From the NCBI GenBank assembly GCA_022865305.1, contig JALHSP010000116.1, positions 1 through 64,000 of the forward strand: a stretch of 64,000 bases of DNA, in the 5' to 3' direction. Shown one piece after another: positions 1-64,000 of the stretch. The notes beneath the pieces were generated by a model, which did no database searches, had not been told where the DNA came from, and worked only from the letters and a program-made list of their open reading frames with translations. Both the position numbers and the translations under genes were made by a program. The DNA comes from Bacteroidales bacterium. Its GTDB lineage: Bacteria; Bacteroidota; Bacteroidia; Bacteroidales; VadinHA17. Each line of letters begins with the position of its first letter. The first letter of the stretch is position 1.

Positions 1-123
1 CCTGTCAAGATCAAGACAAGTCCTTTCAGGAATCTTGACAGAACCTGTAATCTGATTGAAGAAGTATTTACAAGAGAAAGATCATCAAGAAGAAAAACTT
101 ATATTTGGAAACCTGTGGTCTAA
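1..123 (+). CDS. 3' end of an unrecognised gene
   Basis: An open frame runs from the window edge to TAA at 121-123 and gives a 40-residue basic C-terminus ending in TYIWKPVV. It is rich in Arg and Lys (EEVFTRERSSRRK). I do not recognise the family; basic tails like this occur in some transposases, but nothing here proves it. The true start lies outside the window. Confidence 0.4.
   Translation, partial: PVKIKTSPFRNLDRTCNLIEEVFTRERSSRRKTYIWKPVV
2..41. repeat. 10-bp inverted repeat near the window edge
   Basis: CTGTCAAGAT at 2-11 is repeated perfectly inverted as ATCTTGACAG at 32-41, with a 20-nt spacer. It lies inside the open 3' end of the first partial gene, so it may be chance or a hairpin in the mRNA. 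No T-run follows it. Confidence 0.35.
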
Positions 124-125
124 GA

Positions 126-769
126 ATGGGGAGTAGTTAACTATTCGCAGTTATAACTGCAGCTGGTTTGGCAATCGGACGATATCGAAAGCGACATTAT
201 GAGCAATTAATGCAGGCGCAGGGTGCAGTTCGACATGAGAATGGTTCTATCACATTTTCTGAGGGTGGTTTTCAATTTTACCGGAGTCTTGTTCCACCGG
301 TGAACGTGTAGGAGCAGGAAATGTTCCGATTTTCTGTGCGATTAACAAAGTCGAATTTGAAGGAATTCGTCCAGTCTTTGGCACTGTAAGAATTACACGC
401 CGCATGTCTGCCTTCAGCATTAATCCCGAAAAACTTAGATTTGAGAAGATTATCGAATCCAAGCAGTTTACGACCGAATTGCAACCAATGACAGGTTATG
501 TAGTTTATATTAGTGACCTTAATGATGACAAAAATGCCCATAGATTGATCCGTGCTTTTCAACCAGTTTTAGATAGTGGGCTTGAAAGCTCATTGAGTGG
601 TTGGCCAATTGTATGGATAGACATTTTTCCCTCTATTACTGGGTGTAGTATGAGATTTTACTCACTGGATTCTTTGCCAAAGCTTCACAAGCGAAAGTTG
701 ATCTCTAAGTTTAATCAAAGCACCTTATCGGCTTGCCAAATCCTAGTGGCAGAGTTCGGAGGAAAGTAA
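126..769 (+). pseudogene. degraded gene for a membrane-anchored protein of unknown function
   Basis: Read from ATG at 126 the frame gives MGSS, an in-frame TAA at 138-140, then LFAVITAAGLAIGRYRKRHY, a plausible N-terminal membrane anchor followed by a basic stretch. This frame continues to about EGGFQFYRSLVP and ends at TAG 309-311. From about 285 the -1 frame continues smoothly (TGERVGAGNVPIFCAINKVE) through the internal ATG at 404 to TAA at 767-769. One nonsense codon and one frameshift therefore separate pieces that read as one protein of about 213 residues. The only intact part is the C-terminal 121 residues from 404. I do not recognise the family. An intact homologue would confirm the reconstruction. 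Confidence 0.55.
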
Positions 770-987
770 ATATAAATATATGTTTTAAAACCCTGTTAGA
801 TTGGGCTCCTGATTCTTGAGCAAATTATTCCGAATTTGGAATAGTTTAATACTATGAGATTTTATTATGAAGTCACAGTCAAAGATTTTTTTGAATATCA
901 CTTTAGTGACTTTTTTCTCCATGAAAAATGTAACATTGTATTAAAAGAAATCCCTCTTTTGGTAAATTTCTACGTTGTTCGTATGGC

Positions 988-2034
988 TTATTCAAAGACG
1001 TACATGTTGGCGACTCTCTGCGCATCGGATGTCGTGACCTTGCCAGTGAGTATCACTAAGCCATCCTCTCTTGAAATACTAACCGATCCCACTCGCTGGC
1101 CTTTTGAATTAAGAATAGGGATTTTATAGCGTTCAATTACTGGATTACAGTTTGTTACGTAGCCCCATGCTAAGCCCCACACTTGACCAACATACTCAAT
1201 GAATTCTCCACTGTTCGATGCCGCTCTCTGAGTCTCGGCCGGAAGGCTATTCAAATCTGAATCTGATTTGCCGGCTTTGATGAGGCCAAAGACAGTTTTG
1301 GTTGCTTTGTAGATTTCTCCGATGTCAGGGCGGTCGAACGAAAGAGCGATCTCAAGTGTCCGTTTGTCTTTGGAAGAAGTGGGTGTGATTACTACATCAG
1401 AGAGTGAACACTTCCATTGTGACGGGAATGAGCCAAGCAGAGTTGGAAGATTGCGTTTCAGTTCTGCCTTTGCCGATTCGTCCGATTTTGTTTGTGCCTC
1501 AGGAGTGGACCCACTGGGTTGAAGACTCGCGAGCATAATGTCGAAATCGTCCAACACACTCGCCCATTCAGTAGGCGACGCACTGCACTGTACAACAAAT
1601 GCTGTTCTGCTGGATAAAAAGTATGTGTACCGACGTCTGACTTTCTTCCCATCGTCAGTGAGTTCGTAGTCGCCGTTAATCAGAATCCTGCCGCTCACTT
1701 TTGGAATCGTACCGGTAACTGAACGGACATCGGGATACTGGTTTTTCAACATCGCGTCCCACTGGCTCTTCATACCATACGTATCAGAAGGCGGTTCTCC
1801 CGCTTCCGGCGGTATGACTTCGTGGTGAAAGTAGAACGTTGCATAGGCTCCCTCTGCCGTTTTCTTACGAAATCCCACATCAATACCTTGGGGAACATTT
1901 TCTGTGCGTAACCACCCGGGTTGTATCCGCATTTGGTATGCCTTCTCTTTAATTATATCTTGTGCGCTGGTCGTCAGTGAACATAACGACATAAAGACAA
2001 ACACGCACAACGGCTGCATCTTGTTTGGTTTCAT
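988..2034 (-). CDS. exported hypothetical protein
   Basis: 348 residues. A signal peptide is visible: MKPNKMQPLCVFVFMSLCSL followed by TTSAQ. I chose ATG 2034 rather than the upstream in-frame TTG (2046) because a strong GGAGG lies seven bases before it and the signal peptide then starts at residue 1. The mature part has a beta-rich N-terminal half (YATFYFHHEVIPP, RRRYTYFLSSRTAFVVQC) and a C-terminal half that ends in a possible beta-hairpin (GLVILTGKVTTSDAQRVANM). No known domain is recognised. A clear Shine-Dalgarno and a visibly higher GC than the Bacteroidota genes downstream suggest acquisition from another phylum, together with the next gene. Function unknown; probably periplasmic. Confidence 0.7.
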   Translation of the reverse strand: MKPNKMQPLCVFVFMSLCSLTTSAQDIIKEKAYQMRIQPGWLRTENVPQGIDVGFRKKTAEGAYATFYFHHEVIPPEAGEPPSDTYGMKSQWDAMLKNQYPDVRSVTGTIPKVSGRILINGDYELTDDGKKVRRRYTYFLSSRTAFVVQCSASPTEWASVLDDFDIMLASLQPSGSTPEAQTKSDESAKAELKRNLPTLLGSFPSQWKCSLSDVVITPTSSKDKRTLEIALSFDRPDIGEIYKATKTVFGLIKAGKSDSDLNSLPAETQRAASNSGEFIEYVGQVWGLAWGYVTNCNPVIERYKIPILNSKGQRVGSVSISREDGLVILTGKVTTSDAQRVANMYVFE

Positions 2035-2199
2035 TTTATCCTCCAATTTAGTATGACTATATACTCCCGTTTGAGTGATATCCAGTTGATGAAGTCAATA
2101 TTATCTAGTGCTTAACCCCTAAGCTCAACAGCGCTGCTTACCCATGTTTGTTGAAGTGCGTTGTTCGGCGTTCTGTTGTCCCGGCAGAGATGACCTTAT

Positions 2200-2520
2200 T
2201 CAGCGCCCTGGATCAAGATACTGAAATAGAACAACTACCAATGCAGCAACGGCTGTAAATACGATAAGCCCGACCAACTTTCCCCAACCTTTGAGTCCAC
2301 TCAGGATCAGGATGTACGCCACTATGAAGATTGGGAATATCATCTTCCCGCCAGCAAGGTAGTGTGCTGCCAAGCCCGCAGCGGCTCCACCGAAAGCTCC
2401 TGCGCCAGCCGCTTCTACCAATGAGCTTGGTTTTTGCCCTGTTGGCTTCTGCTCTATTGGCTTCTGTTCCGCTGATTGGTCTACTTGCGGATTATCGTCC
2501 TGATTATTTTCTTCACTCAT
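2200..2520 (-). CDS. small two-helix membrane protein
   Basis: 106 residues. The N-terminus is hydrophilic and acidic with near-repeats (QKPIEQKP, TGQKP) at 18-32. A Gly/Ala-rich segment (EAAGAGAFGGAAAGLAAHYL) leads into two hydrophobic helices at about 57-74 and 80-101, with a short basic loop GLKGWGK between them. AAAGGAG lies 7 bases before ATG 2520, again unlike the Bacteroidota genes nearby. It could form a unit with the exported protein downstream on the same strand (about 165 bp away). No family recognised; likely an inner-membrane protein with a cytoplasmic N-terminus. Confidence 0.6.
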   Translation of the reverse strand: MSEENNQDDNPQVDQSAEQKPIEQKPTGQKPSSLVEAAGAGAFGGAAAGLAAHYLAGGKMIFPIFIVAYILILSGLKGWGKLVGLIVFTAVAALVVVLFQYLDPGR

Positions 2521-3052
2521 GACTGGTCTCCTTTCTCGGCATCACATTTACGCCTAACATATATTCTGCTGCCAATATCAATTATCAAATACAAAGTTAC
2601 ACCTTGATTAGATTCAAGTCAAATTTATCTTAGAATCATACCCCAGTCAGTAATATAGGGTTAATATAAGGGCATATGTAAAAAGTGATACCAAACTATC
2701 ACCCGAACCATTTATTCCTATATAGTAACCATATTACAGGCATATGTCAGGTAAAAAATCGGCATACCTATCCCTTACATGGGGAAAAGATCATTTACAT
2801 TTTATTTTTAGGCAGAAAAAAGAATTACTAATGCTCGCAGGTGGGATAGATTTTATTATCTTCATTTGAAATTGGTAGCCCCGATAAAACAGTATTGACT
2901 ACACTAATGTTTCTTTGTTCATTAGAAACTTAGAGCAATCCGCCATTTCATAATGCAGAAATCCGGATTACAAGTCGTGGTTTTTTATTGTCTTAGTTGA
3001 GACCCGGAAAACTATGTTATATACTCGTTTTTAGAATCCTTCTATTCTTATG
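2521..3052. other. 532-bp AT-rich gap without a gene
   Basis: No open frame with convincing composition is seen on either strand. The only structure noted is a small perfect inverted repeat, GTGATA / TATCAC, at about 2686-2703, without a T-run. It probably holds the promoter of the 2200-2520 gene and the 3' region of the 3053 gene, plus decayed sequence. Confidence 0.4.
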
Positions 3053-3655
3053 CTACCATTCATCTTTTTTCGTAACACTACCCTCCTTTAAAGCTCTTTC
3101 AACTAAATCTATCGTTTCAAGTGCTTTCAAATGCGATTTATAGAAAGCTTGCTCATAAAGATTTTTTTGGTAGCCTTTAGGATTAATAGGATATTGTTCT
3201 GATATTGGATATAAATAATGATTATCGGGTAACTCACCTCCTTTCACTGTTTCATCATAATGTGTTAATGATATTGTAATCCTTGCTCTACCGTCTTTTA
3301 CTTCCACTTTTAAAATATGCCAAGTGTCTATTATATTACTTAGTAATACACCGTTAAGAACATGAACATTTTTAAAAATTCCTTTTCCAATTATAATACC
3401 ATTCACAACATCTCTGTTTTGAATAACTGAATTAACATCACCGTAGTTGTAAACAAAATAATCCATAGCCCTATTATAAAGCTCTGTTTTGTTTAAATTC
3501 AAACAATCAACTACTTTTTGATAGGTAACGTACCCGTTTTCATCAAGTTGCCATTGACCATTAATTTCCTCAAGCATTTGTTTAGTGTTTTAGTTTTGAT
3601 TAAATGCAGAAACTGATATAAATAAGAATGAAATAATCAAAAGTAAAGTCTTCAT
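3053..3655 (-). pseudogene. exported protein of unknown function, interrupted by TAA after its signal peptide
   Basis: The long open part (ATG 3577 to 3053, 174 residues) begins MLEEINGQWQLDENGYVTYQ, which looks like the mature domain of an exported protein. Directly upstream in the same frame, ATG at 3653-3655 encodes a typical signal peptide, MKTLLLIISFLFISVSAFNQ, then N and TAA at 3590-3592, then NTKQ and the M of the long frame. Restoring one base (TAA to CAA or AAA) gives a 200-residue secreted protein. As it stands the mature domain can only be made without a signal from the internal ATG. The family is not recognised; Asp/Tyr-rich elements such as DNHYLYPISEQYPINPKGYQ resemble DUF4468-like beta domains, but weakly. 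Confidence 0.65.
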
Positions 3656-3762
3656 GACATTAAATATTAATTGAAAGATTAATTTCTTAAATATATAAAT
3701 ACGATAAAGCAATGTACTAAATCTTAATATTGTAAGTTAATAATTTTTCCAATATTTAATTC

Positions 3763-3854
3763 AGCGGCATTTCCTCATAGCTACTAAAAGTAGCTCGTAG
3801 CGAGACTACCCTTTAGCACGAGGTGTATTTCAATTAGGAAGTGCCGCTTTTTTT
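3763..3854 (+). ncRNA. structured multi-hairpin element with terminal T-run (candidate small RNA, terminator or mobile palindrome)
   Basis: Outer arms AGCGGCATTTCCT (3763-3775) and AGGAAGTGCCGCT (3836-3848) pair with one G-U or mismatch over 13 bp. They enclose a second stem CCTC/GAGG, a hairpin AGCTACT-aaa-AGTAGCT (about 3779-3795) and a hairpin GTAG-cgaga-CTAC (about 3797-3809). Seven T follow (3848-3854), so a plus-strand transcript would end here. Both flanking genes are on the minus strand, so there is no obvious plus-strand gene to terminate. Options are a stand-alone small RNA, a fossil palindrome of an IS200-like element, or an antisense regulator. I recognise no RNA family. Confidence 0.45.
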
Positions 3855-3925
3855 ATCTTTCTGCGTATCATAACAAAGAAGTCCCGCCATAAGTAATTAG
3901 GATTTCATTATTACAAGAGGGTGGA

Positions 3926-4114
3926 TTAAACTTTATAATAACTCATTACTTGACTTATTAAAAACAAAATAATTGCGACAATGGTTACAATACTCCAGAA
4001 CTTTACCCAGAAATGAATCTTCTTGAGAATGGAGAGTATTTCAAACTCTGGTTTAACTGGTGTAGGTACTTGCGGAACTGTGTAACTTTTGTCAGGTCTA
4101 TGAACTGTTTCCAT
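3926..4114 (-). CDS. small single-pass membrane protein
   Basis: 62 residues from METVHRPDKS. The open frame extends upstream to 4258, but that extension (FSSLQTLVVN...) has no convincing composition and reaches the start of the divergent gene at 4249, so I use the internal ATG at 4114. A soluble N-terminus with Pro-rich PQVPTPVKP is followed by an amphipathic stretch and one strong transmembrane helix, FWSIVTIVAIILFLISQVM. Short proteins of this shape are common in Bacteroidota and have no assigned function. Confidence 0.5.
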   Translation of the reverse strand: METVHRPDKSYTVPQVPTPVKPEFEILSILKKIHFWVKFWSIVTIVAIILFLISQVMSYYKV

Positions 4115-4248
4115 AAGTACAAATTTTATGCAAGTTAAAGGATAGATTTTGGTACTGCTAAAATAAACTTGACTTTGGATTTTTCCTGTCGTAATTTTGA
4201 TGAACAAATCACTAACTAATTTTAAATTAACAACTAAAGTCTGTAACG

Positions 4249-4593
4249 ATGAAAACATTTGTAATCTTAATCAACATGGTAGCAGGGGTAATGACAATTA
4301 TCGTTTTATTACTTTTTATCTGGGGAATTATTATTCTTATCTCCGCCAAATGTAAACTACGTAAATATCCAGTCAAAGGTAAAAAAGCAAGAGCTATAGG
4401 TTGGAGTTTTGTGGTTGTTCCAGTCTGCCTTGTAGCACTATATGCTGTTTTGTTTAATATTTTCCACTGGGGTTCAAGTGGAAATGAAACTGCTTTTTTA
4501 GTCGAACCAATTGCTCAAAGTATATTGTTTATTGTTGGAACAATTGGTGTTTACTATTGGGCTCTCTTAAAAGCAAAGGAATTAGACGTGTAA
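4249..4593 (+). CDS. small three- or four-helix membrane protein of unknown function
   Basis: 114 residues. Hydrophobic helices lie at about 3-33 (ILINMVAGVMTIIVLLLFIW and on), 49-70 (GWSFVVVPVCLVALYAVLF) and 83-105. A basic cytoplasmic loop KCKLRKYPVKGKKARA follows the first helix. The start ATG is 134 bp from the start of the divergent 62-residue membrane protein. No family recognised. The C-terminus ends cleanly at TAA 4591-4593. Confidence 0.55.
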   Translation: MKTFVILINMVAGVMTIIVLLLFIWGIIILISAKCKLRKYPVKGKKARAIGWSFVVVPVCLVALYAVLFNIFHWGSSGNETAFLVEPIAQSILFIVGTIGVYYWALLKAKELDV

Positions 4594-4753
4594 GTCGTCG
4601 AAAAGAATAGGACAAAAGAAAAGTTAGGCTATTGTAATACCAAAGTCAATTTTATTAAAGATATAAAAAAACGTTTTCAAACGGATACAAATGACTATAA
4701 ATGATTTTGAGTCGTATATAAATGATTATTTACCGGCATACCTTTCAGAACTG

Positions 4754-4792
4754 GTTTAAGTTTGTTCAGAAAACGAATTGTTAAACTTAAAC
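4754..4792. promoter_or_regulatory. 10-bp inverted repeat just upstream of ssb
   Basis: GTTTAAGTTT at 4754-4763 and AAACTTAAAC at 4783-4792 are perfect inverted copies around a 19-nt spacer, ending nine bases before the ssb ATG. The position fits an operator or a 5' mRNA hairpin that could limit ssb translation. Upstream (about 4690-4730), three AAATGAYT-like words occur in direct orientation. Confidence 0.35.
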
Positions 4793-4801
4793 TCAGAAAT
4801 C

Positions 4802-5158
4802 ATGAATGCACTTAGAAACAGAGTTCAGCTGATTGGTAATCTCGGGCAGGATCCCGAAATGAAAACTCTTGAAAGCGGGAAGAAAGTAACCCGTTTTACA
4901 CTTGCGACCAGTGAGGAGTATAAAAATGCAGAGGGTCAGAAGATCAAGGAGACCACATGGCATAATATTGTTGCGTGGAACAGTCTTGCTGATATAGCTG
5001 AAAAGTTCCTGAAAAAAGGCCGTCAGGTGGCAGTTGACGGGAGAATTGTCTACCGGAGTTATGAGGACAAGAAAGGAGTAACAAAGAATATAACAGAGAT
5101 TGTCCTGAATGATCTTCTTTTTCTGCAATCACCTAAAAATAAGAACAATGAAGAATAA
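4802..5158 (+). CDS. ssb: single-stranded DNA-binding protein
   Basis: 118 residues with one OB fold. The typical N-terminus RNRVQLIGNLGQDPEMK, the central TTWHNIVAWNSLADIAEKFL and GRQVAVDGRIVYRSYEDKKG are the standard SSB signatures. SSB binds ssDNA as a tetramer during replication, recombination and repair. I chose ATG 4802 (MNALRNRV) over the upstream in-frame start at 4778 because SSB homology begins there. The protein lacks the acidic linker and the DDDIPF-like tip used to recruit partner proteins; it ends SPKNKNNEE. This short form may be an accessory SSB, with a full-length one elsewhere. A palindrome lies directly upstream and a hairpin terminator downstream. Confidence 0.9.
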   Translation: MNALRNRVQLIGNLGQDPEMKTLESGKKVTRFTLATSEEYKNAEGQKIKETTWHNIVAWNSLADIAEKFLKKGRQVAVDGRIVYRSYEDKKGVTKNITEIVLNDLLFLQSPKNKNNEE

Positions 5159-5197
5159 TCCGGAGTAAGAGGAACCGATCGCTGCGTTTCCCGTGGT

Positions 5198-5228
5198 AGA
5201 GGCTGTTCCAATGAGGGCAACAGCCTCT
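5198..5228. terminator. hairpin between convergent ssb and thioredoxin-like gene
   Basis: Perfect 10-bp arms AGAGGCTGTT (5198-5207) and AACAGCCTCT (5219-5228) surround an 11-nt loop between two convergent genes that end at 5158 and 5235. The flanking T-tracts are weak, so it may act as a bidirectional terminator or mRNA 3' stabiliser. Confidence 0.6.
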
Positions 5229-5234
5229 TACTGA

Positions 5235-5777
5235 TTATTTCTTTGTTTCATCTTTCCGGACAGGAGGTACTATTGCTGAAGCTGTCCAGTTACTCAAGAA
5301 CCCGATGACTTTTTTCTGACTGTATCCCTGCCCCTCTTCTAACAATGCACTGTCCTGGATATGCAGGACTTTACCCTTTCCGTCAATGATAATAAATACA
5401 GGAAAACCAAACCTGGTCGGATTCCCGAGAAATAGATTTGCCGCATCATTTTTATTTTCCGGACTGTAATTCAGCTTTACCGGAATGTAGTTATCAGCAA
5501 TTACTTTTGATATTGCCGTATCTGCTTTACTAAAAGCGTCAAATTTTATGCACCACGGACACCAGTTTCCTCCATATTGAACAAGAACATGTTTACCACT
5601 GGTTTTAGCAGTACTTATTGCCGTCTGAATCTGTTTCATCCCATCAAGAGTCGGATCATATATTTTTTTTACATCCTGTGCATAGCCACATCCGGAAAAA
5701 ATTATTGATACAACTGCTATTGTTACAATATTAAAGGAAGAACTTTTCATCATGTTTATAATTTGTTTTATTGCCAT
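5235..5777 (-). CDS. thioredoxin-fold lipoprotein
   Basis: 180 residues. The N-terminal signal has a lipobox IIFSGC with Cys30, so the protein is probably anchored in the periplasm; MKSSSF nine residues in is an alternative start. The thioredoxin motif CPWC lies at 73-76 in QYGGNWCPWCIKFDAFSKAD, and the cis-Pro region is RFGFPVFIIIDGKGKVLH. The DUF255/thioredoxin_7-like layout suggests a disulfide reductase for exported proteins. It converges with ssb, and the S9 peptidase lies just upstream on the same strand (58 bp), so the two may be co-transcribed. Substrate unknown. Confidence 0.85.
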   Translation of the reverse strand: MAIKQIINMMKSSSFNIVTIAVVSIIFSGCGYAQDVKKIYDPTLDGMKQIQTAISTAKTSGKHVLVQYGGNWCPWCIKFDAFSKADTAISKVIADNYIPVKLNYSPENKNDAANLFLGNPTRFGFPVFIIIDGKGKVLHIQDSALLEEGQGYSQKKVIGFLSNWTASAIVPPVRKDETKK

Positions 5778-5834
5778 ATTTTCAAATCTTCAAATTATCA
5801 AATTTCTCAAATATATCATTAAACCATTAACTTC

Positions 5835-8135
5835 TTAATGATAATCGAGGAGATCAACATTATTTCTGTAATCCCCCAGAAGATGCTCTGCGAAAAAATA
5901 CCACATCACCCTGTCAAGATAAGCGGTGGCAGCGCCATAAGTATGTCCCTGCCCCGGTACATACACCAGGTCAAACCGTTTATTGGCCTTTATCAGTGCA
6001 TCCACAACCCTAAGTGTATTTCCGGGATGTACATTATTATCCATATCGCCATGAATAAGTAGAAGGTGGCCTTTAAGGTTGCTGGCAATATCCTGGTTTC
6101 TCTCAACTGCAGCTTTAAATGAAATTTCTGTTTTTCCATCAGTACCGGTCTTCTTTTCAACCTGAGCAACACCATTATGGGTTTCACTCCACCATTGATT
6201 ATAGATATTATTATCGTGGTTACCTGCAGGTGAAACAGCGGCATCATAGAAATCGGGATATGAAAGTAAGGCAGCAGTAGACATGAATCCGCCTCCTGAA
6301 CGTCCATAAATACCTACCCTGTCAATATCAATAAACCGGTATTTATCAGCAAGTTGTTCAATTCCGTACTTGTCATCAGCAAGTGCATAATCCCTGAGGT
6401 CGTTGTAACCAAAAGTATGGTAATAATTACTTCGCATCGGACTACCTCCCCTGTGACCAAAATGGACGACAATGAATCCTACCTGTGCCAGTGCGACATT
6501 TTTTTCACCGTTTACCGTAAACTGATATGGCACTTTTTCGGTCTGAGGCCCAGGATAGACATAAGATATTACCGGGTATTTTTTTGTAGAATCAAAATTG
6601 AAAGGCTTGTACATAACACCATAAAGATCTGTCACTCCGTCTTTTGCTTTAACAACAAGTGTTTCGGGCATTTTCCATCCGGTAAGGTAAAGCTGTGAAA
6701 GGTCGGCTTTCTCGAGGTTCAGAATGATGTTCCCGTTATTATCCCGCAACACTGCCAGTGGTTCCATATCAACCCGTGAATAAGTATCAACAAAATACTT
6801 GTTAGATTTAGACATTGAAAACGAGTGGTCGGCAACCTCTTTTGTGAGCAGGATCATTCCGCCTTTATCCAGTGAAGCCTTATATTTCATATTATAGTAT
6901 GGATGTACCCCTTGTTCTCTTCCGAATGCCTCAAAATAAATCATCCTTCCTGTAGTATCGATGCGTTCAACTCTCCCTGTAACAAAATAACCGTCAGTTA
7001 TCTGATTTTTTAGATTTCCGTACCCGTCGTAAAGATAAAGCTGACCCCATCCTGTTCGTTCTGACCACCAGATTATGTCATTACCTTCATTAAGGACCCT
7101 GAGTCTCATATAATCATCGTTGAAATAAGGCCATGTCTTTTCACTGAAAAGTACAGTAACTGCACCTGTTTCAGCATTGACAAGACACACATCTAGGTTT
7201 TTCATAAGCCGGTCTTTGCGTATAAGCATTAATTTATCAGCCGATTTTTGAGAAGTCCACTCAACATTTATAGTCTGGTCATCCCATTTTTTCAGATCAA
7301 CATTAATAAGCTTCTTTGAAGCTGCATCAAAAATTATCAGTTCTGATTGAGGTACAAACTGATCACCCGGCATTGCATATTTGTAAGTCTCAAGTACAGG
7401 TCGGGGTTGTGCCAATACGTTTATAATAAAAAGGTCTTTCACTTTCCGGTTATCCCGGCGTATAACATAGAATTTCTTTGAATTTTTAAACCAGTTAACA
7501 TTTGCCTTTACTTTTTTATCTTTTATGGTATCATCAGCATTAGAATATCCTGAAAAACTATAATATCGTTCACCATCCGTGGTAAGCTGAAATTCAATAC
7601 TGTCCTTGTCTTTTGCTTTCATCATCCAGAGATTATGGTTCCTGACATAAACTATCCATGTGCTATCGGGTGAATATGTTGGCCATACGGGTTTCTGTTT
7701 CTCCCGTCTGACAGTGTCTTTAACAGTCAGCTTCTGACTTGTTATATCAAAAAGGAATTTTATCGAATCGATGATGAAAGTAAATTTAGTGTCACTCTTT
7801 TTTTCGAATTTTATATCCCTTAATGGAAGATCAAGCTCATTATAGGGATGATGAGTTATTTTCCGGAGTTCGGAAGCCATGAAGCGGTTATCAAACATCT
7901 GCTGCCTTGTTTTCATGGTAGCATTTACATAATAGAAATTTTTCCCCACCGATGTCCTGAACGAATACCAGAAAATATCAGACTGTTCGATCCAGTTCGG
8001 ATAAACCGCAAGGTCGCCGTACTTTGAAGCAAGGTTTTCATCCAGGAATCTTTCAGCAGTCTTAAAGTCAGCTTTCTGTCCGAATAAAAAAACAGTACTA
8101 AAAATCACTAAGAGAATTAAAATTAAACGCTTCAT
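5835..8135 (-). CDS. S9 family peptidase, dipeptidyl peptidase IV-like
   Basis: 766 residues, exported (signal MKRLILILLVIFSTVFLFGQ). The N-terminal two thirds form the DPP-IV beta-propeller; the C-terminal alpha/beta-hydrolase domain carries Ser613 in GRSGGG (usually GWSYGG in DPP-IV), Asp699 in HGDMDNNVHP and His731 in GQGHTYG, a complete catalytic triad. Such enzymes remove N-terminal dipeptides in the periplasm. The nucleophile elbow variant GRSGGG is shared by a subset of Bacteroidota S9 proteins annotated as DPP IV. Length matches the family. It may be co-transcribed with the thioredoxin-like lipoprotein downstream. Confidence 0.9.
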   Translation of the reverse strand: MKRLILILLVIFSTVFLFGQKADFKTAERFLDENLASKYGDLAVYPNWIEQSDIFWYSFRTSVGKNFYYVNATMKTRQQMFDNRFMASELRKITHHPYNELDLPLRDIKFEKKSDTKFTFIIDSIKFLFDITSQKLTVKDTVRREKQKPVWPTYSPDSTWIVYVRNHNLWMMKAKDKDSIEFQLTTDGERYYSFSGYSNADDTIKDKKVKANVNWFKNSKKFYVIRRDNRKVKDLFIINVLAQPRPVLETYKYAMPGDQFVPQSELIIFDAASKKLINVDLKKWDDQTINVEWTSQKSADKLMLIRKDRLMKNLDVCLVNAETGAVTVLFSEKTWPYFNDDYMRLRVLNEGNDIIWWSERTGWGQLYLYDGYGNLKNQITDGYFVTGRVERIDTTGRMIYFEAFGREQGVHPYYNMKYKASLDKGGMILLTKEVADHSFSMSKSNKYFVDTYSRVDMEPLAVLRDNNGNIILNLEKADLSQLYLTGWKMPETLVVKAKDGVTDLYGVMYKPFNFDSTKKYPVISYVYPGPQTEKVPYQFTVNGEKNVALAQVGFIVVHFGHRGGSPMRSNYYHTFGYNDLRDYALADDKYGIEQLADKYRFIDIDRVGIYGRSGGGFMSTAALLSYPDFYDAAVSPAGNHDNNIYNQWWSETHNGVAQVEKKTGTDGKTEISFKAAVERNQDIASNLKGHLLLIHGDMDNNVHPGNTLRVVDALIKANKRFDLVYVPGQGHTYGAATAYLDRVMWYFFAEHLLGDYRNNVDLLDYH

Positions 8136-8298
8136 AACGATATCAGGATTGGTTTTGTCAAATTAAAGTAAAATATTCTTAAAACCGGAGTATTTAAAAA
8201 ATGTATAAAGACAAAGAAAAAAATGCTTTCTAAAAAGGCAGGTAAAAATAATAATTTTACTTTTGCTGTCTCACGCAAAACCTGTTGAGCTTAAAAAA

Positions 8299-9288
8299 AT
8301 GAGAAAGTTCCTGTCCATAATAATATTTATATCTCTTTTATGCCAGTCAATTTTATCGCAGATTGTCGAAAGTACAGGAAAACCAATTGCGGAAATATTT
8401 ACTGATTTCCATCTAAATCTCACCGATACCGCAAAGAAGACTGGTTTTGACTTAAACAGAGCCTATCTGGGTTATGAGTTCTTACCATTGGGTAATTTTT
8501 CGGCAAAGATAATCATCAATATCGGTACTCCGGAGGATCTGGCTGACGGATCTGTGCCACACAGATATGCGTATTGCAGGGAAGCATCGCTGGCCTGGTC
8601 TAACGATAAACTAACCATTTCTATGGGTATTACAGGTACGAGAATCTTTGAATTTCAACAGAGATTCTGGGATAAAAGATACGTAGCAAACACTTACCAG
8701 TCAATTAAAGGATACGGTTTTGTTGCAGATCTTGGTCTTGTAGTCGATTACCTGATCAATGATGTTCTCAAAGCAGATCTCTCTATAATGAACGGAGAAG
8801 GTTATTCAAATATTCAGCTTGATGACAATTTAAGGACCTCGGTTGGTTTAACCATATCGCCATCTGAAAAAATAGCCATCAGAGTATATGGTGATATCCA
8901 GCGTAAGGAAGGATTATGGCAACCTGTTTTTATCGGATTCATCGGATTTAAAAATGATTTATTTTTAATCGGCGGGGAGGTAAGCTATAAATCAAATATT
9001 GATTTAATAAAGGGACATCATATATGGGGCATTTCTACTACCGGCGGAATCAATATTACTGAAAATATGCAAATATTCGGGAGGTATGACTATTCATCGT
9101 CAGTTATCATGCCTGATGATATTTTGCAGTGGAACTATCTTAACGATGGGAGCTTTGCTATTGCCGGCCTTCAATATACATTCAGCCCCAATGTAAGAAT
9201 AGCTTTGAATTACCAGGGGGCATTTCCTTATACCACGGCAAGACAAATTACTGACCTGATCTATTTAAACGCACTGTTTAAATTCTGA
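8299..9288 (+). CDS. outer-membrane beta-barrel porin, OprP/OprO-like
   Basis: 329 residues. I use ATG 8299 (MRKFLSIIIFISLLCQSILS), where a signal peptide begins at residue 1, rather than the in-frame start at 8263. The mature protein is made of alternating amphipathic strands (FSAKIIINIGTPEDL, NLRTSVGLTISPSEKIAIRV) and ends in Phe (ALFKF), the usual signal for outer-membrane insertion. Overall it resembles phosphate-selective porin O/P-type proteins of Bacteroidota, but the substrate is unknown. It stops two bases before the stop codon of convergent iorB. Confidence 0.7.
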   Translation: MRKFLSIIIFISLLCQSILSQIVESTGKPIAEIFTDFHLNLTDTAKKTGFDLNRAYLGYEFLPLGNFSAKIIINIGTPEDLADGSVPHRYAYCREASLAWSNDKLTISMGITGTRIFEFQQRFWDKRYVANTYQSIKGYGFVADLGLVVDYLINDVLKADLSIMNGEGYSNIQLDDNLRTSVGLTISPSEKIAIRVYGDIQRKEGLWQPVFIGFIGFKNDLFLIGGEVSYKSNIDLIKGHHIWGISTTGGINITENMQIFGRYDYSSSVIMPDDILQWNYLNDGSFAIAGLQYTFSPNVRIALNYQGAFPYTTARQITDLIYLNALFKF

Positions 9289-9290
9289 TA

Positions 9291-9866
9291 TCATCTTTCA
9301 GCAAAATCCCTTCCGGCTTTCAGGGCTTTCAGGTTGACCTCCACAATCTCTTCACCCTTCCTGTTAAAAAGCTTCCTTACAGCATTTTCAAGACTTGCAT
9401 ACGGCACGCTAATGAAAGGTGAAGCAGCACCCAGCACTACAATATTACCAGAACGTGAAGAACCGACCTCCTTAGCTATAGCATCAGCATCAATAATAAT
9501 ATTGTTTTTTAATTTCCTTATCTCATTAAGCAGATCATCGACGGGTGGATAGTCCGGAATATTGATAAAAGGATTAGAGTTGGTAACAAGCCATCCATGT
9601 TTTGAGAGCCATGGAAGATACCGCAGCGCTTCCATCGGTTCAACTGAGATTATAAGGTCAGCATGACCATATTGTATCAGGTCGGATGACACAGGTGCAC
9701 TGGAAAGTCTGAAATGAGACTGTACATCACCGCCCCGCTGGCTCATTCCATGAACTTCCGCCTGCTTCAAAAAGAGATTGTTCTCAACTGCTGCCAGTCC
9801 GATTGTGGCAGCAATAGACAGGATTCCCTGTCCACCTACTCCTGATATTATAATATCATTTTTCAT
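9291..9866 (-). CDS. iorB: indolepyruvate:ferredoxin oxidoreductase, beta subunit
   Basis: 191 residues starting MKNDIIISGVGGQGILSIAA, the pyruvate/ketoisovalerate oxidoreductase gamma-type domain. I use ATG 9866; the open frame continues to 9935, inside iorA, without homology. IorB pairs with IorA to oxidise aryl-pyruvates (indolepyruvate, phenylpyruvate) to aryl-acetyl-CoA with ferredoxin as acceptor, in amino acid fermentation or reverse synthesis. The motif EVHGMSQRGGDVQSH is typical. It lies 17 bp after iorA on the same strand, so the two are translated from one mRNA. Confidence 0.9.
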   Translation of the reverse strand: MKNDIIISGVGGQGILSIAATIGLAAVENNLFLKQAEVHGMSQRGGDVQSHFRLSSAPVSSDLIQYGHADLIISVEPMEALRYLPWLSKHGWLVTNSNPFINIPDYPPVDDLLNEIRKLKNNIIIDADAIAKEVGSSRSGNIVVLGAASPFISVPYASLENAVRKLFNRKGEEIVEVNLKALKAGRDFAER

Positions 9867-9883
9867 TGAGGTTTTCTTTACTA

Positions 9884-11491
9884 TTATTCTTCCGAAACTT
9901 CGGCTCTCTTTCGTCTGGCTGCAGTTTGAATACATTCACGGGAAGCAATGATCACTGAGACACCTTTGTATTCAAACTCCTCCTTCATAATACGCACATT
10001 TTCTTCAAGATTCTTACGTAACGGGATCATAACCCTGATATGGTTCCTTGCTACGCCAATTCCTTCACAGATCTGCTCAATCCGGCCTGTTGCCTTTGAT
10101 TTCTGTCCTCCGGTCATTCCCGTTGTAGAGTTATCAGCAATGATGACAGTGATCGGAGAATTCTTACTTACAGCATCGAGAAGGCCGGTCATTCCTGAAT
10201 GTGTGAAGGTCGAATCCCCGATTACCGCTATTGATGGAAATAATCCTGCATCAGCAGCTCCAATTGCCATTGTAACAGAAGCACCCATATCAACACACGA
10301 ATTTATTGCATTATATGGTGGTAAAGCACCAAGTGTATAACAACCTATATCAGAAAATACTCTTCCCGGGCCAAAAGGTTTTATAGCTTCCAGCAAAGCA
10401 GTAAACATATCAGAATGCCCGCACCCTTTGCAAAATGAAGGTGGTCTCATTTTTACCAGATGGGGCACTCTTTCCACAGCATTTACAGGTAATCCGATAG
10501 CTTTTGCGACAATAGTCGGATTGAGCTCTCCTTCGCGCGGAATTGACCCATCAAGACGTCCATAAATTTTGATTCCATCGTTAAGAATTCCTCGTATACC
10601 TTCTTCAACAAACGGATAACCTTCCTCAAGAATCAATATTTCCTTACATCGTTCGGTGATATCCCTGATCAGGTCGTCAGGAAAAGGATATGCTGAAATT
10701 TTCAGCACAGGATAATTTTTGTGAGATTTCCTGATATTTTCCATCAGGTAATTATAGGCAATTCCGCAAGTAATTATTCCCAGATCCCTGTGAGTTCCGT
10801 CCTTGAATGAATTATACTTTCCTATTCTGATATCATATCTTATTGAATCATAAGAGGATAATAGCGACTTATATCTTTTTCTGGCAATAGCAGGAAGAAG
10901 TACAAACTGAACCGGATCGGCCGGAAGCCGTAATTTTTTTTCATGGAACTTTTCCTTTATCAGCTCTACGCTGGTCCTTGAATGTGCCAGCCGTGTAGTT
11001 ATCCGCAACAAAACAGGAGTTTTATATTTTTCGGATAATTCAAATGCATCGAATACCATATTGTAGGCTTCCTGCTGATTTGAAGGTTCAAAGCAGGGTA
11101 CAAACGCAAATTTGCTGTAAAACCTTGAATCCTGTTCATTCTGAGATGAATGCATTGAAGGATCATCGGCTGCGACAACAATCAGGCCGCCATTCACACC
11201 TGTCAGAGCCGAGTTAATAAATCCGTCAGCCGCAACATTCAGGCCAACATGTTTCATAGCTACCATTGCTCTCTTACCTGCGTATGACATGCCCAGTGCA
11301 GCTTCCATAGCAGTTTTTTCATTAGATGACCATTCCCTGTGTATATTCCTGTCTGAAGCATCTTTTGATGCCTGTATGTATTCCATTATTTCAGTTGAAG
11401 GAGTTCCGGGATAAGCATACATTCCGCTCATTCCTGCATCAATAGCGGCCTGCGCAATCGCTTCGTCACCTAATAATAAAAGTTTATTCAT
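9884..11491 (-). CDS. iorA: indolepyruvate:ferredoxin oxidoreductase, alpha subunit (without ferredoxin domain)
   Basis: 535 residues. The N-terminal pyrimidine-binding domain starts LLLGDEAIAQAAIDAGMSGM with YPGTPSTEI; the C-terminal TPP domain has FCKGCGH (Cys354, Cys357), IGDSTFTHSG (Asp426) and NSTTGMTGGQ. The family's catalytic core is complete. Classical archaeal IorA continues for about 80-100 residues with two [4Fe-4S] motifs; here the protein ends at RKRAEVSEE and has no CxxCxxC cluster. Electrons would have to leave by another partner or directly from the TPP site. Shorter forms may be the rule in Bacteroidota. Forms an operon with iorB. Confidence 0.9.
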   Translation of the reverse strand: MNKLLLLGDEAIAQAAIDAGMSGMYAYPGTPSTEIMEYIQASKDASDRNIHREWSSNEKTAMEAALGMSYAGKRAMVAMKHVGLNVAADGFINSALTGVNGGLIVVAADDPSMHSSQNEQDSRFYSKFAFVPCFEPSNQQEAYNMVFDAFELSEKYKTPVLLRITTRLAHSRTSVELIKEKFHEKKLRLPADPVQFVLLPAIARKRYKSLLSSYDSIRYDIRIGKYNSFKDGTHRDLGIITCGIAYNYLMENIRKSHKNYPVLKISAYPFPDDLIRDITERCKEILILEEGYPFVEEGIRGILNDGIKIYGRLDGSIPREGELNPTIVAKAIGLPVNAVERVPHLVKMRPPSFCKGCGHSDMFTALLEAIKPFGPGRVFSDIGCYTLGALPPYNAINSCVDMGASVTMAIGAADAGLFPSIAVIGDSTFTHSGMTGLLDAVSKNSPITVIIADNSTTGMTGGQKSKATGRIEQICEGIGVARNHIRVMIPLRKNLEENVRIMKEEFEYKGVSVIIASRECIQTAARRKRAEVSEE

Positions 11492-11509
11492 ATTATGGTA
11501 TAATTATTG

Positions 11510-11526
11510 CCTTAAAAATTTTAAGG
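11510..11526. promoter_or_regulatory. perfect 17-bp palindrome upstream of iorA
   Basis: CCTTAAAAATTTTAAGG is a perfect palindrome around A at 11518 and ends 19 bp from the iorA ATG (11491). Its place in the 5' leader fits an operator or a translation-limiting hairpin. No regulator gene is adjacent. Confidence 0.35.
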
Positions 11527-11751
11527 AGTCATTAATTTATTTGGTTATCGGGAAAAAATCTCCCCTGCGCACCAAATAAAATAATATAACAAATATTGAA
11601 ATTTTTTCGGTATATAAAAAGGAAGAGTAATAAGAACTTTCGGAACATTCTAACAGTTAATATGCCTGCCCCCACGAGTCTTCCGGCAGAAAGACAGAAA
11701 TTACAGGGAATAAATGAGATTTATTAAAATTTAGTTAAATGTTTTACCGTT

Positions 11752-12513
11752 ATGTTCAATAATGCTTACTTTGCAGACTCTAATTGGTTAAGTTACGTTA
11801 TAACAACATATCCGTTGTCGTTGAACAGATTTTTCTATACAGCTCTTTTATTCATACTGCCTCTTACATCTCTGAAAAGTCAGACGAATGGTTCTGAGAA
11901 ATTTGTTCAGGTTAGCGGAATTATTACTGACGAGTCTGAGAGGCCTGTTCCGGGTGTGGCAATTATCTCAAAAAAATTACGCAGAGGAACCGTCAGTGAA
12001 AAAACTGGTATCTATTCCATAACAAGCACCCAGGGAGATACAATTTTTTTCAGGGCACTTGGATTTAAAAGATACCATACAATTATCCCTCCGGCATATG
12101 AGGACAGGCATTGTATGGTCGATATTGTTCTGGAGATTGATACTATCCCGATTGAGAAAGTAACTATCCTGCCATGGAGGACGTATAACGATTTTATTAA
12201 AGATGTAACCAAAGAACGTCCTGTCGATCCGAAAATCGAAAACATGAATGAAAATCTTGCATCGATCTATGTTGCAGTAACAAATCAGAGCGGAGTAAGA
12301 GTCTCTTCTGAAGCCGGTTACAGGTATGCCATGCAACAAAATTTCAACGCTATGTCTACCAGAAATCAGTTCCCGGTAAATAATCTTCTTAATCCTTTTG
12401 CCTGGGCAAAATTTTTCAGTGAAGTTAAAGAGGGATTGTTTAGAAACCAGAAATCCAATAAACCTTCAGCCACAAAGGTCAAAAAGAAGAAAAACAAAAC
12501 TGTTAAAAAATGA
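11752..12513 (+). CDS. exported protein with CarboxypepD_reg-like domain
   Basis: 253 residues. After an N-terminal hydrophobic segment (FFYTALLFILPLTSLKSQ at about 26-44; the exact start is uncertain) comes a beta-sandwich typical of CarboxypepD_reg/TonB plug-associated domains: VQVSGIITDESERPVPGVAI, RGTVSEKTGIYSI, DTIFFRALGFKRYHTIIP. The C-terminal half is less familiar and ends in a very basic tail, KVKKKKNKTVKK. Proteins of this kind sit in the outer envelope. The next gene on the same strand is a TonB-like protein 168 bp away, which may be related in function. Confidence 0.7.
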   Translation: MFNNAYFADSNWLSYVITTYPLSLNRFFYTALLFILPLTSLKSQTNGSEKFVQVSGIITDESERPVPGVAIISKKLRRGTVSEKTGIYSITSTQGDTIFFRALGFKRYHTIIPPAYEDRHCMVDIVLEIDTIPIEKVTILPWRTYNDFIKDVTKERPVDPKIENMNENLASIYVAVTNQSGVRVSSEAGYRYAMQQNFNAMSTRNQFPVNNLLNPFAWAKFFSEVKEGLFRNQKSNKPSATKVKKKKNKTVKK

Positions 12514-12681
12514 TCTTTTGCCGGGGATAGATGGTATGTCACCTGGGTAACCAGCGGCCACTATGCAATTGCCTGCGTAGCATTTACAACAACCATTCCC
12601 GTGTCATGAGATGCATAATAAATTTAATTATTAAGGAATAGTTTATAAGACTAAAATTAATAATTTATAATTTCGCACCAT

Positions 12682-13431
12682 ATGAGAAATTATAAAGGTA
12701 AGCTGGTCGGCATTCTTGGAACTGTAATAATTCATCTTATTGCAGGTATTATTTTTATGTCATTTAAGATCCAGTCTCTTAATAAAGATTTCTCAAAAGA
12801 ATTTGTGGTTGAAATCGCTCCTGCCGACGAACCGGAAGTTAGCGAAAAACTTATCGAGTTACCTGTTTCAACCATTGAAAAAATTCTACAGGGAGACGAA
12901 GAATTGCTCAATATTGCCCGTAATCTGGCAAACAGATCTGATGTAAAAATAGATCCCATGGATTATATTGACAAAGTAAAGGAGGAGTTAATCCAGAGCG
13001 GGAAGCTTGGCCTTGATAATTATATCGACGAGAAGAAAAGATTGAATGAAATGAGTGCCGAGGAGAATCTGGCATTTGAAAACAAAACTGCAGAAGATCC
13101 TGAATCGGACAAGCCAAAGGAATCACAGGAGATGGCTGCAAACTACCAGGGCCCTACTCGTATTTATTACGATCTCGCAGGTCGAAATCATACATATCTG
13201 CCAATACCAATTTATAAGTGTCTGGGATCTGGAAAGATCGTATTATCCATTCAGGTAAACCAGAAAGGTATTGTCGAAGATGCCAGGGTTATTGCAAACG
13301 AGAGCACAACTTCCGACCTGTGTCTTGTTGAAACAGCTGTCAATTCAGCACTTATTTCCCGGTTCAATCAGGATATTAATTCACCAAAAATTCAGACAGG
13401 TACATTATCGTATCATTTTGTTGCACAATAG
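12682..13431 (+). CDS. TonB-like energy transducer (putative)
   Basis: 249 residues. One N-terminal membrane helix (KLVGILGTVIIHLIAGIIF) with a cytoplasmic MRNYKGK; then a long acidic, probably helical periplasmic linker (about 35-150); then a C-terminal domain with the pattern KIVLSIQVNQKGIVEDARVI, which matches the TonB/TolA C-terminal fold (GxVxxxxVxxxGxVxxAxV). The usual Pro-rich spacer is replaced by an acidic one. The role is inferred: energising an outer-membrane transporter or linking the two membranes. It follows the CarboxypepD_reg protein. Confidence 0.6.
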   Translation: MRNYKGKLVGILGTVIIHLIAGIIFMSFKIQSLNKDFSKEFVVEIAPADEPEVSEKLIELPVSTIEKILQGDEELLNIARNLANRSDVKIDPMDYIDKVKEELIQSGKLGLDNYIDEKKRLNEMSAEENLAFENKTAEDPESDKPKESQEMAANYQGPTRIYYDLAGRNHTYLPIPIYKCLGSGKIVLSIQVNQKGIVEDARVIANESTTSDLCLVETAVNSALISRFNQDINSPKIQTGTLSYHFVAQ

Positions 13432-13534
13432 GTGAAAACGGCGCAATGGCGCAACGGTATAACGGATCAACGGTATAAAAGTAAAGTGGCATGACGTTAC
13501 TGTGTGCGCATTGTACAACAGGATGAAGACCGGG
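13432..13534. repeat. short direct repeats between convergent genes
   Basis: GGCGCAA occurs twice in tandem near 13440-13455 and AACGGTATAA twice near 13452-13480. Such low-complexity word repeats recur in several intergenic gaps of this window. No T-run hairpin is seen. Confidence 0.35.
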
Positions 13535-14260
13535 TTATAAAAGAAGATTTCCCGTATTATAATCAAATGGACGGATCACTTCAGAAGTGTTCCTGTCTGC
13601 AGTTCTGTCATTGACAAGAGGGCTGATGGTATGTGCTTTGAGGACATCTGAAGGACACGGCCTGAGCAGGTTGAGTACATCGGATTTTGCCGCGGTAAGG
13701 TCTAACCATCTTCTTTCTTCGGATACATCCAGTATTGCAGGCATCCTTTTCTTCGAGTTATGCACTACAGCCATCAGGTCATTTGCATCAGTTGTAATAA
13801 TTGAAAATGTACTTATCATTTCCCCGGAAGTGAGGTCAGTCCACTCACTATATAAACCGGCAATTGAGATTATCTCATTATCAATACGATAAATATACCA
13901 TGGGATCTTTTCTTTTCCAACGTGCTGCCATTCAAAAAAGCCTTTTACCGGGATAACGCACCTTTTTGATTTAAAGGAACCTGAAAAGGAGGGTTTGGTT
14001 TCAATACTTTCAGATCGTGCATTAAATGTTTTTAACCTTATTGCCTCACCTTCTTCAACATTTCTGACCCACAAAGGTATCAATCCCCATTTCAGAAGGC
14101 GTATACTATCAGGATTTCCTGAACATATCGCCGGGATCTCAGGTAAGCTAAATGCATGATAGTAATAACTTGGCTGATACCGGTATTTATCAGGAAAGCT
14201 GATACCATATCTCTCCTCAAGTTCTTCCTTGACAAGGTTGACATTTACTGAAAAGCACAT
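13535..14260 (-). CDS. yedK: SOS response-associated peptidase, HMCES/YedK family
   Basis: 241 residues. The protein begins MCFS: after Met removal Cys2 is the catalytic residue that forms a thiazolidine crosslink with abasic sites in ssDNA. Other conserved positions are Asn80, Arg82 and Glu84 in FNARSES, Glu110 in KGFFEW and His167 in VVHNSKKRMP. The enzyme shields abasic sites at stalled forks. Length is normal. It is six bases downstream of the beta-lactamase-like gene on the same strand, so the two are probably one transcript, although no functional link is evident. Confidence 0.92.
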   Translation of the reverse strand: MCFSVNVNLVKEELEERYGISFPDKYRYQPSYYYHAFSLPEIPAICSGNPDSIRLLKWGLIPLWVRNVEEGEAIRLKTFNARSESIETKPSFSGSFKSKRCVIPVKGFFEWQHVGKEKIPWYIYRIDNEIISIAGLYSEWTDLTSGEMISTFSIITTDANDLMAVVHNSKKRMPAILDVSEERRWLDLTAAKSDVLNLLRPCPSDVLKAHTISPLVNDRTADRNTSEVIRPFDYNTGNLLL

Positions 14261-14265
14261 TTTAA

Positions 14266-15576
14266 TCAGTATGTTGAACCAACTAAATTCATCTTAAGCG
14301 GAACAGGGAGTGAATAATCAAACAGGTCATAGTCAGGCCAGTTTTTTATCTGCGATATTACCCTGTACATCATATTATTAATGTATGAATATATTTCAGG
14401 GCCATTCCAGGCGCTTGAATTGAAAAGAATGACCCATGCAATTCCATCTGATTGTCGTTTTATCATACCTGCACTTCCCGGAAATGATCCTGTCCTCCAC
14501 CATGTTCCGTTATATATGGTGGTTTTCCAGCCAACAGGGGCGTAACCATTATCATTATCAGTCATAAATTTGATACTCTGGTCGGAAAGGATATCCTGCC
14601 GGGTTCTGAAGCCATCAACAGCAAGAAGCAGGCGTATAAGATCGGGAGCTGTTGCCAGCCATGCTCCTGCTCCCCCCAGAGCTTCAATGTCGTTTCCTCC
14701 GTAAGTTGGTGAAACCAGTTCACCTGTACCATATATTGAAGGTTTCGGAATAACATCGGAGGGTTCGTAATATGTAACTTCAAAGGGTGCTTTTTGGGAT
14801 GAAAGATTCCTCGCAAGGGTCATATCATATATTCCAAGTGGTTCAAGAACTCCTTTTTTGCAATATTCATCATAAGGCATTCCCGATATCTTTTCAATAA
14901 CAAGTCCCAGTATGCTATAACCAAGATTGGAATATGCCTTTCCTGTACCAGGTGTAAAATGAAGTCTTTTGTCAAGTGCAAATCTGACAATTGTTCTGGT
15001 GTCTGCAGGAGGCTTTACACCCATATTGTCTGCAACCACCAGGGACATAAACATCTGGTCGCCCCATCTTTGAGACCAGCCACCTTCATGGCTCAGAAGA
15101 TGGGCAACTGTAATATCATAAACTCTTTTATCCCTTGGATTACTGAAAAAGGGTTCATTCAGTATTCCATCATCACCAAAAACCCTGTCTTCGAGATCCA
15201 GTTTCCCTTCCTCCCGGAGTTTCATAATCGCGACAGCTGTAACCAGTTTAGAGATGCTGGCAATACGAAATTTGTTATACGGCTGAACTTCTTCCCTTGC
15301 AGCAGTATCAGAGAATCCGAATCCTTTCGCATAAACAAGCCGGCCATCTTTAGATATAGCGATGGAAGCACCAGCTATTGACCATTTACGCATGAAAGAG
15401 GTGATAGTTCTTTCAGCGGCCGCAAAATTTTTACTGGTTGCATAACTATTAGTAAGTCTCACATTTCCGGGAACAAGCTTATCGAGGATAATGTTGCTCT
15501 CCTCAACTGCCCCAGGATTGTAGCTGACAAGGGAAACCAGCAAAGTGGCTACCAATATTTTTCTTAACCTAGACAA
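14266..15576 (-). CDS. serine hydrolase, class C beta-lactamase-related
   Basis: 436 residues with an N-terminal signal (ILVATLLVSLVSYNPGA). The beta-lactamase/transpeptidase-like fold is shown by Ser107-x-x-Lys110 (ASISKLVTA) and Tyr215-x-Asn217 (AYSNLGYS). The C-terminal part WWRTGSFPGSAGMIKRQSDG probably holds the third motif. Members of this family are esterases, D-aminopeptidases or penicillin-recycling enzymes rather than resistance beta-lactamases. Periplasmic. Substrate unknown. Confidence 0.85.
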   Translation of the reverse strand: MSRLRKILVATLLVSLVSYNPGAVEESNIILDKLVPGNVRLTNSYATSKNFAAAERTITSFMRKWSIAGASIAISKDGRLVYAKGFGFSDTAAREEVQPYNKFRIASISKLVTAVAIMKLREEGKLDLEDRVFGDDGILNEPFFSNPRDKRVYDITVAHLLSHEGGWSQRWGDQMFMSLVVADNMGVKPPADTRTIVRFALDKRLHFTPGTGKAYSNLGYSILGLVIEKISGMPYDEYCKKGVLEPLGIYDMTLARNLSSQKAPFEVTYYEPSDVIPKPSIYGTGELVSPTYGGNDIEALGGAGAWLATAPDLIRLLLAVDGFRTRQDILSDQSIKFMTDNDNGYAPVGWKTTIYNGTWWRTGSFPGSAGMIKRQSDGIAWVILFNSSAWNGPEIYSYINNMMYRVISQIKNWPDYDLFDYSLPVPLKMNLVGSTY

Positions 15577-15729
15577 GATAAACCCAATTCAGGAGACAAA
15601 AATAAAAGTAATCTGCTCAACTTTGCAAGGGAAAACGCAAAAATTACTACAATGAGGGCTTTAAATATCAACAGTAAATTATTTCTATTTAATCATCTTT
15701 TAAAAAATTCATTAAAAGATCAAAAAAAT

Positions 15730-15737
15730 TAACTTTG
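15730..15737 (+). promoter_or_regulatory. -7 promoter element of the ankyrin gene
   Basis: TAACTTTG matches the Bacteroidota -7 consensus TAnnTTTG and ends seven bases before ATG 15745, so the transcript would be nearly leaderless. No clear TTTG at -33 is seen, so the call is tentative. Confidence 0.35.
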
Positions 15738-15744
15738 TATTAAT

Positions 15745-17178
15745 ATGCCAAACAAAGTATCATTCATCCGGATAGTAATTCTTACTGCATTAATATGTAC
15801 ACCTGTCAGATCACTGTCACAGGATATATTGATTGACACTTCAGAATATATTCCGATTTTCTTTGAAGGAGGTATAGAATATAACCTGACGATCGCTGCA
15901 ACACGAGGTTATAGCATGGAGATTGAACGTATGATACTTATGGGAGCTGATGTGGACGCTGAAACATCAGAAGGTGTCACTCCTCTCATGTTTGCTGTTG
16001 CGAATAACCAACTCAACGCAGTAAATACATTTATAAATTACGGGGCTGACGTAAACAGAATAACTAAAGGATTCGAAACACCCCTTTTTATAGCTGTCAA
16101 AAACCAAAATTTAGAGATTACGGAAACCCTGTTAAGAAACGGTGCTGATATTAATTTTCAAAACAACTACGGAACAACACCACTGCACCATTCTTCAATT
16201 TATGGATCTTTCTATATCACTGATCTTCTTCTCTATTATAAAGCAGAAATTGACAGGAAAGATTTTGATGGTACTACGCCCCTTATGGCAGCAATCTGGG
16301 CCGGTCATGCAGATATTGTTGACCTGCTTATACAGAATGGCGCCAACATGGAAGCAAGAGATAATGACGGTTTCACAGCTTTCTTAATTGCTGCCCAGAA
16401 CGGAGATACACTTTTAATGAACGTACTTTTAAGAAAAGGTGTGGATATTTATGAAATAAACAATTTTAACTGGGATGCTTTGACATTGTCAATAAAATCG
16501 GACCAGCTGGCAGCAACTGAATTCCTGCTTAAGAAAGGAGACAAATGGTTTGCACCGGACAGGAAAGCTATAGATCCTTATGATGTTGCATTAAAATACC
16601 GCAGAAAAGATATCATTGATCTTCTTGAGAATAAGGGTATATCAGGAAAAGACAAAACGGGATTTGATCAGATGGCGTTATCCCTTAATTCAAGATTCAA
16701 TTTTAAAGATATCTATGCTGGTGTAGCCATTTCATTCAAACAACCATTCCTTAACGCAGGTTTCATTGCAGGTTTCGATACAAAACTATGGTACACAAGA
16801 GTACTGATAAAACAAAGTGAAACCCTGTTCTATCAATATATGGACAAGAGCTCGGTCGTGTACGCCGGATTGTTTAAAGACTTTGCACTTACTGACAATC
16901 TCCTCAGAAGTAACATTTTCGTTTATGCTTCATTATCAGCAGCTTATACTTTTGGTAATAAACTTAAAGGTACTGAAATAGCACCGGAAAGCAAACTCAG
17001 GGTATTACCCGAAATCGGTTTTAAATGGACGAAAGAAAATTTTACTTTATTTTCAAGTATTGATTACATGAATACGGATTTCTTCAGACCTGTTCCATTC
17101 TGGGGCAGAATAGGATTATCATATAATTTCTTTTTTGATTATGTCAGGGCTCCCGGGAAAATTATTAAATGGTATTGA
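15745..17178 (+). CDS. exported ankyrin-repeat protein with a C-terminal barrel-like domain
   Basis: 477 residues. A signal peptide (IRIVILTALICTPVRSLSQ) is followed by about seven ankyrin repeats from about 45 to 300, each with the TPLMFAVANNQLNAVNTFIN / GADVN pattern (for example GTTPLMAAIWAGHADIVDLL). The last ~165 residues are strand-rich (FNFKDIYAGVAISFKQPFL, TKLWYTRVLIKQSETL) and end NFFFDYVRAPGKIIKWY, which could be a small beta-barrel or periplasmic beta domain. Ankyrin repeats mediate protein binding; an exported version facing the periplasm or cell surface is unusual but known. The downstream lipoprotein starts 8 bp after its stop and is likely in the same operon. Confidence 0.75.
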   Translation: MPNKVSFIRIVILTALICTPVRSLSQDILIDTSEYIPIFFEGGIEYNLTIAATRGYSMEIERMILMGADVDAETSEGVTPLMFAVANNQLNAVNTFINYGADVNRITKGFETPLFIAVKNQNLEITETLLRNGADINFQNNYGTTPLHHSSIYGSFYITDLLLYYKAEIDRKDFDGTTPLMAAIWAGHADIVDLLIQNGANMEARDNDGFTAFLIAAQNGDTLLMNVLLRKGVDIYEINNFNWDALTLSIKSDQLAATEFLLKKGDKWFAPDRKAIDPYDVALKYRRKDIIDLLENKGISGKDKTGFDQMALSLNSRFNFKDIYAGVAISFKQPFLNAGFIAGFDTKLWYTRVLIKQSETLFYQYMDKSSVVYAGLFKDFALTDNLLRSNIFVYASLSAAYTFGNKLKGTEIAPESKLRVLPEIGFKWTKENFTLFSSIDYMNTDFFRPVPFWGRIGLSYNFFFDYVRAPGKIIKWY

Positions 17179-17186
17179 ATATCGTC

Positions 17187-17609
17187 ATGAAAACATTAAA
17201 AAAGATATTTCTGTTTCTCATGCTGATTTTCATTTTCTCCTGCGAAAAATGGGGATCTGTTTTTATATATTGCCCTGACTGTCTGTCGGACGAGCCTCAA
17301 AAAGCTTATCTGGAGATAAAACTAAGCGACAATCTCTATAGCTTACCTGTTGAAGTAAGAATATACGAAGGTAATCTTGAAGACAGTATTCTGTATGACA
17401 CATTTCAATCAACATCCAATAAAGTATCAGTGTGGGTTTTAATAAACAAGAAATATACCCTTACAGCCAAATATTTTATTCCCGGAAACACCAGCATAGT
17501 GGTAAATTCAGTTACTCCACAAGTTAAATACGATGAAATGCAATGTAAGGAACCTTGTTATTATATTTACAACAAGGTAATTAATCTACGGTTAAAATAC
17601 ACCAATTAG
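17187..17609 (+). CDS. lipoprotein of unknown function
   Basis: 140 residues from ATG 17187 (MKTLKKIFLFLMLIFIFSCE); the in-frame start at 17169 would overlap the ankyrin gene and push the signal inwards. The lipobox IFSC puts the lipidated Cys at 19. Four further Cys occur as a CPDC pair near the N-terminus and as CKEPC near the C-terminus and may form disulfides. The rest is beta-rich. It sits directly after the exported ankyrin protein, which suggests a partner role. Family not recognised. Confidence 0.65.
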   Translation: MKTLKKIFLFLMLIFIFSCEKWGSVFIYCPDCLSDEPQKAYLEIKLSDNLYSLPVEVRIYEGNLEDSILYDTFQSTSNKVSVWVLINKKYTLTAKYFIPGNTSIVVNSVTPQVKYDEMQCKEPCYYIYNKVINLRLKYTN

Positions 17610-17639
17610 AGAACCTGTCATACACCAGGGAATCAATAG

Positions 17640-18602
17640 CTAAGCACCCTGGTACCTGAACAATGGATTTACTCCGGCACCCTTATTTTTAATCGACTCT
17701 ATTTCCGATTTTTTCAATGGTTTCAGCTTGTCAGAAACGCTCAGGGCGATCTTGAACAGCTCGGCTTCACCGGGAGGAACGGCGGCAGTGACCGGGTGGG
17801 ATAATGTAAAACGAAGACCCATCGTAATATCCTCAGCTGATACAAGAGGTTCATACCAGCATTTAGGATATTTTGAACGTTCTGCTCCCTGCGGCCATGG
17901 ACCTTTTGCCATTGCTTTAAGAGCCAGGATACCCATTTTCTTTTCCTGAGCACGGGCTAAAACCTGTGGACCAAAATTACCGGCATGCCAGGTTGCAAAA
18001 TTTATCGGGAATAAAATTGTATCAAAATCGAAACGGTCCATCATGGCCATAGCAGCCTCTACTGAGTGAGCTGAAAATCCTATAAATCTGATCTTACCCT
18101 CTTTTTTTGCTTCCTGGAAGGTTTCCATTGCACCACCAGCACTAAAAATAGTTTCAACATCTTTAAGGGTTGTAACGGCGTGGAACTGGTACAGATCGAA
18201 GTGATCTGTACGAAGATTCTTCAGTGACTGTTCAAGCTCCGCACGTGCCTCATTACGTGTTCTTTTCTGTGTTTTACAGGCAAGGAATATACCTTTTCTA
18301 TAGAGCTCCAGTGCTGGTCCGAGTTTGATTTCCGCATCTCCGTAGGAAGGTGCAACATCAAAATAGTTAATTCCCGAATCAATCGCCAGCTTCACCCGTT
18401 CAGAGGCTTCTGCAGGGGTAGCATCCCTGACAACAATACCTCCGAATCCGATCATGGAAAGCATCTCCCCTGTTCTTCCCAGTGATCTTTTTTCTATTTT
18501 TCCTTTTACCTGTTTTCTGGCAATTGCCGAAAGGTCAGCAGGAAAGATACCTATTAAAGGAACTGCAATAGCAGTTGTTCTGATAAAATCACGTCGCTTC
18601 AT
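17640..18602 (-). CDS. aldo/keto reductase with Tat signal
   Basis: 320 residues. Starts MKRRDFIRTTAIAVPLIGIF, a twin-arginine signal. The mature part is an aldo-keto reductase barrel with the tetrad Asp82 (NYFDVAPSYG), Tyr87, Lys110 (LACKTQ) and His141 (YQFHAV). Enzymes of this layout reduce carbonyls with NADPH; in exported versions the cofactor is bound before Tat transport. Substrate unknown. truA lies upstream on the same strand (about 47 bp), perhaps co-transcribed. Confidence 0.88.
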   Translation of the reverse strand: MKRRDFIRTTAIAVPLIGIFPADLSAIARKQVKGKIEKRSLGRTGEMLSMIGFGGIVVRDATPAEASERVKLAIDSGINYFDVAPSYGDAEIKLGPALELYRKGIFLACKTQKRTRNEARAELEQSLKNLRTDHFDLYQFHAVTTLKDVETIFSAGGAMETFQEAKKEGKIRFIGFSAHSVEAAMAMMDRFDFDTILFPINFATWHAGNFGPQVLARAQEKKMGILALKAMAKGPWPQGAERSKYPKCWYEPLVSAEDITMGLRFTLSHPVTAAVPPGEAELFKIALSVSDKLKPLKKSEIESIKNKGAGVNPLFRYQGA

Positions 18603-18649
18603 AGTATTTCAGGTTAGTTGTTTAAAGTGAAACTAAAAGATACAAATTT

Positions 18650-19426
18650 TTATATATTTATTACAGGTCTGGTGGTGTAAATAATATCTTCTTTACTATA
18701 ATATACTTTCTCAAGAAACAATCCGCTCGGAGGTGCTGTTAACTTAGCAGGTATTTCGGATCTCTTCACGAAAAAGGATTTTACATTATCGGGTGATAAT
18801 TTTTCCCTACCGGCTTCAATAATCACACCTGCCATCCGTCTGACCTGCTTCCACAGAAAATGAGAACCAACAACATGAAAAACAAGAATATTACCAAATT
18901 CAGTTACCCTTGCATGTTTTATCTCGACCTTTGTTGAGCCCTGCTCATGATCTTCATCAGTAAAGCTTATGAAATCCTTTAATCCGATGAAATGTCTTGC
19001 TGCTGCATTCATCTGATCAATATCCAGCGGATCTTTAATCCAGCATACAAATTTTTTCCCGAAAGCTGTCCGTCGTTTGCTAATCTGGTAAATATAACTG
19101 CGGGCAACAGCATCATGGCGTGCATGAAATTCAGCATGCACCGGTTCAACATTAAGTATACAGATATCAGGAGGCAACCTGTCATTTATCCCGTATTTAA
19201 TCCTGAGTGATGGCAGGTCGGTATCGACATCCAGGTGGGCAACCTGTCCTGTTGCATGCACACCGCTGTCAGTACGACCGGCACCATAAATATCTATTAC
19301 CTTGTTTTCGAAAAGTTCTCTGCATGCGTCTAAAATTTCCCCCTGAATGGTTTTACCTCCTTTCTGCATCTGCCATCCGGAATAACGGGTTCCTTCGTAT
19401 TCGATTGTAAGCTTGAATCTTGACAT
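18650..19426 (-). CDS. truA: tRNA pseudouridine(38-40) synthase
   Basis: 258 residues, the normal length. The catalytic Asp53 is in GAGRTDSGVHATGQVAHLD, and the N-terminus FKLTIEYEGTRYSGWQ is typical. TruA converts uridines 38-40 in the anticodon stem of many tRNAs. Starts at ATG 19426; upstream is a 250-bp gap filled with short repeats, so it likely has its own promoter. Confidence 0.95.
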   Translation of the reverse strand: MSRFKLTIEYEGTRYSGWQMQKGGKTIQGEILDACRELFENKVIDIYGAGRTDSGVHATGQVAHLDVDTDLPSLRIKYGINDRLPPDICILNVEPVHAEFHARHDAVARSYIYQISKRRTAFGKKFVCWIKDPLDIDQMNAAARHFIGLKDFISFTDEDHEQGSTKVEIKHARVTEFGNILVFHVVGSHFLWKQVRRMAGVIIEAGREKLSPDNVKSFFVKRSEIPAKLTAPPSGLFLEKVYYSKEDIIYTTRPVINI

Positions 19427-19479
19427 TAAGTATTTAAAGTTAAGGGAGTAAATTTACTATAATTTGGATTATTGTTGAT

Positions 19480-19612
19480 TGTTGCTGGTTGCAGGTGCTA
19501 GGTGCAAGGTCCAGGGTTTAAGGTTTAAGAAATGTATTATATCCATGTAATATGCATCGAGGACTGAGCACCAAGTACCGAGTACCGAGCACCTTGTACC
19601 GAGGACCGGATA
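19480..19612. repeat. low-complexity intergenic repeat block
   Basis: Two word families: TTGATTGTTGCTGGTTGCAG with variants near 19470-19510, and ACCAAGTACCGAGTACCGAG-like units (GTACCGAG, GCACC) at about 19568-19610. The first family recurs at 25822 and 29668. It lies between truA and the Rrf2 gene and contains no open frame. Confidence 0.5.
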
Positions 19613-19649
19613 AAATAAGCCCAGATATTGTTATTTTAAAAAATAATTA

Positions 19650-19677
19650 TAAATTGCCATATCAATATAGCAATTTA
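19650..19677. promoter_or_regulatory. 28-bp palindrome covering the Rrf2 start: likely autoregulatory operator
   Basis: Arms TAAATTGC (19650-19657) and GCAATTTA (19670-19677) are perfect inverted copies; inside, ATAT and ATAT are also symmetric, so 24 of 28 positions obey dyad symmetry. The last base is the A of the ATG. NsrR/IscR-type regulators bind palindromes of similar size, so binding here would repress the regulator and the two oxidase-like genes behind it. Confidence 0.55.
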
Positions 19678-20081
19678 TGAATTTCAGTAAAACAACTTCT
19701 TATTCATTGAATGTGCTGAGCTATATGGCAAAGTATGAGGATCGTAAAATGTCAGCCAGCCTTCTTCATGACAAACTTCAAATCCCTTACTCCTATTTGA
19801 GATATATTCTCCTCACCCTGTCGAAAAATGGTTTCATCCATGGTACTACAGGAAGAAACGGAGGATTCCTTTTCAGTAAAGATATAAGCGAGATTTCCCT
19901 GGCTGATATTATAGAAGCAACTGAAGGACTTGATAGTTTTAACAGATGTGTTATGGGTTTTTCAGAGTGTCCTTTCAGCAACAAATGTGCAATGCATAAG
20001 CTCTGGGAAAAAACAAGAATCAGAATTCTTAAAGTACTCATGAAGACATCACTGGCAGATTTAATGAAAAAAAGACAATAA
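19677..20081 (+). CDS. Rrf2 family transcriptional regulator, Fe-S type (NsrR/IscR-like)
   Basis: 134 residues. The winged helix is at 1-65 (SKTTSYSLNVLSYMAKYEDR, IPYSYLRYILLTLSKNGFI, GRNGGFLFSKD). Cys91, Cys98 and Cys104 (CVMGFSECPFSNKC) match the three-Cys pattern that binds a [2Fe-2S] or [4Fe-4S] cluster in IscR and NsrR. NsrR senses NO. The next gene starts 24 bp after the stop, and that operon encodes a NOR-like oxidase, so an NO-sensing role is a reasonable inference. A palindrome overlaps its own start codon. Confidence 0.85.
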   Translation: MNFSKTTSYSLNVLSYMAKYEDRKMSASLLHDKLQIPYSYLRYILLTLSKNGFIHGTTGRNGGFLFSKDISEISLADIIEATEGLDSFNRCVMGFSECPFSNKCAMHKLWEKTRIRILKVLMKTSLADLMKKRQ

Positions 20082-20105
20082 TTTTAATACCTAAAAGAAA
20101 ATCTT

Positions 20106-20669
20106 ATGGTTGATTCTACAATGGTTCTTACCGGGCAGACAATAGCCTATACATTTTATTGCCTGGTGATTATTCTTCTGGTAGCCTGGTTCGCAATTAA
20201 GGTTACCGGAAAAGGTAAAAGCACTGCTGTCAAACCTGCTGTTTTCTACACATTCGTGGGGTTTCTGACGGTCATTGGCGTATCTCTGCATATTATAACA
20301 TATAATACCATTCCATGGGCAGAGATGGATCTTAACAGGTCCGATATTACACCTGATAAGACCTTTACAATAACAGTAAAAGATCATAAGTTTATCCTGC
20401 CTTCAGAAAAGCTGGTTATCAATGTGGATGACGTTGTTCTTTTTGATGTCGCATCGGAGGATCTGACATATGGATTTGGATTATTCAGGAGTGACAACAG
20501 CATGCTTTTTCAGATGCAGGTTGTTCCCGGGCATAAGAACGATCTGTTGTGGCATTTCGACCGCGAAGCTATATATTCGATCCGTTCAACGGAGTATTCA
20601 GGGCCGAAAGGTGTATTTATGGTTGAAAAAGACGTGGTACATGTTGTTCCGTCCAGTACAACAAATTAA
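20106..20669 (+). CDS. heme-copper oxidase subunit II-like cupredoxin without CuA ligands
   Basis: 187 residues. Two helices (about 9-31 and 41-62, IAYTFYCLVIILLVAWFAI and VFYTFVGFLTVIGVSLHII) are followed by a periplasmic cupredoxin domain (TFTITVKDHKFILPSEKLVI, VDDVVLFDVASEDLTYGFGL, QMQVVPGHKNDLLWHFDREA). The CuA loop, normally C-x3-C-x3-H-x2-M, reads STEYSGPKGVFM here: both Cys and the His are gone and only the Met remains. The subunit therefore cannot carry CuA, as in some NOR-type complexes. It is between the Rrf2 gene and subunit I, with short spacers (24 and 36 bp). Confidence 0.8.
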   Translation: MVDSTMVLTGQTIAYTFYCLVIILLVAWFAIKVTGKGKSTAVKPAVFYTFVGFLTVIGVSLHIITYNTIPWAEMDLNRSDITPDKTFTITVKDHKFILPSEKLVINVDDVVLFDVASEDLTYGFGLFRSDNSMLFQMQVVPGHKNDLLWHFDREAIYSIRSTEYSGPKGVFMVEKDVVHVVPSSTTN

Positions 20670-20705
20670 TAATAATCTATTTACAAATTTCAAACTTCTC
20701 ATAAT

Positions 20706-22325
20706 ATGAGTTTCACTAAAACCCTTATAAATGGAGAGCAGGGACTTTTCAGGCCCGATACGCTTACTCCAATGCAGAAACTTACACTTAGGTTTGTCGT
20801 TGTTGGACTTATCTATTTCGGATTCGTAGTGATAGAAGGAATGCTGATGCGTTTATATGAGGTCAAACCTCTGCCATTCATAACGGAACCGCAGTTCTTT
20901 GCAATAATGACTGCACATCCGCTGGTGGGAATTTTCGGTTCAACGTATTCAATTGTCTGCGGGGCTTTTCTATTCCTGGTACCCTTCCTGATGAAGAAGC
21001 CATTATGGAGCATCAAGCTTGGAAACTGGACCTTTCTTCTTATCACCATCGGAACATTTATATTCTGGTTTGCCGGTTTTGTAAGCCATTATGCTCCTCT
21101 TTATACTTTATACTGGCCGCTGCCAGCCGACTTCTCCCAGTTCAGTGTCTGGGGAGGTACATTCTTTATTGTTGGCATTGCTCTTGTAATGGTTGGGACT
21201 GCTTTATTCATAATTAATATCTTCAAAACCATTGCTTACACGCCTGAAGGTATGGAAAAACAACGTGCCGGTGCACTTCTTTCATCTGCCCTCGGGATTA
21301 CAGGTTTCAATAATCTTTTCAGGAAAAACAAGAAAGAGCATCTTGTTCCATTGCCCGTCGCAGCAGTTGCCCGCGGAAGTGTTGATATGGCACTTAATAC
21401 CATAACAATACTGTTTACCGGAGTGCTGATACTTATATATATGATCGGGGCAATTCTTGGCTTCGACCTCAAGGAAACAGCTATTGACGCACTTCTGTAT
21501 AAAAACTGGTTCTGGTGGGGGCTTGACCTGATTGCTGACGGACTTGTTCTTATCTTTGTTGCAGGAACGTGGTACCTGCTGGCTACAATGATAAGCGGCA
21601 AACCTCTTTTTATGCAAAATATTGCAAGAGCCGCATTGCTTGTTGAACTGATTGTTTCATGGACTGTCTGGTCACATCACCTCCTCTCCGATCAGGCACA
21701 GCCAAATACACTGAAAGTTATTTCAGGTGAAATGGTCACTGCATTTGAACTGATCACACAGGGACTTGCATTTTTTATTACCCTGGCTACATTATGGAGT
21801 GCACGTCCGCTGAAAATGACAAATCCGCTTAAATTTCTTCTTGGTGGATTACTTGGATTTGCACTTGCGGTACCTGCCGGGATTATGCAGGCTGACGTCG
21901 GGCTCAACAGAATATTACATAATACACAGTGGGTGGTTGGTCCGCATGTACATGTTGCAGTACTTGTTGGCCTGACCATGACACTCTATTCAGCAATTTA
22001 CCTTCTTTTGCCTGTTTTAACCAATGGCGCTCAGCTTTACAGTCAGAAGCTGGCGAATATTCATTTCTGGTGTCATCTGACCGGAGGAATCGGGATGGGT
22101 GCTTTTATGGGTATGGCCGGGTTAAACGGGATGCTAAGGAGATCGCTGTATATAAACGGTGAATTCAACATATTTATGATCCTGGCAGCATTATCAGGTA
22201 CTCTGTTATTGATCGGATTCCTGGTTTTCTTTTACAATATCGTAATGAGTGTCGGACTCAAAGGAGTTTTAGGTATTTTTACACCTGCAAAGATCAAAAC
22301 TAAAGATCTGGTACCTTTAATATAA
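20706..22325 (+). CDS. heme-copper oxidase superfamily subunit I, NOR-like with altered active site
   Basis: 539 residues, about 12-14 helices. Conserved heme ligands: His71 in MTAHPLVGIFGS (helix II), His414 and His416 in GPHVHVAVLVG (helix X). Two metal-site histidines are present, His324-His325 in WTVWSHHLLS (helix VII). Helix VI aligns best with the cNOR motif WWVVHLWVEG, but reads WWGLDLIADG (270-279), so the metal-ligating His is Asp274 and the Glu is Asp278. It is neither a standard A-type oxidase (no HPEVY) nor a standard NOR. NO reduction is the best guess, from the NsrR-like regulator and the CuA-less partner subunit. NOR-like families with unusual helix VI ligands have been described; I cannot place this one without alignment. 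Confidence 0.8.
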   Translation: MSFTKTLINGEQGLFRPDTLTPMQKLTLRFVVVGLIYFGFVVIEGMLMRLYEVKPLPFITEPQFFAIMTAHPLVGIFGSTYSIVCGAFLFLVPFLMKKPLWSIKLGNWTFLLITIGTFIFWFAGFVSHYAPLYTLYWPLPADFSQFSVWGGTFFIVGIALVMVGTALFIINIFKTIAYTPEGMEKQRAGALLSSALGITGFNNLFRKNKKEHLVPLPVAAVARGSVDMALNTITILFTGVLILIYMIGAILGFDLKETAIDALLYKNWFWWGLDLIADGLVLIFVAGTWYLLATMISGKPLFMQNIARAALLVELIVSWTVWSHHLLSDQAQPNTLKVISGEMVTAFELITQGLAFFITLATLWSARPLKMTNPLKFLLGGLLGFALAVPAGIMQADVGLNRILHNTQWVVGPHVHVAVLVGLTMTLYSAIYLLLPVLTNGAQLYSQKLANIHFWCHLTGGIGMGAFMGMAGLNGMLRRSLYINGEFNIFMILAALSGTLLLIGFLVFFYNIVMSVGLKGVLGIFTPAKIKTKDLVPLI

Positions 22326-22377
22326 ACCCACCCCTAACCTCCCGTCCTTCGGCCGGGACAGGCTCTCCCAGGAGGGG
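22324..22377. repeat. dispersed GC-rich repeat, copy 1
   Basis: Runs from AAACCCACCCC through the core CCCGTCCTTCGGCCGGGACA to CTCTCCCAGGAGGGG. A near-identical inverted copy lies at 32137-32193. It begins at the stop of the oxidase gene and may also act as a transcript end. Confidence 0.7.
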
Positions 22378-22467
22378 ATCTTTGTGGAATGAAACCGTTG
22401 CACCTTTGTGCCTTTGCGTCCTTTGTACCTTATTCTTATCTTTGTCTCCGTTCAAATTTAAACCATA

Positions 22468-23067
22468 ATGGAAACCTCTTTCTTTGATTCGATTTTCTTC
22501 AGTTATGCTCTTCTCCCATTACTGATATTTCTTGCCCGCATTTGCGATGTATCAATAGGTACTCTTCGAATAATTTTTGTTGCGAAAGGGAAGAAATATG
22601 TTGCTCCGATCCTCGGTTTTTTTGAGGTACTTATATGGATAACTGCAATAAGCAAAATAATGCAGAACCTCGATAATTATGTCAACTACATTGCTTATGC
22701 AGCCGGATTTGCAACTGGCAACTTTGTCGGAATGATAATAGAGGAGAAGCTTGCAATGGGTATACAGATGATAAGGATTTTTATGAACGAAAGGGGTCCT
22801 GAGCTGGTTACAAGTCTCAATGACAGTGGATTTGGTGCCACTAATGTTGAAGGACATGGCGCAAAGGAAAAAGTGCATATCATTTTCACTATTGTTCAGA
22901 GAAATGATCTGCCAAATGTACTGGACCTCATTAACCGGTTCAATCCCGATGCTTTTTACACAATTGAAGATGTAAAAGCTGTAAATGAGGGTATTTTCCC
23001 GGTGAAAAAGCAGGTCACTCTTTTACCATTCAGCAATGTTATAAGGCAGTGGAGGAAGGGGAAGTAG
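22468..23067 (+). CDS. UPF0316/DUF2179 membrane protein
   Basis: 199 residues. Three helices (about 14-30, 40-60, 70-90) form the DUF5698-like N-terminal part; the signature LARICDVSIGTLRIIFVAKG is typical of UPF0316 proteins. The C-terminal soluble domain (105-190, with KVHIIFTIVQRNDLPNVLDL and FYTIEDVKAVNEG) is DUF2179, found also at the end of YitT-type membrane proteins. Function unknown. It stands alone on the plus strand. Confidence 0.85.
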   Translation: METSFFDSIFFSYALLPLLIFLARICDVSIGTLRIIFVAKGKKYVAPILGFFEVLIWITAISKIMQNLDNYVNYIAYAAGFATGNFVGMIIEEKLAMGIQMIRIFMNERGPELVTSLNDSGFGATNVEGHGAKEKVHIIFTIVQRNDLPNVLDLINRFNPDAFYTIEDVKAVNEGIFPVKKQVTLLPFSNVIRQWRKGK

Positions 23068-23195
23068 AGTTGGAAGTGCCTAGAGTGCCTAAAGTGCCTT
23101 GAGTTTGGGAGCTGGAGCTGGCGATAAATAGAAATTTTGAAAAAGAAGAATTAAATATTATTGTTTAGATTTGATAAAATTAAAGAATAAATATT

Positions 23196-24116
23196 ATGGA
23201 TAAGTTCGGCAGTCACCCATTGTACCGCAAACACGACATTGACAGTGTATTAAGCTCAATATGGCCATTTTACACAAAGAATTTTGTTGTGTTGTTCATT
23301 GCTTCCTTTGTGTTTTCTCTGGCCTATAACTTCCTTTTAGCATCATTTGATTTCATGAAGGTTTATACTTTAACTGATCCAATGGAGATGCTGGAAGAAA
23401 TGAGAGGATGGATCTGTCCAATGGTGGCAATAATTGCAGCAAGTCTGATCTTTTATACGATAATCCATTATTATGTTATTTACAAACCTGTTGACAGCAG
23501 TGTAAATATTTTTGTTGCAGCTTATAAGTCTCTGAAGTATCTAATTCCCTACTTGATTATCTTCATACTTTTTTTCTTTTTTGCTGGAGCAGCAATGATA
23601 GTCGGTCTGTTTGCTCTCATAATCGGCATCTTTTTCTCAATGCTTTATGTTTTTATGGTGGGACTTTTTATACTGCCAATCCTGATGGTTGAAGGAACTA
23701 ATATCGGGAATGCTATCGTTCGCACTTTTACACTGGCTCACAGACGCTTTTGGCCAAACCTGGGATGGACTGCAGTCTACGTTCTGATTTTCATGGTCAT
23801 CACAATGGTTCTTTCAACAATTATCCTCCTTCCATTTTCAGGCAGCTTCTTTAAGATCCTGACGAATCCTGCGGACGCAGGTGAAGCAATGAATTTTATG
23901 ACAAATCCCTGGTACATAATACTCTCGGCACTGGTCAGGGCTCTTTTTATGCCTTTGACACCGATGTTTGCAGCTGTCCTGTATTTTAACGGAAAGGCAA
24001 GAGAGGAAGATATCCCTTCACCAGTTTCAGTAAGCAATGGACCGGATAAGGTCAGGGTGGAGGATCTGTATGCCAAACCTTACTCTGATGATCATCCGGA
24101 GAATCCGGAAAAATAG
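23196..24116 (+). CDS. multi-pass membrane protein of unknown function
   Basis: 306 residues with about six helices (30-50, 70-90, 110-135, 138-165, 195-220, 245-260). The central part resembles the DUF975/GlpM-like or 'glycerophosphoryl diester phosphodiesterase membrane domain' architecture: VEGTNIGNAIVRTFTLAHRR between helices. A soluble acidic tail (EEDIPSPVSVSNGPDKVRVE) ends the protein. It faces the convergent kduD with 42 bp between stops. Function not known. Confidence 0.6.
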   Translation: MDKFGSHPLYRKHDIDSVLSSIWPFYTKNFVVLFIASFVFSLAYNFLLASFDFMKVYTLTDPMEMLEEMRGWICPMVAIIAASLIFYTIIHYYVIYKPVDSSVNIFVAAYKSLKYLIPYLIIFILFFFFAGAAMIVGLFALIIGIFFSMLYVFMVGLFILPILMVEGTNIGNAIVRTFTLAHRRFWPNLGWTAVYVLIFMVITMVLSTIILLPFSGSFFKILTNPADAGEAMNFMTNPWYIILSALVRALFMPLTPMFAAVLYFNGKAREEDIPSPVSVSNGPDKVRVEDLYAKPYSDDHPENPEK

Positions 24117-24119
24117 ATT

Positions 24120-24158
24120 GTCATGCCAGTCATTTAAAGTTTGACAGATTTGCATGAC
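24120..24158. terminator. 7-bp inverted repeat between convergent genes
   Basis: GTCATGC (24120-24126) and GCATGAC (24152-24158) flank a 25-nt AT-rich loop between the stops of the membrane protein and kduD. No long T-run is present, so a terminator role is only possible. Confidence 0.3.
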
Positions 24159-24953
24159 CTAAATATCATTTTCCCCCTTCACATAGCCAAAGTTGGCAAG
24201 GATACCACCATCGACATACAGGATATGTCCATTGACAAAATCGCTTGCTTTTGAGGCAAGGAAAAGTGCTGCATTAGCAACATCTTCAGGTTCACCCCAC
24301 CTTCCTGCAGGCGTACGGGTCATGACAAGGTCATTGAACGGATGTCCATTCTCACGTATCGGAGCAGTCTGTGAGGTTGCAATATAACCAGGACCTATTC
24401 CATTGATCTGGATATTGTATTTTGCCCATTCACAGGTCATATTCTGAGTAAGCAGCTTAAGTCCCCCTTTTGCAGAAGCATAGGCTGATACAGTATTGCG
24501 TCCGTAAACACTCATCATTGAACACATGTTGATGATCTTGCCATTTCGTTTTTCTATCATTTTCGGAACTACACGTTTTGATACTATTAATGGAGCAACA
24601 AGATCGACATCAATAACCTGCTTATAATCTGCGACAGCCATTTCGAGAATCGGGATCCTCTTTATAATTCCGGCATTATTGACCAGAATATCGATAGAAC
24701 CAACATTCTTCTCAATCTGTGAAATCCCTTTATCGACATCCTTTTCATCTGTCACATTGAATTTCAGAGTGTAGATTTCCAGACCTTCTTTTTTGAAACT
24801 TTCCCTGCAGGTCTGCAGCTTTTCATCCTGAATATCGTTGACACAAACTCTGGCTCCGGCTTTACCAAGTACCAGACCAATTGCCAGACCAATACCATGA
24901 GTGCCTCCTGTAACCAGGGCAACTTTTCCTGTCAGATCAAATAGCTCTTTCAT
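24159..24953 (-). CDS. kduD: 2-dehydro-3-deoxy-D-gluconate 5-dehydrogenase (SDR)
   Basis: 264 residues. Classical short-chain dehydrogenase: cofactor motif TGGTHGIG (16-23), NNAGI, catalytic Ser in CSMMSVYG and YASAKGG (Tyr-x3-Lys), and a C-terminal YVDGGILANFGYVKGE. The length and the motif MTRTPAGRWGEPEDVANAAL fit KduD/gluconate 5-dehydrogenase. KduD reduces 2,5-diketo-3-deoxygluconate to 2-keto-3-deoxygluconate with NADH, the step after KduI. It lies 8 bp after kduI and is translated in the same mRNA. Confidence 0.9.
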   Translation of the reverse strand: MKELFDLTGKVALVTGGTHGIGLAIGLVLGKAGARVCVNDIQDEKLQTCRESFKKEGLEIYTLKFNVTDEKDVDKGISQIEKNVGSIDILVNNAGIIKRIPILEMAVADYKQVIDVDLVAPLIVSKRVVPKMIEKRNGKIINMCSMMSVYGRNTVSAYASAKGGLKLLTQNMTCEWAKYNIQINGIGPGYIATSQTAPIRENGHPFNDLVMTRTPAGRWGEPEDVANAALFLASKASDFVNGHILYVDGGILANFGYVKGENDI

Positions 24954-24961
24954 ATGAGGGG

Positions 24962-25798
24962 TTATTTCAAATTATCGGGATACCGGACATCCATATCGCC
25001 ATAGTCGAGATTCTCACCCGCCATACCCCAGATAAAGGTATAATTTGAAGTACCTGCGGCGCTATGTATGCTCCATGATGGAGAAAGAACAGCCTGTTCA
25101 TTTTTCATCCATATATGTCTGGTTTCATCAGGGTTGCCCATAAAATGACAAATTCCCTGTTTCTCCGGCACTTCAAAATAGAAATAGGCTTCCATTCTCC
25201 TGTTATGAGTATGTACAGGCATAGTATTCCAGACACTGCCCGGTTTAAGCTCAGTCATCCCCATCTGAAGCTGGCATGTTTGTATCACACTATTAACCAG
25301 CAATTTGTTTATAGTCCTGTGATTTGAGGATTCAGGATTTCCCATAACGACAACTTCAGCGTCTTTTAATGTAACCTTTTTCGAAGGGTAAGCATGATGG
25401 GCAGGTGCAGAGTTGATATACAATTTTGCAGGATTTCCGCTACTAGCAGATTTAAAAACAACATCTTTTGTGCCTTTTCCAAGATACAATGCTTCTTTAT
25501 GACCAAGTTCAAAGACAGTCTCTCCCGTTTCAATGATTGCCGGCCCGCCTGTGTTAATCATTCCCATTTCCCTCCTTTCAAGGAAATAGGTTGCTTTAAG
25601 ATCATCCGCTGTTTCAAGTTTTAGTTCTTTCTTTACAGGCATTGCACCACCCACCATATATCTGTCGTACAATGAATATACCAGGGATATCTCGTCTTCA
25701 ACAAAGACTTTCTCGATTAAAAATTCCTTCCTGATCTTTTCGGTATCATACCTCTTGAAATCTTCAGGATGTGAAGCGTATCTTAGTTCTACTTTCAT
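24962..25798 (-). CDS. kduI: 5-dehydro-4-deoxy-D-glucuronate isomerase
   Basis: 278 residues, the standard length. Cupin metal ligands are seen in MPVHTHNRRMEAYFYFE (two His and Glu) and SPSWSIHSAAGT (third His). The end YGDMDVRYPDNLK is close to the E. coli protein. KduI converts 4-deoxy-L-threo-5-hexosulose uronate, the open form of unsaturated galacturonate, to 2,5-diketo-3-deoxygluconate. It needs the unsaturated uronate that the upstream GH105 enzyme releases. Operon order: GH105, kduI, kduD. Confidence 0.95.
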   Translation of the reverse strand: MKVELRYASHPEDFKRYDTEKIRKEFLIEKVFVEDEISLVYSLYDRYMVGGAMPVKKELKLETADDLKATYFLERREMGMINTGGPAIIETGETVFELGHKEALYLGKGTKDVVFKSASSGNPAKLYINSAPAHHAYPSKKVTLKDAEVVVMGNPESSNHRTINKLLVNSVIQTCQLQMGMTELKPGSVWNTMPVHTHNRRMEAYFYFEVPEKQGICHFMGNPDETRHIWMKNEQAVLSPSWSIHSAAGTSNYTFIWGMAGENLDYGDMDVRYPDNLK

Positions 25799-25821
25799 AT
25801 TATATGGTTTAAATGATTTTT

Positions 25822-25859
25822 AAATTGTTGCAAGTTGCAACATGCAACCTGCAACTGTT
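25822..25859. repeat. TTGCAAC-type intergenic repeat
   Basis: TTGCAAGTTGCAACATGCAA and related units fill the gap between kduI and the GH105 gene. The same words occur at 19480 and 29668-29745. The units are partly self-complementary (TTGCAA, GCATGC-like). Confidence 0.45.
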
Positions 25860-27020
25860 TCAAAATATCCCCTTATCTATCATTTTATATATCTGTGTTC
25901 CTGCCAGCAAAAATCCTCCCACGCCATAGACCTCGGTCATTTCGTTTGTAACTGCTTTAGGATCAGCACCAATTGGCTGGATAAATCCCACCTTCCCTTC
26001 CGGCCACACTGAGCGGACCATTGATTTCCAACCTTTAATAACTGCAGGAAGATATTTATCCTTTTCAAGATAACCATTTTCGACACCCCATGCCAGCCCG
26101 AAAACAAAAAAGGTAGTTGCGCTCATTTCCGGATTAGGGTAGCTTGCCGGATCAAGAAGGCTTGCATGCCACGATCCATCCGGCTGCTGAAGAGAAACAA
26201 GCTTTTCAGCCATCTCTTTAAATATAGTGACAAAGTAATCCTTATATTCATATTTAGCCGGTAATTCCCTGATAATTATTGGTAAACCCGCAAAAACCCA
26301 TCCGTTACCACGTCCCCAGAAGACTTTTGCTCCATTGTCTTCTTTCCGTGTGAAATAGTTAGAATCCCTGAAATATAAATCTTCTTCCTTATCGTACAGA
26401 TAATCAGTAGTGACTTTGAATTCCTGATACATAAAATCGAGGTATTTCTTTTTATGCGTAACATTTCCCATTTTTGCCCATACCGTCGGACCCATAAAAA
26501 GAGCATCACACCAGGACCATCTCTGGGTTGACCAGTATTCTTTGGTATTTACAAATTTAAGGTCGCCCTTTGCAGGATCTTTCAAAATCTGGTCCAGGTA
26601 ATCCCTCAGAGGCTTTATCATTTTCTTATCTTTATACTCTCGGTAAAGTTCAATATACATCTGACCCACGCAATAATCGTCTGCATGGTATCTTCGAAGA
26701 GGATTATCATGAATATAATATGTCCATGAATTTTTCTCTGCTATTCCCCTGAGCCAGTCGTAGTAACTATCATCGCCAGCTATACCTGCCCATTCAACCA
26801 TTCCGGCATAAAGGGCAGCATTAGTCCAGTCGGCAAGGTGATGTGTAAGAGGCGTTTTAATCTGCCAGTCTGCAACCGCTTTAAGAACAGTCTTAATATC
26901 ACTCCTGGTAAGGTTATCTTTGAAGGCAGGTACCATTTGTTCCTGAGGGTATCCGGGGGTTACTGAAAAGTAAAAAACAGCAAACAGGAATGTAAAAATA
27001 TATTTCATTGCTTTGATCAT
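25860..27020 (-). CDS. GH105 unsaturated rhamnogalacturonyl/glucuronyl hydrolase
   Basis: 386 residues with a signal peptide (MKYIFTFLFAVFYFSVTPGY). The (alpha/alpha)6 barrel of GH105 is shown by the typical DYCVGQMYIELYREYKDKKM, WCDALFMGPTVWAKM, VFWGRGNGWVFAGLPIII and PDGSWHASLLDP. GH105 removes the 4,5-unsaturated uronate from the non-reducing end of rhamnogalacturonan or pectin lyase products. The product feeds KduI, encoded next. A second GH105 gene lies at 39404. Start could be MIKAM or the inner MKYIF (27008). Confidence 0.9.
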   Translation of the reverse strand: MIKAMKYIFTFLFAVFYFSVTPGYPQEQMVPAFKDNLTRSDIKTVLKAVADWQIKTPLTHHLADWTNAALYAGMVEWAGIAGDDSYYDWLRGIAEKNSWTYYIHDNPLRRYHADDYCVGQMYIELYREYKDKKMIKPLRDYLDQILKDPAKGDLKFVNTKEYWSTQRWSWCDALFMGPTVWAKMGNVTHKKKYLDFMYQEFKVTTDYLYDKEEDLYFRDSNYFTRKEDNGAKVFWGRGNGWVFAGLPIIIRELPAKYEYKDYFVTIFKEMAEKLVSLQQPDGSWHASLLDPASYPNPEMSATTFFVFGLAWGVENGYLEKDKYLPAVIKGWKSMVRSVWPEGKVGFIQPIGADPKAVTNEMTEVYGVGGFLLAGTQIYKMIDKGIF

Positions 27021-27047
27021 TTATTTTTGCTTATGTTTCAGATTAAA

Positions 27048-27055
27048 CAAAAATA
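27048..27055 (-). promoter_or_regulatory. -7 element for the GH105-kduI-kduD operon
   Basis: On the minus strand TATTTTTG matches TAnnTTTG, and a TTG lies about 18-19 bases upstream where the -33 element is expected. Transcription would start near 27040, about 20 bp before the GH105 ATG. Confidence 0.45.
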
Positions 27056-27136
27056 CAACTTTGGATGTAACTGCAATTAATAATCAGTTTCATTATTCAA
27101 TAAAATAATTCAAATATCTGCTAAAACTTACGTGAA

Positions 27137-27185
27137 ATTTCTTGAAGAAATGATTTGTTATTTATATTTTCGTGATCGTTAACGA
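27137..27185. promoter_or_regulatory. two palindromes between the divergent pectin operons
   Basis: ATTTCTTGAAGAAAT (27137-27151) is a perfect 15-bp palindrome and TCGTTAACGA (27176-27185) a perfect 10-bp one with a central TA, both lying between kduI/GH105 and uxaC. LacI-family operators are palindromes near 14-20 bp; the lacI gene is in the rightward operon, so these are candidate sites for it. Confidence 0.4.
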
Positions 27186-27240
27186 GTTATTATTTGTATA
27201 TTTCAACGGTAATATCTTACCTTTAATCAAACTCTGTTTT

Positions 27241-28644
27241 ATGAAACCATTTATTCATGAGGACTTCCTGCTAAACAATAAGACTGCCTCAAGGTTATAT
27301 CATCAATATTCTGAAAGTCTGCCTATTATCGATTTCCATTGTCATCTCTCCCCTGCTATGATCGCTGATGACCGGCAATTCGGAAATCTTACTCAGGCGT
27401 GGCTCGAAGGAGATCATTATAAATGGCGTGCAATGAGAACAAATGGTATCAGTGAAAAATACTGTACAGGCAAAGCATCTGACCCAGAAAAATTTCAGAA
27501 ATGGGCAGAAACGGTACCTGCAACAGTAGGGAATCCTCTCTATCACTGGGCACATCTTGAACTTGCAAGGTATTTCAATATTTACGAATTGCTTTCTCCA
27601 TCGACAGCAAAAGAGATATACGAAAATGCAAGCGCCATGCTTCAAACCAAAGAATTCAGCATCAGGTCGCTAATTAAAAGGATGAAAGCAGAGGTGATCT
27701 GCACTACTGATGATCCAACGGATGATCTTGAGCTCCATAAGAAACTGAAAGGTTTATCCAACGTGTCAGTTCTACCTACTTTCCGGCCGGATAATGTGGT
27801 AAAAACTGAAGATCCTGTAAAATTCAAAGCTTATATAAAGAAACTCGAAAATGCAGGCGGAACTGGTATAACAAGTTTCGGAAAACTAGTTGAAGTAGTG
27901 GATAGCAGACACAAGTTCTTTCATGAAATGGGTGCCAGACTTTCCGATCATGGCCTTGAGCGGTTTTATTTTGCTCCGTATACTGAAAAAGAGATTGATA
28001 AAATATTCGCGAAACTCCTGAAAGGCGAATCTCTTTCATGTGAAGAATCTGAAAAATACAAAGCTGCTGCAATGACAGAAATCTGCCGGATGAACCATAA
28101 AAGAGGGTGGACACAGCAGTTTCATGTAGGTGCAATAAGAAACAATAATACCCGCATGTTCCGTTTAATGGGACCTGACACAGGATGGGATTCAATCGGT
28201 GTTCCTCAGGATGCTTTTAAAATGTCGAAATTCCTGAGTACCCTTGATAACACAGAGCAGCTTGCGAAAACAATTCTTTATAATCTTAATCCGGCAGATA
28301 ATGAAATGATGATCACCATGGCAGGAAATTTTAATGATGGTTCGACAGCAGCAAAAGTTCAATATGGACCGGCATGGTGGTTCCTCGATCAGAAGAACGG
28401 AATGGAAAAACATCTGAAGGATCTTGCTGCTCTTGGACTTATGAGAAGGTTTATCGGGATGGTTACCGATTCCAGAAGCTTTCTTTCCTACCCGCGTCAT
28501 GAATATTTCAGGCGTCTGGTATGCAATTATGTCGGCGAACAGGTCGAAAAAGGTCTGATACCTGATGAAGATGAACTTTTAAAGCCTCTGATTGAGGGAA
28601 TATCATATAAGAATGCAAAAGAGTATTTCGGATTTGGCAAATAA
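27241..28644 (+). CDS. uxaC: glucuronate/galacturonate isomerase
   Basis: 467 residues, the normal length. N-terminal FIHEDFLLNNKTASRLYHQY and the metal-binding DFHCHLSPAMIADD identify UxaC. It isomerises D-galacturonate to D-tagaturonate and D-glucuronate to D-fructuronate. I start at ATG 27241; the open frame extends to 27172 but without homology. It is the first gene of the rightward hexuronate operon and diverges from the kdu operon, with two palindromes in between. Confidence 0.95.
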   Translation: MKPFIHEDFLLNNKTASRLYHQYSESLPIIDFHCHLSPAMIADDRQFGNLTQAWLEGDHYKWRAMRTNGISEKYCTGKASDPEKFQKWAETVPATVGNPLYHWAHLELARYFNIYELLSPSTAKEIYENASAMLQTKEFSIRSLIKRMKAEVICTTDDPTDDLELHKKLKGLSNVSVLPTFRPDNVVKTEDPVKFKAYIKKLENAGGTGITSFGKLVEVVDSRHKFFHEMGARLSDHGLERFYFAPYTEKEIDKIFAKLLKGESLSCEESEKYKAAAMTEICRMNHKRGWTQQFHVGAIRNNNTRMFRLMGPDTGWDSIGVPQDAFKMSKFLSTLDNTEQLAKTILYNLNPADNEMMITMAGNFNDGSTAAKVQYGPAWWFLDQKNGMEKHLKDLAALGLMRRFIGMVTDSRSFLSYPRHEYFRRLVCNYVGEQVEKGLIPDEDELLKPLIEGISYKNAKEYFGFGK

Positions 28645-28740
28645 GAACCTCATCCCCCTTCCCCCTTCTCCCAGGAGAGAAGGGGTTATGAAAATATAAT
28701 CATTTAATCAAGTCCCTCCTGGGGAAGGGATTTATGGAGA
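28645..28740. repeat. CCCTTCTCCCAGGAG-type intergenic repeat
   Basis: The gap between uxaC and the SDR gene has CTCCCAGGAGAGAAGGGG and CCCTCCTGGGGAAGGGATTT as partly inverted units separated by an AT-rich stretch. It shares words with the repeats at 22324 and 32137. Confidence 0.5.
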
Positions 28741-28830
28741 GGAAAAATAACAGAGAATATGTTTAAACTAAGAATTCTAAATGCATTTGTTAAATATTGT
28801 AACGGGATTAATCATATATAAAACTTTTTT

Positions 28831-29667
28831 ATGAACGATTTTAATCTGAAAGATAAAGTTGCAGTAATCACCGGCGGAGCTGGTGTTATCTGCTCAGTGA
28901 TGGCAAAATCTCTTGCTGCACATGGTGTCAAAACAGTAATTCTGGACCTTAATAAAGATGCCGCAACCAAAGTGGCTTTAGAGATTGAAAAGGAGTATAA
29001 AACCTCATCACTGGGACTTTCGGCAAGTGTTCTTGATAAAAGTTCCCTGGAAGCTGCGAAAAAAGAGGTTCACGAAAAGTTCGGACCTATAGATATCCTT
29101 GTTAATGGTGCCGGAGGTAATTCTCCTTCTGCAACAACAAAGGTTGAAAAAATGGAGGGCTCAGAGAATCCTGAAGACACATTTTTTGGGCTCCAGATTG
29201 AAGGATTTGACAAAGTGTTCGACCTGAACTTTAAGGGAACAATAATTCCGTCAATGGTATTTGGTCCGGATATGGTAAAGAAGAAATCAGGTGTGATAAT
29301 AAATATCTCATCAATGAATTCCTACAGACCGCTAACCAAGATAGCTGCATATTCTGCTGCAAAAGCTGCTATAAATAATTTCACACAATGGCTGGCTGTC
29401 CATTTCTCAAAAACAGGTGTCAGAGTGAATGCCATAGCACCTGGTTTTCTGCTTACAAACCAGAACAGATTTCTGCTTGTTGATGAAAAAACCGGAGAAT
29501 CGACACCAAGGGGAAGAAAAATTATTAGCAACACTCCGATGGAAAGATACGGTACCCCCGGGGAATTAACCGGTACGTTATTATACCTGGCATCTGATCT
29601 GTCGAAGTTTGTTACAGGGATAGTCATTCCGGTTGATGGAGGATTCAGCGCGTATAGCGGAGTATAA
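28831..29667 (+). CDS. fructuronate reductase / D-mannonate oxidoreductase (SDR type)
   Basis: 278 residues. SDR fold: TGGAGVICSVMAKSLAAHG at the nucleotide site, NGAGGNSPS, ISSMNSYRPLTKIAAYSAAK with the Tyr-x3-Lys pair, and a C-terminal VDGGFSAYSGV. The insertion GSENPEDTFFGLQIEGFDKV and NAIAPGFLLTNQNRFLL are typical of the SDR-type D-mannonate oxidoreductases found beside uxaC in Bacteroidota. The enzyme reduces D-fructuronate to D-mannonate with NAD(P)H. In this operon fructuronate comes from UxaC directly or from tagaturonate via UxaE. Confidence 0.85.
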   Translation: MNDFNLKDKVAVITGGAGVICSVMAKSLAAHGVKTVILDLNKDAATKVALEIEKEYKTSSLGLSASVLDKSSLEAAKKEVHEKFGPIDILVNGAGGNSPSATTKVEKMEGSENPEDTFFGLQIEGFDKVFDLNFKGTIIPSMVFGPDMVKKKSGVIINISSMNSYRPLTKIAAYSAAKAAINNFTQWLAVHFSKTGVRVNAIAPGFLLTNQNRFLLVDEKTGESTPRGRKIISNTPMERYGTPGELTGTLLYLASDLSKFVTGIVIPVDGGFSAYSGV

Positions 29668-29745
29668 TGGTTATTGGTTGCTGGTTGCTGGTTACAAGAT
29701 GGGCTTTAAAATACCCTGCAACATGCAACATGCAACGTGCAACAT
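29668..29745. repeat. TTGCTGGTTGC / ATGCAAC intergenic repeat
   Basis: GGTTGCTGGTTGCTGGTT on the left and GCAACATGCAACATGCAAC on the right are inverted relatives that could pair into an imperfect hairpin. The same family occurs at 19480 and 25822. Confidence 0.5.
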
Positions 29746-29805
29746 ATAATTGAACAAAAATTGTTTTAATTTATTTTATAAGCATAGTTCTATTAAGAGA
29801 ACAAC

Positions 29806-31077
29806 ATGATCTACTATCAGTCAGGTTCTGAAAATACAGTAATAGGTCCTAATGACCTGGAATACGGGCTCTATTCAGCCCTTGTCAAGCTCGGGCCTAG
29901 AAAAAAAGTTCTTGTGGTTCCTCCTGATTTCACCCGTTTTCATTCAAGAGCCGGAGATCTGACCACACTTATTTATAATTACTATAAGAAAAACCTTAAA
30001 GATATACTGCCTGCTCTCGGTACACACACGCCAATGACTGATTATGAGCTTGCTGAAATGTATAAAGGAGTTCCAAAAGAGCTGTTTCGTGTTCATGACT
30101 GGAGAAATGATGTTATCACCGTAGGGACAGTACCCGGAGAGTATGTATCAAATATTACTGACGGAGCTGTTGATTATTCATGGCCGGCACAGCTAAACAG
30201 ACTGGTATTCAAAGGAGGACACGACCTTATCCTGTCAGTTGGCCAGGTAGTTCCACATGAAGTAGCCGGAATGGCCAACTACAATAAAAACCTTTTTGTA
30301 GGTACCGGAGGACCCAAAGGAATCAATAAAAGCCATTTTGTCGGTGCTGTTTACGGGATGGAGAGGATTATGGGAAAAGCTGTTAATCCGGTAAGGAGTA
30401 TGCTTAATTATGCTTCAGCACATTTTATTACGAATCTGCCTGTTATTTATATACTTACTATTATCGGTCGTGATGAATCCGGAAAGCTGGTAATACGTGG
30501 ACTCTATATTGGTGATGATGAGGAGGTATTCCGCCTGGCATCTGATTTATCGCTGAAGGTTAATTTTACGATACTTGATAAACCACTCAAGAAAGTCGTA
30601 GTGTACCTGGATCCCTCAGAGTTTAAAAGCACCTGGCTGGGAAATAAAAGCATTTACAGGACACGTATGGCAATGGCTGATAACGGAGAGCTTATCGTAC
30701 TTGCTCCCGGGCTGAAGGAATTTGGTGAAGATAAAGAGATTGACAGGCTCATAAGGAAATATGGTTACCGCGGAACGCCTTTAACCCTTACGGCAACTAA
30801 AGAGAATGAAGAGCTTCAGCAGAATCTGAGTGCTGCTGCTCATCTTATCCACGGCAGTTCAGAAGGCAGGTTCTCTGTCACTTATTGTCCCGGGCTCCTG
30901 ACACGTGCTGAAATTGAATCAGTGAACTTTAAATATGCCGATCTTGGGGAAGCATTAAAAAAATATAATCCCGAAAAGTTAAAAGATGGCTTTAATAAGA
31001 TGGCTGACGGAGAGGAAATTTTCTTTGTTTCAAATCCGGCAGTAGGATTATGGAGTTCAAAGGAACGGCTTAAATAA
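29806..31077 (+). CDS. LarA-like nickel-pincer racemase/epimerase (DUF2088)
   Basis: 423 residues. The catalytic residues of lactate racemase LarA are kept with exact spacing: His74 in GTHTPMT, His151 in PHEVAG, Lys161 (+10, the Lys that carries the nickel pincer cofactor) and His177 (+26). The phosphate-site motif DFTR (41-44) is also present. LarA homologues epimerise the 2-hydroxyl of short or sugar acids; some act on gluconate. Being between the mannonate-forming reductase and gnd, this one may interconvert D-mannonate and D-gluconate. It would need LarB/C/E elsewhere for the cofactor. Confidence 0.85.
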   Translation: MIYYQSGSENTVIGPNDLEYGLYSALVKLGPRKKVLVVPPDFTRFHSRAGDLTTLIYNYYKKNLKDILPALGTHTPMTDYELAEMYKGVPKELFRVHDWRNDVITVGTVPGEYVSNITDGAVDYSWPAQLNRLVFKGGHDLILSVGQVVPHEVAGMANYNKNLFVGTGGPKGINKSHFVGAVYGMERIMGKAVNPVRSMLNYASAHFITNLPVIYILTIIGRDESGKLVIRGLYIGDDEEVFRLASDLSLKVNFTILDKPLKKVVVYLDPSEFKSTWLGNKSIYRTRMAMADNGELIVLAPGLKEFGEDKEIDRLIRKYGYRGTPLTLTATKENEELQQNLSAAAHLIHGSSEGRFSVTYCPGLLTRAEIESVNFKYADLGEALKKYNPEKLKDGFNKMADGEEIFFVSNPAVGLWSSKERLK

Positions 31078-31102
31078 ACTTATCCGCAAACAATTTTTGA
31101 GG

Positions 31103-32089
31103 ATGATCAAATGGGGTATTATAGGCTGCGGCAAAGTAACTGAAGTTAAGAGCGGTCCGGCTTTTAATAAAGTGAAGAATTCTCAGCTTGTTGCTGTAAT
31201 GAGAAGGAATGCAGCATTAGCTGAAGATTATGCCAGGAGGCATAATGTGCCAAAGTTTTATAGCGATGCCAATCAGGTAATAAATGATCCTGAAATTAAT
31301 GCAATATATGTAGCTACTCCTCCCGGCAGTCATGCAGAATATGCAATCAGATCGATAAAGGCCGGGAAACCGGTTTATATTGAAAAACCAATGGCAGTTA
31401 ATTATGCTGAATGCCAGAAAATAAATGAAGCCTCAGAAAAATATAAGGTCCCGGTATTTGTTGCCTATTACAGGAGAGCATTGCCCGGATTTGTCAGAGT
31501 AAAAGAAATGGTTTCAAATGGAGCGATAGGTAAAGCAAGATTTGTCCAGTTGCAATTATTCAAATCACCATCCGCTGACGAAAAATCCGGAAAGCCCTCA
31601 TGGCGTGTTGATCCGGATATTTCAGGTGGAGGACATTTCTTTGACCTGGCTTCGCATCAGCTTGATTATCTTGATTTTCTTTTCGGACCAATCCAGAGAG
31701 TGCAGTCTGTTGTACTTAATCAGGCAGGACTTTATGAAGCCGAGGATTTTATATCAGCAGGATTCATCTTCGGGAACAATATTGCAGGTGCAGGAACATG
31801 GTGCTTCAGTACTTCACCCGACGGCGACAGAGATACCATTGAGATATTCGGGGATAAGGGAATGATCAGATTTTCCTGTTTCAGTTTTGAACCGATAGTC
31901 CTGTTAAATGAAAATGGCCGCCAGGAATTTGTAAATGAAAGACCGGAAAATGTTCAATTCTACCTTATAGGACAGATTGTAAAAGCGCTAACAGAAGGCA
32001 GCACAGCAGTCAGTACTGGATTAACAGGTGCAAGAACAAGCTGGGTAATGGATGAGGTGGTGAAGGAGTACTATAAAGATAAAAGATAA
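31103..32089 (+). CDS. Gfo/Idh/MocA family oxidoreductase
   Basis: 328 residues. N-terminal Rossmann fold IKWGIIGCGKVTEVKSGPAF and the nicotinamide-site motif IEKPMAVN with the EKP signature; C-terminal alpha/beta domain with HQLDYLDFLFG. I use ATG 31103 rather than TTG 31097. The family oxidises or reduces sugars and sugar acids with NAD(P). The substrate is unknown; 25 bp after the LarA-like gene, it may act on the same aldonate or on a rare uronate. Confidence 0.85.
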   Translation: MIKWGIIGCGKVTEVKSGPAFNKVKNSQLVAVMRRNAALAEDYARRHNVPKFYSDANQVINDPEINAIYVATPPGSHAEYAIRSIKAGKPVYIEKPMAVNYAECQKINEASEKYKVPVFVAYYRRALPGFVRVKEMVSNGAIGKARFVQLQLFKSPSADEKSGKPSWRVDPDISGGGHFFDLASHQLDYLDFLFGPIQRVQSVVLNQAGLYEAEDFISAGFIFGNNIAGAGTWCFSTSPDGDRDTIEIFGDKGMIRFSCFSFEPIVLLNENGRQEFVNERPENVQFYLIGQIVKALTEGSTAVSTGLTGARTSWVMDEVVKEYYKDKR

Positions 32090-32136
32090 AAAGATAAAAG
32101 CCAAAAGATACAATACTTAAGATCGAGAATTTTCAG

Positions 32137-32193
32137 GCTCCCCTCTCTGGAGAGCCTGTCCCGGCCGAAGGACGGGAGGGCGGGGGTGGGTTT
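32137..32193. repeat. dispersed GC-rich repeat, copy 2 (inverted)
   Basis: Read on the minus strand it runs AAACCCACCCC, then CCCGTCCTTCGGCCGGGACA, then CTCTCCAGAGAGGGG, matching the copy at 22324-22377 with few changes. It separates the Gfo/Idh gene from gnd. Confidence 0.7.
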
Positions 32194-32249
32194 ACAAAAA
32201 AGATAAATAATACAAAAAATAAATTATGGATAAACTATCAGATATCTGA

Positions 32250-33680
32250 TTGATTGGATTAGCTGTCATGGGGGAGAATCTTGTTCTCAACATGGAAAGC
32301 AAAGGCTTCCGGGTAACTGTTTTCAACCGTACAATACAGAAAGTTGATGATTTCCTTGCTGGCAGGGCAAAAGGTAAAAATATTACCGGAGCACATACAA
32401 TTGAAGAGCTTGTCAGTTCTCTGAGCCGCCCCCGAAAAATCATGATCATGGTAAAGGCCGGAAGTGCTGTTGATGATATGATAAATACGCTCATCCCCCA
32501 CCTTGAAAAAGGAGATATAATCATTGACGGTGGTAATACTCATTTCCCCGACACAAACAGGCGTACAGCTCTGGTGGAGAGTAAGGGACTGCTTTATATC
32601 GGAACGGGGGTATCGGGAGGTGAAGAAGGAGCTTTGCTTGGTCCTTCCATAATGCCCGGAGGATCAAAAGAAGCCTGGTCTTCTGTCAAGCCTATATTCC
32701 AGGCAATTGCAGCAAAAGTCGAAGATGGTTCCCCGTGCTGTGACTGGGTTGGAGAAAATGGAGCAGGTCATTTTGTTAAAATGGTGCATAACGGAATTGA
32801 GTATGGCGATATGCAGCTGATCTGTGAAGCATACAAGGTAATGAGGGATCTCCTGCACATGAGTGCTGACGAAATGCATCTGATATTTAAAGAATGGAAC
32901 AAGGGTGAACTCGACAGCTATCTTATTGAAATAACAAGAGATATACTTGCATACAAAGACACTGACGGCAAGCCCCTTGTGGACAGAATACTTGATACAG
33001 CAGGACAGAAAGGTACAGGCAAATGGACAGGTGTTGCTGCCCTCGATCTGGGCATTCCGCTGACTCTGATTGGAGAAGCCGTTTTCGCAAGGTGTTTGTC
33101 CGCAGTAAAAGAGGAACGGGTAAAAGCATCTAAAATACTGCACGGCCCCACTCCTTCATTTAAAGAAGACAAAATAAAATTCATTAATGACCTGAAGGAA
33201 GCTCTTTACGCTTCAAAGATCGTTTCATATGCACAGGGTTATTCACTTATGAGAGCTGCTGCTAAAGAGTATGGCTGGATACTTAACTACGGAGGTATTG
33301 CCCTGATGTGGCGTGGCGGATGTATAATTAGATCTGCATTCCTTGGTAAAATAAAGGAGGCATTTGATAATAATCCATCAATAACCAACCTTCTCCTTGA
33401 TCCCTTCTTTAAAGAAAAAGTTGAAAAGGCTCAAAAAGGCTGGAGAAACGTTGTGTCGGCAGCAGTTTCAAATGGAATTCCTGTACCAGCTATTTCTTCA
33501 GCCCTGGGTTATTTCGACGGATATCGCTGTGAAAGGCTTCCGGCAAACCTTCTGCAGGCCCAGAGAGACTACTTTGGAGCACACACATATGAACGCACCG
33601 ATAAACCAAGAGGACAGTTTTTCCACACTAACTGGACAGGCAGAGGTGGAACAACAGCCTCATCAACCTATAATGCGTAA
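32250..33680 (+). CDS. gnd: 6-phosphogluconate dehydrogenase (decarboxylating), with an in-frame TGA in its N-terminus
   Basis: The open part is 476 residues, near the usual length, with [13 protein letters not shown] (Rossmann), [19 protein letters not shown] and [15 protein letters not shown] (active site), and C-terminal [20 protein letters not shown] end ([11 protein letters not shown]). It turns 6-phosphogluconate into ribulose 5-phosphate, CO2 and NADPH. ATG at 32226 followed by DKLSDI leads in the same frame to TGA at 32247-32249, then [11 protein letters not shown]. In homologues that codon is the Gly of [11 protein letters not shown], so GGA changed to TGA. As it stands translation must begin at TTG 32250, losing the first strand of the fold. 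The position in a hexuronate operon is unusual for this gene. Confidence 0.85.
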
Positions 33681-33701
33681 TTTCCTAACAACCTTAATAT
33701 T

Positions 33702-35000
33702 ATGACAGAAACGAAAAAATTCAGTAACTACAGATGGACTGTCTGCGCTCTGATCTTCTTTGCAACGACAGTGAACTACCTCGACAGGCAGGTAATTGGG
33801 ATCCTGAAGCCATTGCTGGATTCTGATCTTGGTATAGGTGAAAAAGACTATTCTCATATCATTATGGCTTTCCAACTCTGCTATGGATTCGGAATGGTAA
33901 TTGCCGGTCGGCTTATCGATAAATTTGGGACCAAAATAGGATACGGAGTTTCCGTTATTTTATGGAGCATTGCGGCAATGGGACATGCTTTAGCAAAAGG
34001 CGTTTTGGGTTTCGGATTCTGGAGATCATTCCTCGGAGTAAGTGAAGCCGGTAACTTCCCAGCAGCCATTAAATCGGTAGCTGAATGGTTCCCTAAGAAA
34101 GAGCGGGCCCTTGCTACAGGGATATTCAACTCAGGAACAAATGTTGGGGCAATAGTGGCGCCCCTGGTTATTCCCGCCATCTTGGTTGCATGGGGATGGC
34201 AGGCTGCATTTATTATCACCGGAGCAATAGGCTTCATCTGGGTAATTCTCTGGTTCATTTTCTATGAAATACCGGAAAAACATAAAAAGGTATCGGCAGA
34301 TGAACTTGCATACATACATAGTGATGTAGATGAACAGGCGGAAACCAAAGAAAAGGTTTCATGGTTGAAGCTTCTCAAGTATCGCCAGACATGGCTCTTC
34401 TTTATCGGAAAAGGTCTTACTGACCCAATATGGTGGTTTTATCTATTCTGGATACCCGGCTGGCTTTCAACTGTCAGAGGCGCAGGTCTTAGCGTATCAT
34501 CCTTCGGATTACCACTTGCCTTCATTTATACAATGACCACAGTAGGAAGCATAGGTGGAGGATGGATTTCAGGATATATGATCAGGAAAGGGATGTCGCC
34601 TTTCAAAGCAAGAAAAATAACCATGCTTATCTTTGCCCTGCTGGTGGTTCCAATAATATTTGCCCAATCACCATCAGTGAGCACCTGGGGAGCAGTCTGC
34701 CTTATTGCTCTCGCAGCATCATCACACCAGGCATGGTCTGCCAACATCTTTACCACTGTATCAGATGCCTTTCCAAAAAAAGCGGTCAGCTCAGTTACAG
34801 GAATCGGTGGAATGGCAGGTGCTGTCGGCGGTGCCTTTATATCATATATAGCCGGCGATATACTTGAACATTTTGAGAACCTTGGACATATTGAAACCGG
34901 TTATGTAGTGATGTTTGCAGTTGCAGGCAGTATGTACCTCCTTGCATGGACCATCATGACTGTTTTTGCACCCAGGAACAAAAAAGTTATGCTTGACTGA
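33702..35000 (+). CDS. hexuronate transporter, MFS (ExuT-like)
   Basis: 432 residues, 12 helices. The N-terminal NYLDRQVIGILKPLLDSDLG and the loop GRLIDKFGTKIGYG are close to ExuT-type anion:cation symporters, as is the central FPKKERALATGIFNSGTNVG. It probably brings galacturonate or glucuronate through the inner membrane with protons. Starts 21 bp after gnd and ends 2 bp before lacI, in the middle of the operon, so the whole rightward set is one unit. Confidence 0.9.
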   Translation: MTETKKFSNYRWTVCALIFFATTVNYLDRQVIGILKPLLDSDLGIGEKDYSHIIMAFQLCYGFGMVIAGRLIDKFGTKIGYGVSVILWSIAAMGHALAKGVLGFGFWRSFLGVSEAGNFPAAIKSVAEWFPKKERALATGIFNSGTNVGAIVAPLVIPAILVAWGWQAAFIITGAIGFIWVILWFIFYEIPEKHKKVSADELAYIHSDVDEQAETKEKVSWLKLLKYRQTWLFFIGKGLTDPIWWFYLFWIPGWLSTVRGAGLSVSSFGLPLAFIYTMTTVGSIGGGWISGYMIRKGMSPFKARKITMLIFALLVVPIIFAQSPSVSTWGAVCLIALAASSHQAWSANIFTTVSDAFPKKAVSSVTGIGGMAGAVGGAFISYIAGDILEHFENLGHIETGYVVMFAVAGSMYLLAWTIMTVFAPRNKKVMLD

Positions 35001-35002
35001 TA

Positions 35003-36058
35003 ATGCCGCCTAAAAAAGCAAGAATAAAAGATATTGCCATACTTGCAGGGGTTTCCATTGGCACGGTTGACAGAGTACTGCACGAGAGAGGTGAAGTGGC
35101 TGAAAAGACCAGGGAGAAAGTCATGAGAATTGCAAAAGATCTTGACTATTCTCCCAACTTTATCGCCAGGGCATTAAAAACAAAAAAAAGACTTAACCTC
35201 GTCTCCCTTTTACCTGAACCTACTGAGGATAATCCCTTCTGGATCAAGCATCCGCAGGGAATGGAGAGGGCTATAAACGAACTTGATCCATTTCCGGTTA
35301 ATCTGAGTCAGATTACTTTTGATTTACTTGACGAAAATGACTTTCAGAAAAAAGCAGATCGTGTTTTGAACCTCCATCCCGACGGAATAATTCTTGCACC
35401 AATCTTTAAAGCGGAATCAATTTCATTCTGTGAAAAGCTGTCGAAAAGGAATATACCTTTTGTTTTTGTTGACGGATTTATAAAAGAGACAAAGTTTCTT
35501 GCATATATAGGAGAAGATATTTTTCAGAGCGGCAGAGTTGCAGGGCAATTAACTGATATGATAACCCCTGTAAAGAAGGATATCCTTGTAATAAATCTTG
35601 CCAGGAATATTCAGAATGTCCACCATCTGAATAACCGGACACAGGGATTTTTAAGCTATTTCCCTGAGTCAGGAAAGAACAAAGGGAATAAATTAAATAT
35701 CAGCATCCCCAATACTGCAAGTGAAAAAATCAAACAAGAGGTTGATAGAATATTCCATAAAAATCCGGACATAGGTACAATATTTATTACCGGTTCGAAA
35801 TCATACAAAATAGCCGACTATTTTGTATCGGAAGGGATACATTCAGTAAACCTGATCGGATACGATCTTCTTGAAAAGAACGTAGCCTATCTGAAATCGG
35901 GGATCATTAAATTCCTGATCGGTCAAAGGCCTGAAGAACAGACCTATAAAGGTGTGAAGAAACTTTTTGACTATCTTTCACTGAATAAGGTACCTGAAAG
36001 AATAGAATATCTTCCTATTGATGTAGTGACATCAGAAAATGTTAATTTTTTCCTTTAA
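35003..36058 (+). CDS. LacI family transcriptional regulator
   Basis: 351 residues. N-terminal helix-turn-helix KDIAILAGVSIGTVDRVLHE with the hinge helix region NFIARALKTKKR, then a periplasmic-binding-protein-like effector domain. It starts two bases after the transporter stop, which means tight coupling. It probably represses the pectin/hexuronate operons when no uronate is present; candidate operators lie at 27137-27185. Effector unknown. Confidence 0.88.
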   Translation: MPPKKARIKDIAILAGVSIGTVDRVLHERGEVAEKTREKVMRIAKDLDYSPNFIARALKTKKRLNLVSLLPEPTEDNPFWIKHPQGMERAINELDPFPVNLSQITFDLLDENDFQKKADRVLNLHPDGIILAPIFKAESISFCEKLSKRNIPFVFVDGFIKETKFLAYIGEDIFQSGRVAGQLTDMITPVKKDILVINLARNIQNVHHLNNRTQGFLSYFPESGKNKGNKLNISIPNTASEKIKQEVDRIFHKNPDIGTIFITGSKSYKIADYFVSEGIHSVNLIGYDLLEKNVAYLKSGIIKFLIGQRPEEQTYKGVKKLFDYLSLNKVPERIEYLPIDVVTSENVNFFL

Positions 36059-36087
36059 TTACCCGTTTATTGTAATAAATAAAAGAC

Positions 36088-37341
36088 ATGAAAACACTTG
36101 GAAAATTTTCAATGGGCCTGGGTGACAGATTTGGTCATCAGGGTGCTGCCCAATTAGAAGCCATTATTGAAGCCGGTAAAAAAAGCAATGAAATAACTCC
36201 CGTTTGGAATAAATCGAACAGGGAGCATATTATAATCGGGACTCAGCCGGGGGATGTCAGGGCTGAAGCAGACCTGGTAACAAAAAAGTCAGGCTTTAAG
36301 AAACCATATTTTGTTGATGCAGACCATATTAATCTGGATACTGTGGACCGGTTTATTGAGAGCTCTGATTTTTTTACAATTGATGTGGCATCTTATATCG
36401 GAAAAAGGGCAGGTGATGATGAAATTCAGGCATTCCTTAAAGATGCCGGGAAATATTCAGATAAACTTAAAATACCAGGTATCAGGAAATCTCTTGAAGT
36501 ATCGAGACAAAGGATCACCGAAATTGCTGAAAAGTATCTATTTGCAGCAATCAAAGCCCGGGAGATATACAGGAAGATAGAAAAAGTGAAAGGCAAAGGC
36601 AACTTCATTACTGAAGTATCGATGGACGAGGTACCATATCCCCAGACACCGGTTGAGCTCTTTTTCATTCTAAAAATGGTCGGAGAAAAGAATATTCCTG
36701 TACAGACAATTGCGCCTAAATTCTCTGGCAGATTCAATAAAGGGGTTGATTATGTGGGAGACCCTGAGAAGTTTGCTGAGGAGTTTGAATCGGATCTGAT
36801 GGTGATCGATTTTGCCATAAAGGAATTTGGTCTTCCTGAAAACCTTAAGATGAGCATCCACTCCGGTTCAGATAAGTTTAGTATTTATCCAGTTATCGGA
36901 TCTATTGTTAAAAAGCATAATAAAGGCTTTCATTTGAAAACTGCCGGTACTACATGGCTTGAGGAGGTTATTGGTCTTGCAGCATCAGGAGGCAAAGCGC
37001 TTGATTTTGTGAAAGATATATATTTCAGTTCTCTTGAAAAAACAGAAGAGCTATGCGCTCCTTATGCAGATGTGATTGACATTAATATTTCAATGCTTCC
37101 ATCCAAAGATGAAGTTTCCGGATGGAACAGCGAAAAATTTGCCGCCTCATTGAGGCATGTGCCAGGCAACAGGGATTTTAATCCAAACATGAGGCAGCTG
37201 ATACATGTAGCATATAAGCTTGCAGCACTAAAAATGGATGAATATTTCCGTCTGCTGAAAACGAATGAAAAAACGGTCAGCCAGTCCGTATATGAGAATA
37301 TCTACAACAGGCATATCTGCCGGTTGTTCAATATCAAATAA
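36088..37341 (+). CDS. uxaE: D-tagaturonate 3-epimerase
   Basis: 417 residues. Recognised from GDRFGHQGAAQLEAIIEAGK, DADHINLDTVDRFIESSDFF, TEVSMDEVPYPQTPVELFFI and HLKTAGTTWLEEVIGLAASG. UxaE converts D-tagaturonate to D-fructuronate so that galacturonate can use the glucuronate branch, replacing UxaB and UxaA. Last gene of the rightward operon, 29 bp after lacI; its stop is 8 bp from the stop of the convergent lipoprotein. Confidence 0.88.
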   Translation: MKTLGKFSMGLGDRFGHQGAAQLEAIIEAGKKSNEITPVWNKSNREHIIIGTQPGDVRAEADLVTKKSGFKKPYFVDADHINLDTVDRFIESSDFFTIDVASYIGKRAGDDEIQAFLKDAGKYSDKLKIPGIRKSLEVSRQRITEIAEKYLFAAIKAREIYRKIEKVKGKGNFITEVSMDEVPYPQTPVELFFILKMVGEKNIPVQTIAPKFSGRFNKGVDYVGDPEKFAEEFESDLMVIDFAIKEFGLPENLKMSIHSGSDKFSIYPVIGSIVKKHNKGFHLKTAGTTWLEEVIGLAASGGKALDFVKDIYFSSLEKTEELCAPYADVIDINISMLPSKDEVSGWNSEKFAASLRHVPGNRDFNPNMRQLIHVAYKLAALKMDEYFRLLKTNEKTVSQSVYENIYNRHICRLFNIK

Positions 37342-37349
37342 TTAAGAGG

Positions 37350-39395
37350 CTATTTTTCACTCCACCCGGGCAGTGATACTGTTGCCTGGTAATTCGAATA
37401 ATTGTATAAAGGATTACGTAAAGGTTTATATAGTTTACCGGATTCCGGATTGTTGCTTTGAGTATAAACCCACAGTTCATCGGGATCCCATACAACAATT
37501 TCATCACGGCAGTCACCTGTTATATCAAGAGCTGCATTACACATATCAGGATGTCCGTCAACCGGAAATACAAGGACCTTCCTTCCCCATCCGTCAAATA
37601 CTCCGCCTTCCTTTATATTAGGATTGTGAACAAAATACTCCTCCCCGTATCCTGTCCAGTTTAATGGCAGGCACATGCTACCTAACTGATAAGGTTCAAA
37701 ATCGTGGTAAATATTTCCATCAGCATCATAAAGATGAATAATTCCCTGACTTCCCCAGAAATTGATCGTTACAGTTTCAAGCCCGGGCATATCAGAGCGG
37801 AAATTGGCAATGACCGGATTTTGCACATGACCATTAAGGATATGCTCCAGGATATTGCCTTCAATATCGACCCGAAGGTAACCTGCATTGCTTGCCGAAT
37901 ACATTATAACCGGCTTTGCTCCCTGGTCTTCTGTGTACCTGACAATTGCCACACCGTCGCAATGATCTTCAAGATCTTTGTCGAGACTCCAGAGAAGCCT
38001 GCCGTCGTTGTCATACAATGAATATCCGATTGCAAGTTCATCTTTCCCATCATTATCAATATCACTGGCATAGGGGTAATGTCCCGTTTTACAGCTGCCA
38101 TCCCATATCACCTTAAGCTTGCTGTTCATAATCCAGAAATTGTTGTAACGATCTTTTATAAGAATATCCGAATCCAATCCTTTACCTTCAGAATCAAAGA
38201 AAAAGAGGCAGTCACCAAGTATCTGTGAGAACTTATCATCTTTGATCTTTGATTTCGGAGTAGGGGCTTTGTACTTTACTCTTCCGGTTAAAGCTTCCGC
38301 GACAATTATTTCGAAGTTCATGCAGTAGATGACTTCGTTTTTTCCGTCATTATCAATGTCATGAATCTGAAAACCAACATCATTTGTGAGGTGATATTTC
38401 CCTGGATCGGGATTCCCTGTCTGCCATAAAATATCTCCGCCGAATGTCATGGCAGTCAGGCAGCTCAATTCGCTGTGACTGTCCCTCGGACCGTGATGAA
38501 TAACCTGGCCGATAAGAAGATCGATCTGTCCATCATTATTCAAATCCCCGAACCGCAGATTCCGCCCCGCTCCAAAATCCTTAGTAATTATTTTCTTCCA
38601 CAAAACCATTTCAGGGTTTGCCTCCTGCAACTTCATTTCTTCCAGCTTATATGCAGCTTTCTTGTTTTCGCAGGCTTTAATTTCATCCTGTGAAGTGAGG
38701 GCTTCCACACTTTTAAATTTCGCCCTTGCATTTGAAACCAGTCCTATTCTACCTGTCCTGTAAGTGTCATCAACAACCTCCATTTTTACAATATCGTTCA
38801 GTGTGGCTTTAATGGAATTTTCTTTAACCGTTACAACAGCAGTCAGCTCCTGCCCCGGAACAAAAACAAATGGTTGCTCAGCCAGTCTTGTTTCTTTTAA
38901 AATATTGAAATTTTCCGAATGTCTGAACTTTGAAATATATGCTGTTGAATCATTAATACCGAAGAAATAAAAACACCTGTCGTTTCTATACCTGAAAGCT
39001 ATCCCCGAATATTGTGAATCATCTTCAGGCTGGAAAATAACGATCAGTTTGTAATTTCGCCATAATGAATCCCCGGCAATTATCATGGGATGCGTCCATT
39101 TTTGCGACCTGTTAAGGAATGTCTGGCACATAATATGCCCGTCACTCTCCTCCTTTACCTTCCATGCACTTCCCCAGGCATCTCCTGAAGCGAAGCTGGA
39201 AACAGCCCAGTTGCCTTTCGGAGCTGCTTCCGGAAGATAATGGTATTCTGTATGTGCTCCGACCGGTGCTAAAAACAGGCCGGTATCGAGCTGGGAGAAA
39301 TCATCCCGTAATAATACTTCTGTAAAGCGGATTTGGTTGCAGCTTATGAAGGTAATTGTTGTTGCCAGGAATATTAAACCACGACTTCTGAACAT
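37350..39395 (-). CDS. lipoprotein with concanavalin-like domain and rhamnogalacturonan-lyase-like beta-propeller
   Basis: 681 residues. Signal with lipobox TFISCN. Residues ~25-250 look like a LamG/DUF1080-type beta-sandwich (DSQYSGIAFRYRNDRCFYFF, GRIGLVSNARAKFKSVEAL). From ~280 on there are FG-GAP repeats with calcium-binding DLNNDGQID, DIDNDGKNE, DIDNDGKDE, as in PL11 and related rhamnogalacturonan lyases; the end YKPLRNPLYNYSNYQATVSL is familiar from these. A surface or periplasmic pectin lyase or binding protein is likely. The catalytic residues cannot be assigned by eye. First of five leftward genes; ends near uxaE. Confidence 0.7.
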   Translation of the reverse strand: MFRSRGLIFLATTITFISCNQIRFTEVLLRDDFSQLDTGLFLAPVGAHTEYHYLPEAAPKGNWAVSSFASGDAWGSAWKVKEESDGHIMCQTFLNRSQKWTHPMIIAGDSLWRNYKLIVIFQPEDDSQYSGIAFRYRNDRCFYFFGINDSTAYISKFRHSENFNILKETRLAEQPFVFVPGQELTAVVTVKENSIKATLNDIVKMEVVDDTYRTGRIGLVSNARAKFKSVEALTSQDEIKACENKKAAYKLEEMKLQEANPEMVLWKKIITKDFGAGRNLRFGDLNNDGQIDLLIGQVIHHGPRDSHSELSCLTAMTFGGDILWQTGNPDPGKYHLTNDVGFQIHDIDNDGKNEVIYCMNFEIIVAEALTGRVKYKAPTPKSKIKDDKFSQILGDCLFFFDSEGKGLDSDILIKDRYNNFWIMNSKLKVIWDGSCKTGHYPYASDIDNDGKDELAIGYSLYDNDGRLLWSLDKDLEDHCDGVAIVRYTEDQGAKPVIMYSASNAGYLRVDIEGNILEHILNGHVQNPVIANFRSDMPGLETVTINFWGSQGIIHLYDADGNIYHDFEPYQLGSMCLPLNWTGYGEEYFVHNPNIKEGGVFDGWGRKVLVFPVDGHPDMCNAALDITGDCRDEIVVWDPDELWVYTQSNNPESGKLYKPLRNPLYNYSNYQATVSLPGWSEK

Positions 39396-39403
39396 GATAA
39401 TAC

Positions 39404-40582
39404 TTATCTATTGAGTTCAATTGCGGCAAGTATGAACGGTGCTACACCCTTGGTATCGTTATCAAACCGTTTTTCATTTACGTAATACTCATATGATCCG
39501 TCCCTGTAAGGATTACCTCCAAGCCCGCAGCCTCCGCATATGTTGCGTATTGCTACCATACCTTTTTCATCAACTGTAACAAGTTCTTTAATTATTCCAT
39601 CGAAAGCTTTATTTGCAATCTTCCTGTATTTCTTTTTGAGATAACCCAGCCGGGCTCCTTTTGCAAACACATAAGTAAACATTGCCGAACCTGAACCCTC
39701 AAGGTAATTGCCTTCTCTCCCGCCGTTATTAAGCACCTGAAACCAGATTCCGGACTTTGGATCACGAACCTTCAGCAGTGCATCGCAAGTTTTCTGAAGG
39801 ATTGATATAAGGTCATCCCTGTCGGGGTGATCAGCGGGCAGATAGTCAAGAATATCAAGTATTGCCATTGTGTACCAGCCCATTGCACGGCTCCATGGAT
39901 AATGTGATTGTCCAGTTGCAGGGTCGCACCACTTCTGCTGACGGCTCTCATCCCATGCATGCATCAACAGACCGGAGGCCGGATCAAGCGCCTTTTCATA
40001 TATCATTTTTGTTTGCGCGGCAGCAACATCAAACCATCCGGGAGCATTAAATTCTTTTGCGTACTGAACCATATAAGTTGATGCCATGAAGATACCATCG
40101 AGCCACATCTGCCAGGGATAAATATTCTTGTGCCAGTAACCGCCGGTATTTGTTTTTGGATGCGTTTTCAGCTGTTCGATAAAGTTATCAAGGGCGATTC
40201 TGTATTTTGGATCAGGATATCTTTTATATACCGTTATGACATTCCTTCCGGGAAAGATCCTGTCAAGGTTATATTCCTTCAGCCGGTAATCGGTAACAGA
40301 GCCGTCAGCCCGAACAAAATACTTTACCCAGTCCTCCATATATTTTGAATACTTTGGATCGATATTACCCAGCCTGTCAATTGCCATACCAAGAAAAGCA
40401 ACATCGTAAGCCCATTTTGGCCTGCCGCTTACATAGTGAATAAGGCTGTCTGCCTGGGCAATAACAGTATTGGCCATTCTGGCAGACCATTTTTGGTGGT
40501 CACGTGATTCTTTCTGAACACTGCTGTTGGCACCGCTTCCTGGAAGGAGGATTAGTAAAACTGTAAATAAAATATTTTTCAT
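39404..40582 (-). CDS. GH105 unsaturated rhamnogalacturonyl hydrolase, second copy
   Basis: 392 residues with a signal peptide (NILFTVLLILLPGSGANSS). GH105/GH88-like barrel motifs: WAYDVAFLGMAIDRLGNID, WQMWLDGIFMASTYMVQYA, HAWDESRQQKWCDP, YPWSRAMGWYTMAILDIL, LLKVRDPKSGIWFQVLN and CGGCGLGGNPYRDGSYEYY. It belongs to the other GH105 subgroup (YesR/YteR-like, with HAWDE) compared with the copy at 25860. Together they could handle uronate on different backbone ends. 8 bp to the lipoprotein gene downstream, so co-transcribed. Confidence 0.9.
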   Translation of the reverse strand: MKNILFTVLLILLPGSGANSSVQKESRDHQKWSARMANTVIAQADSLIHYVSGRPKWAYDVAFLGMAIDRLGNIDPKYSKYMEDWVKYFVRADGSVTDYRLKEYNLDRIFPGRNVITVYKRYPDPKYRIALDNFIEQLKTHPKTNTGGYWHKNIYPWQMWLDGIFMASTYMVQYAKEFNAPGWFDVAAAQTKMIYEKALDPASGLLMHAWDESRQQKWCDPATGQSHYPWSRAMGWYTMAILDILDYLPADHPDRDDLISILQKTCDALLKVRDPKSGIWFQVLNNGGREGNYLEGSGSAMFTYVFAKGARLGYLKKKYRKIANKAFDGIIKELVTVDEKGMVAIRNICGGCGLGGNPYRDGSYEYYVNEKRFDNDTKGVAPFILAAIELNR

Positions 40583-40608
40583 AGTTAAATTTTATTTAAC
40601 CAGCACAA

Positions 40609-42177
40609 CTATTTCCTGGTAATATTATTCGAGATTGCAATGTTTTTACCTTTGTTATTGACCAGTAATGCAGTTCCCGGTAAAATATTATTTGCAACAA
40701 TAATATTTTCAGTTTTTTCATCCTCACCAATTAGAAGAGGAAAAGCTTCCGGCTGGTAACAGTTTGTAAATGTAACACCGTTGCAATTAGTAAGCTTCAT
40801 AATCGGAAGATCAAGCAACGGAGTAGTTACCGACACTTTATCCCAACTTATCTTTTTTGTATCTTTAGCCTCAAGAGCACTGCCTTCGCTGATCTGCATT
40901 TTTATATCATGAAAACTTATATCTGATCCGTTTTCGATAAGAATTCCTCTCCGGGTAGTCGTTTCCATGTTACTGAATGAGACCTGTGAGACATCTCTTT
41001 CCTCCAGTCCATAGATTGCTACCGGGCGCTGGCCTCCCCTTACGATGATATTTGAAATACGGACATTATTGCATGCCGGCGTACGCTCTGATAAAGGTTC
41101 CGGATCAGTACGCTGATACCGAAGAGTAATAAGAATTCCCTCATTAATCATGTTATTCATAACAATATTTGATACAAGGACATCTTCAATAACACCACCC
41201 CTCCCACGCATAGTTTTAATCCGTATGCCACGGTCAGTTCCCTCAAATACGCAGTTGGTGATTGTGACTCTTTTTACATTTCCGCTCATTTCACTTCCGA
41301 TAACTACCCCGCCATGACCTCTGAGCATAGTACAGTTTGTTATAGTAATATTTTCGGTTGGACTTGCTGCCTCCCTGCCATCTTCATCACGACCAGATTT
41401 GATGACTATACAATCATCTCCTACAGTAATATGGCAGTTTGAGATATGAACATTCCTGCATGATGAAGGATCTATCCCGTCTGTATTCGGTGAACCGCCC
41501 GGATTTTCAATTGTTATACCTGTAATTGTAATATTATCAGTGAAGGCCGGCATAATTGTCCAGAAGGGAGGATTTGAAAAGCTGACTCCTTCTATAAGAA
41601 CATTCTTGCATTCATAGGTGGTTACCATAGGAGGCCGGAGAAAATTATTCTTTGCTCTTAAATAAGCGTTCTTAGCAAGAAGTGCTTCATTTTCTTTCTT
41701 AAAGATCTCCTGCCATTTGCTTTCAGGCTGCTGTTTTGAACCTGCACTTCTCATGAAATCCCACCATTTTTTCCCCTGTCCCTCAAAGTGTCCCCTTCCA
41801 CGGATTGAAATATTTTCACACTGGTAAGCGTAAACCTGTGATACAAAGTTTTTTACTCTCACATCTTCCCATCTTGACAGCACCATTGGGAGATAATCAT
41901 CAAAATCATCCGAGAATTTAATTACAGCTCCGGCTTCGACCCAGAGAGTGATGTTGCTTTTCATAATTATCGGTCCGGTTAAATATGTACCGGCGGGAAA
42001 ATAGACTGTACCACCTCCTTTTGATGATAATTCACTGATTATGTCACTTATCACTTTTGTGCATTTGACATTTCCGGATGGATCAGCTCCGCGGTCCTTA
42101 ACATTAGTCCAGATCTGCTGAGAATTCGACAGTAATGTACCTGTCAACAAAACAAGGATAAAAATTATCTTTTTCAT
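40609..42177 (-). CDS. GH28 polygalacturonase-type glycoside hydrolase
   Basis: 522 residues with signal peptide (IIFILVLLTGTLLSNSQ). Right-handed beta-helix. Active-site set: Asp233 in NTDGID, Asp254 and Asp255 in VGDDCIVIKSGR, His288 in RGHGGVVIGSEMSG, and RIKTM near 310. GH28 enzymes hydrolyse galacturonan or rhamnogalacturonan linkages by inversion. The N-terminal pectate-lyase-3-like RGADPSGNVKCTKVISDIIS is usual. It releases galacturonate for UxaC. Followed 26 bp later by the second GH105. Confidence 0.93.
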   Translation of the reverse strand: MKKIIFILVLLTGTLLSNSQQIWTNVKDRGADPSGNVKCTKVISDIISELSSKGGGTVYFPAGTYLTGPIIMKSNITLWVEAGAVIKFSDDFDDYLPMVLSRWEDVRVKNFVSQVYAYQCENISIRGRGHFEGQGKKWWDFMRSAGSKQQPESKWQEIFKKENEALLAKNAYLRAKNNFLRPPMVTTYECKNVLIEGVSFSNPPFWTIMPAFTDNITITGITIENPGGSPNTDGIDPSSCRNVHISNCHITVGDDCIVIKSGRDEDGREAASPTENITITNCTMLRGHGGVVIGSEMSGNVKRVTITNCVFEGTDRGIRIKTMRGRGGVIEDVLVSNIVMNNMINEGILITLRYQRTDPEPLSERTPACNNVRISNIIVRGGQRPVAIYGLEERDVSQVSFSNMETTTRRGILIENGSDISFHDIKMQISEGSALEAKDTKKISWDKVSVTTPLLDLPIMKLTNCNGVTFTNCYQPEAFPLLIGEDEKTENIIVANNILPGTALLVNNKGKNIAISNNITRK

Positions 42178-42237
42178 ATTAGTCTATATTCTTATTGATT
42201 ATTTCTCCATTGTGCCTTTAGGCTTTAGTACCAATTC

Positions 42238-44058
42238 TCACTCCATGGTGGTCACTCCGGTTACAGGTTTTGGGTCTGTCAGATGAAGGTCAAAAATCAG
42301 TATCTCATTTAATCCCTGCTTTATAAATGATGCAGGACAGTAAAGTCGTTTCTGAGGACCTATATCCCAGTACCTGCCAAGATTGTGCCCATTAATCCAC
42401 ACAATACCCTTACTGTAACTTGAGATATCAAAATAGGTATCACCCGAAGAGATAAGCGAAAAATTTCCTTTAAAGAAGATTCCCGGTTTACTGAGGTTTT
42501 TTCCAGTTGATCTGAGATCATAAATAAATTTCCGGTCCATAGGAAGCTTGTATACTTTCCAGTTCATCAAGGTCATTCCGTTAAGTGTAACCCTGTCCGT
42601 AATACCCTTCCTGTCAATCAGATACTGGGCAAAATTAATACGGCCCATCGCTTCAACAAGTATTTCCAGCACAGGATTAGCTACTTTGCTTTCGGGGATA
42701 TCGATAGTGTTTATTGCTTCTCTCCGGTCAAGCCGTCCTATATATTCACCATTCAGAAAAACCGTAGCATAGTCATGAATATCAGTTACGGTCAGTTTAC
42801 CTTTTTTGTGGCCTATCAGTTCTGTCCGGTACAGAATAAAACCATAATCCTGGCCATACGCTTCAAAAGGGCCTGGTGTTACAGAATTTACGGGCTGGGG
42901 AAGATTATCCCAGACTGATGTGAATTTTACCGGGAATATCAGGGGTATTTCGATTGCCGGTACCGGATCAGGGACTGCAGGCAGTTTTTTCCCTTTTGGG
43001 AGATATGACCCGATAAGTTCACGCAGAGCCGTATATTTCGGTGTTGCCATACCCTGTTCATTTACAGGAGCATCATAATCATAGCTTGTTACATCAGGCT
43101 CATACCCTTTACGTCCTGAATTGGCACCTGCAGTAAAACCGAAATTAGTTCCGCCATGAATTACGTACAGATTAAATGATTTCTTATTGTCCATAAGGAA
43201 CTTTACTTCTTTAAGCAGCTGAGATGTGTCAGGTTTTGCCCACTCTTCGCCCCAGTGTGTAAGCCAGCCTGGGTAAGTTTCGCTGCTGAAAACAGGGACT
43301 CCGGGATTCATTTTGTTTGCCAGCTCAAAATGTTCCGGAGAACTTCCTGAATCAAGACCTACAGCACTTCCCGGAAGAGTTCCTGCTTCAAGCATGTAAG
43401 TGGTAGGGCCATCTCCGGTAAATGTCGGGACATCTATCCCGTTTGCTGTCCATACCTCTTTTAGTCTTGCCAAATAATTACGGTCATTACCGAAGCTTCC
43501 GTATTCATTTTCGATCTGAATCATAAGGATGGGGCCTCCCCTTGTAATAAGATAAGGCCTTATCTCCTCTGCCAGCCTTACAATATATCGTTCAGCAGCA
43601 GCCATATAACGTGGATCCATGCATCTCAGCTTTATATCCGGTATACGGAGCAGGTATGGCGGAATTCCACCCAGTTCCCATTCAGCACAAACATAAGGGC
43701 CTGGTCTGACTATCAGCCACATATCTTCATCCTGTACAGTTTTAATGAATTCTCCCAGATTATGGTTCTCTGTGGTGAAATCAAAAATGCCCTCTTCTGA
43801 TTCATGGTAATTCCAGAAAATGTATACAGAGATTGTATTACAGCCCATAGCCTTAGCCATTTGAATCCTGTGACGCCAGTATTCAGCCGGAATTCTTGCC
43901 GGATGCATTTCACCACTTATTATCTGGAAAGGTTCACCGTCAAGGATGAACTCTGCAGGACTTAAAGAAAATGTATGTTTTACTTTCTGTTTCTGAGCCG
44001 TAGCTGCGATTGTAAGGAAAACAATGATTGTAAGGCTTAAAAGAAATCGTTTATACAT
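42238..44058 (-). CDS. GH35 beta-galactosidase
   Basis: 606 residues with signal (FLLSLTIIVFLTIAATAQ). Acid/base Glu185 in QIENEYGSFG and nucleophile Glu260 in FSSETYPGW. The start FSLSPAEFILDGEPFQIISG and WRHRIQMAKAMGCNTISVYI match GH35, and a C-terminal jelly roll follows (WINGHNLGRYWDIGPQKRLY). It removes beta-galactose from galactan or arabinogalactan side chains of rhamnogalacturonan, which fits the pectin neighbours. 60 bp to GH28. Confidence 0.93.
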   Translation of the reverse strand: MYKRFLLSLTIIVFLTIAATAQKQKVKHTFSLSPAEFILDGEPFQIISGEMHPARIPAEYWRHRIQMAKAMGCNTISVYIFWNYHESEEGIFDFTTENHNLGEFIKTVQDEDMWLIVRPGPYVCAEWELGGIPPYLLRIPDIKLRCMDPRYMAAAERYIVRLAEEIRPYLITRGGPILMIQIENEYGSFGNDRNYLARLKEVWTANGIDVPTFTGDGPTTYMLEAGTLPGSAVGLDSGSSPEHFELANKMNPGVPVFSSETYPGWLTHWGEEWAKPDTSQLLKEVKFLMDNKKSFNLYVIHGGTNFGFTAGANSGRKGYEPDVTSYDYDAPVNEQGMATPKYTALRELIGSYLPKGKKLPAVPDPVPAIEIPLIFPVKFTSVWDNLPQPVNSVTPGPFEAYGQDYGFILYRTELIGHKKGKLTVTDIHDYATVFLNGEYIGRLDRREAINTIDIPESKVANPVLEILVEAMGRINFAQYLIDRKGITDRVTLNGMTLMNWKVYKLPMDRKFIYDLRSTGKNLSKPGIFFKGNFSLISSGDTYFDISSYSKGIVWINGHNLGRYWDIGPQKRLYCPASFIKQGLNEILIFDLHLTDPKPVTGVTTME

Positions 44059-44080
44059 AAATGTTTAATATTAAATATTT

Positions 44081-47000
44081 TTAATCCTTTAAAAGTATTA
44101 TTCGCAATCTAGCTGAATATTTTGATGAATTAACTCTCAGAATATACATTCCGGCAGGCAGACCAGACATATCCAGCATTCCCGGATTTCCTGTGGTGAA
44201 ATGTCTGACCTGCTTTCCTGCCAGGTCGAAAAGCAATAAATCAATCCGGTTTGTCACTTCTTCAGTGATGAGCCGGATTGAAATAAGACCTGTAGTTGGA
44301 TTGGGATAAACAAATAGTGATCCTTCCTGATATAAAACAGGTGTTTCAGTATCTGCAAGAGTATTATCCGCAAAGGGAGTGCCATCCTTCAAGACAGACT
44401 GTGTCCAGTAGAAATAATTTGCAGGATCTCCGGCGGGGTTTATTTCAGCTGATGAGAGAGAGAAACCATCACCATCCGCTGTTGATGGCCATGGAGCAGA
44501 GTCATCATAAATAAAATTAATGATTTTATTCCCGATAGCATCTGTTAAAAGTACCTCTTCTCCTGCATTGGAGAAATTACCCTGGTGGTTCCCTGAAGCA
44601 ATTAATCCATAATAATCATAAAATTTAGAAGGTTTTGATACAACAACAAAAAACTGTTTAGGGGCCAGAAGTTTGTTCTCAGGAAATTGATAAAATACTG
44701 CTGAATCCAGGACCAGTCCAGTTAGGTTAATTGCATTATTACCTGTATTTTTAAACTCAATGAATTCAAGATCCTTGCCATCTGTTGTATCTGATCCGTT
44801 TATATAATCCGGTGGATGATAGTGCAGCTCAGTCACCTTAAGATCCGAATAATCCTCTGTAGGCTTGATAAAATTCACCTGCGCTAGTGCGCTCCATTCT
44901 CCAGTATGAAGAATACGGGCTTTAAGAATAGTTGATTTACTTATAGCCAGCTTAACATCATAAAGGCCGAATAGTGCTCCCGAATATACACCACTCCCTT
45001 TATTACGGGGATCGGTACCATTAAGTGTATAATATATAGTCCCGTACAGATTTGGATTTATTATTTCAATTTCCAGGGGTTCGGTCAAAGAAACATCAGT
45101 CTTAGTAATTACACTATCAGGACAGCTAATTTTTGGAGCTTTTATTGACGGATAAAGCCCGGCCGTCTTTAGTTGTGAAATTACATAACTGTTTCTGAAG
45201 GGTATAAATTTATTCCTGATCTTATTAATTTCCGGCAACCAGTGTTCGATTTTATTATACGGAACACCGGAGCTTCTTTTAGCATCGCCCCACCTGGCTG
45301 ATTCAGCAATAATTGCCATTTCCACCTCTTCTATCCTTTTGTTGATACGTGCAAGGGAGTTTTCCGGTGAGAAAACTCCGCCTTCCTCCAGAAGTTTATA
45401 TGCCCGGTCTGCAAAGCGCATCCGGTATTCACTGTTTGCCGAAAGTTTGAAATGAAGCCATTGAGGATGGAACTTATTGAAGTTTCCGATTTCCATCTTC
45501 ATATCATCAGTTCTTGTACCGATATTCACCCTGTCTTCACTGAGTCCGACACCAGGACTATGTGGTTCATCGAAGAGGGAGTGTTCAGAATCATGTGTAT
45601 AAAAAGTGAAACCTTTTGATTTATCAGTTCTGTCATCAATTGCATAGAAGTTATTGCTTCCCTTGTTATTGCTAAAAGAGGAGGCCGGGGCATCAAAATT
45701 TCCTGTATAGAAAATAACCATCATATAATCTATGAGATTGTCAATATCTACCAGCACTTCAGAACCTTTCACCGGTTTACCCTCCGGATCTTTTCCTTCA
45801 ATTTTGAAATAATCAGCATCAGAGGCAAAGCCAAATGTACACATATTCCAGAGCTTTAACCAGGAGTCTAAAACGCCATCAGTTGCTTCAATGGAATAGC
45901 TGAAATTCTCCACGTTAACCTTAATTACATCATAATCCTCATTATCACCTCCAAAATATGTGGATGCAAAACGTTCTTCAGACCGTTCCTGTGTCTGGTA
46001 TAATCCCCAGTACATTCCATTCAGATAAAGGTGATAATAACGGCTGCGGGTATAAGGTTGTCCCATATCCCGCTGGCTGTCTCTTGAAAATACCTCCCTG
46101 ACAAAGGTATTATATGAAGATCCGGTGCTCCAGGCATAATTCTGCTCGGTACGCAGATCAATCTTATCAAACTCGTCTGCACCTTCATCTCCAAATAACG
46201 GGAAATAGAGCTTATCATTTCCATATTTCTCCCTGAAAAACAATCGGAATGAGTGTTTTGGAAAATCATCATTACGACTCCATCCTCCCCTGATCCGTAA
46301 ACCTGCATTTACATTGAATCCATCTGTCCCGTCAGGATTAATGAGCTCAACACTGCACTCCCTTTCCCAGCTCAGACCATGCCCTGTAGCATTGACATAG
46401 ATACCTGAGGCAGGATCAAAAAGATTTTTAAGATCTGTAATAACTGATATTGAAGGTATGTCAAGAAGGGCATCAACAATCTTGTCAGAATAGTCAGGAT
46501 CATTGACAATTTCCTCATCCACAGGAAGATCTATAAATTGTCCGTTTATTGAAGTGGTTGGCCAGCCTCCACCCGGCCAGTTTTGAGTCTTGACCTTTTC
46601 AATGAAAATATATGTTCTGGAGACAGGTTTTGATGGTTTGTACCCGGATTTGGCAATTGATGCCCTAAGTACTACAGCAGGAGTAGCTCCTCTGCCGGTA
46701 ATATTTGCAGGATCTATCTGTAAAGTTACCGGTGAGTCGGATGTAAAACTGTTTTTTGAATTCTGAGGATTACTTCCGTCCAGTGTATAAATGACCTGAA
46801 ATGAAGGGTCAGGAAATGTAAGGACAACACTTAAGGGATCATTAAAGAAACCAGATTGTACAGAAAAGTCAATGCCTATTGAATCAGTAATCTCAGGCAC
46901 GTATTTCTCTGCATAAAGGGCAACATCAAAATAGAAATCAGTGCTGGTAAGACTTACATTGAAACCCTGTACTGCAATAGTATTTATTCCTTCAACCAGG

Positions 47001-47479
47001 TTCAGTGGAGCGGCATCGATTATAAAATCCTCACCTATACCCGATTCATGATTAGCAGGAGCAAAAGCATTATATGCCAGGCTGGCAGGCGCATTGTGAG
47101 ATAATGCCATGACTCCGTTTATCCAGATAACAAATCCATCATCATAATCCGCAGAAACAGTCAGTTCTTTTATCAAATCTTTATTCGTGCATTCAAATGT
47201 TGATCGCAGATAGATTGTGGAATAACTGTTTTGCATATCCGTAAGTTCCACTCCACTGGTTCCGTCTCCATAACGGAAAGGTGCACTTCCTGACGACCAG
47301 CCGGAATAATCAAATCCAGTACTCATCCAGTTACTTCCTAATGCTGCAGCGTCTTTGCCTTTCAGGTAAGCGTAAGTTGAATGGTACGAAAATTCAATCT
47401 GGGCTTCAACCTGAAATGACAATAAAACTAGAGCTGCGACAACCAATATTCCTGATTTATTTTTGTCAGATTTATTCAA
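44081..47479 (-). CDS. very large secreted CotH-domain protein with T9SS sorting domain
   Basis: 1132 residues, exported. Domain order by eye: signal (GILVVAALVLLSFQVEAQ); a galactose-binding-like beta-sandwich (~30-190); a chitobiase-C-type domain (VIYTLDGSNPQNSKNSF, ~200-290); CotH kinase-like domain (~330-690; GLRIRGGWSRNDDFPKHSFR, EERFASTYFGGDNEDYDVIK); a second chitobiase-C-type domain (TIYYTLNGTDPRNKGSG); a lamin-tail domain (VTELHYHPP, LEFIEFKNTGNNAINLTGLV); and a T9SS type A C-terminal domain (SIRLITEEVTNRIDLLLFDL, LPAGMYILRVNS). The T9SS domain targets it to the cell surface or medium. CotH proteins of this type occur in many polysaccharide degraders; the role here is unknown. 22 bp before the GH35 gene. 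Confidence 0.85.
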   Translation of the reverse strand: MNKSDKNKSGILVVAALVLLSFQVEAQIEFSYHSTYAYLKGKDAAALGSNWMSTGFDYSGWSSGSAPFRYGDGTSGVELTDMQNSYSTIYLRSTFECTNKDLIKELTVSADYDDGFVIWINGVMALSHNAPASLAYNAFAPANHESGIGEDFIIDAAPLNLVEGINTIAVQGFNVSLTSTDFYFDVALYAEKYVPEITDSIGIDFSVQSGFFNDPLSVVLTFPDPSFQVIYTLDGSNPQNSKNSFTSDSPVTLQIDPANITGRGATPAVVLRASIAKSGYKPSKPVSRTYIFIEKVKTQNWPGGGWPTTSINGQFIDLPVDEEIVNDPDYSDKIVDALLDIPSISVITDLKNLFDPASGIYVNATGHGLSWERECSVELINPDGTDGFNVNAGLRIRGGWSRNDDFPKHSFRLFFREKYGNDKLYFPLFGDEGADEFDKIDLRTEQNYAWSTGSSYNTFVREVFSRDSQRDMGQPYTRSRYYHLYLNGMYWGLYQTQERSEERFASTYFGGDNEDYDVIKVNVENFSYSIEATDGVLDSWLKLWNMCTFGFASDADYFKIEGKDPEGKPVKGSEVLVDIDNLIDYMMVIFYTGNFDAPASSFSNNKGSNNFYAIDDRTDKSKGFTFYTHDSEHSLFDEPHSPGVGLSEDRVNIGTRTDDMKMEIGNFNKFHPQWLHFKLSANSEYRMRFADRAYKLLEEGGVFSPENSLARINKRIEEVEMAIIAESARWGDAKRSSGVPYNKIEHWLPEINKIRNKFIPFRNSYVISQLKTAGLYPSIKAPKISCPDSVITKTDVSLTEPLEIEIINPNLYGTIYYTLNGTDPRNKGSGVYSGALFGLYDVKLAISKSTILKARILHTGEWSALAQVNFIKPTEDYSDLKVTELHYHPPDYINGSDTTDGKDLEFIEFKNTGNNAINLTGLVLDSAVFYQFPENKLLAPKQFFVVVSKPSKFYDYYGLIASGNHQGNFSNAGEEVLLTDAIGNKIINFIYDDSAPWPSTADGDGFSLSSAEINPAGDPANYFYWTQSVLKDGTPFADNTLADTETPVLYQEGSLFVYPNPTTGLISIRLITEEVTNRIDLLLFDLAGKQVRHFTTGNPGMLDMSGLPAGMYILRVNSSKYSARLRIILLKD

Positions 47480-47527
47480 GTCCTGTACTCTTTCTAAAAT
47501 CCTGTCATCTATAACACCGGTTACTTT

Positions 47528-49348
47528 CTATATAGCCTGAAAGCTATGAAGTTTATAATAATATCCATCTGTTTTCTTCATCAGTTCAAAATGTGTACCG
47601 GTTTCAACAATTCTTCCTTCATCCAGAACAATAATTAAATCTGCATTCTGAATGGTGGACAGACGGTGGGCTATAACAATTGATGTCCTGTTTTCCATCA
47701 ATTTTAGAATTGCATCCTGAACAAGTCGTTCTGATTCCGTATCAAGAGCTGATGTAGCTTCATCAAGGATAAGTATAGGTGGATTTGCCATTATTGCCCT
47801 CGCGATACTAATTCTTTGCCTCTGTCCGCCACTAAGCTTGTTTCCTGATTCTCCCACACAATAATCGTACCCGCCTTCTGATTCAAGAATAAAATCGTGG
47901 GCATTTGCAATACGGGCAGCATTTTCGACCTTAACCATTTCAGGAATATCAACACCAAAAGCAATATTTTCAGAGAATGAGGTATTAAACAGGATCGGGT
48001 GCTGACTTACAATTCCCATGAGATAACGTAAGTCGGTGATCTTCATGTCTCTGACATCCACTCCGTCAATCAGGATGCTACCCCTGTCGGCATCCATAAA
48101 CCGGGGCAGAAGATCGGCAAGTGTTGATTTCCCTGCTCCTGATTTTCCGACTAAAGCTACAGTTTGTCCTTTTTTAATCTTCAGGTTTATTTTCTTCAGA
48201 ACCGGTTCATTGTTATATGCATACCAGACATCTTTAAATTCTATTGATTCATAAAATTCCTTAACCGGAATTGCATTCTCTTTTTCAACAATTTTTTCTT
48301 CAGCCTCAAGTATCTGGTCGATCCTGTCGATAGAAGCCATCCCTTTTTGTATACTGAACCAAGCGGTGGTTATGTTTTTTGCCGGTTGTATTATCTGAGA
48401 AAAAACTACGAGAAAAACTATCAGGTTATCAGGTGACATATTTGCTTGTCCTTTAAGTGCGAGTAATCCTCCTATATACATCAGCACCATCACAACAATA
48501 GTTGCAAGAAATTCGCTCAGCGGGGACGCCAGATAATGTTTGCGAATCACTCTTTTGAAAATTTTGGAATAGAGTTCATTGGTAACACTGAATTGTTCCT
48601 TCATCTTCTTTTCAGCATTGAAACCCTTGATAATCCTCAGGCCGGTAAGAGTTTCCTCAACAACCGACAACAAACGTCCGAGGTGCTGCTGTCCAACCAG
48701 TGAGGAAGATCTCAGGGTACGGCTCGTTCTTCCAATAAGCCAGCCACTGACAGGCAGCAGTGCCAGTGCAAAAAGTGTCAGCTGGAAACTAATGATAAAA
48801 AGGTATGTAACAAAGATCAGTATGTATATTGGATCCCGGAATATCATAGTAAGGGAAGACATAACAGAAATCTCGATCTCCTGAACATCATTGGAGATCC
48901 GCGTCATTATATCTCCTTTCCGTGCATCAGTAAAAAATGATAATGGCAATCTAAGGACTTTATCATATATATTTTTTCTCAGATCACGCACAGTATTGGC
49001 CCTTATGTATGCCATACTGTTATTGGCAAAGAAGATAAATCCATTCTTAAAAAAACTTGCAATAATCACGATGATGCTTACCAGGAGTAAAGCTCCTACT
49101 TTTCCGTTTTTATCAATAAAAGCAGAAAGGTAATATTTACTGAATTCTCCAAAGTAATCCAGACTCATCCGGAATTCTCCCGGGAAAGGAACCTTTTCGA
49201 CCAAGTCAAAAAGGATTTTCAGAAAAGGTATAGCCAGTGTAAATGAAACAAGGGCAAATATTGCACTTAAAACATTATATATTACCCCTTTGATTGCCGG
49301 CCACTTGTACGGTGCTATGTATTTCAGCAATACCCTTATGTTAATCAT
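47528..49348 (-). CDS. ABC transporter, fused permease and ATPase (MsbA/lipid-exporter type)
   Basis: 606 residues. Six-helix exporter domain (~1-330) then ATPase with Walker A GKSGAGKST (Lys407), Q-loop MGIVSQHPILFN, signature LSGGQRQRISIAR, Walker B ILILDEATSALD and H-loop VIAHRLSTIQ. Type IV ABC exporters of this size flip lipids or export drugs and are often called MsbA in Bacteroidota; the substrate cannot be told from sequence. The purB gene lies upstream (17 bp) on the same strand, so they may be one transcript. Confidence 0.9.
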   Translation of the reverse strand: MINIRVLLKYIAPYKWPAIKGVIYNVLSAIFALVSFTLAIPFLKILFDLVEKVPFPGEFRMSLDYFGEFSKYYLSAFIDKNGKVGALLLVSIIVIIASFFKNGFIFFANNSMAYIRANTVRDLRKNIYDKVLRLPLSFFTDARKGDIMTRISNDVQEIEISVMSSLTMIFRDPIYILIFVTYLFIISFQLTLFALALLPVSGWLIGRTSRTLRSSSLVGQQHLGRLLSVVEETLTGLRIIKGFNAEKKMKEQFSVTNELYSKIFKRVIRKHYLASPLSEFLATIVVMVLMYIGGLLALKGQANMSPDNLIVFLVVFSQIIQPAKNITTAWFSIQKGMASIDRIDQILEAEEKIVEKENAIPVKEFYESIEFKDVWYAYNNEPVLKKINLKIKKGQTVALVGKSGAGKSTLADLLPRFMDADRGSILIDGVDVRDMKITDLRYLMGIVSQHPILFNTSFSENIAFGVDIPEMVKVENAARIANAHDFILESEGGYDYCVGESGNKLSGGQRQRISIARAIMANPPILILDEATSALDTESERLVQDAILKLMENRTSIVIAHRLSTIQNADLIIVLDEGRIVETGTHFELMKKTDGYYYKLHSFQAI

Positions 49349-49365
49349 ATTATAATTTGCAGTGT

Positions 49366-50709
49366 CTAGAAGCCGGTGAAATTAAATGGAGTGATAGCTT
49401 TTAATTCCGCTTTCACTGTTTCACTGATATCAAGGTTTTCAATAAAGTTAATTAATGATTCTCTGTCGATCTTCTGGTTTGTACGTGTAAAATCGAGAAG
49501 AGTTTCATAAGGTTTTGGATAGCCCTCCCTTCTTAAGATAGTCTGGATAGCTTCCGCCACGACAGACCAGTTATTATCAAGGTCGTCTTTTATTTTATCC
49601 ACATTTACAATCAGCTTATTAAGGCCTTTAAGCAGAGAATGAAAAGCAAGGACTGAATGACCTATCGGGACACCTATGTTTCTTAAAACCGTTGAATCAG
49701 TCAGATCGCGCTGAAGCCTTGACACAGGCAACTTCATTGAAAAATGCTCAAAAATTGCGTTTGCATAACCGAGGTTTCCTTCCCCGTTCTCAAAATCGAT
49801 AGGATTGATTTTATGTGGCATTGCTGAGGAGCCTATTTCGCCTTTTTTTATCTTCAGGTTGAAATAATCCATAGAAATATACGACCAGATGTCGCGCGCC
49901 AGGTCGATCAGTATCACATTGATCCTGCGCATATTATCAAATAATGCGGCAAGATTATCGTAATGTTCTATCTGTGTGGTTGGCTGTGAACGCTGAAGTC
50001 CGAGTTCCTCATTCACGAAGTTATTTGCAAAAGACACCCAGTCAATATCGGGATATGCAACCTTATGAGCATTTAGATTACCAGATGCACCTCCGAATTT
50101 AGCGGAATAAGGAATCTGTCCGAAATATTTCGATTGTTCATCGATTCTTGAAATGAATACCGCAATCTCCTTACCTAGACGCGTCGGAGTTGCAGGCTGA
50201 CCGTGAGTTCTGGCCAGCATCGGTATTTCTTTCCATTCTTCAGCAAAATTGGCAAGCGCTTCTCTAAGCTCAAAAAGAAGCGGAAAATATACATTGATCA
50301 GGGCATCTTTAAGCGACAGAGGAATGGCAGTGTTATTAATGTCCTGGGATGTGAGGCCAAAATGAATAAACTCACTCCATCTGCCCCACCCTGCATGAAA
50401 AAACTTTTCTTTGATGAAGTATTCAATAGCTTTAACATCATGATTGGTAATCTTTTCCCGTTCCTTGATTTTTTCAGCATCCTGAATTTCAAAATCTTCA
50501 TAAAATGACCGGAGGATCTTGTAATTGTCTTTCTTAAAATCTCTTAACTGAGGAAGGGGGATGTCACACAGGGCTATAAAATATTCTATTTCCACCATCA
50601 AACGGTATTTTATCAGTCCAAATTCGGAAAAATACTGATCCAGTTCATCAACTTTCTGTCTGTATCTTCCATCCAGCGGAGAAATGGCAGTAAGAAAATT
50701 TAATTCCAT
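49366..50709 (-). CDS. purB: adenylosuccinate lyase
   Basis: 447 residues. N-terminal LTAISPLDGRYRQKVDELDQ and the fumarase/ASL signature GSSAMPHKINPIDFENGEGN identify the E. coli PurB subtype. It splits SAICAR and adenylosuccinate, releasing fumarate, in purine synthesis. Other signatures: SEFIHFGLTSQDINNTAIPL and MLARTHGQPATPTRLGKE. Divergent from mqnA, with a shared 113-bp promoter region. Confidence 0.96.
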   Translation of the reverse strand: MELNFLTAISPLDGRYRQKVDELDQYFSEFGLIKYRLMVEIEYFIALCDIPLPQLRDFKKDNYKILRSFYEDFEIQDAEKIKEREKITNHDVKAIEYFIKEKFFHAGWGRWSEFIHFGLTSQDINNTAIPLSLKDALINVYFPLLFELREALANFAEEWKEIPMLARTHGQPATPTRLGKEIAVFISRIDEQSKYFGQIPYSAKFGGASGNLNAHKVAYPDIDWVSFANNFVNEELGLQRSQPTTQIEHYDNLAALFDNMRRINVILIDLARDIWSYISMDYFNLKIKKGEIGSSAMPHKINPIDFENGEGNLGYANAIFEHFSMKLPVSRLQRDLTDSTVLRNIGVPIGHSVLAFHSLLKGLNKLIVNVDKIKDDLDNNWSVVAEAIQTILRREGYPKPYETLLDFTRTNQKIDRESLINFIENLDISETVKAELKAITPFNFTGF

Positions 50710-50750
50710 TATTAAGATATTTGAGGTTTCAATTGTTATAACTATATATA

Positions 50751-50758
50751 CAAAAATA
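50751..50758 (-). promoter_or_regulatory. -7 element for purB
   Basis: On the minus strand TATTTTTG matches the Bacteroidota TAnnTTTG box about 41 bp before the purB ATG. The -33 region is a T-run rather than a clean TTTG. Confidence 0.4.
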
Positions 50759-50822
50759 GTATTTTAGAAGTTGTAAAAAAACTGAAATTACGTCATTAAT
50801 TTCAGACTGATATAAATCTATT

Positions 50823-51584
50823 ATGGATTCGTGTAAAATAAGAATTTCAGCAGTAAAATATGCCAATACATATCCGTTCATCTACGGAATGACAAAAACC
50901 GGATTTGATAAAAAAATTATCCTCGAAACAGACCACCCGGCAGAATGTGCAGCAAAGCTGATTAGAGGCAGTGTGGATATCGGACTTGTTCCGGTTGCAG
51001 CGCTATCAATGATGAAGGAATACCATATTATCACCGATTATTGCCTTGGGGCTTATGGAAAGGTGAAAACCGTGATGCTTATGAGTAACAGCCCGTTTGA
51101 AAAGATTAAATCCATCAACCTTGATTACAGGTCACTGTCATCAATCAACCTGGTTAAGATACTTGCAAAAAATGCATGGAAAAAAGAATTCAGGTGGAAC
51201 AGCACATCAGAAGGCTTCGATTTTATAAATATACCGGAAAATGATGCCGTTGTTCTCATCGGCGATCAGTGTTTTGAATATAAAAACCGTTATAATTTCT
51301 CAATCGACCTTGCTGAAGAATGGAATAAATTCACCGGGCTTCCTTTCACATTTGCCTGCTGGACAGCAAACAGGGAACTGGATGAGAAATTCATTAAAGA
51401 TTTTAATGATGCCCTGGGAACAGGTGTTAAAAACATTCCTGCTGTCCTCGCTAAATACGGGAAAACAGGAATAATCAGGGGAGAAGATCTTAAGAAATAT
51501 CTCACCCAAAATATCAGCTACGATCTGAATTATGGTAAAAGGAAAGCTATTGATTTATTTCTTCAACTAATGAAAGAATTATGA
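50823..51584 (+). CDS. mqnA: chorismate dehydratase, futalosine pathway
   Basis: 253 residues. The start IRISAVKYANTYPFIYGMTK and the pattern AAKLIRGSVDIGLVPVAALS are those of MqnA (MqnA/MqnD periplasmic-binding-protein-like fold). MqnA makes 3-enolpyruvyl-benzoate from chorismate, the first step of menaquinone synthesis by the futalosine route. Its stop overlaps the start of the next gene as ATGA (51581-51584), so the two are translationally coupled. Confidence 0.9.
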   Translation: MDSCKIRISAVKYANTYPFIYGMTKTGFDKKIILETDHPAECAAKLIRGSVDIGLVPVAALSMMKEYHIITDYCLGAYGKVKTVMLMSNSPFEKIKSINLDYRSLSSINLVKILAKNAWKKEFRWNSTSEGFDFINIPENDAVVLIGDQCFEYKNRYNFSIDLAEEWNKFTGLPFTFACWTANRELDEKFIKDFNDALGTGVKNIPAVLAKYGKTGIIRGEDLKKYLTQNISYDLNYGKRKAIDLFLQLMKEL

Positions 51585-51978
51585 ACAATGAAATTAATTA
51601 TGATGATTTTATTATCAGGACTTACCGAAAGGGTGATTATGAAGGTATTTCCCATTTATGGGAAGTGACTGATATGGGTGGTTGTCTGCTTGTGATGGAA
51701 AAAAACCAACAGGTCTTATATGTGGGACATCATGGATGACTTTTGACGGAAGAAGGATCCACCTTCATCACTTTGGTATTCTGCCTGCTTATCAGGGGAA
51801 TGGATTATCGAAGATCCTGCTGAAGGAGATTTTTCGCTTCGTTAAAGAAAAAGGCTACCAGATAAAACTTGAGGTGCATACGGGTAATTATAAAGCGATC
51901 AATCTTTATAAAAAGGCCGGATTCGAATATCTAAATGGTTATCATGTATACATTATCAGGAGTATCTCGAGACTTTGA
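51581..51978 (+). pseudogene. GNAT acetyltransferase split by a -1 frameshift at A AAA AAC
   Basis: ATG at 51581 overlaps the mqnA stop and starts MNNEINYDDFIIRTYRKGDY, EGISHLWEVTDMGGCLLVME, a usual GNAT N-terminus. This frame runs into TGA at 51737-51739. The -1 frame continues the homology: KKPTGLICGTSWMTFDGRRI, then LHHFGILPAYQGNGLSKILL with the acetyl-CoA loop (Q/R-x-x-G-x-G/A), to 51978. The junction is seven A then CC at 51699-51707. In the upstream frame this is GAA AAA AAC, the canonical X XXY YYZ slippery heptamer A AAA AAC. Either one A was lost (assembly or mutation), or the ribosome slips back one base. The family also seems to lack about 20 residues after MGG. Confidence 0.75.
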
Positions 51979-52004
51979 CAATTTTTAAAATTGATTTTTA
52001 TGAT

Positions 52005-52012
52005 TAACTTTG
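52005..52012 (+). promoter_or_regulatory. -7 element for the small HTH-like gene
   Basis: TAACTTTG matches TAnnTTTG and lies 44 bp before ATG 52057, giving a leader of about 38 nt. No clear TTTG at the -33 spacing. Confidence 0.45.
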
Positions 52013-52056
52013 GTCTACGTGGAAAAACAACTTAAAACATTTAAAGATATAATGCT

Positions 52057-52302
52057 ATGAGAAAAACAATCACTTTTAATGAACTCCGGAAAATCAAAGA
52101 TCAATTACCCTCCGGAAGTATGAGAAAAATTGCAGATAAACTGGATCTTAATGAAGAAACAGTTAGAAACTACTTCGGAGGGAGAAATTTTGAAAGAGGA
52201 CAAAGTGTCGGAATCCATTTTGAACAGGGCCCCGGTGGTGGAATAGTAACATTTGATGATACAACAATTCTTGATATGGCGCGGAAAATGATAGAAGATT
52301 GA
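52057..52302 (+). CDS. small DNA-binding-like protein conserved in Bacteroidota
   Basis: 81 residues. The first half looks like a helix-turn-helix: SGSMRKIADKLDLNEETVRN then YFGGRNFERGQSV. The second half is GIHFEQGPGGGIVTFDDTTI with a terminal amphipathic helix ILDMARKMIED. Proteins like this are common in Bacteroidota and have no proven function. It has its own -7 box upstream and a strong terminator directly after the stop, so it is a single-gene, probably well-expressed unit. Confidence 0.7.
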   Translation: MRKTITFNELRKIKDQLPSGSMRKIADKLDLNEETVRNYFGGRNFERGQSVGIHFEQGPGGGIVTFDDTTILDMARKMIED

Positions 52303-52324
52303 TCAGATTACCATAAGCCTGTTC

Positions 52325-52355
52325 AAAAGCAAAAGGCCTGTCTTTTGCTTTTTTT
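52325..52355 (+). terminator. strong intrinsic terminator
   Basis: Eleven-base arms AAAAGCAAAAG (52325-52335) and CTTTTGCTTTT (52342-52352) with a 6-nt loop GCCTGT, running into a T-run to 52355. It ends the 52057 gene. Because the apparent in-frame TTG start of the HD gene (52345) lies inside it, the HD gene must start later, at ATG 52369. Confidence 0.85.
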
Positions 52356-52368
52356 ATTCCATGGAATT

Positions 52369-53190
52369 ATGAATCATTTAAGTCCAGTTGATTCTGCTGA
52401 ACAAGAGTTCAGAGATATTCTTGAAAAGTTTTTCATAGATAAATTTGATGAAAGCTCTCCATCATCTCACAATATTGAACATCACCGCAGGGTATGGAAA
52501 TACGCGAAGGAGCTCCTGCCCCATTACAGAAAAATAAATCCGCGTACAGGTTGTGATCTTCCGCAAAAACTAATAATCGCATGTTTCCTTCACGACATCG
52601 GGATGTCAGTTGATCCCGGCGTTAAGCATGGCCATCACAGCAGAAATTTATGTAAACAGTTTTTAAAAGAAAATCATTTAAAAGAGACTGATTTCATTGA
52701 TGTTTTATCCGCTATCGAATATCACGACGAGAAAGAATATAATTACTCACACGGGGAAAATAATATTCTGAAGATTCTTTCAATTGCTGATGACCTTGAT
52801 GCATTCGGATTTACAGGTATATTCAGGTATACAGAGATATACCTGATGAGGAAGGCCAGCATTTTTCAGATCGGAAGAATGATCAGAGACAATGCCCGGG
52901 GAAGATTTGAGAATTTCAGAAATAATTTTGGAAACTCAGTTGAACTGGTCCATAAGCATGAAGAACGATACAGGATCCTTGATGATTTTTTTACTGAGTA
53001 CAATTTAAATGCCCCGCATTATGAATTTGGGAAAATAGAACCGGAGGGACTTTGCGGTATAATTGACATAATAAACAATATTATTCATAAGAGATCAAAT
53101 TATCCAGATTTAACGTCTGTTTCGATGATTAATCACAAAGATCCTTTCATAAAATGGTTTTTCAACGGGTTTAATGAAGAAATCAGCTAA
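52369..53190 (+). CDS. HD domain phosphohydrolase
   Basis: 273 residues from ATG 52369. HD-type metal site: His in SHNIEHHRRVWKYAKELL, the HD pair in IACFLHDIGMSVDPGVKHG with HGHHS, then YHDEKEY and SIADDLDAFG with the last Asp. HD proteins of this size are phosphohydrolases of nucleotides or second messengers. Substrate unknown. It lies after a strong terminator and so has its own promoter. Confidence 0.82.
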   Translation: MNHLSPVDSAEQEFRDILEKFFIDKFDESSPSSHNIEHHRRVWKYAKELLPHYRKINPRTGCDLPQKLIIACFLHDIGMSVDPGVKHGHHSRNLCKQFLKENHLKETDFIDVLSAIEYHDEKEYNYSHGENNILKILSIADDLDAFGFTGIFRYTEIYLMRKASIFQIGRMIRDNARGRFENFRNNFGNSVELVHKHEERYRILDDFFTEYNLNAPHYEFGKIEPEGLCGIIDIINNIIHKRSNYPDLTSVSMINHKDPFIKWFFNGFNEEIS

Positions 53191-53262
53191 GTAAATTTCA
53201 AGATTAACAATCCTGACTTTTAAATCCTGAAAAGATTATTTCAAAATTGCAGTAACTTTTCT

Positions 53263-53679
53263 TCAACGTCTGATCAGTGTTTCCAGAGTCGCTTTATTCA
53301 ATATTCTATAGGTAGTATCACGAATCTCTTTAAATACTCCCCTTATCCGGCAAGTGGATTCATCCTTGCAAAATTCGCAAGGGCGGTAAGCATTTTCTGA
53401 TACACAGTATAATAAAGATAATGTCCCTTCAAAGTGACGTATAATATCAGCCAGGTTAACATCAGAAGGTTTTTTCAATAAGAAATAACCACCTGCTTTT
53501 CCTAATTGACTTCCGAGAATACCCATCTTTCGCAAGTCAAGCAATATATTTTCAAGGAAGCTTTGAGGAATCTTTTCTTCCTCGGCTATTTCACGAATCT
53601 GCATTGGTCCGTTACCATATTCTCTTGCCAGCCGGGCAAGTGCTACCATAGCATACCGTGTTTTCTTGGATAATATCAT
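53263..53679 (-). CDS. Rrf2 family transcriptional regulator, divergent from the cys operon
   Basis: 138 residues. Winged helix KTRYAMVALARLAREYGNGP, PQSFLENILLDLRKMGILGS, GKAGGYFLLKKPSDV; Cys92, Cys101, Cys104 and Cys110 (CVSENAYRPCEFCKDESTC) could bind an Fe-S cluster as in IscR. Rrf2 proteins CymR and IscR control cysteine and Fe-S genes, and this one is divergent from the whole sulfate assimilation set, so control of sulfur uptake is likely. A near-palindrome sits 30 bp upstream of its start, in its own promoter. Confidence 0.88.
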   Translation of the reverse strand: MILSKKTRYAMVALARLAREYGNGPMQIREIAEEEKIPQSFLENILLDLRKMGILGSQLGKAGGYFLLKKPSDVNLADIIRHFEGTLSLLYCVSENAYRPCEFCKDESTCRIRGVFKEIRDTTYRILNKATLETLIRR

Positions 53680-53708
53680 AAAAGAATCAGAATAATTTGT
53701 TTTAAAGT

Positions 53709-53724
53709 TAAGTATTAATACCTA
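53709..53724. promoter_or_regulatory. candidate Rrf2 operator
   Basis: TAAGTATTAATACCTA has a perfect 10-bp core palindrome GTATTAATAC and 14 of 16 symmetric positions. It lies just upstream of the minus-strand sequence TAACTTTA, a near-match to the -7 box, so it would sit between -33 and -7 of the Rrf2 gene, the classical position for autorepression. Confidence 0.5.
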
Positions 53725-53769
53725 ATCAATTTTGGTTTTTATGCCAATTCTAAACAACAAAATGTGATT

Positions 53770-53777
53770 TACTTTTG
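53770..53777 (+). promoter_or_regulatory. -7 element of the sulfate operon
   Basis: TACTTTTG matches TAnnTTTG and is 22 bp before ATG 53799 of the first gene. No clean -33 TTTG at the usual spacing; activation may need a regulator. Confidence 0.5.
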
Positions 53778-53798
53778 TTCACTATATCGGTAGACATT

Positions 53799-55184
53799 AT
53801 GAAATATATAATTTCAATCCTATTTTTCCTCTTAATTAATGTTTTATCATTCTCTCAATCATCCAATGATATCCTTAATGTTCTCGTTGAACAGAACGCC
53901 ATTTCGCAGGAAAAAGCTGACTCACTCAGAGCGGAATATTCTATAAAACAGCAAACATCACTTCCTGATAAGAAACTCCGTATTGATGCTGAATTTCGTC
54001 CCCGCACTGAATTCCGGAACGGATATCAGCAACTTAGGAATGACACCTCTACAGGTTCATTCTTTACTAACCAGAGACTCAGGGTAAGTGCCAGTTATGT
54101 CCTCGATAACAGATTTGTAATGCAGTTTTCGATTCAGGATCTCAGAGTCTGGGGGCAACAGGACCCCAGGTCAACTTCAGCTACATTGCAGGTCTTTGAG
54201 GGTTGGGTAGAACCTTATATTAATAATAAGTTCTCAATCCGGATCGGTAGACAACGGCTCATTTATGATAACCAGAGATTATTTGCCGAAAATGATTGGC
54301 GATTGAGTGCAGCAGTACATGATGCCATAAATTTCAGATTTTACAGTCCTAATATATCTTCCGAACTGGCACTTGCTTTTAACCAGTCAGCTGAACGTTA
54401 TTTTGGAACTGATTATGCTCCTTCAGGATTCACAAATTATAAGTTTTTGGCAGTTAATTATTTGCGCTATAAAGTCAATGAATATTTAATACTAACTGCA
54501 TTAAACAGCACCGATGGTTATCAGGACAAATTGAATCCTGAGAAAATGAATCTCAGGTATACTCTTGGAGGGAGAGTTGAATTTGAATCAGGCAGCTTCT
54601 ATACAACAGTCAGCAGTTATTTCCAGGGAGGAAAGAATAATTCTGGCAGAGATTTATCAGCATGGTATGTGCAACCCGAAATTCGATATACATCTTCCAG
54701 GGATTTTGTTGCAAGATTTGGTGCTGAAATTTTCAGTGGAAATAATAATAGTACCACCGATAATACTGACCACTCCTTTGTACCCTTATATGGAGTTGCC
54801 CATCGGTTCAACGGTTCAATGGATCTGATAACAAAATTCCCTGCTGATGTTGCAGGAGCAGGTCTGGTGAATCCGTATCTGTTTCTGATACAACCTCTCT
54901 TCACAAAAATCGATTTGAGAGCTGATTTTCACACTTTTCATCTCCAGCAGGACTATTATACAATTGATGACATAAAAATTGACCGTTATCTGGGATTTGA
55001 AAATGATTTTCTGATTACCTATAAGCCAAATGCCGTTACAAAAGTTGACTTTGGGGTATCCTATATGTTACCCACAAAAAGTTTTGAAATAATTAAAAAC
55101 AGCGGCAACAGCAAATATAATCTTACCTGGATCTACATAAGTCTGACCTTCAGACCACAGTTGCTGGGTTTAAATTTTAAATAA
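53799..55184 (+). CDS. outer-membrane porin, alginate-export-like, first gene of the cys operon
   Basis: 461 residues. I use ATG 53799 (MKYIISILFFLLINVLSFSQ); the in-frame 53775 would put the signal inside. After a short helical N-terminus (DILNVLVEQNAISQEKADSL), the rest is a beta-barrel of strands (FRPRTEFRNGYQQLR, RIGRQRLIYDNQRLFAENDW) like the alginate_exp/porin family that Bacteroidota often pair with anion transport. It starts 9 bp before the PstS-like gene and so probably admits the same anion across the outer membrane. Confidence 0.75.
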   Translation: MKYIISILFFLLINVLSFSQSSNDILNVLVEQNAISQEKADSLRAEYSIKQQTSLPDKKLRIDAEFRPRTEFRNGYQQLRNDTSTGSFFTNQRLRVSASYVLDNRFVMQFSIQDLRVWGQQDPRSTSATLQVFEGWVEPYINNKFSIRIGRQRLIYDNQRLFAENDWRLSAAVHDAINFRFYSPNISSELALAFNQSAERYFGTDYAPSGFTNYKFLAVNYLRYKVNEYLILTALNSTDGYQDKLNPEKMNLRYTLGGRVEFESGSFYTTVSSYFQGGKNNSGRDLSAWYVQPEIRYTSSRDFVARFGAEIFSGNNNSTTDNTDHSFVPLYGVAHRFNGSMDLITKFPADVAGAGLVNPYLFLIQPLFTKIDLRADFHTFHLQQDYYTIDDIKIDRYLGFENDFLITYKPNAVTKVDFGVSYMLPTKSFEIIKNSGNSKYNLTWIYISLTFRPQLLGLNFK

Positions 55185-55193
55185 AACTAAACT

Positions 55194-56147
55194 ATGATTA
55201 AAAAAACCAGTACAGTTTTCCTGCTTTTTCTGGTTCTGTTCTTCAGCAATATTCAGAAACCTGTAGTTGCTCAGGATAAAACCAAAGGAACAATCTCTCT
55301 TTCAGGAGCATGGGCTCTTTATCCGATGGCAGTCAGATGGGCTGAGGAGTTCAGAAAAATTTATCCCGATGTTAAGATCGATCTGTCAGCAGGTGGAGCA
55401 GGAAAAGGAATAACAGATGCACTTAATAATATGGTCGATCTTGGGATGGTCTCCCGTGAGATTTATCCGGAAGAACTAAAAAAAGGTGCCTGGCCAATTG
55501 CTGTAACAAAAGATGCCGTAGTACCTGTGATCAATGCATCCAATCCATTGTTGGATATTTTACTCAGTAAAGGTATGAAGAAAGATGCAGGCAACAACAT
55601 ATGGATTACGGGCATGTATAAAACATGGGCGCAGGCTTTTGGAATCAAAGGTACTACACCAATGCATGTTTATACACGTTCCGATGCCTGTGGTGCAGCA
55701 GAAGTATGGGCCAAATATTTTAACAAAAAACAGGAGGATCTTCTGGGTAGCGGTGTTTATGGGGATCCGGGATTGGCATTAGCCGTAAAAAGAGATCCGA
55801 TTGGTATCGGTTATAATAATATAGGTTATGCATATGATAGCAAAACAAAAAAACAATTGGCCGGTATAAGGGTACTTCCTATTGATATAAACAATGACGG
55901 TAAGATAACTCCTGATGAAGATTTTTATAATTCAATGGATGATCTTATCACGGCTATTGCAAACGGTAAATATCCATCTCCCCCGGCTCGTGAGCTCTAT
56001 TTTGTTACAAACGGCAAACCTCAAAAAGAGGTGGTAATCAAATTTCTTCGCTGGGTTTTAACTGATGGGCAAAAATATGTTAATGAATCAGGTTACATAA
56101 CATTATCCAAAGAAAAAGTTACAGCCGAATTGAAAAGAATTCAATAA
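55194..56147 (+). CDS. PstS-like periplasmic anion-binding protein, probable sulfate transporter component
   Basis: 317 residues with a signal (FLLFLVLFFSNIQKPVVAQ). PstS-type fold: TISLSGAWALYPMAVRWAEE, AGGAGKGITDALNNMVDLGM, VSREIYPEE, TRSDACGAAEVWAKYF. The first phosphate loop is SGAWALYP (37-44) in place of the GSST-like loop of PstS, and RSDACGAAE replaces the RSDGSGT of PstS, so ligand specificity has likely changed. It is followed by PstC, PstA, PstB-like genes without phoU and then by cysH, cysD and cysN. I infer that it binds sulfate (or thiosulfate/another oxyanion). Confidence 0.8.
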   Translation: MIKKTSTVFLLFLVLFFSNIQKPVVAQDKTKGTISLSGAWALYPMAVRWAEEFRKIYPDVKIDLSAGGAGKGITDALNNMVDLGMVSREIYPEELKKGAWPIAVTKDAVVPVINASNPLLDILLSKGMKKDAGNNIWITGMYKTWAQAFGIKGTTPMHVYTRSDACGAAEVWAKYFNKKQEDLLGSGVYGDPGLALAVKRDPIGIGYNNIGYAYDSKTKKQLAGIRVLPIDINNDGKITPDEDFYNSMDDLITAIANGKYPSPPARELYFVTNGKPQKEVVIKFLRWVLTDGQKYVNESGYITLSKEKVTAELKRIQ

Positions 56148-56152
56148 AAAAT

Positions 56153-57052
56153 ATGCGAAAGATCCGGTTTGTTAAAGATATAACTGCCCGGCATTTTATG
56201 CTGGGTATTGCCATTTTTACTATCCTTTTCCTTTTGGTCATAGGCTTTAGTCTCTTCTTCAAGGCTTTGCCGATAATGAAAGAGAAAAACCTGTGGGTAT
56301 TACTAACCTCTGCTAACTGGAAACCTTTTAAAGGTGATTTTGGTTTTCTTCCCTACATTATAAGCACTCTTTATGTTTCGCTTATTGCTATCATTATTGC
56401 CCTTCCGTTTTCAATTCTTACAAGTATTTTTCTAAATTCTTATGCTTCAAGGAGTATACGTCGTTTCTTTGAGCCGGTTGTTGATCTTCTCTCGGGCATA
56501 CCACCTGTAATATATGGAGTATGGGGTACATTAACCATTGTACCGCTTATTTCCAATAAGATTGCTCCAAAGTTTGTTGATTTTTCCACCGGTTATACGG
56601 TTCTTGCCGGAGGAATAGTTCTTGCCATCATGATAATCCCACTGTTAATCAGTATTATGACAGAAGTATTCCGCTCTATTCCCAGGGAAATGACAGATGC
56701 TTCATTAAGCATGGGGGCAACAAAATGGCAAACAGTAAAAAAAGTCATACTCAGAAAATCATTTCCCGGAATAATAGCAGCTACTGTTCTTGCCTTATCG
56801 AGGGCATTTGGTGAAACAATGGCTGTACTTATGGTCTGTGGAAATATTGCCCAGATACCTCATTCATTTTTTGATGCCTGTTACCCTCTTCCTGCGTTAA
56901 TTGCAAATAACTATGGTGAAATGCTCTCAATGCCAAGTTATGAATCAGCCCTGATGCTTGCTGCATTTCTTTTGTTCATTATAGTTGTCTTGTTCAACGG
57001 GATTTCAAGATTTACACTTAACCAGATTGAGAAGAAATATCAGTTTTCATGA
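56153..57052 (+). CDS. PstC-like ABC transporter permease
   Basis: 299 residues, six helices. Typical PstC segments: FKALPIMKEKNLWVLLTSAN, GVWGTLTIVPLIS, DASLSMGATKWQTVKKVILR (the EAA loop) and ALSRAFGETMAVLMVCGN. The permease lies 5 bp after the binding protein. Probable sulfate channel half in the inner membrane, paired with the PstA-like permease. Confidence 0.88.
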   Translation: MRKIRFVKDITARHFMLGIAIFTILFLLVIGFSLFFKALPIMKEKNLWVLLTSANWKPFKGDFGFLPYIISTLYVSLIAIIIALPFSILTSIFLNSYASRSIRRFFEPVVDLLSGIPPVIYGVWGTLTIVPLISNKIAPKFVDFSTGYTVLAGGIVLAIMIIPLLISIMTEVFRSIPREMTDASLSMGATKWQTVKKVILRKSFPGIIAATVLALSRAFGETMAVLMVCGNIAQIPHSFFDACYPLPALIANNYGEMLSMPSYESALMLAAFLLFIIVVLFNGISRFTLNQIEKKYQFS

Positions 57053-57077
57053 ACTGTAATATGATTATCAGATTTTT

Positions 57078-57917
57078 ATGAAACACCTGGAAGAAAAAAT
57101 ATTTAAAATCATTATGATCGGGGCAGCAGTGATCATAATGGGAGTTTTGATATATATTATAGGTACGGTATTTTATAAAGGAATACCTTCCCTCACATGG
57201 GAAATGATAACCAAGATCCCGGGCGGGGGATTTTACCTTGGCAAGGAAGGTGGTGTTTTAAATGCAATAGCCGGATCAGTTTTTATTATTACAGGGGCAC
57301 TTGTAATCAGCCTACTGATCAGTGTACCTCTGGTAATGTATATAAATTTCTACCTACCGAACAAGTCGATCTTTTCCAGTATAATCCGCTTTTCACTTGA
57401 TATACTTTTCGGAGTACCCTCAATTGTTTACGGAGCATTCGGATTTGCCCTGATGGTATACATGGGTATCAAAGCATCCTTAATGGGTGGCATTATTACA
57501 GTGGCGATGCTAATAATGCCGATAATGATGCGTTCACTTGATGAAGTTACGAGGCTTCTGCCACGGGATCTCCCAGATGCATTATTATCCCTTGGTTCAA
57601 CCAAATATGAAATGACTAAAGTTTTACTGCGGCAACTGATGCCGGGATTAATGACAGCAATTCTTCTGGCTGTAGGCAGAGGGATAGGAGATGCTGCAAC
57701 AGTCCTGTTCACTGCAGGGTATACCGATAATATTCCCTCATCCCTTGGTCAGCCGGCTGCGACATTACCACTTTCAATATTTTTCCAGCTTGGAAGCCCG
57801 GTTGAAGAGGTACAGAACCGCGCCTATGCATCTGCAATAATTCTGACAGTTATTATATTGATTCTGAGCTTTTCAGCAAGATATTTCAGTTCGAAATTTT
57901 CAAAAAACAAAATATGA
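57078..57917 (+). CDS. PstA-like ABC transporter permease
   Basis: 279 residues, six helices. PstA features: FYKGIPSLTWEMITKIPGGG, the EAA-like DALLSLGSTKYEMTKVLLRQ and AVGRGIGDAATVLFTAGYTD. Stop and PstB start overlap as ATGA at 57914-57917, so translation is coupled. Confidence 0.88.
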   Translation: MKHLEEKIFKIIMIGAAVIIMGVLIYIIGTVFYKGIPSLTWEMITKIPGGGFYLGKEGGVLNAIAGSVFIITGALVISLLISVPLVMYINFYLPNKSIFSSIIRFSLDILFGVPSIVYGAFGFALMVYMGIKASLMGGIITVAMLIMPIMMRSLDEVTRLLPRDLPDALLSLGSTKYEMTKVLLRQLMPGLMTAILLAVGRGIGDAATVLFTAGYTDNIPSSLGQPAATLPLSIFFQLGSPVEEVQNRAYASAIILTVIILILSFSARYFSSKFSKNKI

Positions 57918-58756
57918 TCTTTGCTAACCAACATCTGGAAACCCTGACTGTTAATCCTGTAAAGGAAACGAACAGAACGGTTCTATTAAAAAAAGTGATG
58001 AATAATCACACGATCAGAATAGAGAACCTTGATGTTTACATTGAGGACCAGCATATTCTGAAAGATATTAATCTTGCGGTACCTGAAAAAAGCATTACCT
58101 GTATTATAGGACCTTCAGGTTGCGGGAAAACAACATTTCTAAAAACACTTAACCGTATGCATGATGAAACGCCTGAGGTTAAAATAAAAGGCAGAGTATA
58201 TGTAGATGATCTGAATATCTATGATAAGGGTGTTAATGTAATAGATACCCGAAAAAAAATGGGATTATTGGCTCAACGTCCATGCCCTCTTCCAATGTCG
58301 ATATTTGATAATGTTGCCTACGGCCCGAGAATTCATGGAATTAAAAAGAGGAAAGCAATTAACCAGACTGTCATCCAGTATCTTCAGTACGTAGGATTAT
58401 GGGACGAAGTAAGAGGAAGGGTGCGTTCCTCTCCATCCAGGTTATCCATTGGACAACAACAAAGATTGTGTCTCGCACGAGGTCTTGCTATTGAACCTGA
58501 ATATATACTTGGAGATGAAGCTACTTCGTCTCTCGACCCTCTTTCAACAAAAAAAATTGAAGAGTTATTTATTAAGCTGAAAGAAAAATATACTGTTATT
58601 CTTGTAACACATACTCTCAGGCAGGCAAGACGTATTGCAGATTATATCGTTTTTATGTACCTGGGGAAAATAGTTGAAACGGGACCAACAGAAGAGTTTT
58701 TTAATAATCCAAAAAAACAATTAACCAGGGAATATCTTTCAGGGAGTTTCAGCTAA
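57914..58756 (+). CDS. PstB-like ABC transporter ATPase with altered signature
   Basis: 280 residues. Walker A GPSGCGKTT (66-74), the PstB-typical RPCPLPMSIFDNVAYGPRIH, signature LSIGQQQRLCLARGL (177-191, LSIGQ in place of LSGGQ) and Walker B ILGDEATSSLDPLS. The first residues before MNNHTIRI (57998) could be a leader; start 57914 is chosen for its overlap with pstA. It powers the inner-membrane channel. No phoU follows, which fits a role outside the phosphate regulon. Confidence 0.88.
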   Translation: MIFANQHLETLTVNPVKETNRTVLLKKVMNNHTIRIENLDVYIEDQHILKDINLAVPEKSITCIIGPSGCGKTTFLKTLNRMHDETPEVKIKGRVYVDDLNIYDKGVNVIDTRKKMGLLAQRPCPLPMSIFDNVAYGPRIHGIKKRKAINQTVIQYLQYVGLWDEVRGRVRSSPSRLSIGQQQRLCLARGLAIEPEYILGDEATSSLDPLSTKKIEELFIKLKEKYTVILVTHTLRQARRIADYIVFMYLGKIVETGPTEEFFNNPKKQLTREYLSGSFS

Positions 58757-58833
58757 GAGGCTGATTATTGTTGAAGTTGATTGAAGTGGGTTTAAGAGGG
58801 TTGAAAATGTTTAATTAGGTAGAAATTAAAAAG

Positions 58834-59529
58834 ATGAATATTAATGAGTTAAGAACTAGGATTTCAGGGAAACCGATTGCTGAACAGTTAAAAATTATGA
58901 GCATGGTATTTCCGGGGAAGGCTCTCTTCACTACAAGTTTCGGAATCGAGGACCAGGTAATAACCCATATGATCTTTGATAATAACCTACCAATTGAGGT
59001 TGCCACACTTGATACCGGAAGATTATTCCCTGAGACTTATAAAGTCTTTAATGAGACATTTAAGAAATATCAGAAAAAAATCAATGTCTGGTTTCCTGAT
59101 AATGAAGCAGTTGAAAAGCTGGTAGCAGAAAAAGGTCCATTCAGCTTCTATTATTCAAAGGAGAACAGGCTCGAATGCTGCAGACTCAGAAAGGTTATTC
59201 CACTTAACAGGGCACTTAAAGGTAAGGAGTGCTGGATTTCCGGGATCAGGGCCAGTCAGTCAGAAAATCGTAACCAGATGGACTGGCTTGAATACGATGA
59301 AGATAGAAAGTTGGCCAAGTTTTACCCTTTGTTCAACTGGTCATTCGAAGATGTTCAAAACTTTATCATAGAGAATAATGTTCCATATAATGCTTTGCAC
59401 CACAAGGGCTTTGTAAGTATAGGATGTGAACCCTGTACAAGAGCAGTGAATCCCGGGGAGGATTTTCGTTCGGGCAGATGGTGGTGGGAAACAGATGGGA
59501 CTAAGGAATGCGGATGTCATGTAAAATAA
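58834..59529 (+). CDS. cysH: adenylylsulfate (APS) reductase, thioredoxin-dependent
   Basis: 231 residues. Two cluster pairs, Cys115-Cys116 (LECCRLRK) and Cys198-Cys201 (GCEPCTR), hold the [4Fe-4S] cluster of the APS-type enzymes; the C-terminal catalytic Cys226 is in TKECGCHVK. PAPS-type enzymes lack the first two pairs, so the substrate here is APS. This makes APS kinase unnecessary and no cysC is seen. The product, sulfite, needs a sulfite reductase elsewhere. cysD's real start is 38 bp downstream. Confidence 0.93.
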   Translation: MNINELRTRISGKPIAEQLKIMSMVFPGKALFTTSFGIEDQVITHMIFDNNLPIEVATLDTGRLFPETYKVFNETFKKYQKKINVWFPDNEAVEKLVAEKGPFSFYYSKENRLECCRLRKVIPLNRALKGKECWISGIRASQSENRNQMDWLEYDEDRKLAKFYPLFNWSFEDVQNFIIENNVPYNALHHKGFVSIGCEPCTRAVNPGEDFRSGRWWWETDGTKECGCHVK

Positions 59530-59567
59530 GACAAAAGATAAAAGTAAAAAGACAAAAGAATAATAGA

Positions 59568-60470
59568 ATGAATATAAATGATGAGCACCTGAAGGAGCTG
59601 GAGGATGAGGCGGTATTTGTTATGCGGGAGGTTGCTGCCCAGTTTGAGAAAAAGGTCATCCTTTTTTCAGGAGGTAAAGATTCGATTGTGCTGGTGCATC
59701 TTGCAAAGAAGGCATTCTGGCCGGCAAAAATACCATTCAGTCTGTTGCATATTGACACAGGTCACAATTTTGAAGAGACATTAAAGTTCAGAGATGACCT
59801 TGCAAAAGAGCTTGAAATAGAACTACTCGTAAGACTGGTTCAGGATTCCATTGACCGGGGAAAAGTTTTGGAAGAGACTGGAATTAATGCCAGCCGTAAC
59901 AAAGCACAATCTGTCACCCTCTTGGATGCCATTGAAGAATTGAAGATTGATGTGGCTATTGGTGGTGGACGCCGCGATGAGGAGAAAGCCAGGGCAAAGG
60001 AAAGATTTTTCTCCCACCGGAATGAATTCGGGCAATGGGATCCTAAAAACCAGAGACCTGAGCTCTGGAATATTTTCAACGGACATAAAAATATTGGTGA
60101 ACACTTCAGAGTATTTCCTATCAGCAACTGGACAGAACTCGATGTATGGCAATATATTTTGAGTGAGAAAATTAAACTGCCCAAACTTTATTATACCCAC
60201 AGACGAAAAATATTCAGTCGTAATGGCGTATATCTTGCCTGGGCACCATTCATGCAGCTTAAACCTGCTGAAAAGGTTTTTGAAGCAGATGTGAGGTGTC
60301 GGACAATAGGTGATATAACATGCACAGGAGTTACTCTCTCCAAAGCAAAGTCTCTTGAGGAGATCGTCTCTGAGATCGCTGCGACAAGAGTAACTGAAAG
60401 AGACGGACGGTATGATGATAAGCGTTCCGAAGCAGCAATGGAAGACCGTAAAAAAGAGGGATATTTTTAA
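59568..60470 (+). CDS. cysD: sulfate adenylyltransferase subunit 2
   Basis: 300 residues from ATG 59568 (MNINDEHLKE), where the family begins; the longer open frame from 59508 runs through the end of cysH and a basic, unrelated stretch. The PP-loop SGGKDS (34-39) is intact, and the typical RDELAK-like ALLHIDTGHNFEETLKFRDD and REEEKARAKERFFSH-like GGGRRDEEKARAKERFFSHR follow. CysD adenylylates sulfate with ATP, driven by the CysN GTPase. Confidence 0.95.
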   Translation: MNINDEHLKELEDEAVFVMREVAAQFEKKVILFSGGKDSIVLVHLAKKAFWPAKIPFSLLHIDTGHNFEETLKFRDDLAKELEIELLVRLVQDSIDRGKVLEETGINASRNKAQSVTLLDAIEELKIDVAIGGGRRDEEKARAKERFFSHRNEFGQWDPKNQRPELWNIFNGHKNIGEHFRVFPISNWTELDVWQYILSEKIKLPKLYYTHRRKIFSRNGVYLAWAPFMQLKPAEKVFEADVRCRTIGDITCTGVTLSKAKSLEEIVSEIAATRVTERDGRYDDKRSEAAMEDRKKEGYF

Positions 60471-60526
60471 GGCTGAGGGTTTAGGACGGAGGGTAAAAAA
60501 ATAATTGGAATTCAAAATTTTAATAG

Positions 60527-61801
60527 ATGGGGATCAATGGCGAAAGCAAATACAAGAGTCTACTGAGGTTTATAACTGCAGGAAGTGTTGATGATGGTAA
60601 AAGTACTCTGATAGGACGTCTTTTGTACGATAGTAAATCAATTTTCGAAGACCAGATGGACCATATTGTCCAGTCGAGTAAAAGACTTGGCAGACAAGAA
60701 GTTGATCTGTCCCTCCTTACCGATGGTTTGAGAGCAGAACGTGAGCAGGGCATTACGATAGATGTCGCTTACAGGTACTTTGCAACACCCGAAAGAAAAT
60801 TCATAATTGCAGATACACCCGGACATATCCAGTATACCAGAAACATGGTAACCGGGGCAAGCACTGCTAATCTGGCAGTTATCCTCATTGATGCTAGGAA
60901 AGGAGTCCTTGAACAGACCATCAGACACACGTATATAGCTTCGCTGCTTGATATTCGGCATGTAATATTCTGTATCAATAAGATGGATATGGTGAATTAT
61001 GATGAAGCAGCGTTTTCCAATATAAAGACTGACCTTTTAGTTTTAGTCAGAAAATTGCAAATAGAAGACTCACATTATATCCCCATAAGCGCAAAATTTG
61101 GTTATAATGTTGTTGAACCGTCTGAAAATATGAGATGGTATCAGGGAAAGACATTTCTGAGGTTAATTGAAACCATCGAAATAAAAAAAGACAAAAACTC
61201 CCGGGAAGCCCGCTTCCCTGTACAGACAGTTATACGACCTTTGTCGGAAGAATATCATGATTACAGGGGTTACGCAGGAAGAGTTGCCGGTGGTACATTC
61301 CTCCAAGGCGACGAGATAACGGTGATGCCATCACTGCTGAAATCTAAAATCGCCAGTATTGATGTGATGGGGAAAACGTTTTCAGAGGCAACTGCCGGCG
61401 ATTCAATAACAATCACTCTCGAAGATCCGATAGATATCAGCAGGGGAAATATGATTGTAAAGTCAGGGAATTTACCTCTGACCAGTCAGGATATAAACCT
61501 GATGGCATGCTGGTTCAATGAGCGGCCACTGAAGGTCGGAAGAAAATATCTCATCAGGAATAACAGTAATGAGACTACCTGTGTTATCAAGTCAGTAAAT
61601 TACAGAATGAATATTGACACACTCGAAAAAGATATAGCGAACCTTACTATTAATATGAATGATATTGCGAATATCAGCATCCGGACTTCAAAACCTCTGT
61701 TTTTCGATTCTTATTCAAAAAATAACATTACCGGCAGTCTGATATTTATTGAAGAGGGTACTAATGAGACAGTTGCTGCAGGGATGATTATGGAGGAGTA
61801 A
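60527..61801 (+). CDS. cysN: sulfate adenylyltransferase subunit 1 (GTPase)
   Basis: 424 residues. GTP motifs GSVDDGKST (19-27), DTPGH (96-100) and NKMD (151-154), then two EF-Tu-like beta barrels (RPLSEEYHDYRGYAGRVAGG). It uses GTP hydrolysis to drive APS formation by CysD. Slightly shorter than E. coli CysN (475) and without a fused CysC domain, consistent with an APS reductase route. Last gene of the operon; a GC-rich hairpin repeat follows. Confidence 0.95.
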   Translation: MGINGESKYKSLLRFITAGSVDDGKSTLIGRLLYDSKSIFEDQMDHIVQSSKRLGRQEVDLSLLTDGLRAEREQGITIDVAYRYFATPERKFIIADTPGHIQYTRNMVTGASTANLAVILIDARKGVLEQTIRHTYIASLLDIRHVIFCINKMDMVNYDEAAFSNIKTDLLVLVRKLQIEDSHYIPISAKFGYNVVEPSENMRWYQGKTFLRLIETIEIKKDKNSREARFPVQTVIRPLSEEYHDYRGYAGRVAGGTFLQGDEITVMPSLLKSKIASIDVMGKTFSEATAGDSITITLEDPIDISRGNMIVKSGNLPLTSQDINLMACWFNERPLKVGRKYLIRNNSNETTCVIKSVNYRMNIDTLEKDIANLTINMNDIANISIRTSKPLFFDSYSKNNITGSLIFIEEGTNETVAAGMIMEE

Positions 61802-61802
61802 T

Positions 61803-61927
61803 TGTCTTGCGGTCTTGCAGTCTCGAAGTCTGTCACAATCTCCGTCTTAAGACCTCCAGACAAGCACCCGTAGGGTGCAAGACAGGCCGAAGGCCAAGAC
61901 TACCAGGTCGCCCGCAGGGCGCAAGAC
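61803..61927. repeat. repeat with three GNA-loop mini-hairpins, each followed by AAGAC
   Basis: Left side: GTCTT words (at about 61804, 61812 and 61844). Right side: GCACCC-gta-GGGTGC (61864-61878), GGCC-gaa-GGCC (61885-61895) and CGCCC-gca-GGGCG (61909-61921), each followed at once or after one base by AAGAC, the complement of GTCTT. All three loops are C-GNA-G, which is very stable in single-stranded DNA. Intergenic, no open frame; sits between the cys operon and the abiE operon. Confidence 0.6.
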
Positions 61928-62058
61928 CACCTGTAGCCCATCGCCTGTCCCCTTCCATCAAATTCCATTAAACAATTGAATTATTAATTTCCATATTAAT
62001 CGTAAATTAGTGCTGATAAAAGGAAGTCTTATAAATTTCTCTCAAACACCATCAGAAA
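61928..62058. other. remaining spacer before the abiE promoter
   Basis: The rest of the 316-bp gap between cysN and abiEi is AT-rich without a gene or hairpin that I can support. Confidence 0.4.
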
Positions 62059-62101
62059 TAGTTTGCGATTTACTACATTTTTTGTAGTTTTGTGCAAACT
62101 A
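62059..62101. promoter_or_regulatory. 43-bp nested palindrome overlapping the abiE promoter
   Basis: TAGTTTGC (62059-62066), GATTT, ACTACA (62072-62077), TTTTT, TGTAGT (62083-62088), TTTGT, GCAAACTA (62094-62101): two arm pairs are perfectly inverted with equal spacers. Promoter elements TTTG (62062-62065) and TAGTTTTG (62085-62092) lie inside with a 19-bp gap, the Bacteroidota -33/-7 spacing. AbiEi-type antitoxins bind inverted repeats in their own promoter, so this is very probably the autoregulatory operator. The start codon is 17 bp downstream of the last arm. Confidence 0.7.
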
Positions 62102-62117
62102 ATTTTCGAAACTAAAA

Positions 62118-62906
62118 ATGAACCATCCAAGCATATCTGACTATATCTTTCAAATACAATCACAAGGTCGGTACTCACTGACTTTAGGAGAACTCAAACG
62201 AAACATTGGCTCCTCCGATAAAGCACTTTTACAAAACCTGCACAGACTAAAATCTAAGAACCAGATAGCTCAAATCCGCAAGGAGTTTTACATTATTATA
62301 CCTCCACAGTATTCTCATCAGGGTACTTTACCTTGCATACTGTTTCTGGATGACATGATGAAGTTTTTAAACCGAGAATATTACCTGGGACTATACTCAG
62401 CTGCGGCACTTCATGGCGCAGGGCATCAACAACCAATGGAATCGCAGGTAATGATCCAAAAACCCACACTGCGAGACATTAATAATAAAAAACAGATCAT
62501 AACTTTTTTTACTAAGAATCATTGGGAATCCGAATGGATAGATCAGAAAAAGACTGAATCCGGATATGTTAATGTCTCTTCTCCCGAATTAACGGCAGTT
62601 GACCTCATTCATCATCACATAAAGATTGGTGGCCTGAATAGGATCATCCCAATTCTTGAGGATTTAACCGAAAGTATAAAAGTTACAAAATTGTCAAGTA
62701 TTGGCAACAAAAGCGCTCTGCCAACCATTCAGCGACTAGGTTATATATTGGAGCAGTTGGGTGAAGAAAAATTATCAGAAGCATTAGCAAAAACGATAAA
62801 TAAGAAAAAAACCAACACAGCTCCTTTGTCACTTTCTCATAAAAACAAAGAAGGAAGATTGAATGAAAAGTGGAACTTGAAAATGAATGCTAAATTAGAT
62901 ATCTAA
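62118..62906 (+). CDS. abiEi: AbiEi antitoxin / transcriptional autoregulator, type IV TA system
   Basis: 262 residues. N-terminal winged helix (SDYIFQIQSQGRYSLTLGEL, LLQNLHRLKSKNQIAQIRKE) with the AbiEi-like DMMKFLNREYYLGLYSAAAL, HGAGHQQPMESQVMIQK, and a C-terminal helical domain that ends in basic, low-complexity sequence (NKKKTNTAPLSLSHKNKEGR). AbiEi blocks the toxin and represses its own operon by binding inverted repeats in the promoter. Its stop overlaps the toxin start by one base (TAATG at 62904-62908). Confidence 0.85.
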   Translation: MNHPSISDYIFQIQSQGRYSLTLGELKRNIGSSDKALLQNLHRLKSKNQIAQIRKEFYIIIPPQYSHQGTLPCILFLDDMMKFLNREYYLGLYSAAALHGAGHQQPMESQVMIQKPTLRDINNKKQIITFFTKNHWESEWIDQKKTESGYVNVSSPELTAVDLIHHHIKIGGLNRIIPILEDLTESIKVTKLSSIGNKSALPTIQRLGYILEQLGEEKLSEALAKTINKKKTNTAPLSLSHKNKEGRLNEKWNLKMNAKLDI

Positions 62907-63697
62907 TGATACCAAGGAGATACATAACAGAATGGAAAGGACATGCACCATGGCCCAATGACGGGCAGGTGGAACAAGACCTTGTAACCGAAAGAGCCAT
63001 GGTTCAACTGTTTTCTGATCCATTTTTGAAAGAACAGCTTGCATTCAGAGGGGGAACGGCGCTGCACAAAATTTTTCTAAAGCCACAAGTCCGGTATTCT
63101 GAAGATATCGATCTGGTACAAATCAAGGAAGGCCCGATTAAACCCATTTTTCAGTCTATCAGAAAACAACTTGATTTCCTGGGTACAAAAAGGAACATCA
63201 AGCAAAATGAAAACATGAATACGGTTACTTATCGGTTCATATCCGAAATACCACCGGTAATTAACCTGCGCTTAAAAATTGAAATCAACTGTCGGGAGCA
63301 TTTCACAGTCTTGGGATACCGTGAAATTAAACACAGTATTGAAAACGGTTGGTTTTCGGGAAGCTGTGTGATGAACTCTTTTGCCCTGGAAGAATTACTT
63401 GGTACTAAGTTGAGAGCATTATACCAAAGAGTAAAAGGACGGGACCTTTTTGACCTCTATTATGCCTTAACCAATTTAGAAGTAGATACTGATAAGGTGG
63501 TAGAGGCCTATAAACGGTACATTGCATTTTCAGTTGAGCAACTGCCCTCCAAAAAGGAATTCATCCAAAATGTAGAGCAAAAAATGGGTGATCCTGATTT
63601 CGTTGGGGATATCTACGCACTATTGCGACCTGGTGTTGAGTATAACCAACAGTTTGCCTACAAATTAATTAGAACTGAAATTATTGAAAAAATATAA
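62906..63697 (+). CDS. abiEii: AbiEii-type nucleotidyltransferase toxin
   Basis: 263 residues. Nucleotidyltransferase fold motifs GGTALHK (49-55) and YSEDIDLVQ (64-72) with the paired acidic residues, plus KGRDLFDLYYAL (~190) typical of the AbiEii/AbiGii family. The toxin transfers nucleotides to cellular targets (tRNA in related MenT enzymes) and stops growth, a phage defence by abortive infection. Translation is coupled to abiEi by the one-base overlap. Complete. Confidence 0.88.
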   Translation: MIPRRYITEWKGHAPWPNDGQVEQDLVTERAMVQLFSDPFLKEQLAFRGGTALHKIFLKPQVRYSEDIDLVQIKEGPIKPIFQSIRKQLDFLGTKRNIKQNENMNTVTYRFISEIPPVINLRLKIEINCREHFTVLGYREIKHSIENGWFSGSCVMNSFALEELLGTKLRALYQRVKGRDLFDLYYALTNLEVDTDKVVEAYKRYIAFSVEQLPSKKEFIQNVEQKMGDPDFVGDIYALLRPGVEYNQQFAYKLIRTEIIEKI

Positions 63698-63831
63698 AAC
63701 ATCATGGACGGGAAAGACTGACGCTTTTAAAGTTTTGCAGCAATCCACCACGGCAACGCTGAAACCCGCTCCCATGGGGCATCATACATGAAAAGATACA
63801 GTAATCTGAAACTATTATAGGAGGTAAAATT

Positions 63832-64000
63832 ATGATAAAACAAAATAAACAAAACAACGAAAGACCAGATAATATGAAAAAGGTATTAAAGCGATTTATA
63901 CAGGTTGTATTACAGGTAGCTCTATTTGCTGTTTTGATATTTGTTTCCGCAGGACAAATTGTATGGTATTGGGCATGGATTTATCTTTGCACATATGTCT
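63832..64000 (+). CDS. isoprenylcysteine carboxylmethyltransferase-like membrane protein, 5' part
   Basis: 56 residues up to the window edge. A clear AGGAGG lies 7 bases before ATG 63832; MKKVLKRF (63874) is a second possible start. The hydrophobic helix QVVLQVALFAVLIFVSAGQI then VWYWAWIYLCTYV matches the N-terminal start of ICMT/PEMT-type methyltransferases (AG-x-W-x-WAW). The catalytic C-terminus is outside the window. Confidence 0.55.
   Translation, partial: MIKQNKQNNERPDNMKKVLKRFIQVVLQVALFAVLIFVSAGQIVWYWAWIYLCTYV

Follow-up and report, generated by a model that had tools for sequence, protein, structure and literature searches.

Two conserved aspartates in helix VI of a Bacteroidales heme-copper subunit: a probable nitric oxide reductase of the gNOR type

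Introduction

Which reaction is catalyzed by a heme-copper subunit that keeps its heme ligands and reads aspartate where a metal-binding histidine is expected, and whose partner has lost the ligands of CuA? The question is raised by a gene pair on the Bacteroidales contig JALHSP010000116.1 (assembly GCA_022865305.1), of which a stretch of 64,000 nucleotides, here called the window, was analyzed. A sequence-only reading of the pair had suggested a variant NO reductase with a carboxylate-rich metal site. This is still the best reading, but the combination of features has already been proposed as the gNOR family, which that reading had itself listed for comparison. We consider it likely that the locus encodes a two-subunit, quinol-oxidizing NO reductase of the gNOR type with a regulator of its own.

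The gNOR (norGH) family is said to have been proposed by Hemp and Gennis in 2008 and by Murali et al. in 2024. The latter may also report a second Asp in gNOR, equivalent to D274 of the present protein. Table A4 of PMC8756737, adapted from Hemp and Gennis (2008), gives gNOR an active-site residue D and no proton channel, and places it in Sulfurimonas, Sulfurovum, and Persephonella; we take this D to mean the helix VI Tyr position, D278 in the present protein. A passage of PMC8906906 describes gNOR as quinone-oxidizing, non-electrogenic, and encoded by norGH, a passage of PMC6094997 names Damo_1118-1119 of Methylomirabilis gNOR, and a passage of PMC11388526 treats the family as proposed only and as related to B-family enzymes. 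The gNOR literature passages searched do not mention Asp in place of a metal His, and those of the Melioribacter papers PMC5492636 and PMC3534657 do not mention an enzyme with both aspartates.

Gene Organization and Conserved Residues

Three genes lie head to tail, a regulator followed by subunit II and subunit I. The features are listed below in window coordinates.

19649..19678, + strand: perfect 9-bp inverted repeat with a 12-bp spacer, overlapping the Rrf2 start (from the sequence)
19677..20081, + strand: Rrf2-family regulator with three cysteines, C91, C98, and C104 (Pfam Rrf2, 6.1e-29)
20106..20669, + strand: subunit II, membrane-anchored cupredoxin-type domain, CuA ligands lost (TIGR02866, 2.9e-5, below cut-off)
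20469..20471, + strand: Y122 of subunit II, at the CuA His position (6PTT alignment, 80-row conservation)
20586..20621, + strand: S161-T-E163-Y-S165-G-P-K-G169-V-F-M172 of subunit II, former CuA loop without Cys or His
20706..22325, + strand: subunit I, heme-copper superfamily catalytic subunit, probably of gNOR type (PF00115, 1.6e-56)
20916..20918, + strand: H71, low-spin heme ligand (kept in 81/81 loci)
21507..21560, + strand: helix VI, WFWWGLDLIADG..., with D274 at the probable metal His position and D278 at the Tyr/Glu position
21675..21680, + strand: H324-H325, helix VII metal ligands (conservation)
21747..21749, + strand: E348, helix VIII; shares a MAFFT column with the helix VIII Glu of qNOR
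21945..21953, + strand: H414 (high-spin heme) and H416 (low-spin heme) (conservation)

Subunit I is recognized by the Pfam and NCBIfam models as a clear COX1 protein, yet its score lies far under the CoxA and CcoN cut-offs; subunit II is a faint match to cytochrome oxidase subunit II in the same collections. Conservation was followed in 81 loci, namely the window's own copy and the best 80 of 192 confirmed relatives, whose MAGs are labelled Bacteroidota, Ignavibacteriota, and some other phyla. It was also followed in 240 listed proteins, made up of the best 120 matches from each of two protein searches (3366 and 2932 matches in total, with 7999 candidates scored per search); the protein of the window and that of the second query are among them. 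Subunit II precedes subunit I in 80 of the 81 loci, the window included, and at the exception, L025, just 40 bases of DNA are present. The flanking genes of the window encode an aldo-keto reductase, a DUF5698/DUF2179 protein, and KduI (Pfam/NCBIfam); counting the window, these adjoin the pair in only 5, 7, and 5 of the 81 loci, respectively.

Several neighboring genes are recorded here as observations. Positions 24159-31077 of the window carry genes for the use of sugar acids (KduI, GH88, UxaC, and a lactate racemase-like protein) together with two SDR-like dehydrogenases identified by eye, a set that resembles pectin or uronate breakdown. Directly 5' of subunit II, L056 (6864-7325) has a small COX1-like protein, below the PF00115 cut-off and faintly similar to DUF2871, and L066 (2357-2815) has a small protein that resembles it by eye. 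DUF6448 proteins lie upstream of the subunit pair in L038, L018, and L074.

The heme ligands H71, H414, and H416 and the helix VII pair H324-H325, which the sequence-only reading had recognized and correctly positioned, are invariant in all 81 loci, as are D274 and D278. Among the 240 listed proteins, every one keeps the pair of aspartates, the spacing of 50 residues to the His-His pair, E348, and S318. A Chloroflexi-labelled branch, 40-44% identical, also keeps the heme ligands, the His-His pair, and both Asp. The retention of the D274/D278 pair throughout the loci and the listed proteins looks like selection rather than decay.

No tyrosine is found at either of the active-site places: helix VI has D278, and S318 stands where cbb3-like proteins have the helix VII Tyr (240/240 listed proteins in both cases). 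We take these two places to be those of the active-site Tyr in the O2-reducing members. E348, a third NOR-like carboxylate, shares a MAFFT column with the helix VIII Glu of qNOR, but helix VI of qNOR is poorly placed in that alignment. When the A-type is aligned by hhalign, E348 is paired with a different A-type Glu.

Register of Helix VI

The position of D274 depends on how helix VI is aligned. In a pairwise phmmer alignment to the ba3 oxidase (1EHK chain), helix VI is gap-free, with D274 on His233 and D278 on Tyr237. Conversely, MAFFT, a profile alignment to mitochondrial COX1, and hhalign all break helix VI with gaps, so that D274 no longer falls on the metal His. With hhalign, gaps appear against the A and B types in both local and global runs, D278 is paired with the metal His of the A-type, the register is off by one against the C type, and no usable alignment to qNOR is obtained. 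In the MAFFT alignment with qNOR, the qNOR helix VI His also falls outside the column of D274.

After the hhalign comparison had failed to confirm the register, the spacing between helices VI and VII was counted in 46 A, B, C-like, and qNOR proteins (types sorted from motifs, qNOR by PF22085) and in a 56-row family alignment composed of the window, 17 of the 80 related loci, and 38 of the 240 listed proteins. The helix VI His precedes the helix VII His-His pair by 49 residues in 25/25 A-type and 9/9 B-type proteins, by 50 in 5/5 C-type or C-like proteins (counting L139, a long and unsure branch in the tree), and by 51 in 7/7 qNOR proteins. D274 precedes the pair by 50 residues in all 56 family rows, whereas D278, at 46, lies outside the range of 49-51. 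The residues at 51 to 49 before the pair are L-D-L or L-D-M in these rows. Four residues past the ligand, Tyr is found in 34/34 A- and B-type proteins, Glu in 7/7 qNOR, Ala or Gly in the five C-like proteins, and Asp in 56/56 rows of the present family. The proposal that Asp274 replaces the His and that Asp278 takes the Glu position is thus borne out by the ba3 alignment and the spacing, and both residues are conserved in 81/81 loci.

A histidine elsewhere on helix VI, which the sequence-only reading had singled out as the finding that would speak against it, is ruled out as the missing ligand, since none occurs between D274-9 and D274+19 in any of the 56 rows. H128 and H212 were also rejected as replacement ligands; each is kept in 77 of the 81 loci, and neither has a counterpart in L120 by eye. 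It is the ba3 alignment and the spacing, rather than the multiple alignment, that make D274 a metal-ligand candidate, and the residue would be expected to face the binuclear site.

The published geometry of qNOR agrees with a scheme of D274, D278, and E348, as judged from residue positions. In the qNOR structure described in a passage of PMC13087809, the FeB ligands are His486, His537, and His538, with Glu490, Glu494, and Glu559 nearby. D278 follows D274 by four residues, as Glu490 follows His486. Two of the three qNOR Glu places would be filled here by D278 and E348, and the third, that of Glu494, reads Leu282 (D274+8).

Relationship to Other Heme-Copper Enzymes

The sequence-only reading described subunit I as NOR-like. 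Locally this is correct, since the register WWxx[H/D]Lxx[E/D]G, with a carboxylate four residues past the metal ligand, is shared with qNOR and cNOR. On whole-protein similarity, however, subunit I sits with the A/B-type oxygen reductases and not with qNOR: hhalign E-values are 1.5e-35 for the A-type, 4.5e-32 for the B-type, and 2.4e-19 for the C-type, and no whole-protein similarity to qNOR was found (hhalign probability 4.9%). The 48 PDB sequences matched with E-values of 0.01 or less all carry the name cytochrome oxidase or COX1, and none is named NOR.

The sequence-only reading had proposed an alignment and tree with A, B, C, and qNOR sequences as a check. In the resulting tree of 66 rows, which like the alignments was made without eight gNOR rows (L101, L107, L108, L111, L112, L113, L115, and L116), the partial L118, the duplicate L119, and five loci with no tblastn match (L099, L100, L109, L114, and L117), the 20 rows with both aspartates form one separate clade with a support of 100/99. 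This clade stands beside the B-type oxidases, away from cbb3 and qNOR, with a weak support of 89/68 at a point where long branches meet.

A plasmid tblastn search for known gNOR returned only 4 records, all below 30% identity, and no known gNOR holder appears among the names in the best 120 of 3366 and best 120 of 2932 protein matches.

Subunit II and the Electron Donor

Subunit II matches the cytochrome oxidase subunit 2 chain 6PTT by phmmer with an E-value of 0.017. In this alignment, the places of the CuA ligands His, Cys, Cys, and His read Y122, S161, S165, and G169. The earlier claim of CuA loss therefore stands for both cysteines and goes further for histidine: not one His but both are gone. 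Y122 and E163 are invariant in 80/80 subunit II rows, S161, S165, and G169 occur in 95% or more of them, and Cys is absent from positions 161 and 165 throughout. The distant L120 subunit II, which lies upstream, shares the Tyr and likewise lacks Cys at these positions, although the place of G169 is taken by a His.

Since CuA is lost and the model search gives no match to bc1 cytochrome b in the host genome, quinol is the likely electron donor. The host also has a propeller-like protein with several CxxCH motifs (L158:1315-3237), probably another c-type cytochrome protein. It suggests that c-type cytochromes are present, so that a cytochrome donor is better described as unlikely than as excluded. 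On the reverse strand of L120, a frame that by eye resembles a type II NADH:quinone oxidoreductase precedes the Chloroflexi-type pair, which would fit a quinol donor.

Regulator and Upstream Palindromes

The regulator scores above the TIGR00738 cut-off and has the three conserved cysteines of an Rrf2-family NsrR, but it reaches only 50.9 bits against the NsrR equivalog cut-off of 182. C91 and C98 are present in 44/44 and C104 in 43/44 of the Rrf2 proteins, window included. An Rrf2 gene precedes subunit II in 43 of the 74 related loci with more than 1500 bases upstream of subunit I, and 31 of the 74 are without one. The protein possibly binds an Fe-S cluster and senses NO; given the low NsrR score, it could sense something else.

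The perfect inverted repeat at 19649-19678 is a possible autoregulatory operator. A loose palindrome pattern, defined after the sites had been inspected, occurs 5' of the Rrf2 start in 20 of 44 loci, compared with 4.1 expected from base shuffles. Eighteen of the 20 lie at -23 or -24; the matches of the window and L067 are at other places, and the perfect repeat of the window is in another register than the pattern. The 8-base arms alone are less striking, with at least 7 matching bases in 26/44 loci against about 31% in shuffles.

Ten neighbor proteins for a domain search were chosen by eye. Among the loci without Rrf2, Crp/Fnr-type regulators occur near the pair in L021 (divergent), L074, and L077, and hemerythrin-domain proteins, just over the cut-off, lie upstream of it in L038 and L066. 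A passage of Rodionov et al. (PMC1274295) ties NsrR (Rrf2), HcpR (Crp/Fnr), and hemerythrin-like genes to the N-oxide response.

Host Genome

The host genome is 99.46% complete with 1.71% contamination in 176 contigs. A PF00115 search finds one protein, subunit I, the sole heme-copper protein found. The model searches give no match to NrfA, Sec-type NosZ, NirK, or the qNOR domain PF22085. The NirS model gives three partial matches, the best of which covers positions 31-108 of 368 with 28.7 bits against a cut-off of 25.5. This best match lies in the propeller-like multi-CxxCH protein, which was rejected as NirS, and with the NirK and NirS models no NO-forming nitrite reductase could be made out. 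Cytochrome bd and the hybrid cluster protein (hcp) are present. Upstream of hcp there is no perfect palindrome with 8-bp arms and no ATTGC/GCAAT repeat; the loose pattern matches once at 140 bases upstream and twice more beyond that, which was given no weight, and a link to NO through hcp was rejected.

Assignment and Alternatives

The subunit pair is most likely a Bacteroidota member of the already proposed gNOR family, matched by descriptors and not by a named sequence. The assignment is made because the Asp, the cupredoxin-type subunit II, and the quinone donor agree with the published gNOR description. D278 stands at the helix VI Tyr position in 81/81 loci and 240/240 listed proteins. The cupredoxin-fold subunit II accompanies it in 80/81 loci, with a CoxB model match of 2.9e-5 below the curated cut-off, and the loss of the CuA Cys and His would suit quinol oxidation. 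The ba3-type K channel is not kept, its places reading V285, W289, Q352, and A355 in the 1EHK alignment. These we take to correspond to the ba3 K-channel residues Y244, Y248, S309, and T312. B-family kinship is consistent with the weakly supported sister position in the tree, although the hhalign E-value is slightly better for the A-type. One difference lies in the hosts, since the sources cited above report gNOR from Sulfurimonas, Sulfurovum, Persephonella, and Methylomirabilis.

Membership of the other groups does not fit. With cNOR and qNOR the pair shares the helix VIII Glu and likely NO chemistry, but the third FeB histidine is replaced by D274, whole-length similarity is absent, subunit I has no cytochrome c-like domain, and PF22085 has no match anywhere in the host genome. 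The ba3 B-type and A-type oxygen reductases are the closest in sequence, yet the third metal His, the active-site Tyr, and CuA are all missing here. The lack of this His and of the Tyr argues against the A, B, and C families alike. According to PMC8756737, eNOR and sNOR are also NO reductases with a cupredoxin subunit II; its Table A4 gives Gln for eNOR and Asn for sNOR as the active-site residue, in contrast to the Asp found here.

It is improbable that the clade is an NO-reducing family distinct from gNOR that acquired the same Asp by convergence. The gNOR name rests on descriptors, the gNOR literature passages searched are silent on Asp in the metal His place, and the two branches are only 40-44% identical; on the other hand, the published descriptors agree, and D is given solely for gNOR in Table A4 of PMC8756737. 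A terminal oxygen reductase with a changed metal site, acting as an oxygen scavenger, would account for the A/B-type relatives and for the name cytochrome c oxidase subunit that sources naming the subunit I protein give it. We consider it very improbable, as only two of the three metal His and neither Tyr are present, the ba3 K-channel places are altered, and the host has cytochrome bd for O2. Just as little chance is given to a reaction with another small substrate (e.g., hydroxylamine, nitrite, or NO dismutation) or to a gas-binding protein without catalysis: the 2-His/2-carboxylate site is not known from solved members, and an NO-forming nitrite reductase could not be made out in the host, but the protein retains its heme ligands and a large invariant core, and the nearby regulators belong to families with N-oxide-responsive members.

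Proposed Mechanism and Implications

In the gNOR-type enzyme that we propose, electrons would pass from quinol to the low-spin heme (H71/H416) and on to the high-spin heme (H414). Facing this heme, H324, H325, D274, and D278 would bind a non-heme metal, probably iron, at which two NO molecules would combine to give N2O. D278 and E348 may replace the FeB-site glutamates of cNOR and qNOR in metal tuning and proton delivery. Subunit II, being without CuA, would receive no electrons from cytochrome c and may instead shape the quinol site. Attack of NO on an Fe-S cluster of the Rrf2 protein could derepress the operon.

We tentatively suggest, while regarding it as unlikely, that a 2-His/2-carboxylate non-heme metal site (D274, D278) with E348 in the second shell arose from an oxygen-reductase ancestor, as an independent origin of NO reduction. 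If true, this would be a binuclear site of independent origin unlike that of any solved member and not yet described at that detail. In any case, the 2-His/2-Asp site offers a good test of which ligands are truly needed for NO coupling.

The role in the host may be NO removal rather than full denitrification. A quinol-driven NO scavenger that releases N2O is most likely, because no other heme-copper protein and no bc1, Sec-type NosZ, NrfA, or NirK match was found. With subunit I as the only heme-copper protein and no Sec-type NosZ match, the host would be a net N2O source if the enzyme is active, and in such bacteria the removal of NO and the release of N2O easily go unnoticed because sources that name the protein call it a cytochrome c oxidase subunit. 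The distribution is patchy: in the phylum survey, a match of 1e-20 or better occurs in 10 of the 296 genomes sampled, a count that includes the genome of the window, with only a fragment in G263 and two pieces in G156. Of 400 genomes in the phylum of G300, two (G300 and one other) match better than 1e-100. The matches in the other 65 genomes are all weak, and the 28 of these matches that became loci look like A-, B-, or C-like oxidases. A COX1-family match in an Ignavibacteria-labelled genome (G303:C99:7040-8374, L109) contains five in-frame TGA codons and represents either a pseudogene or assembly errors.
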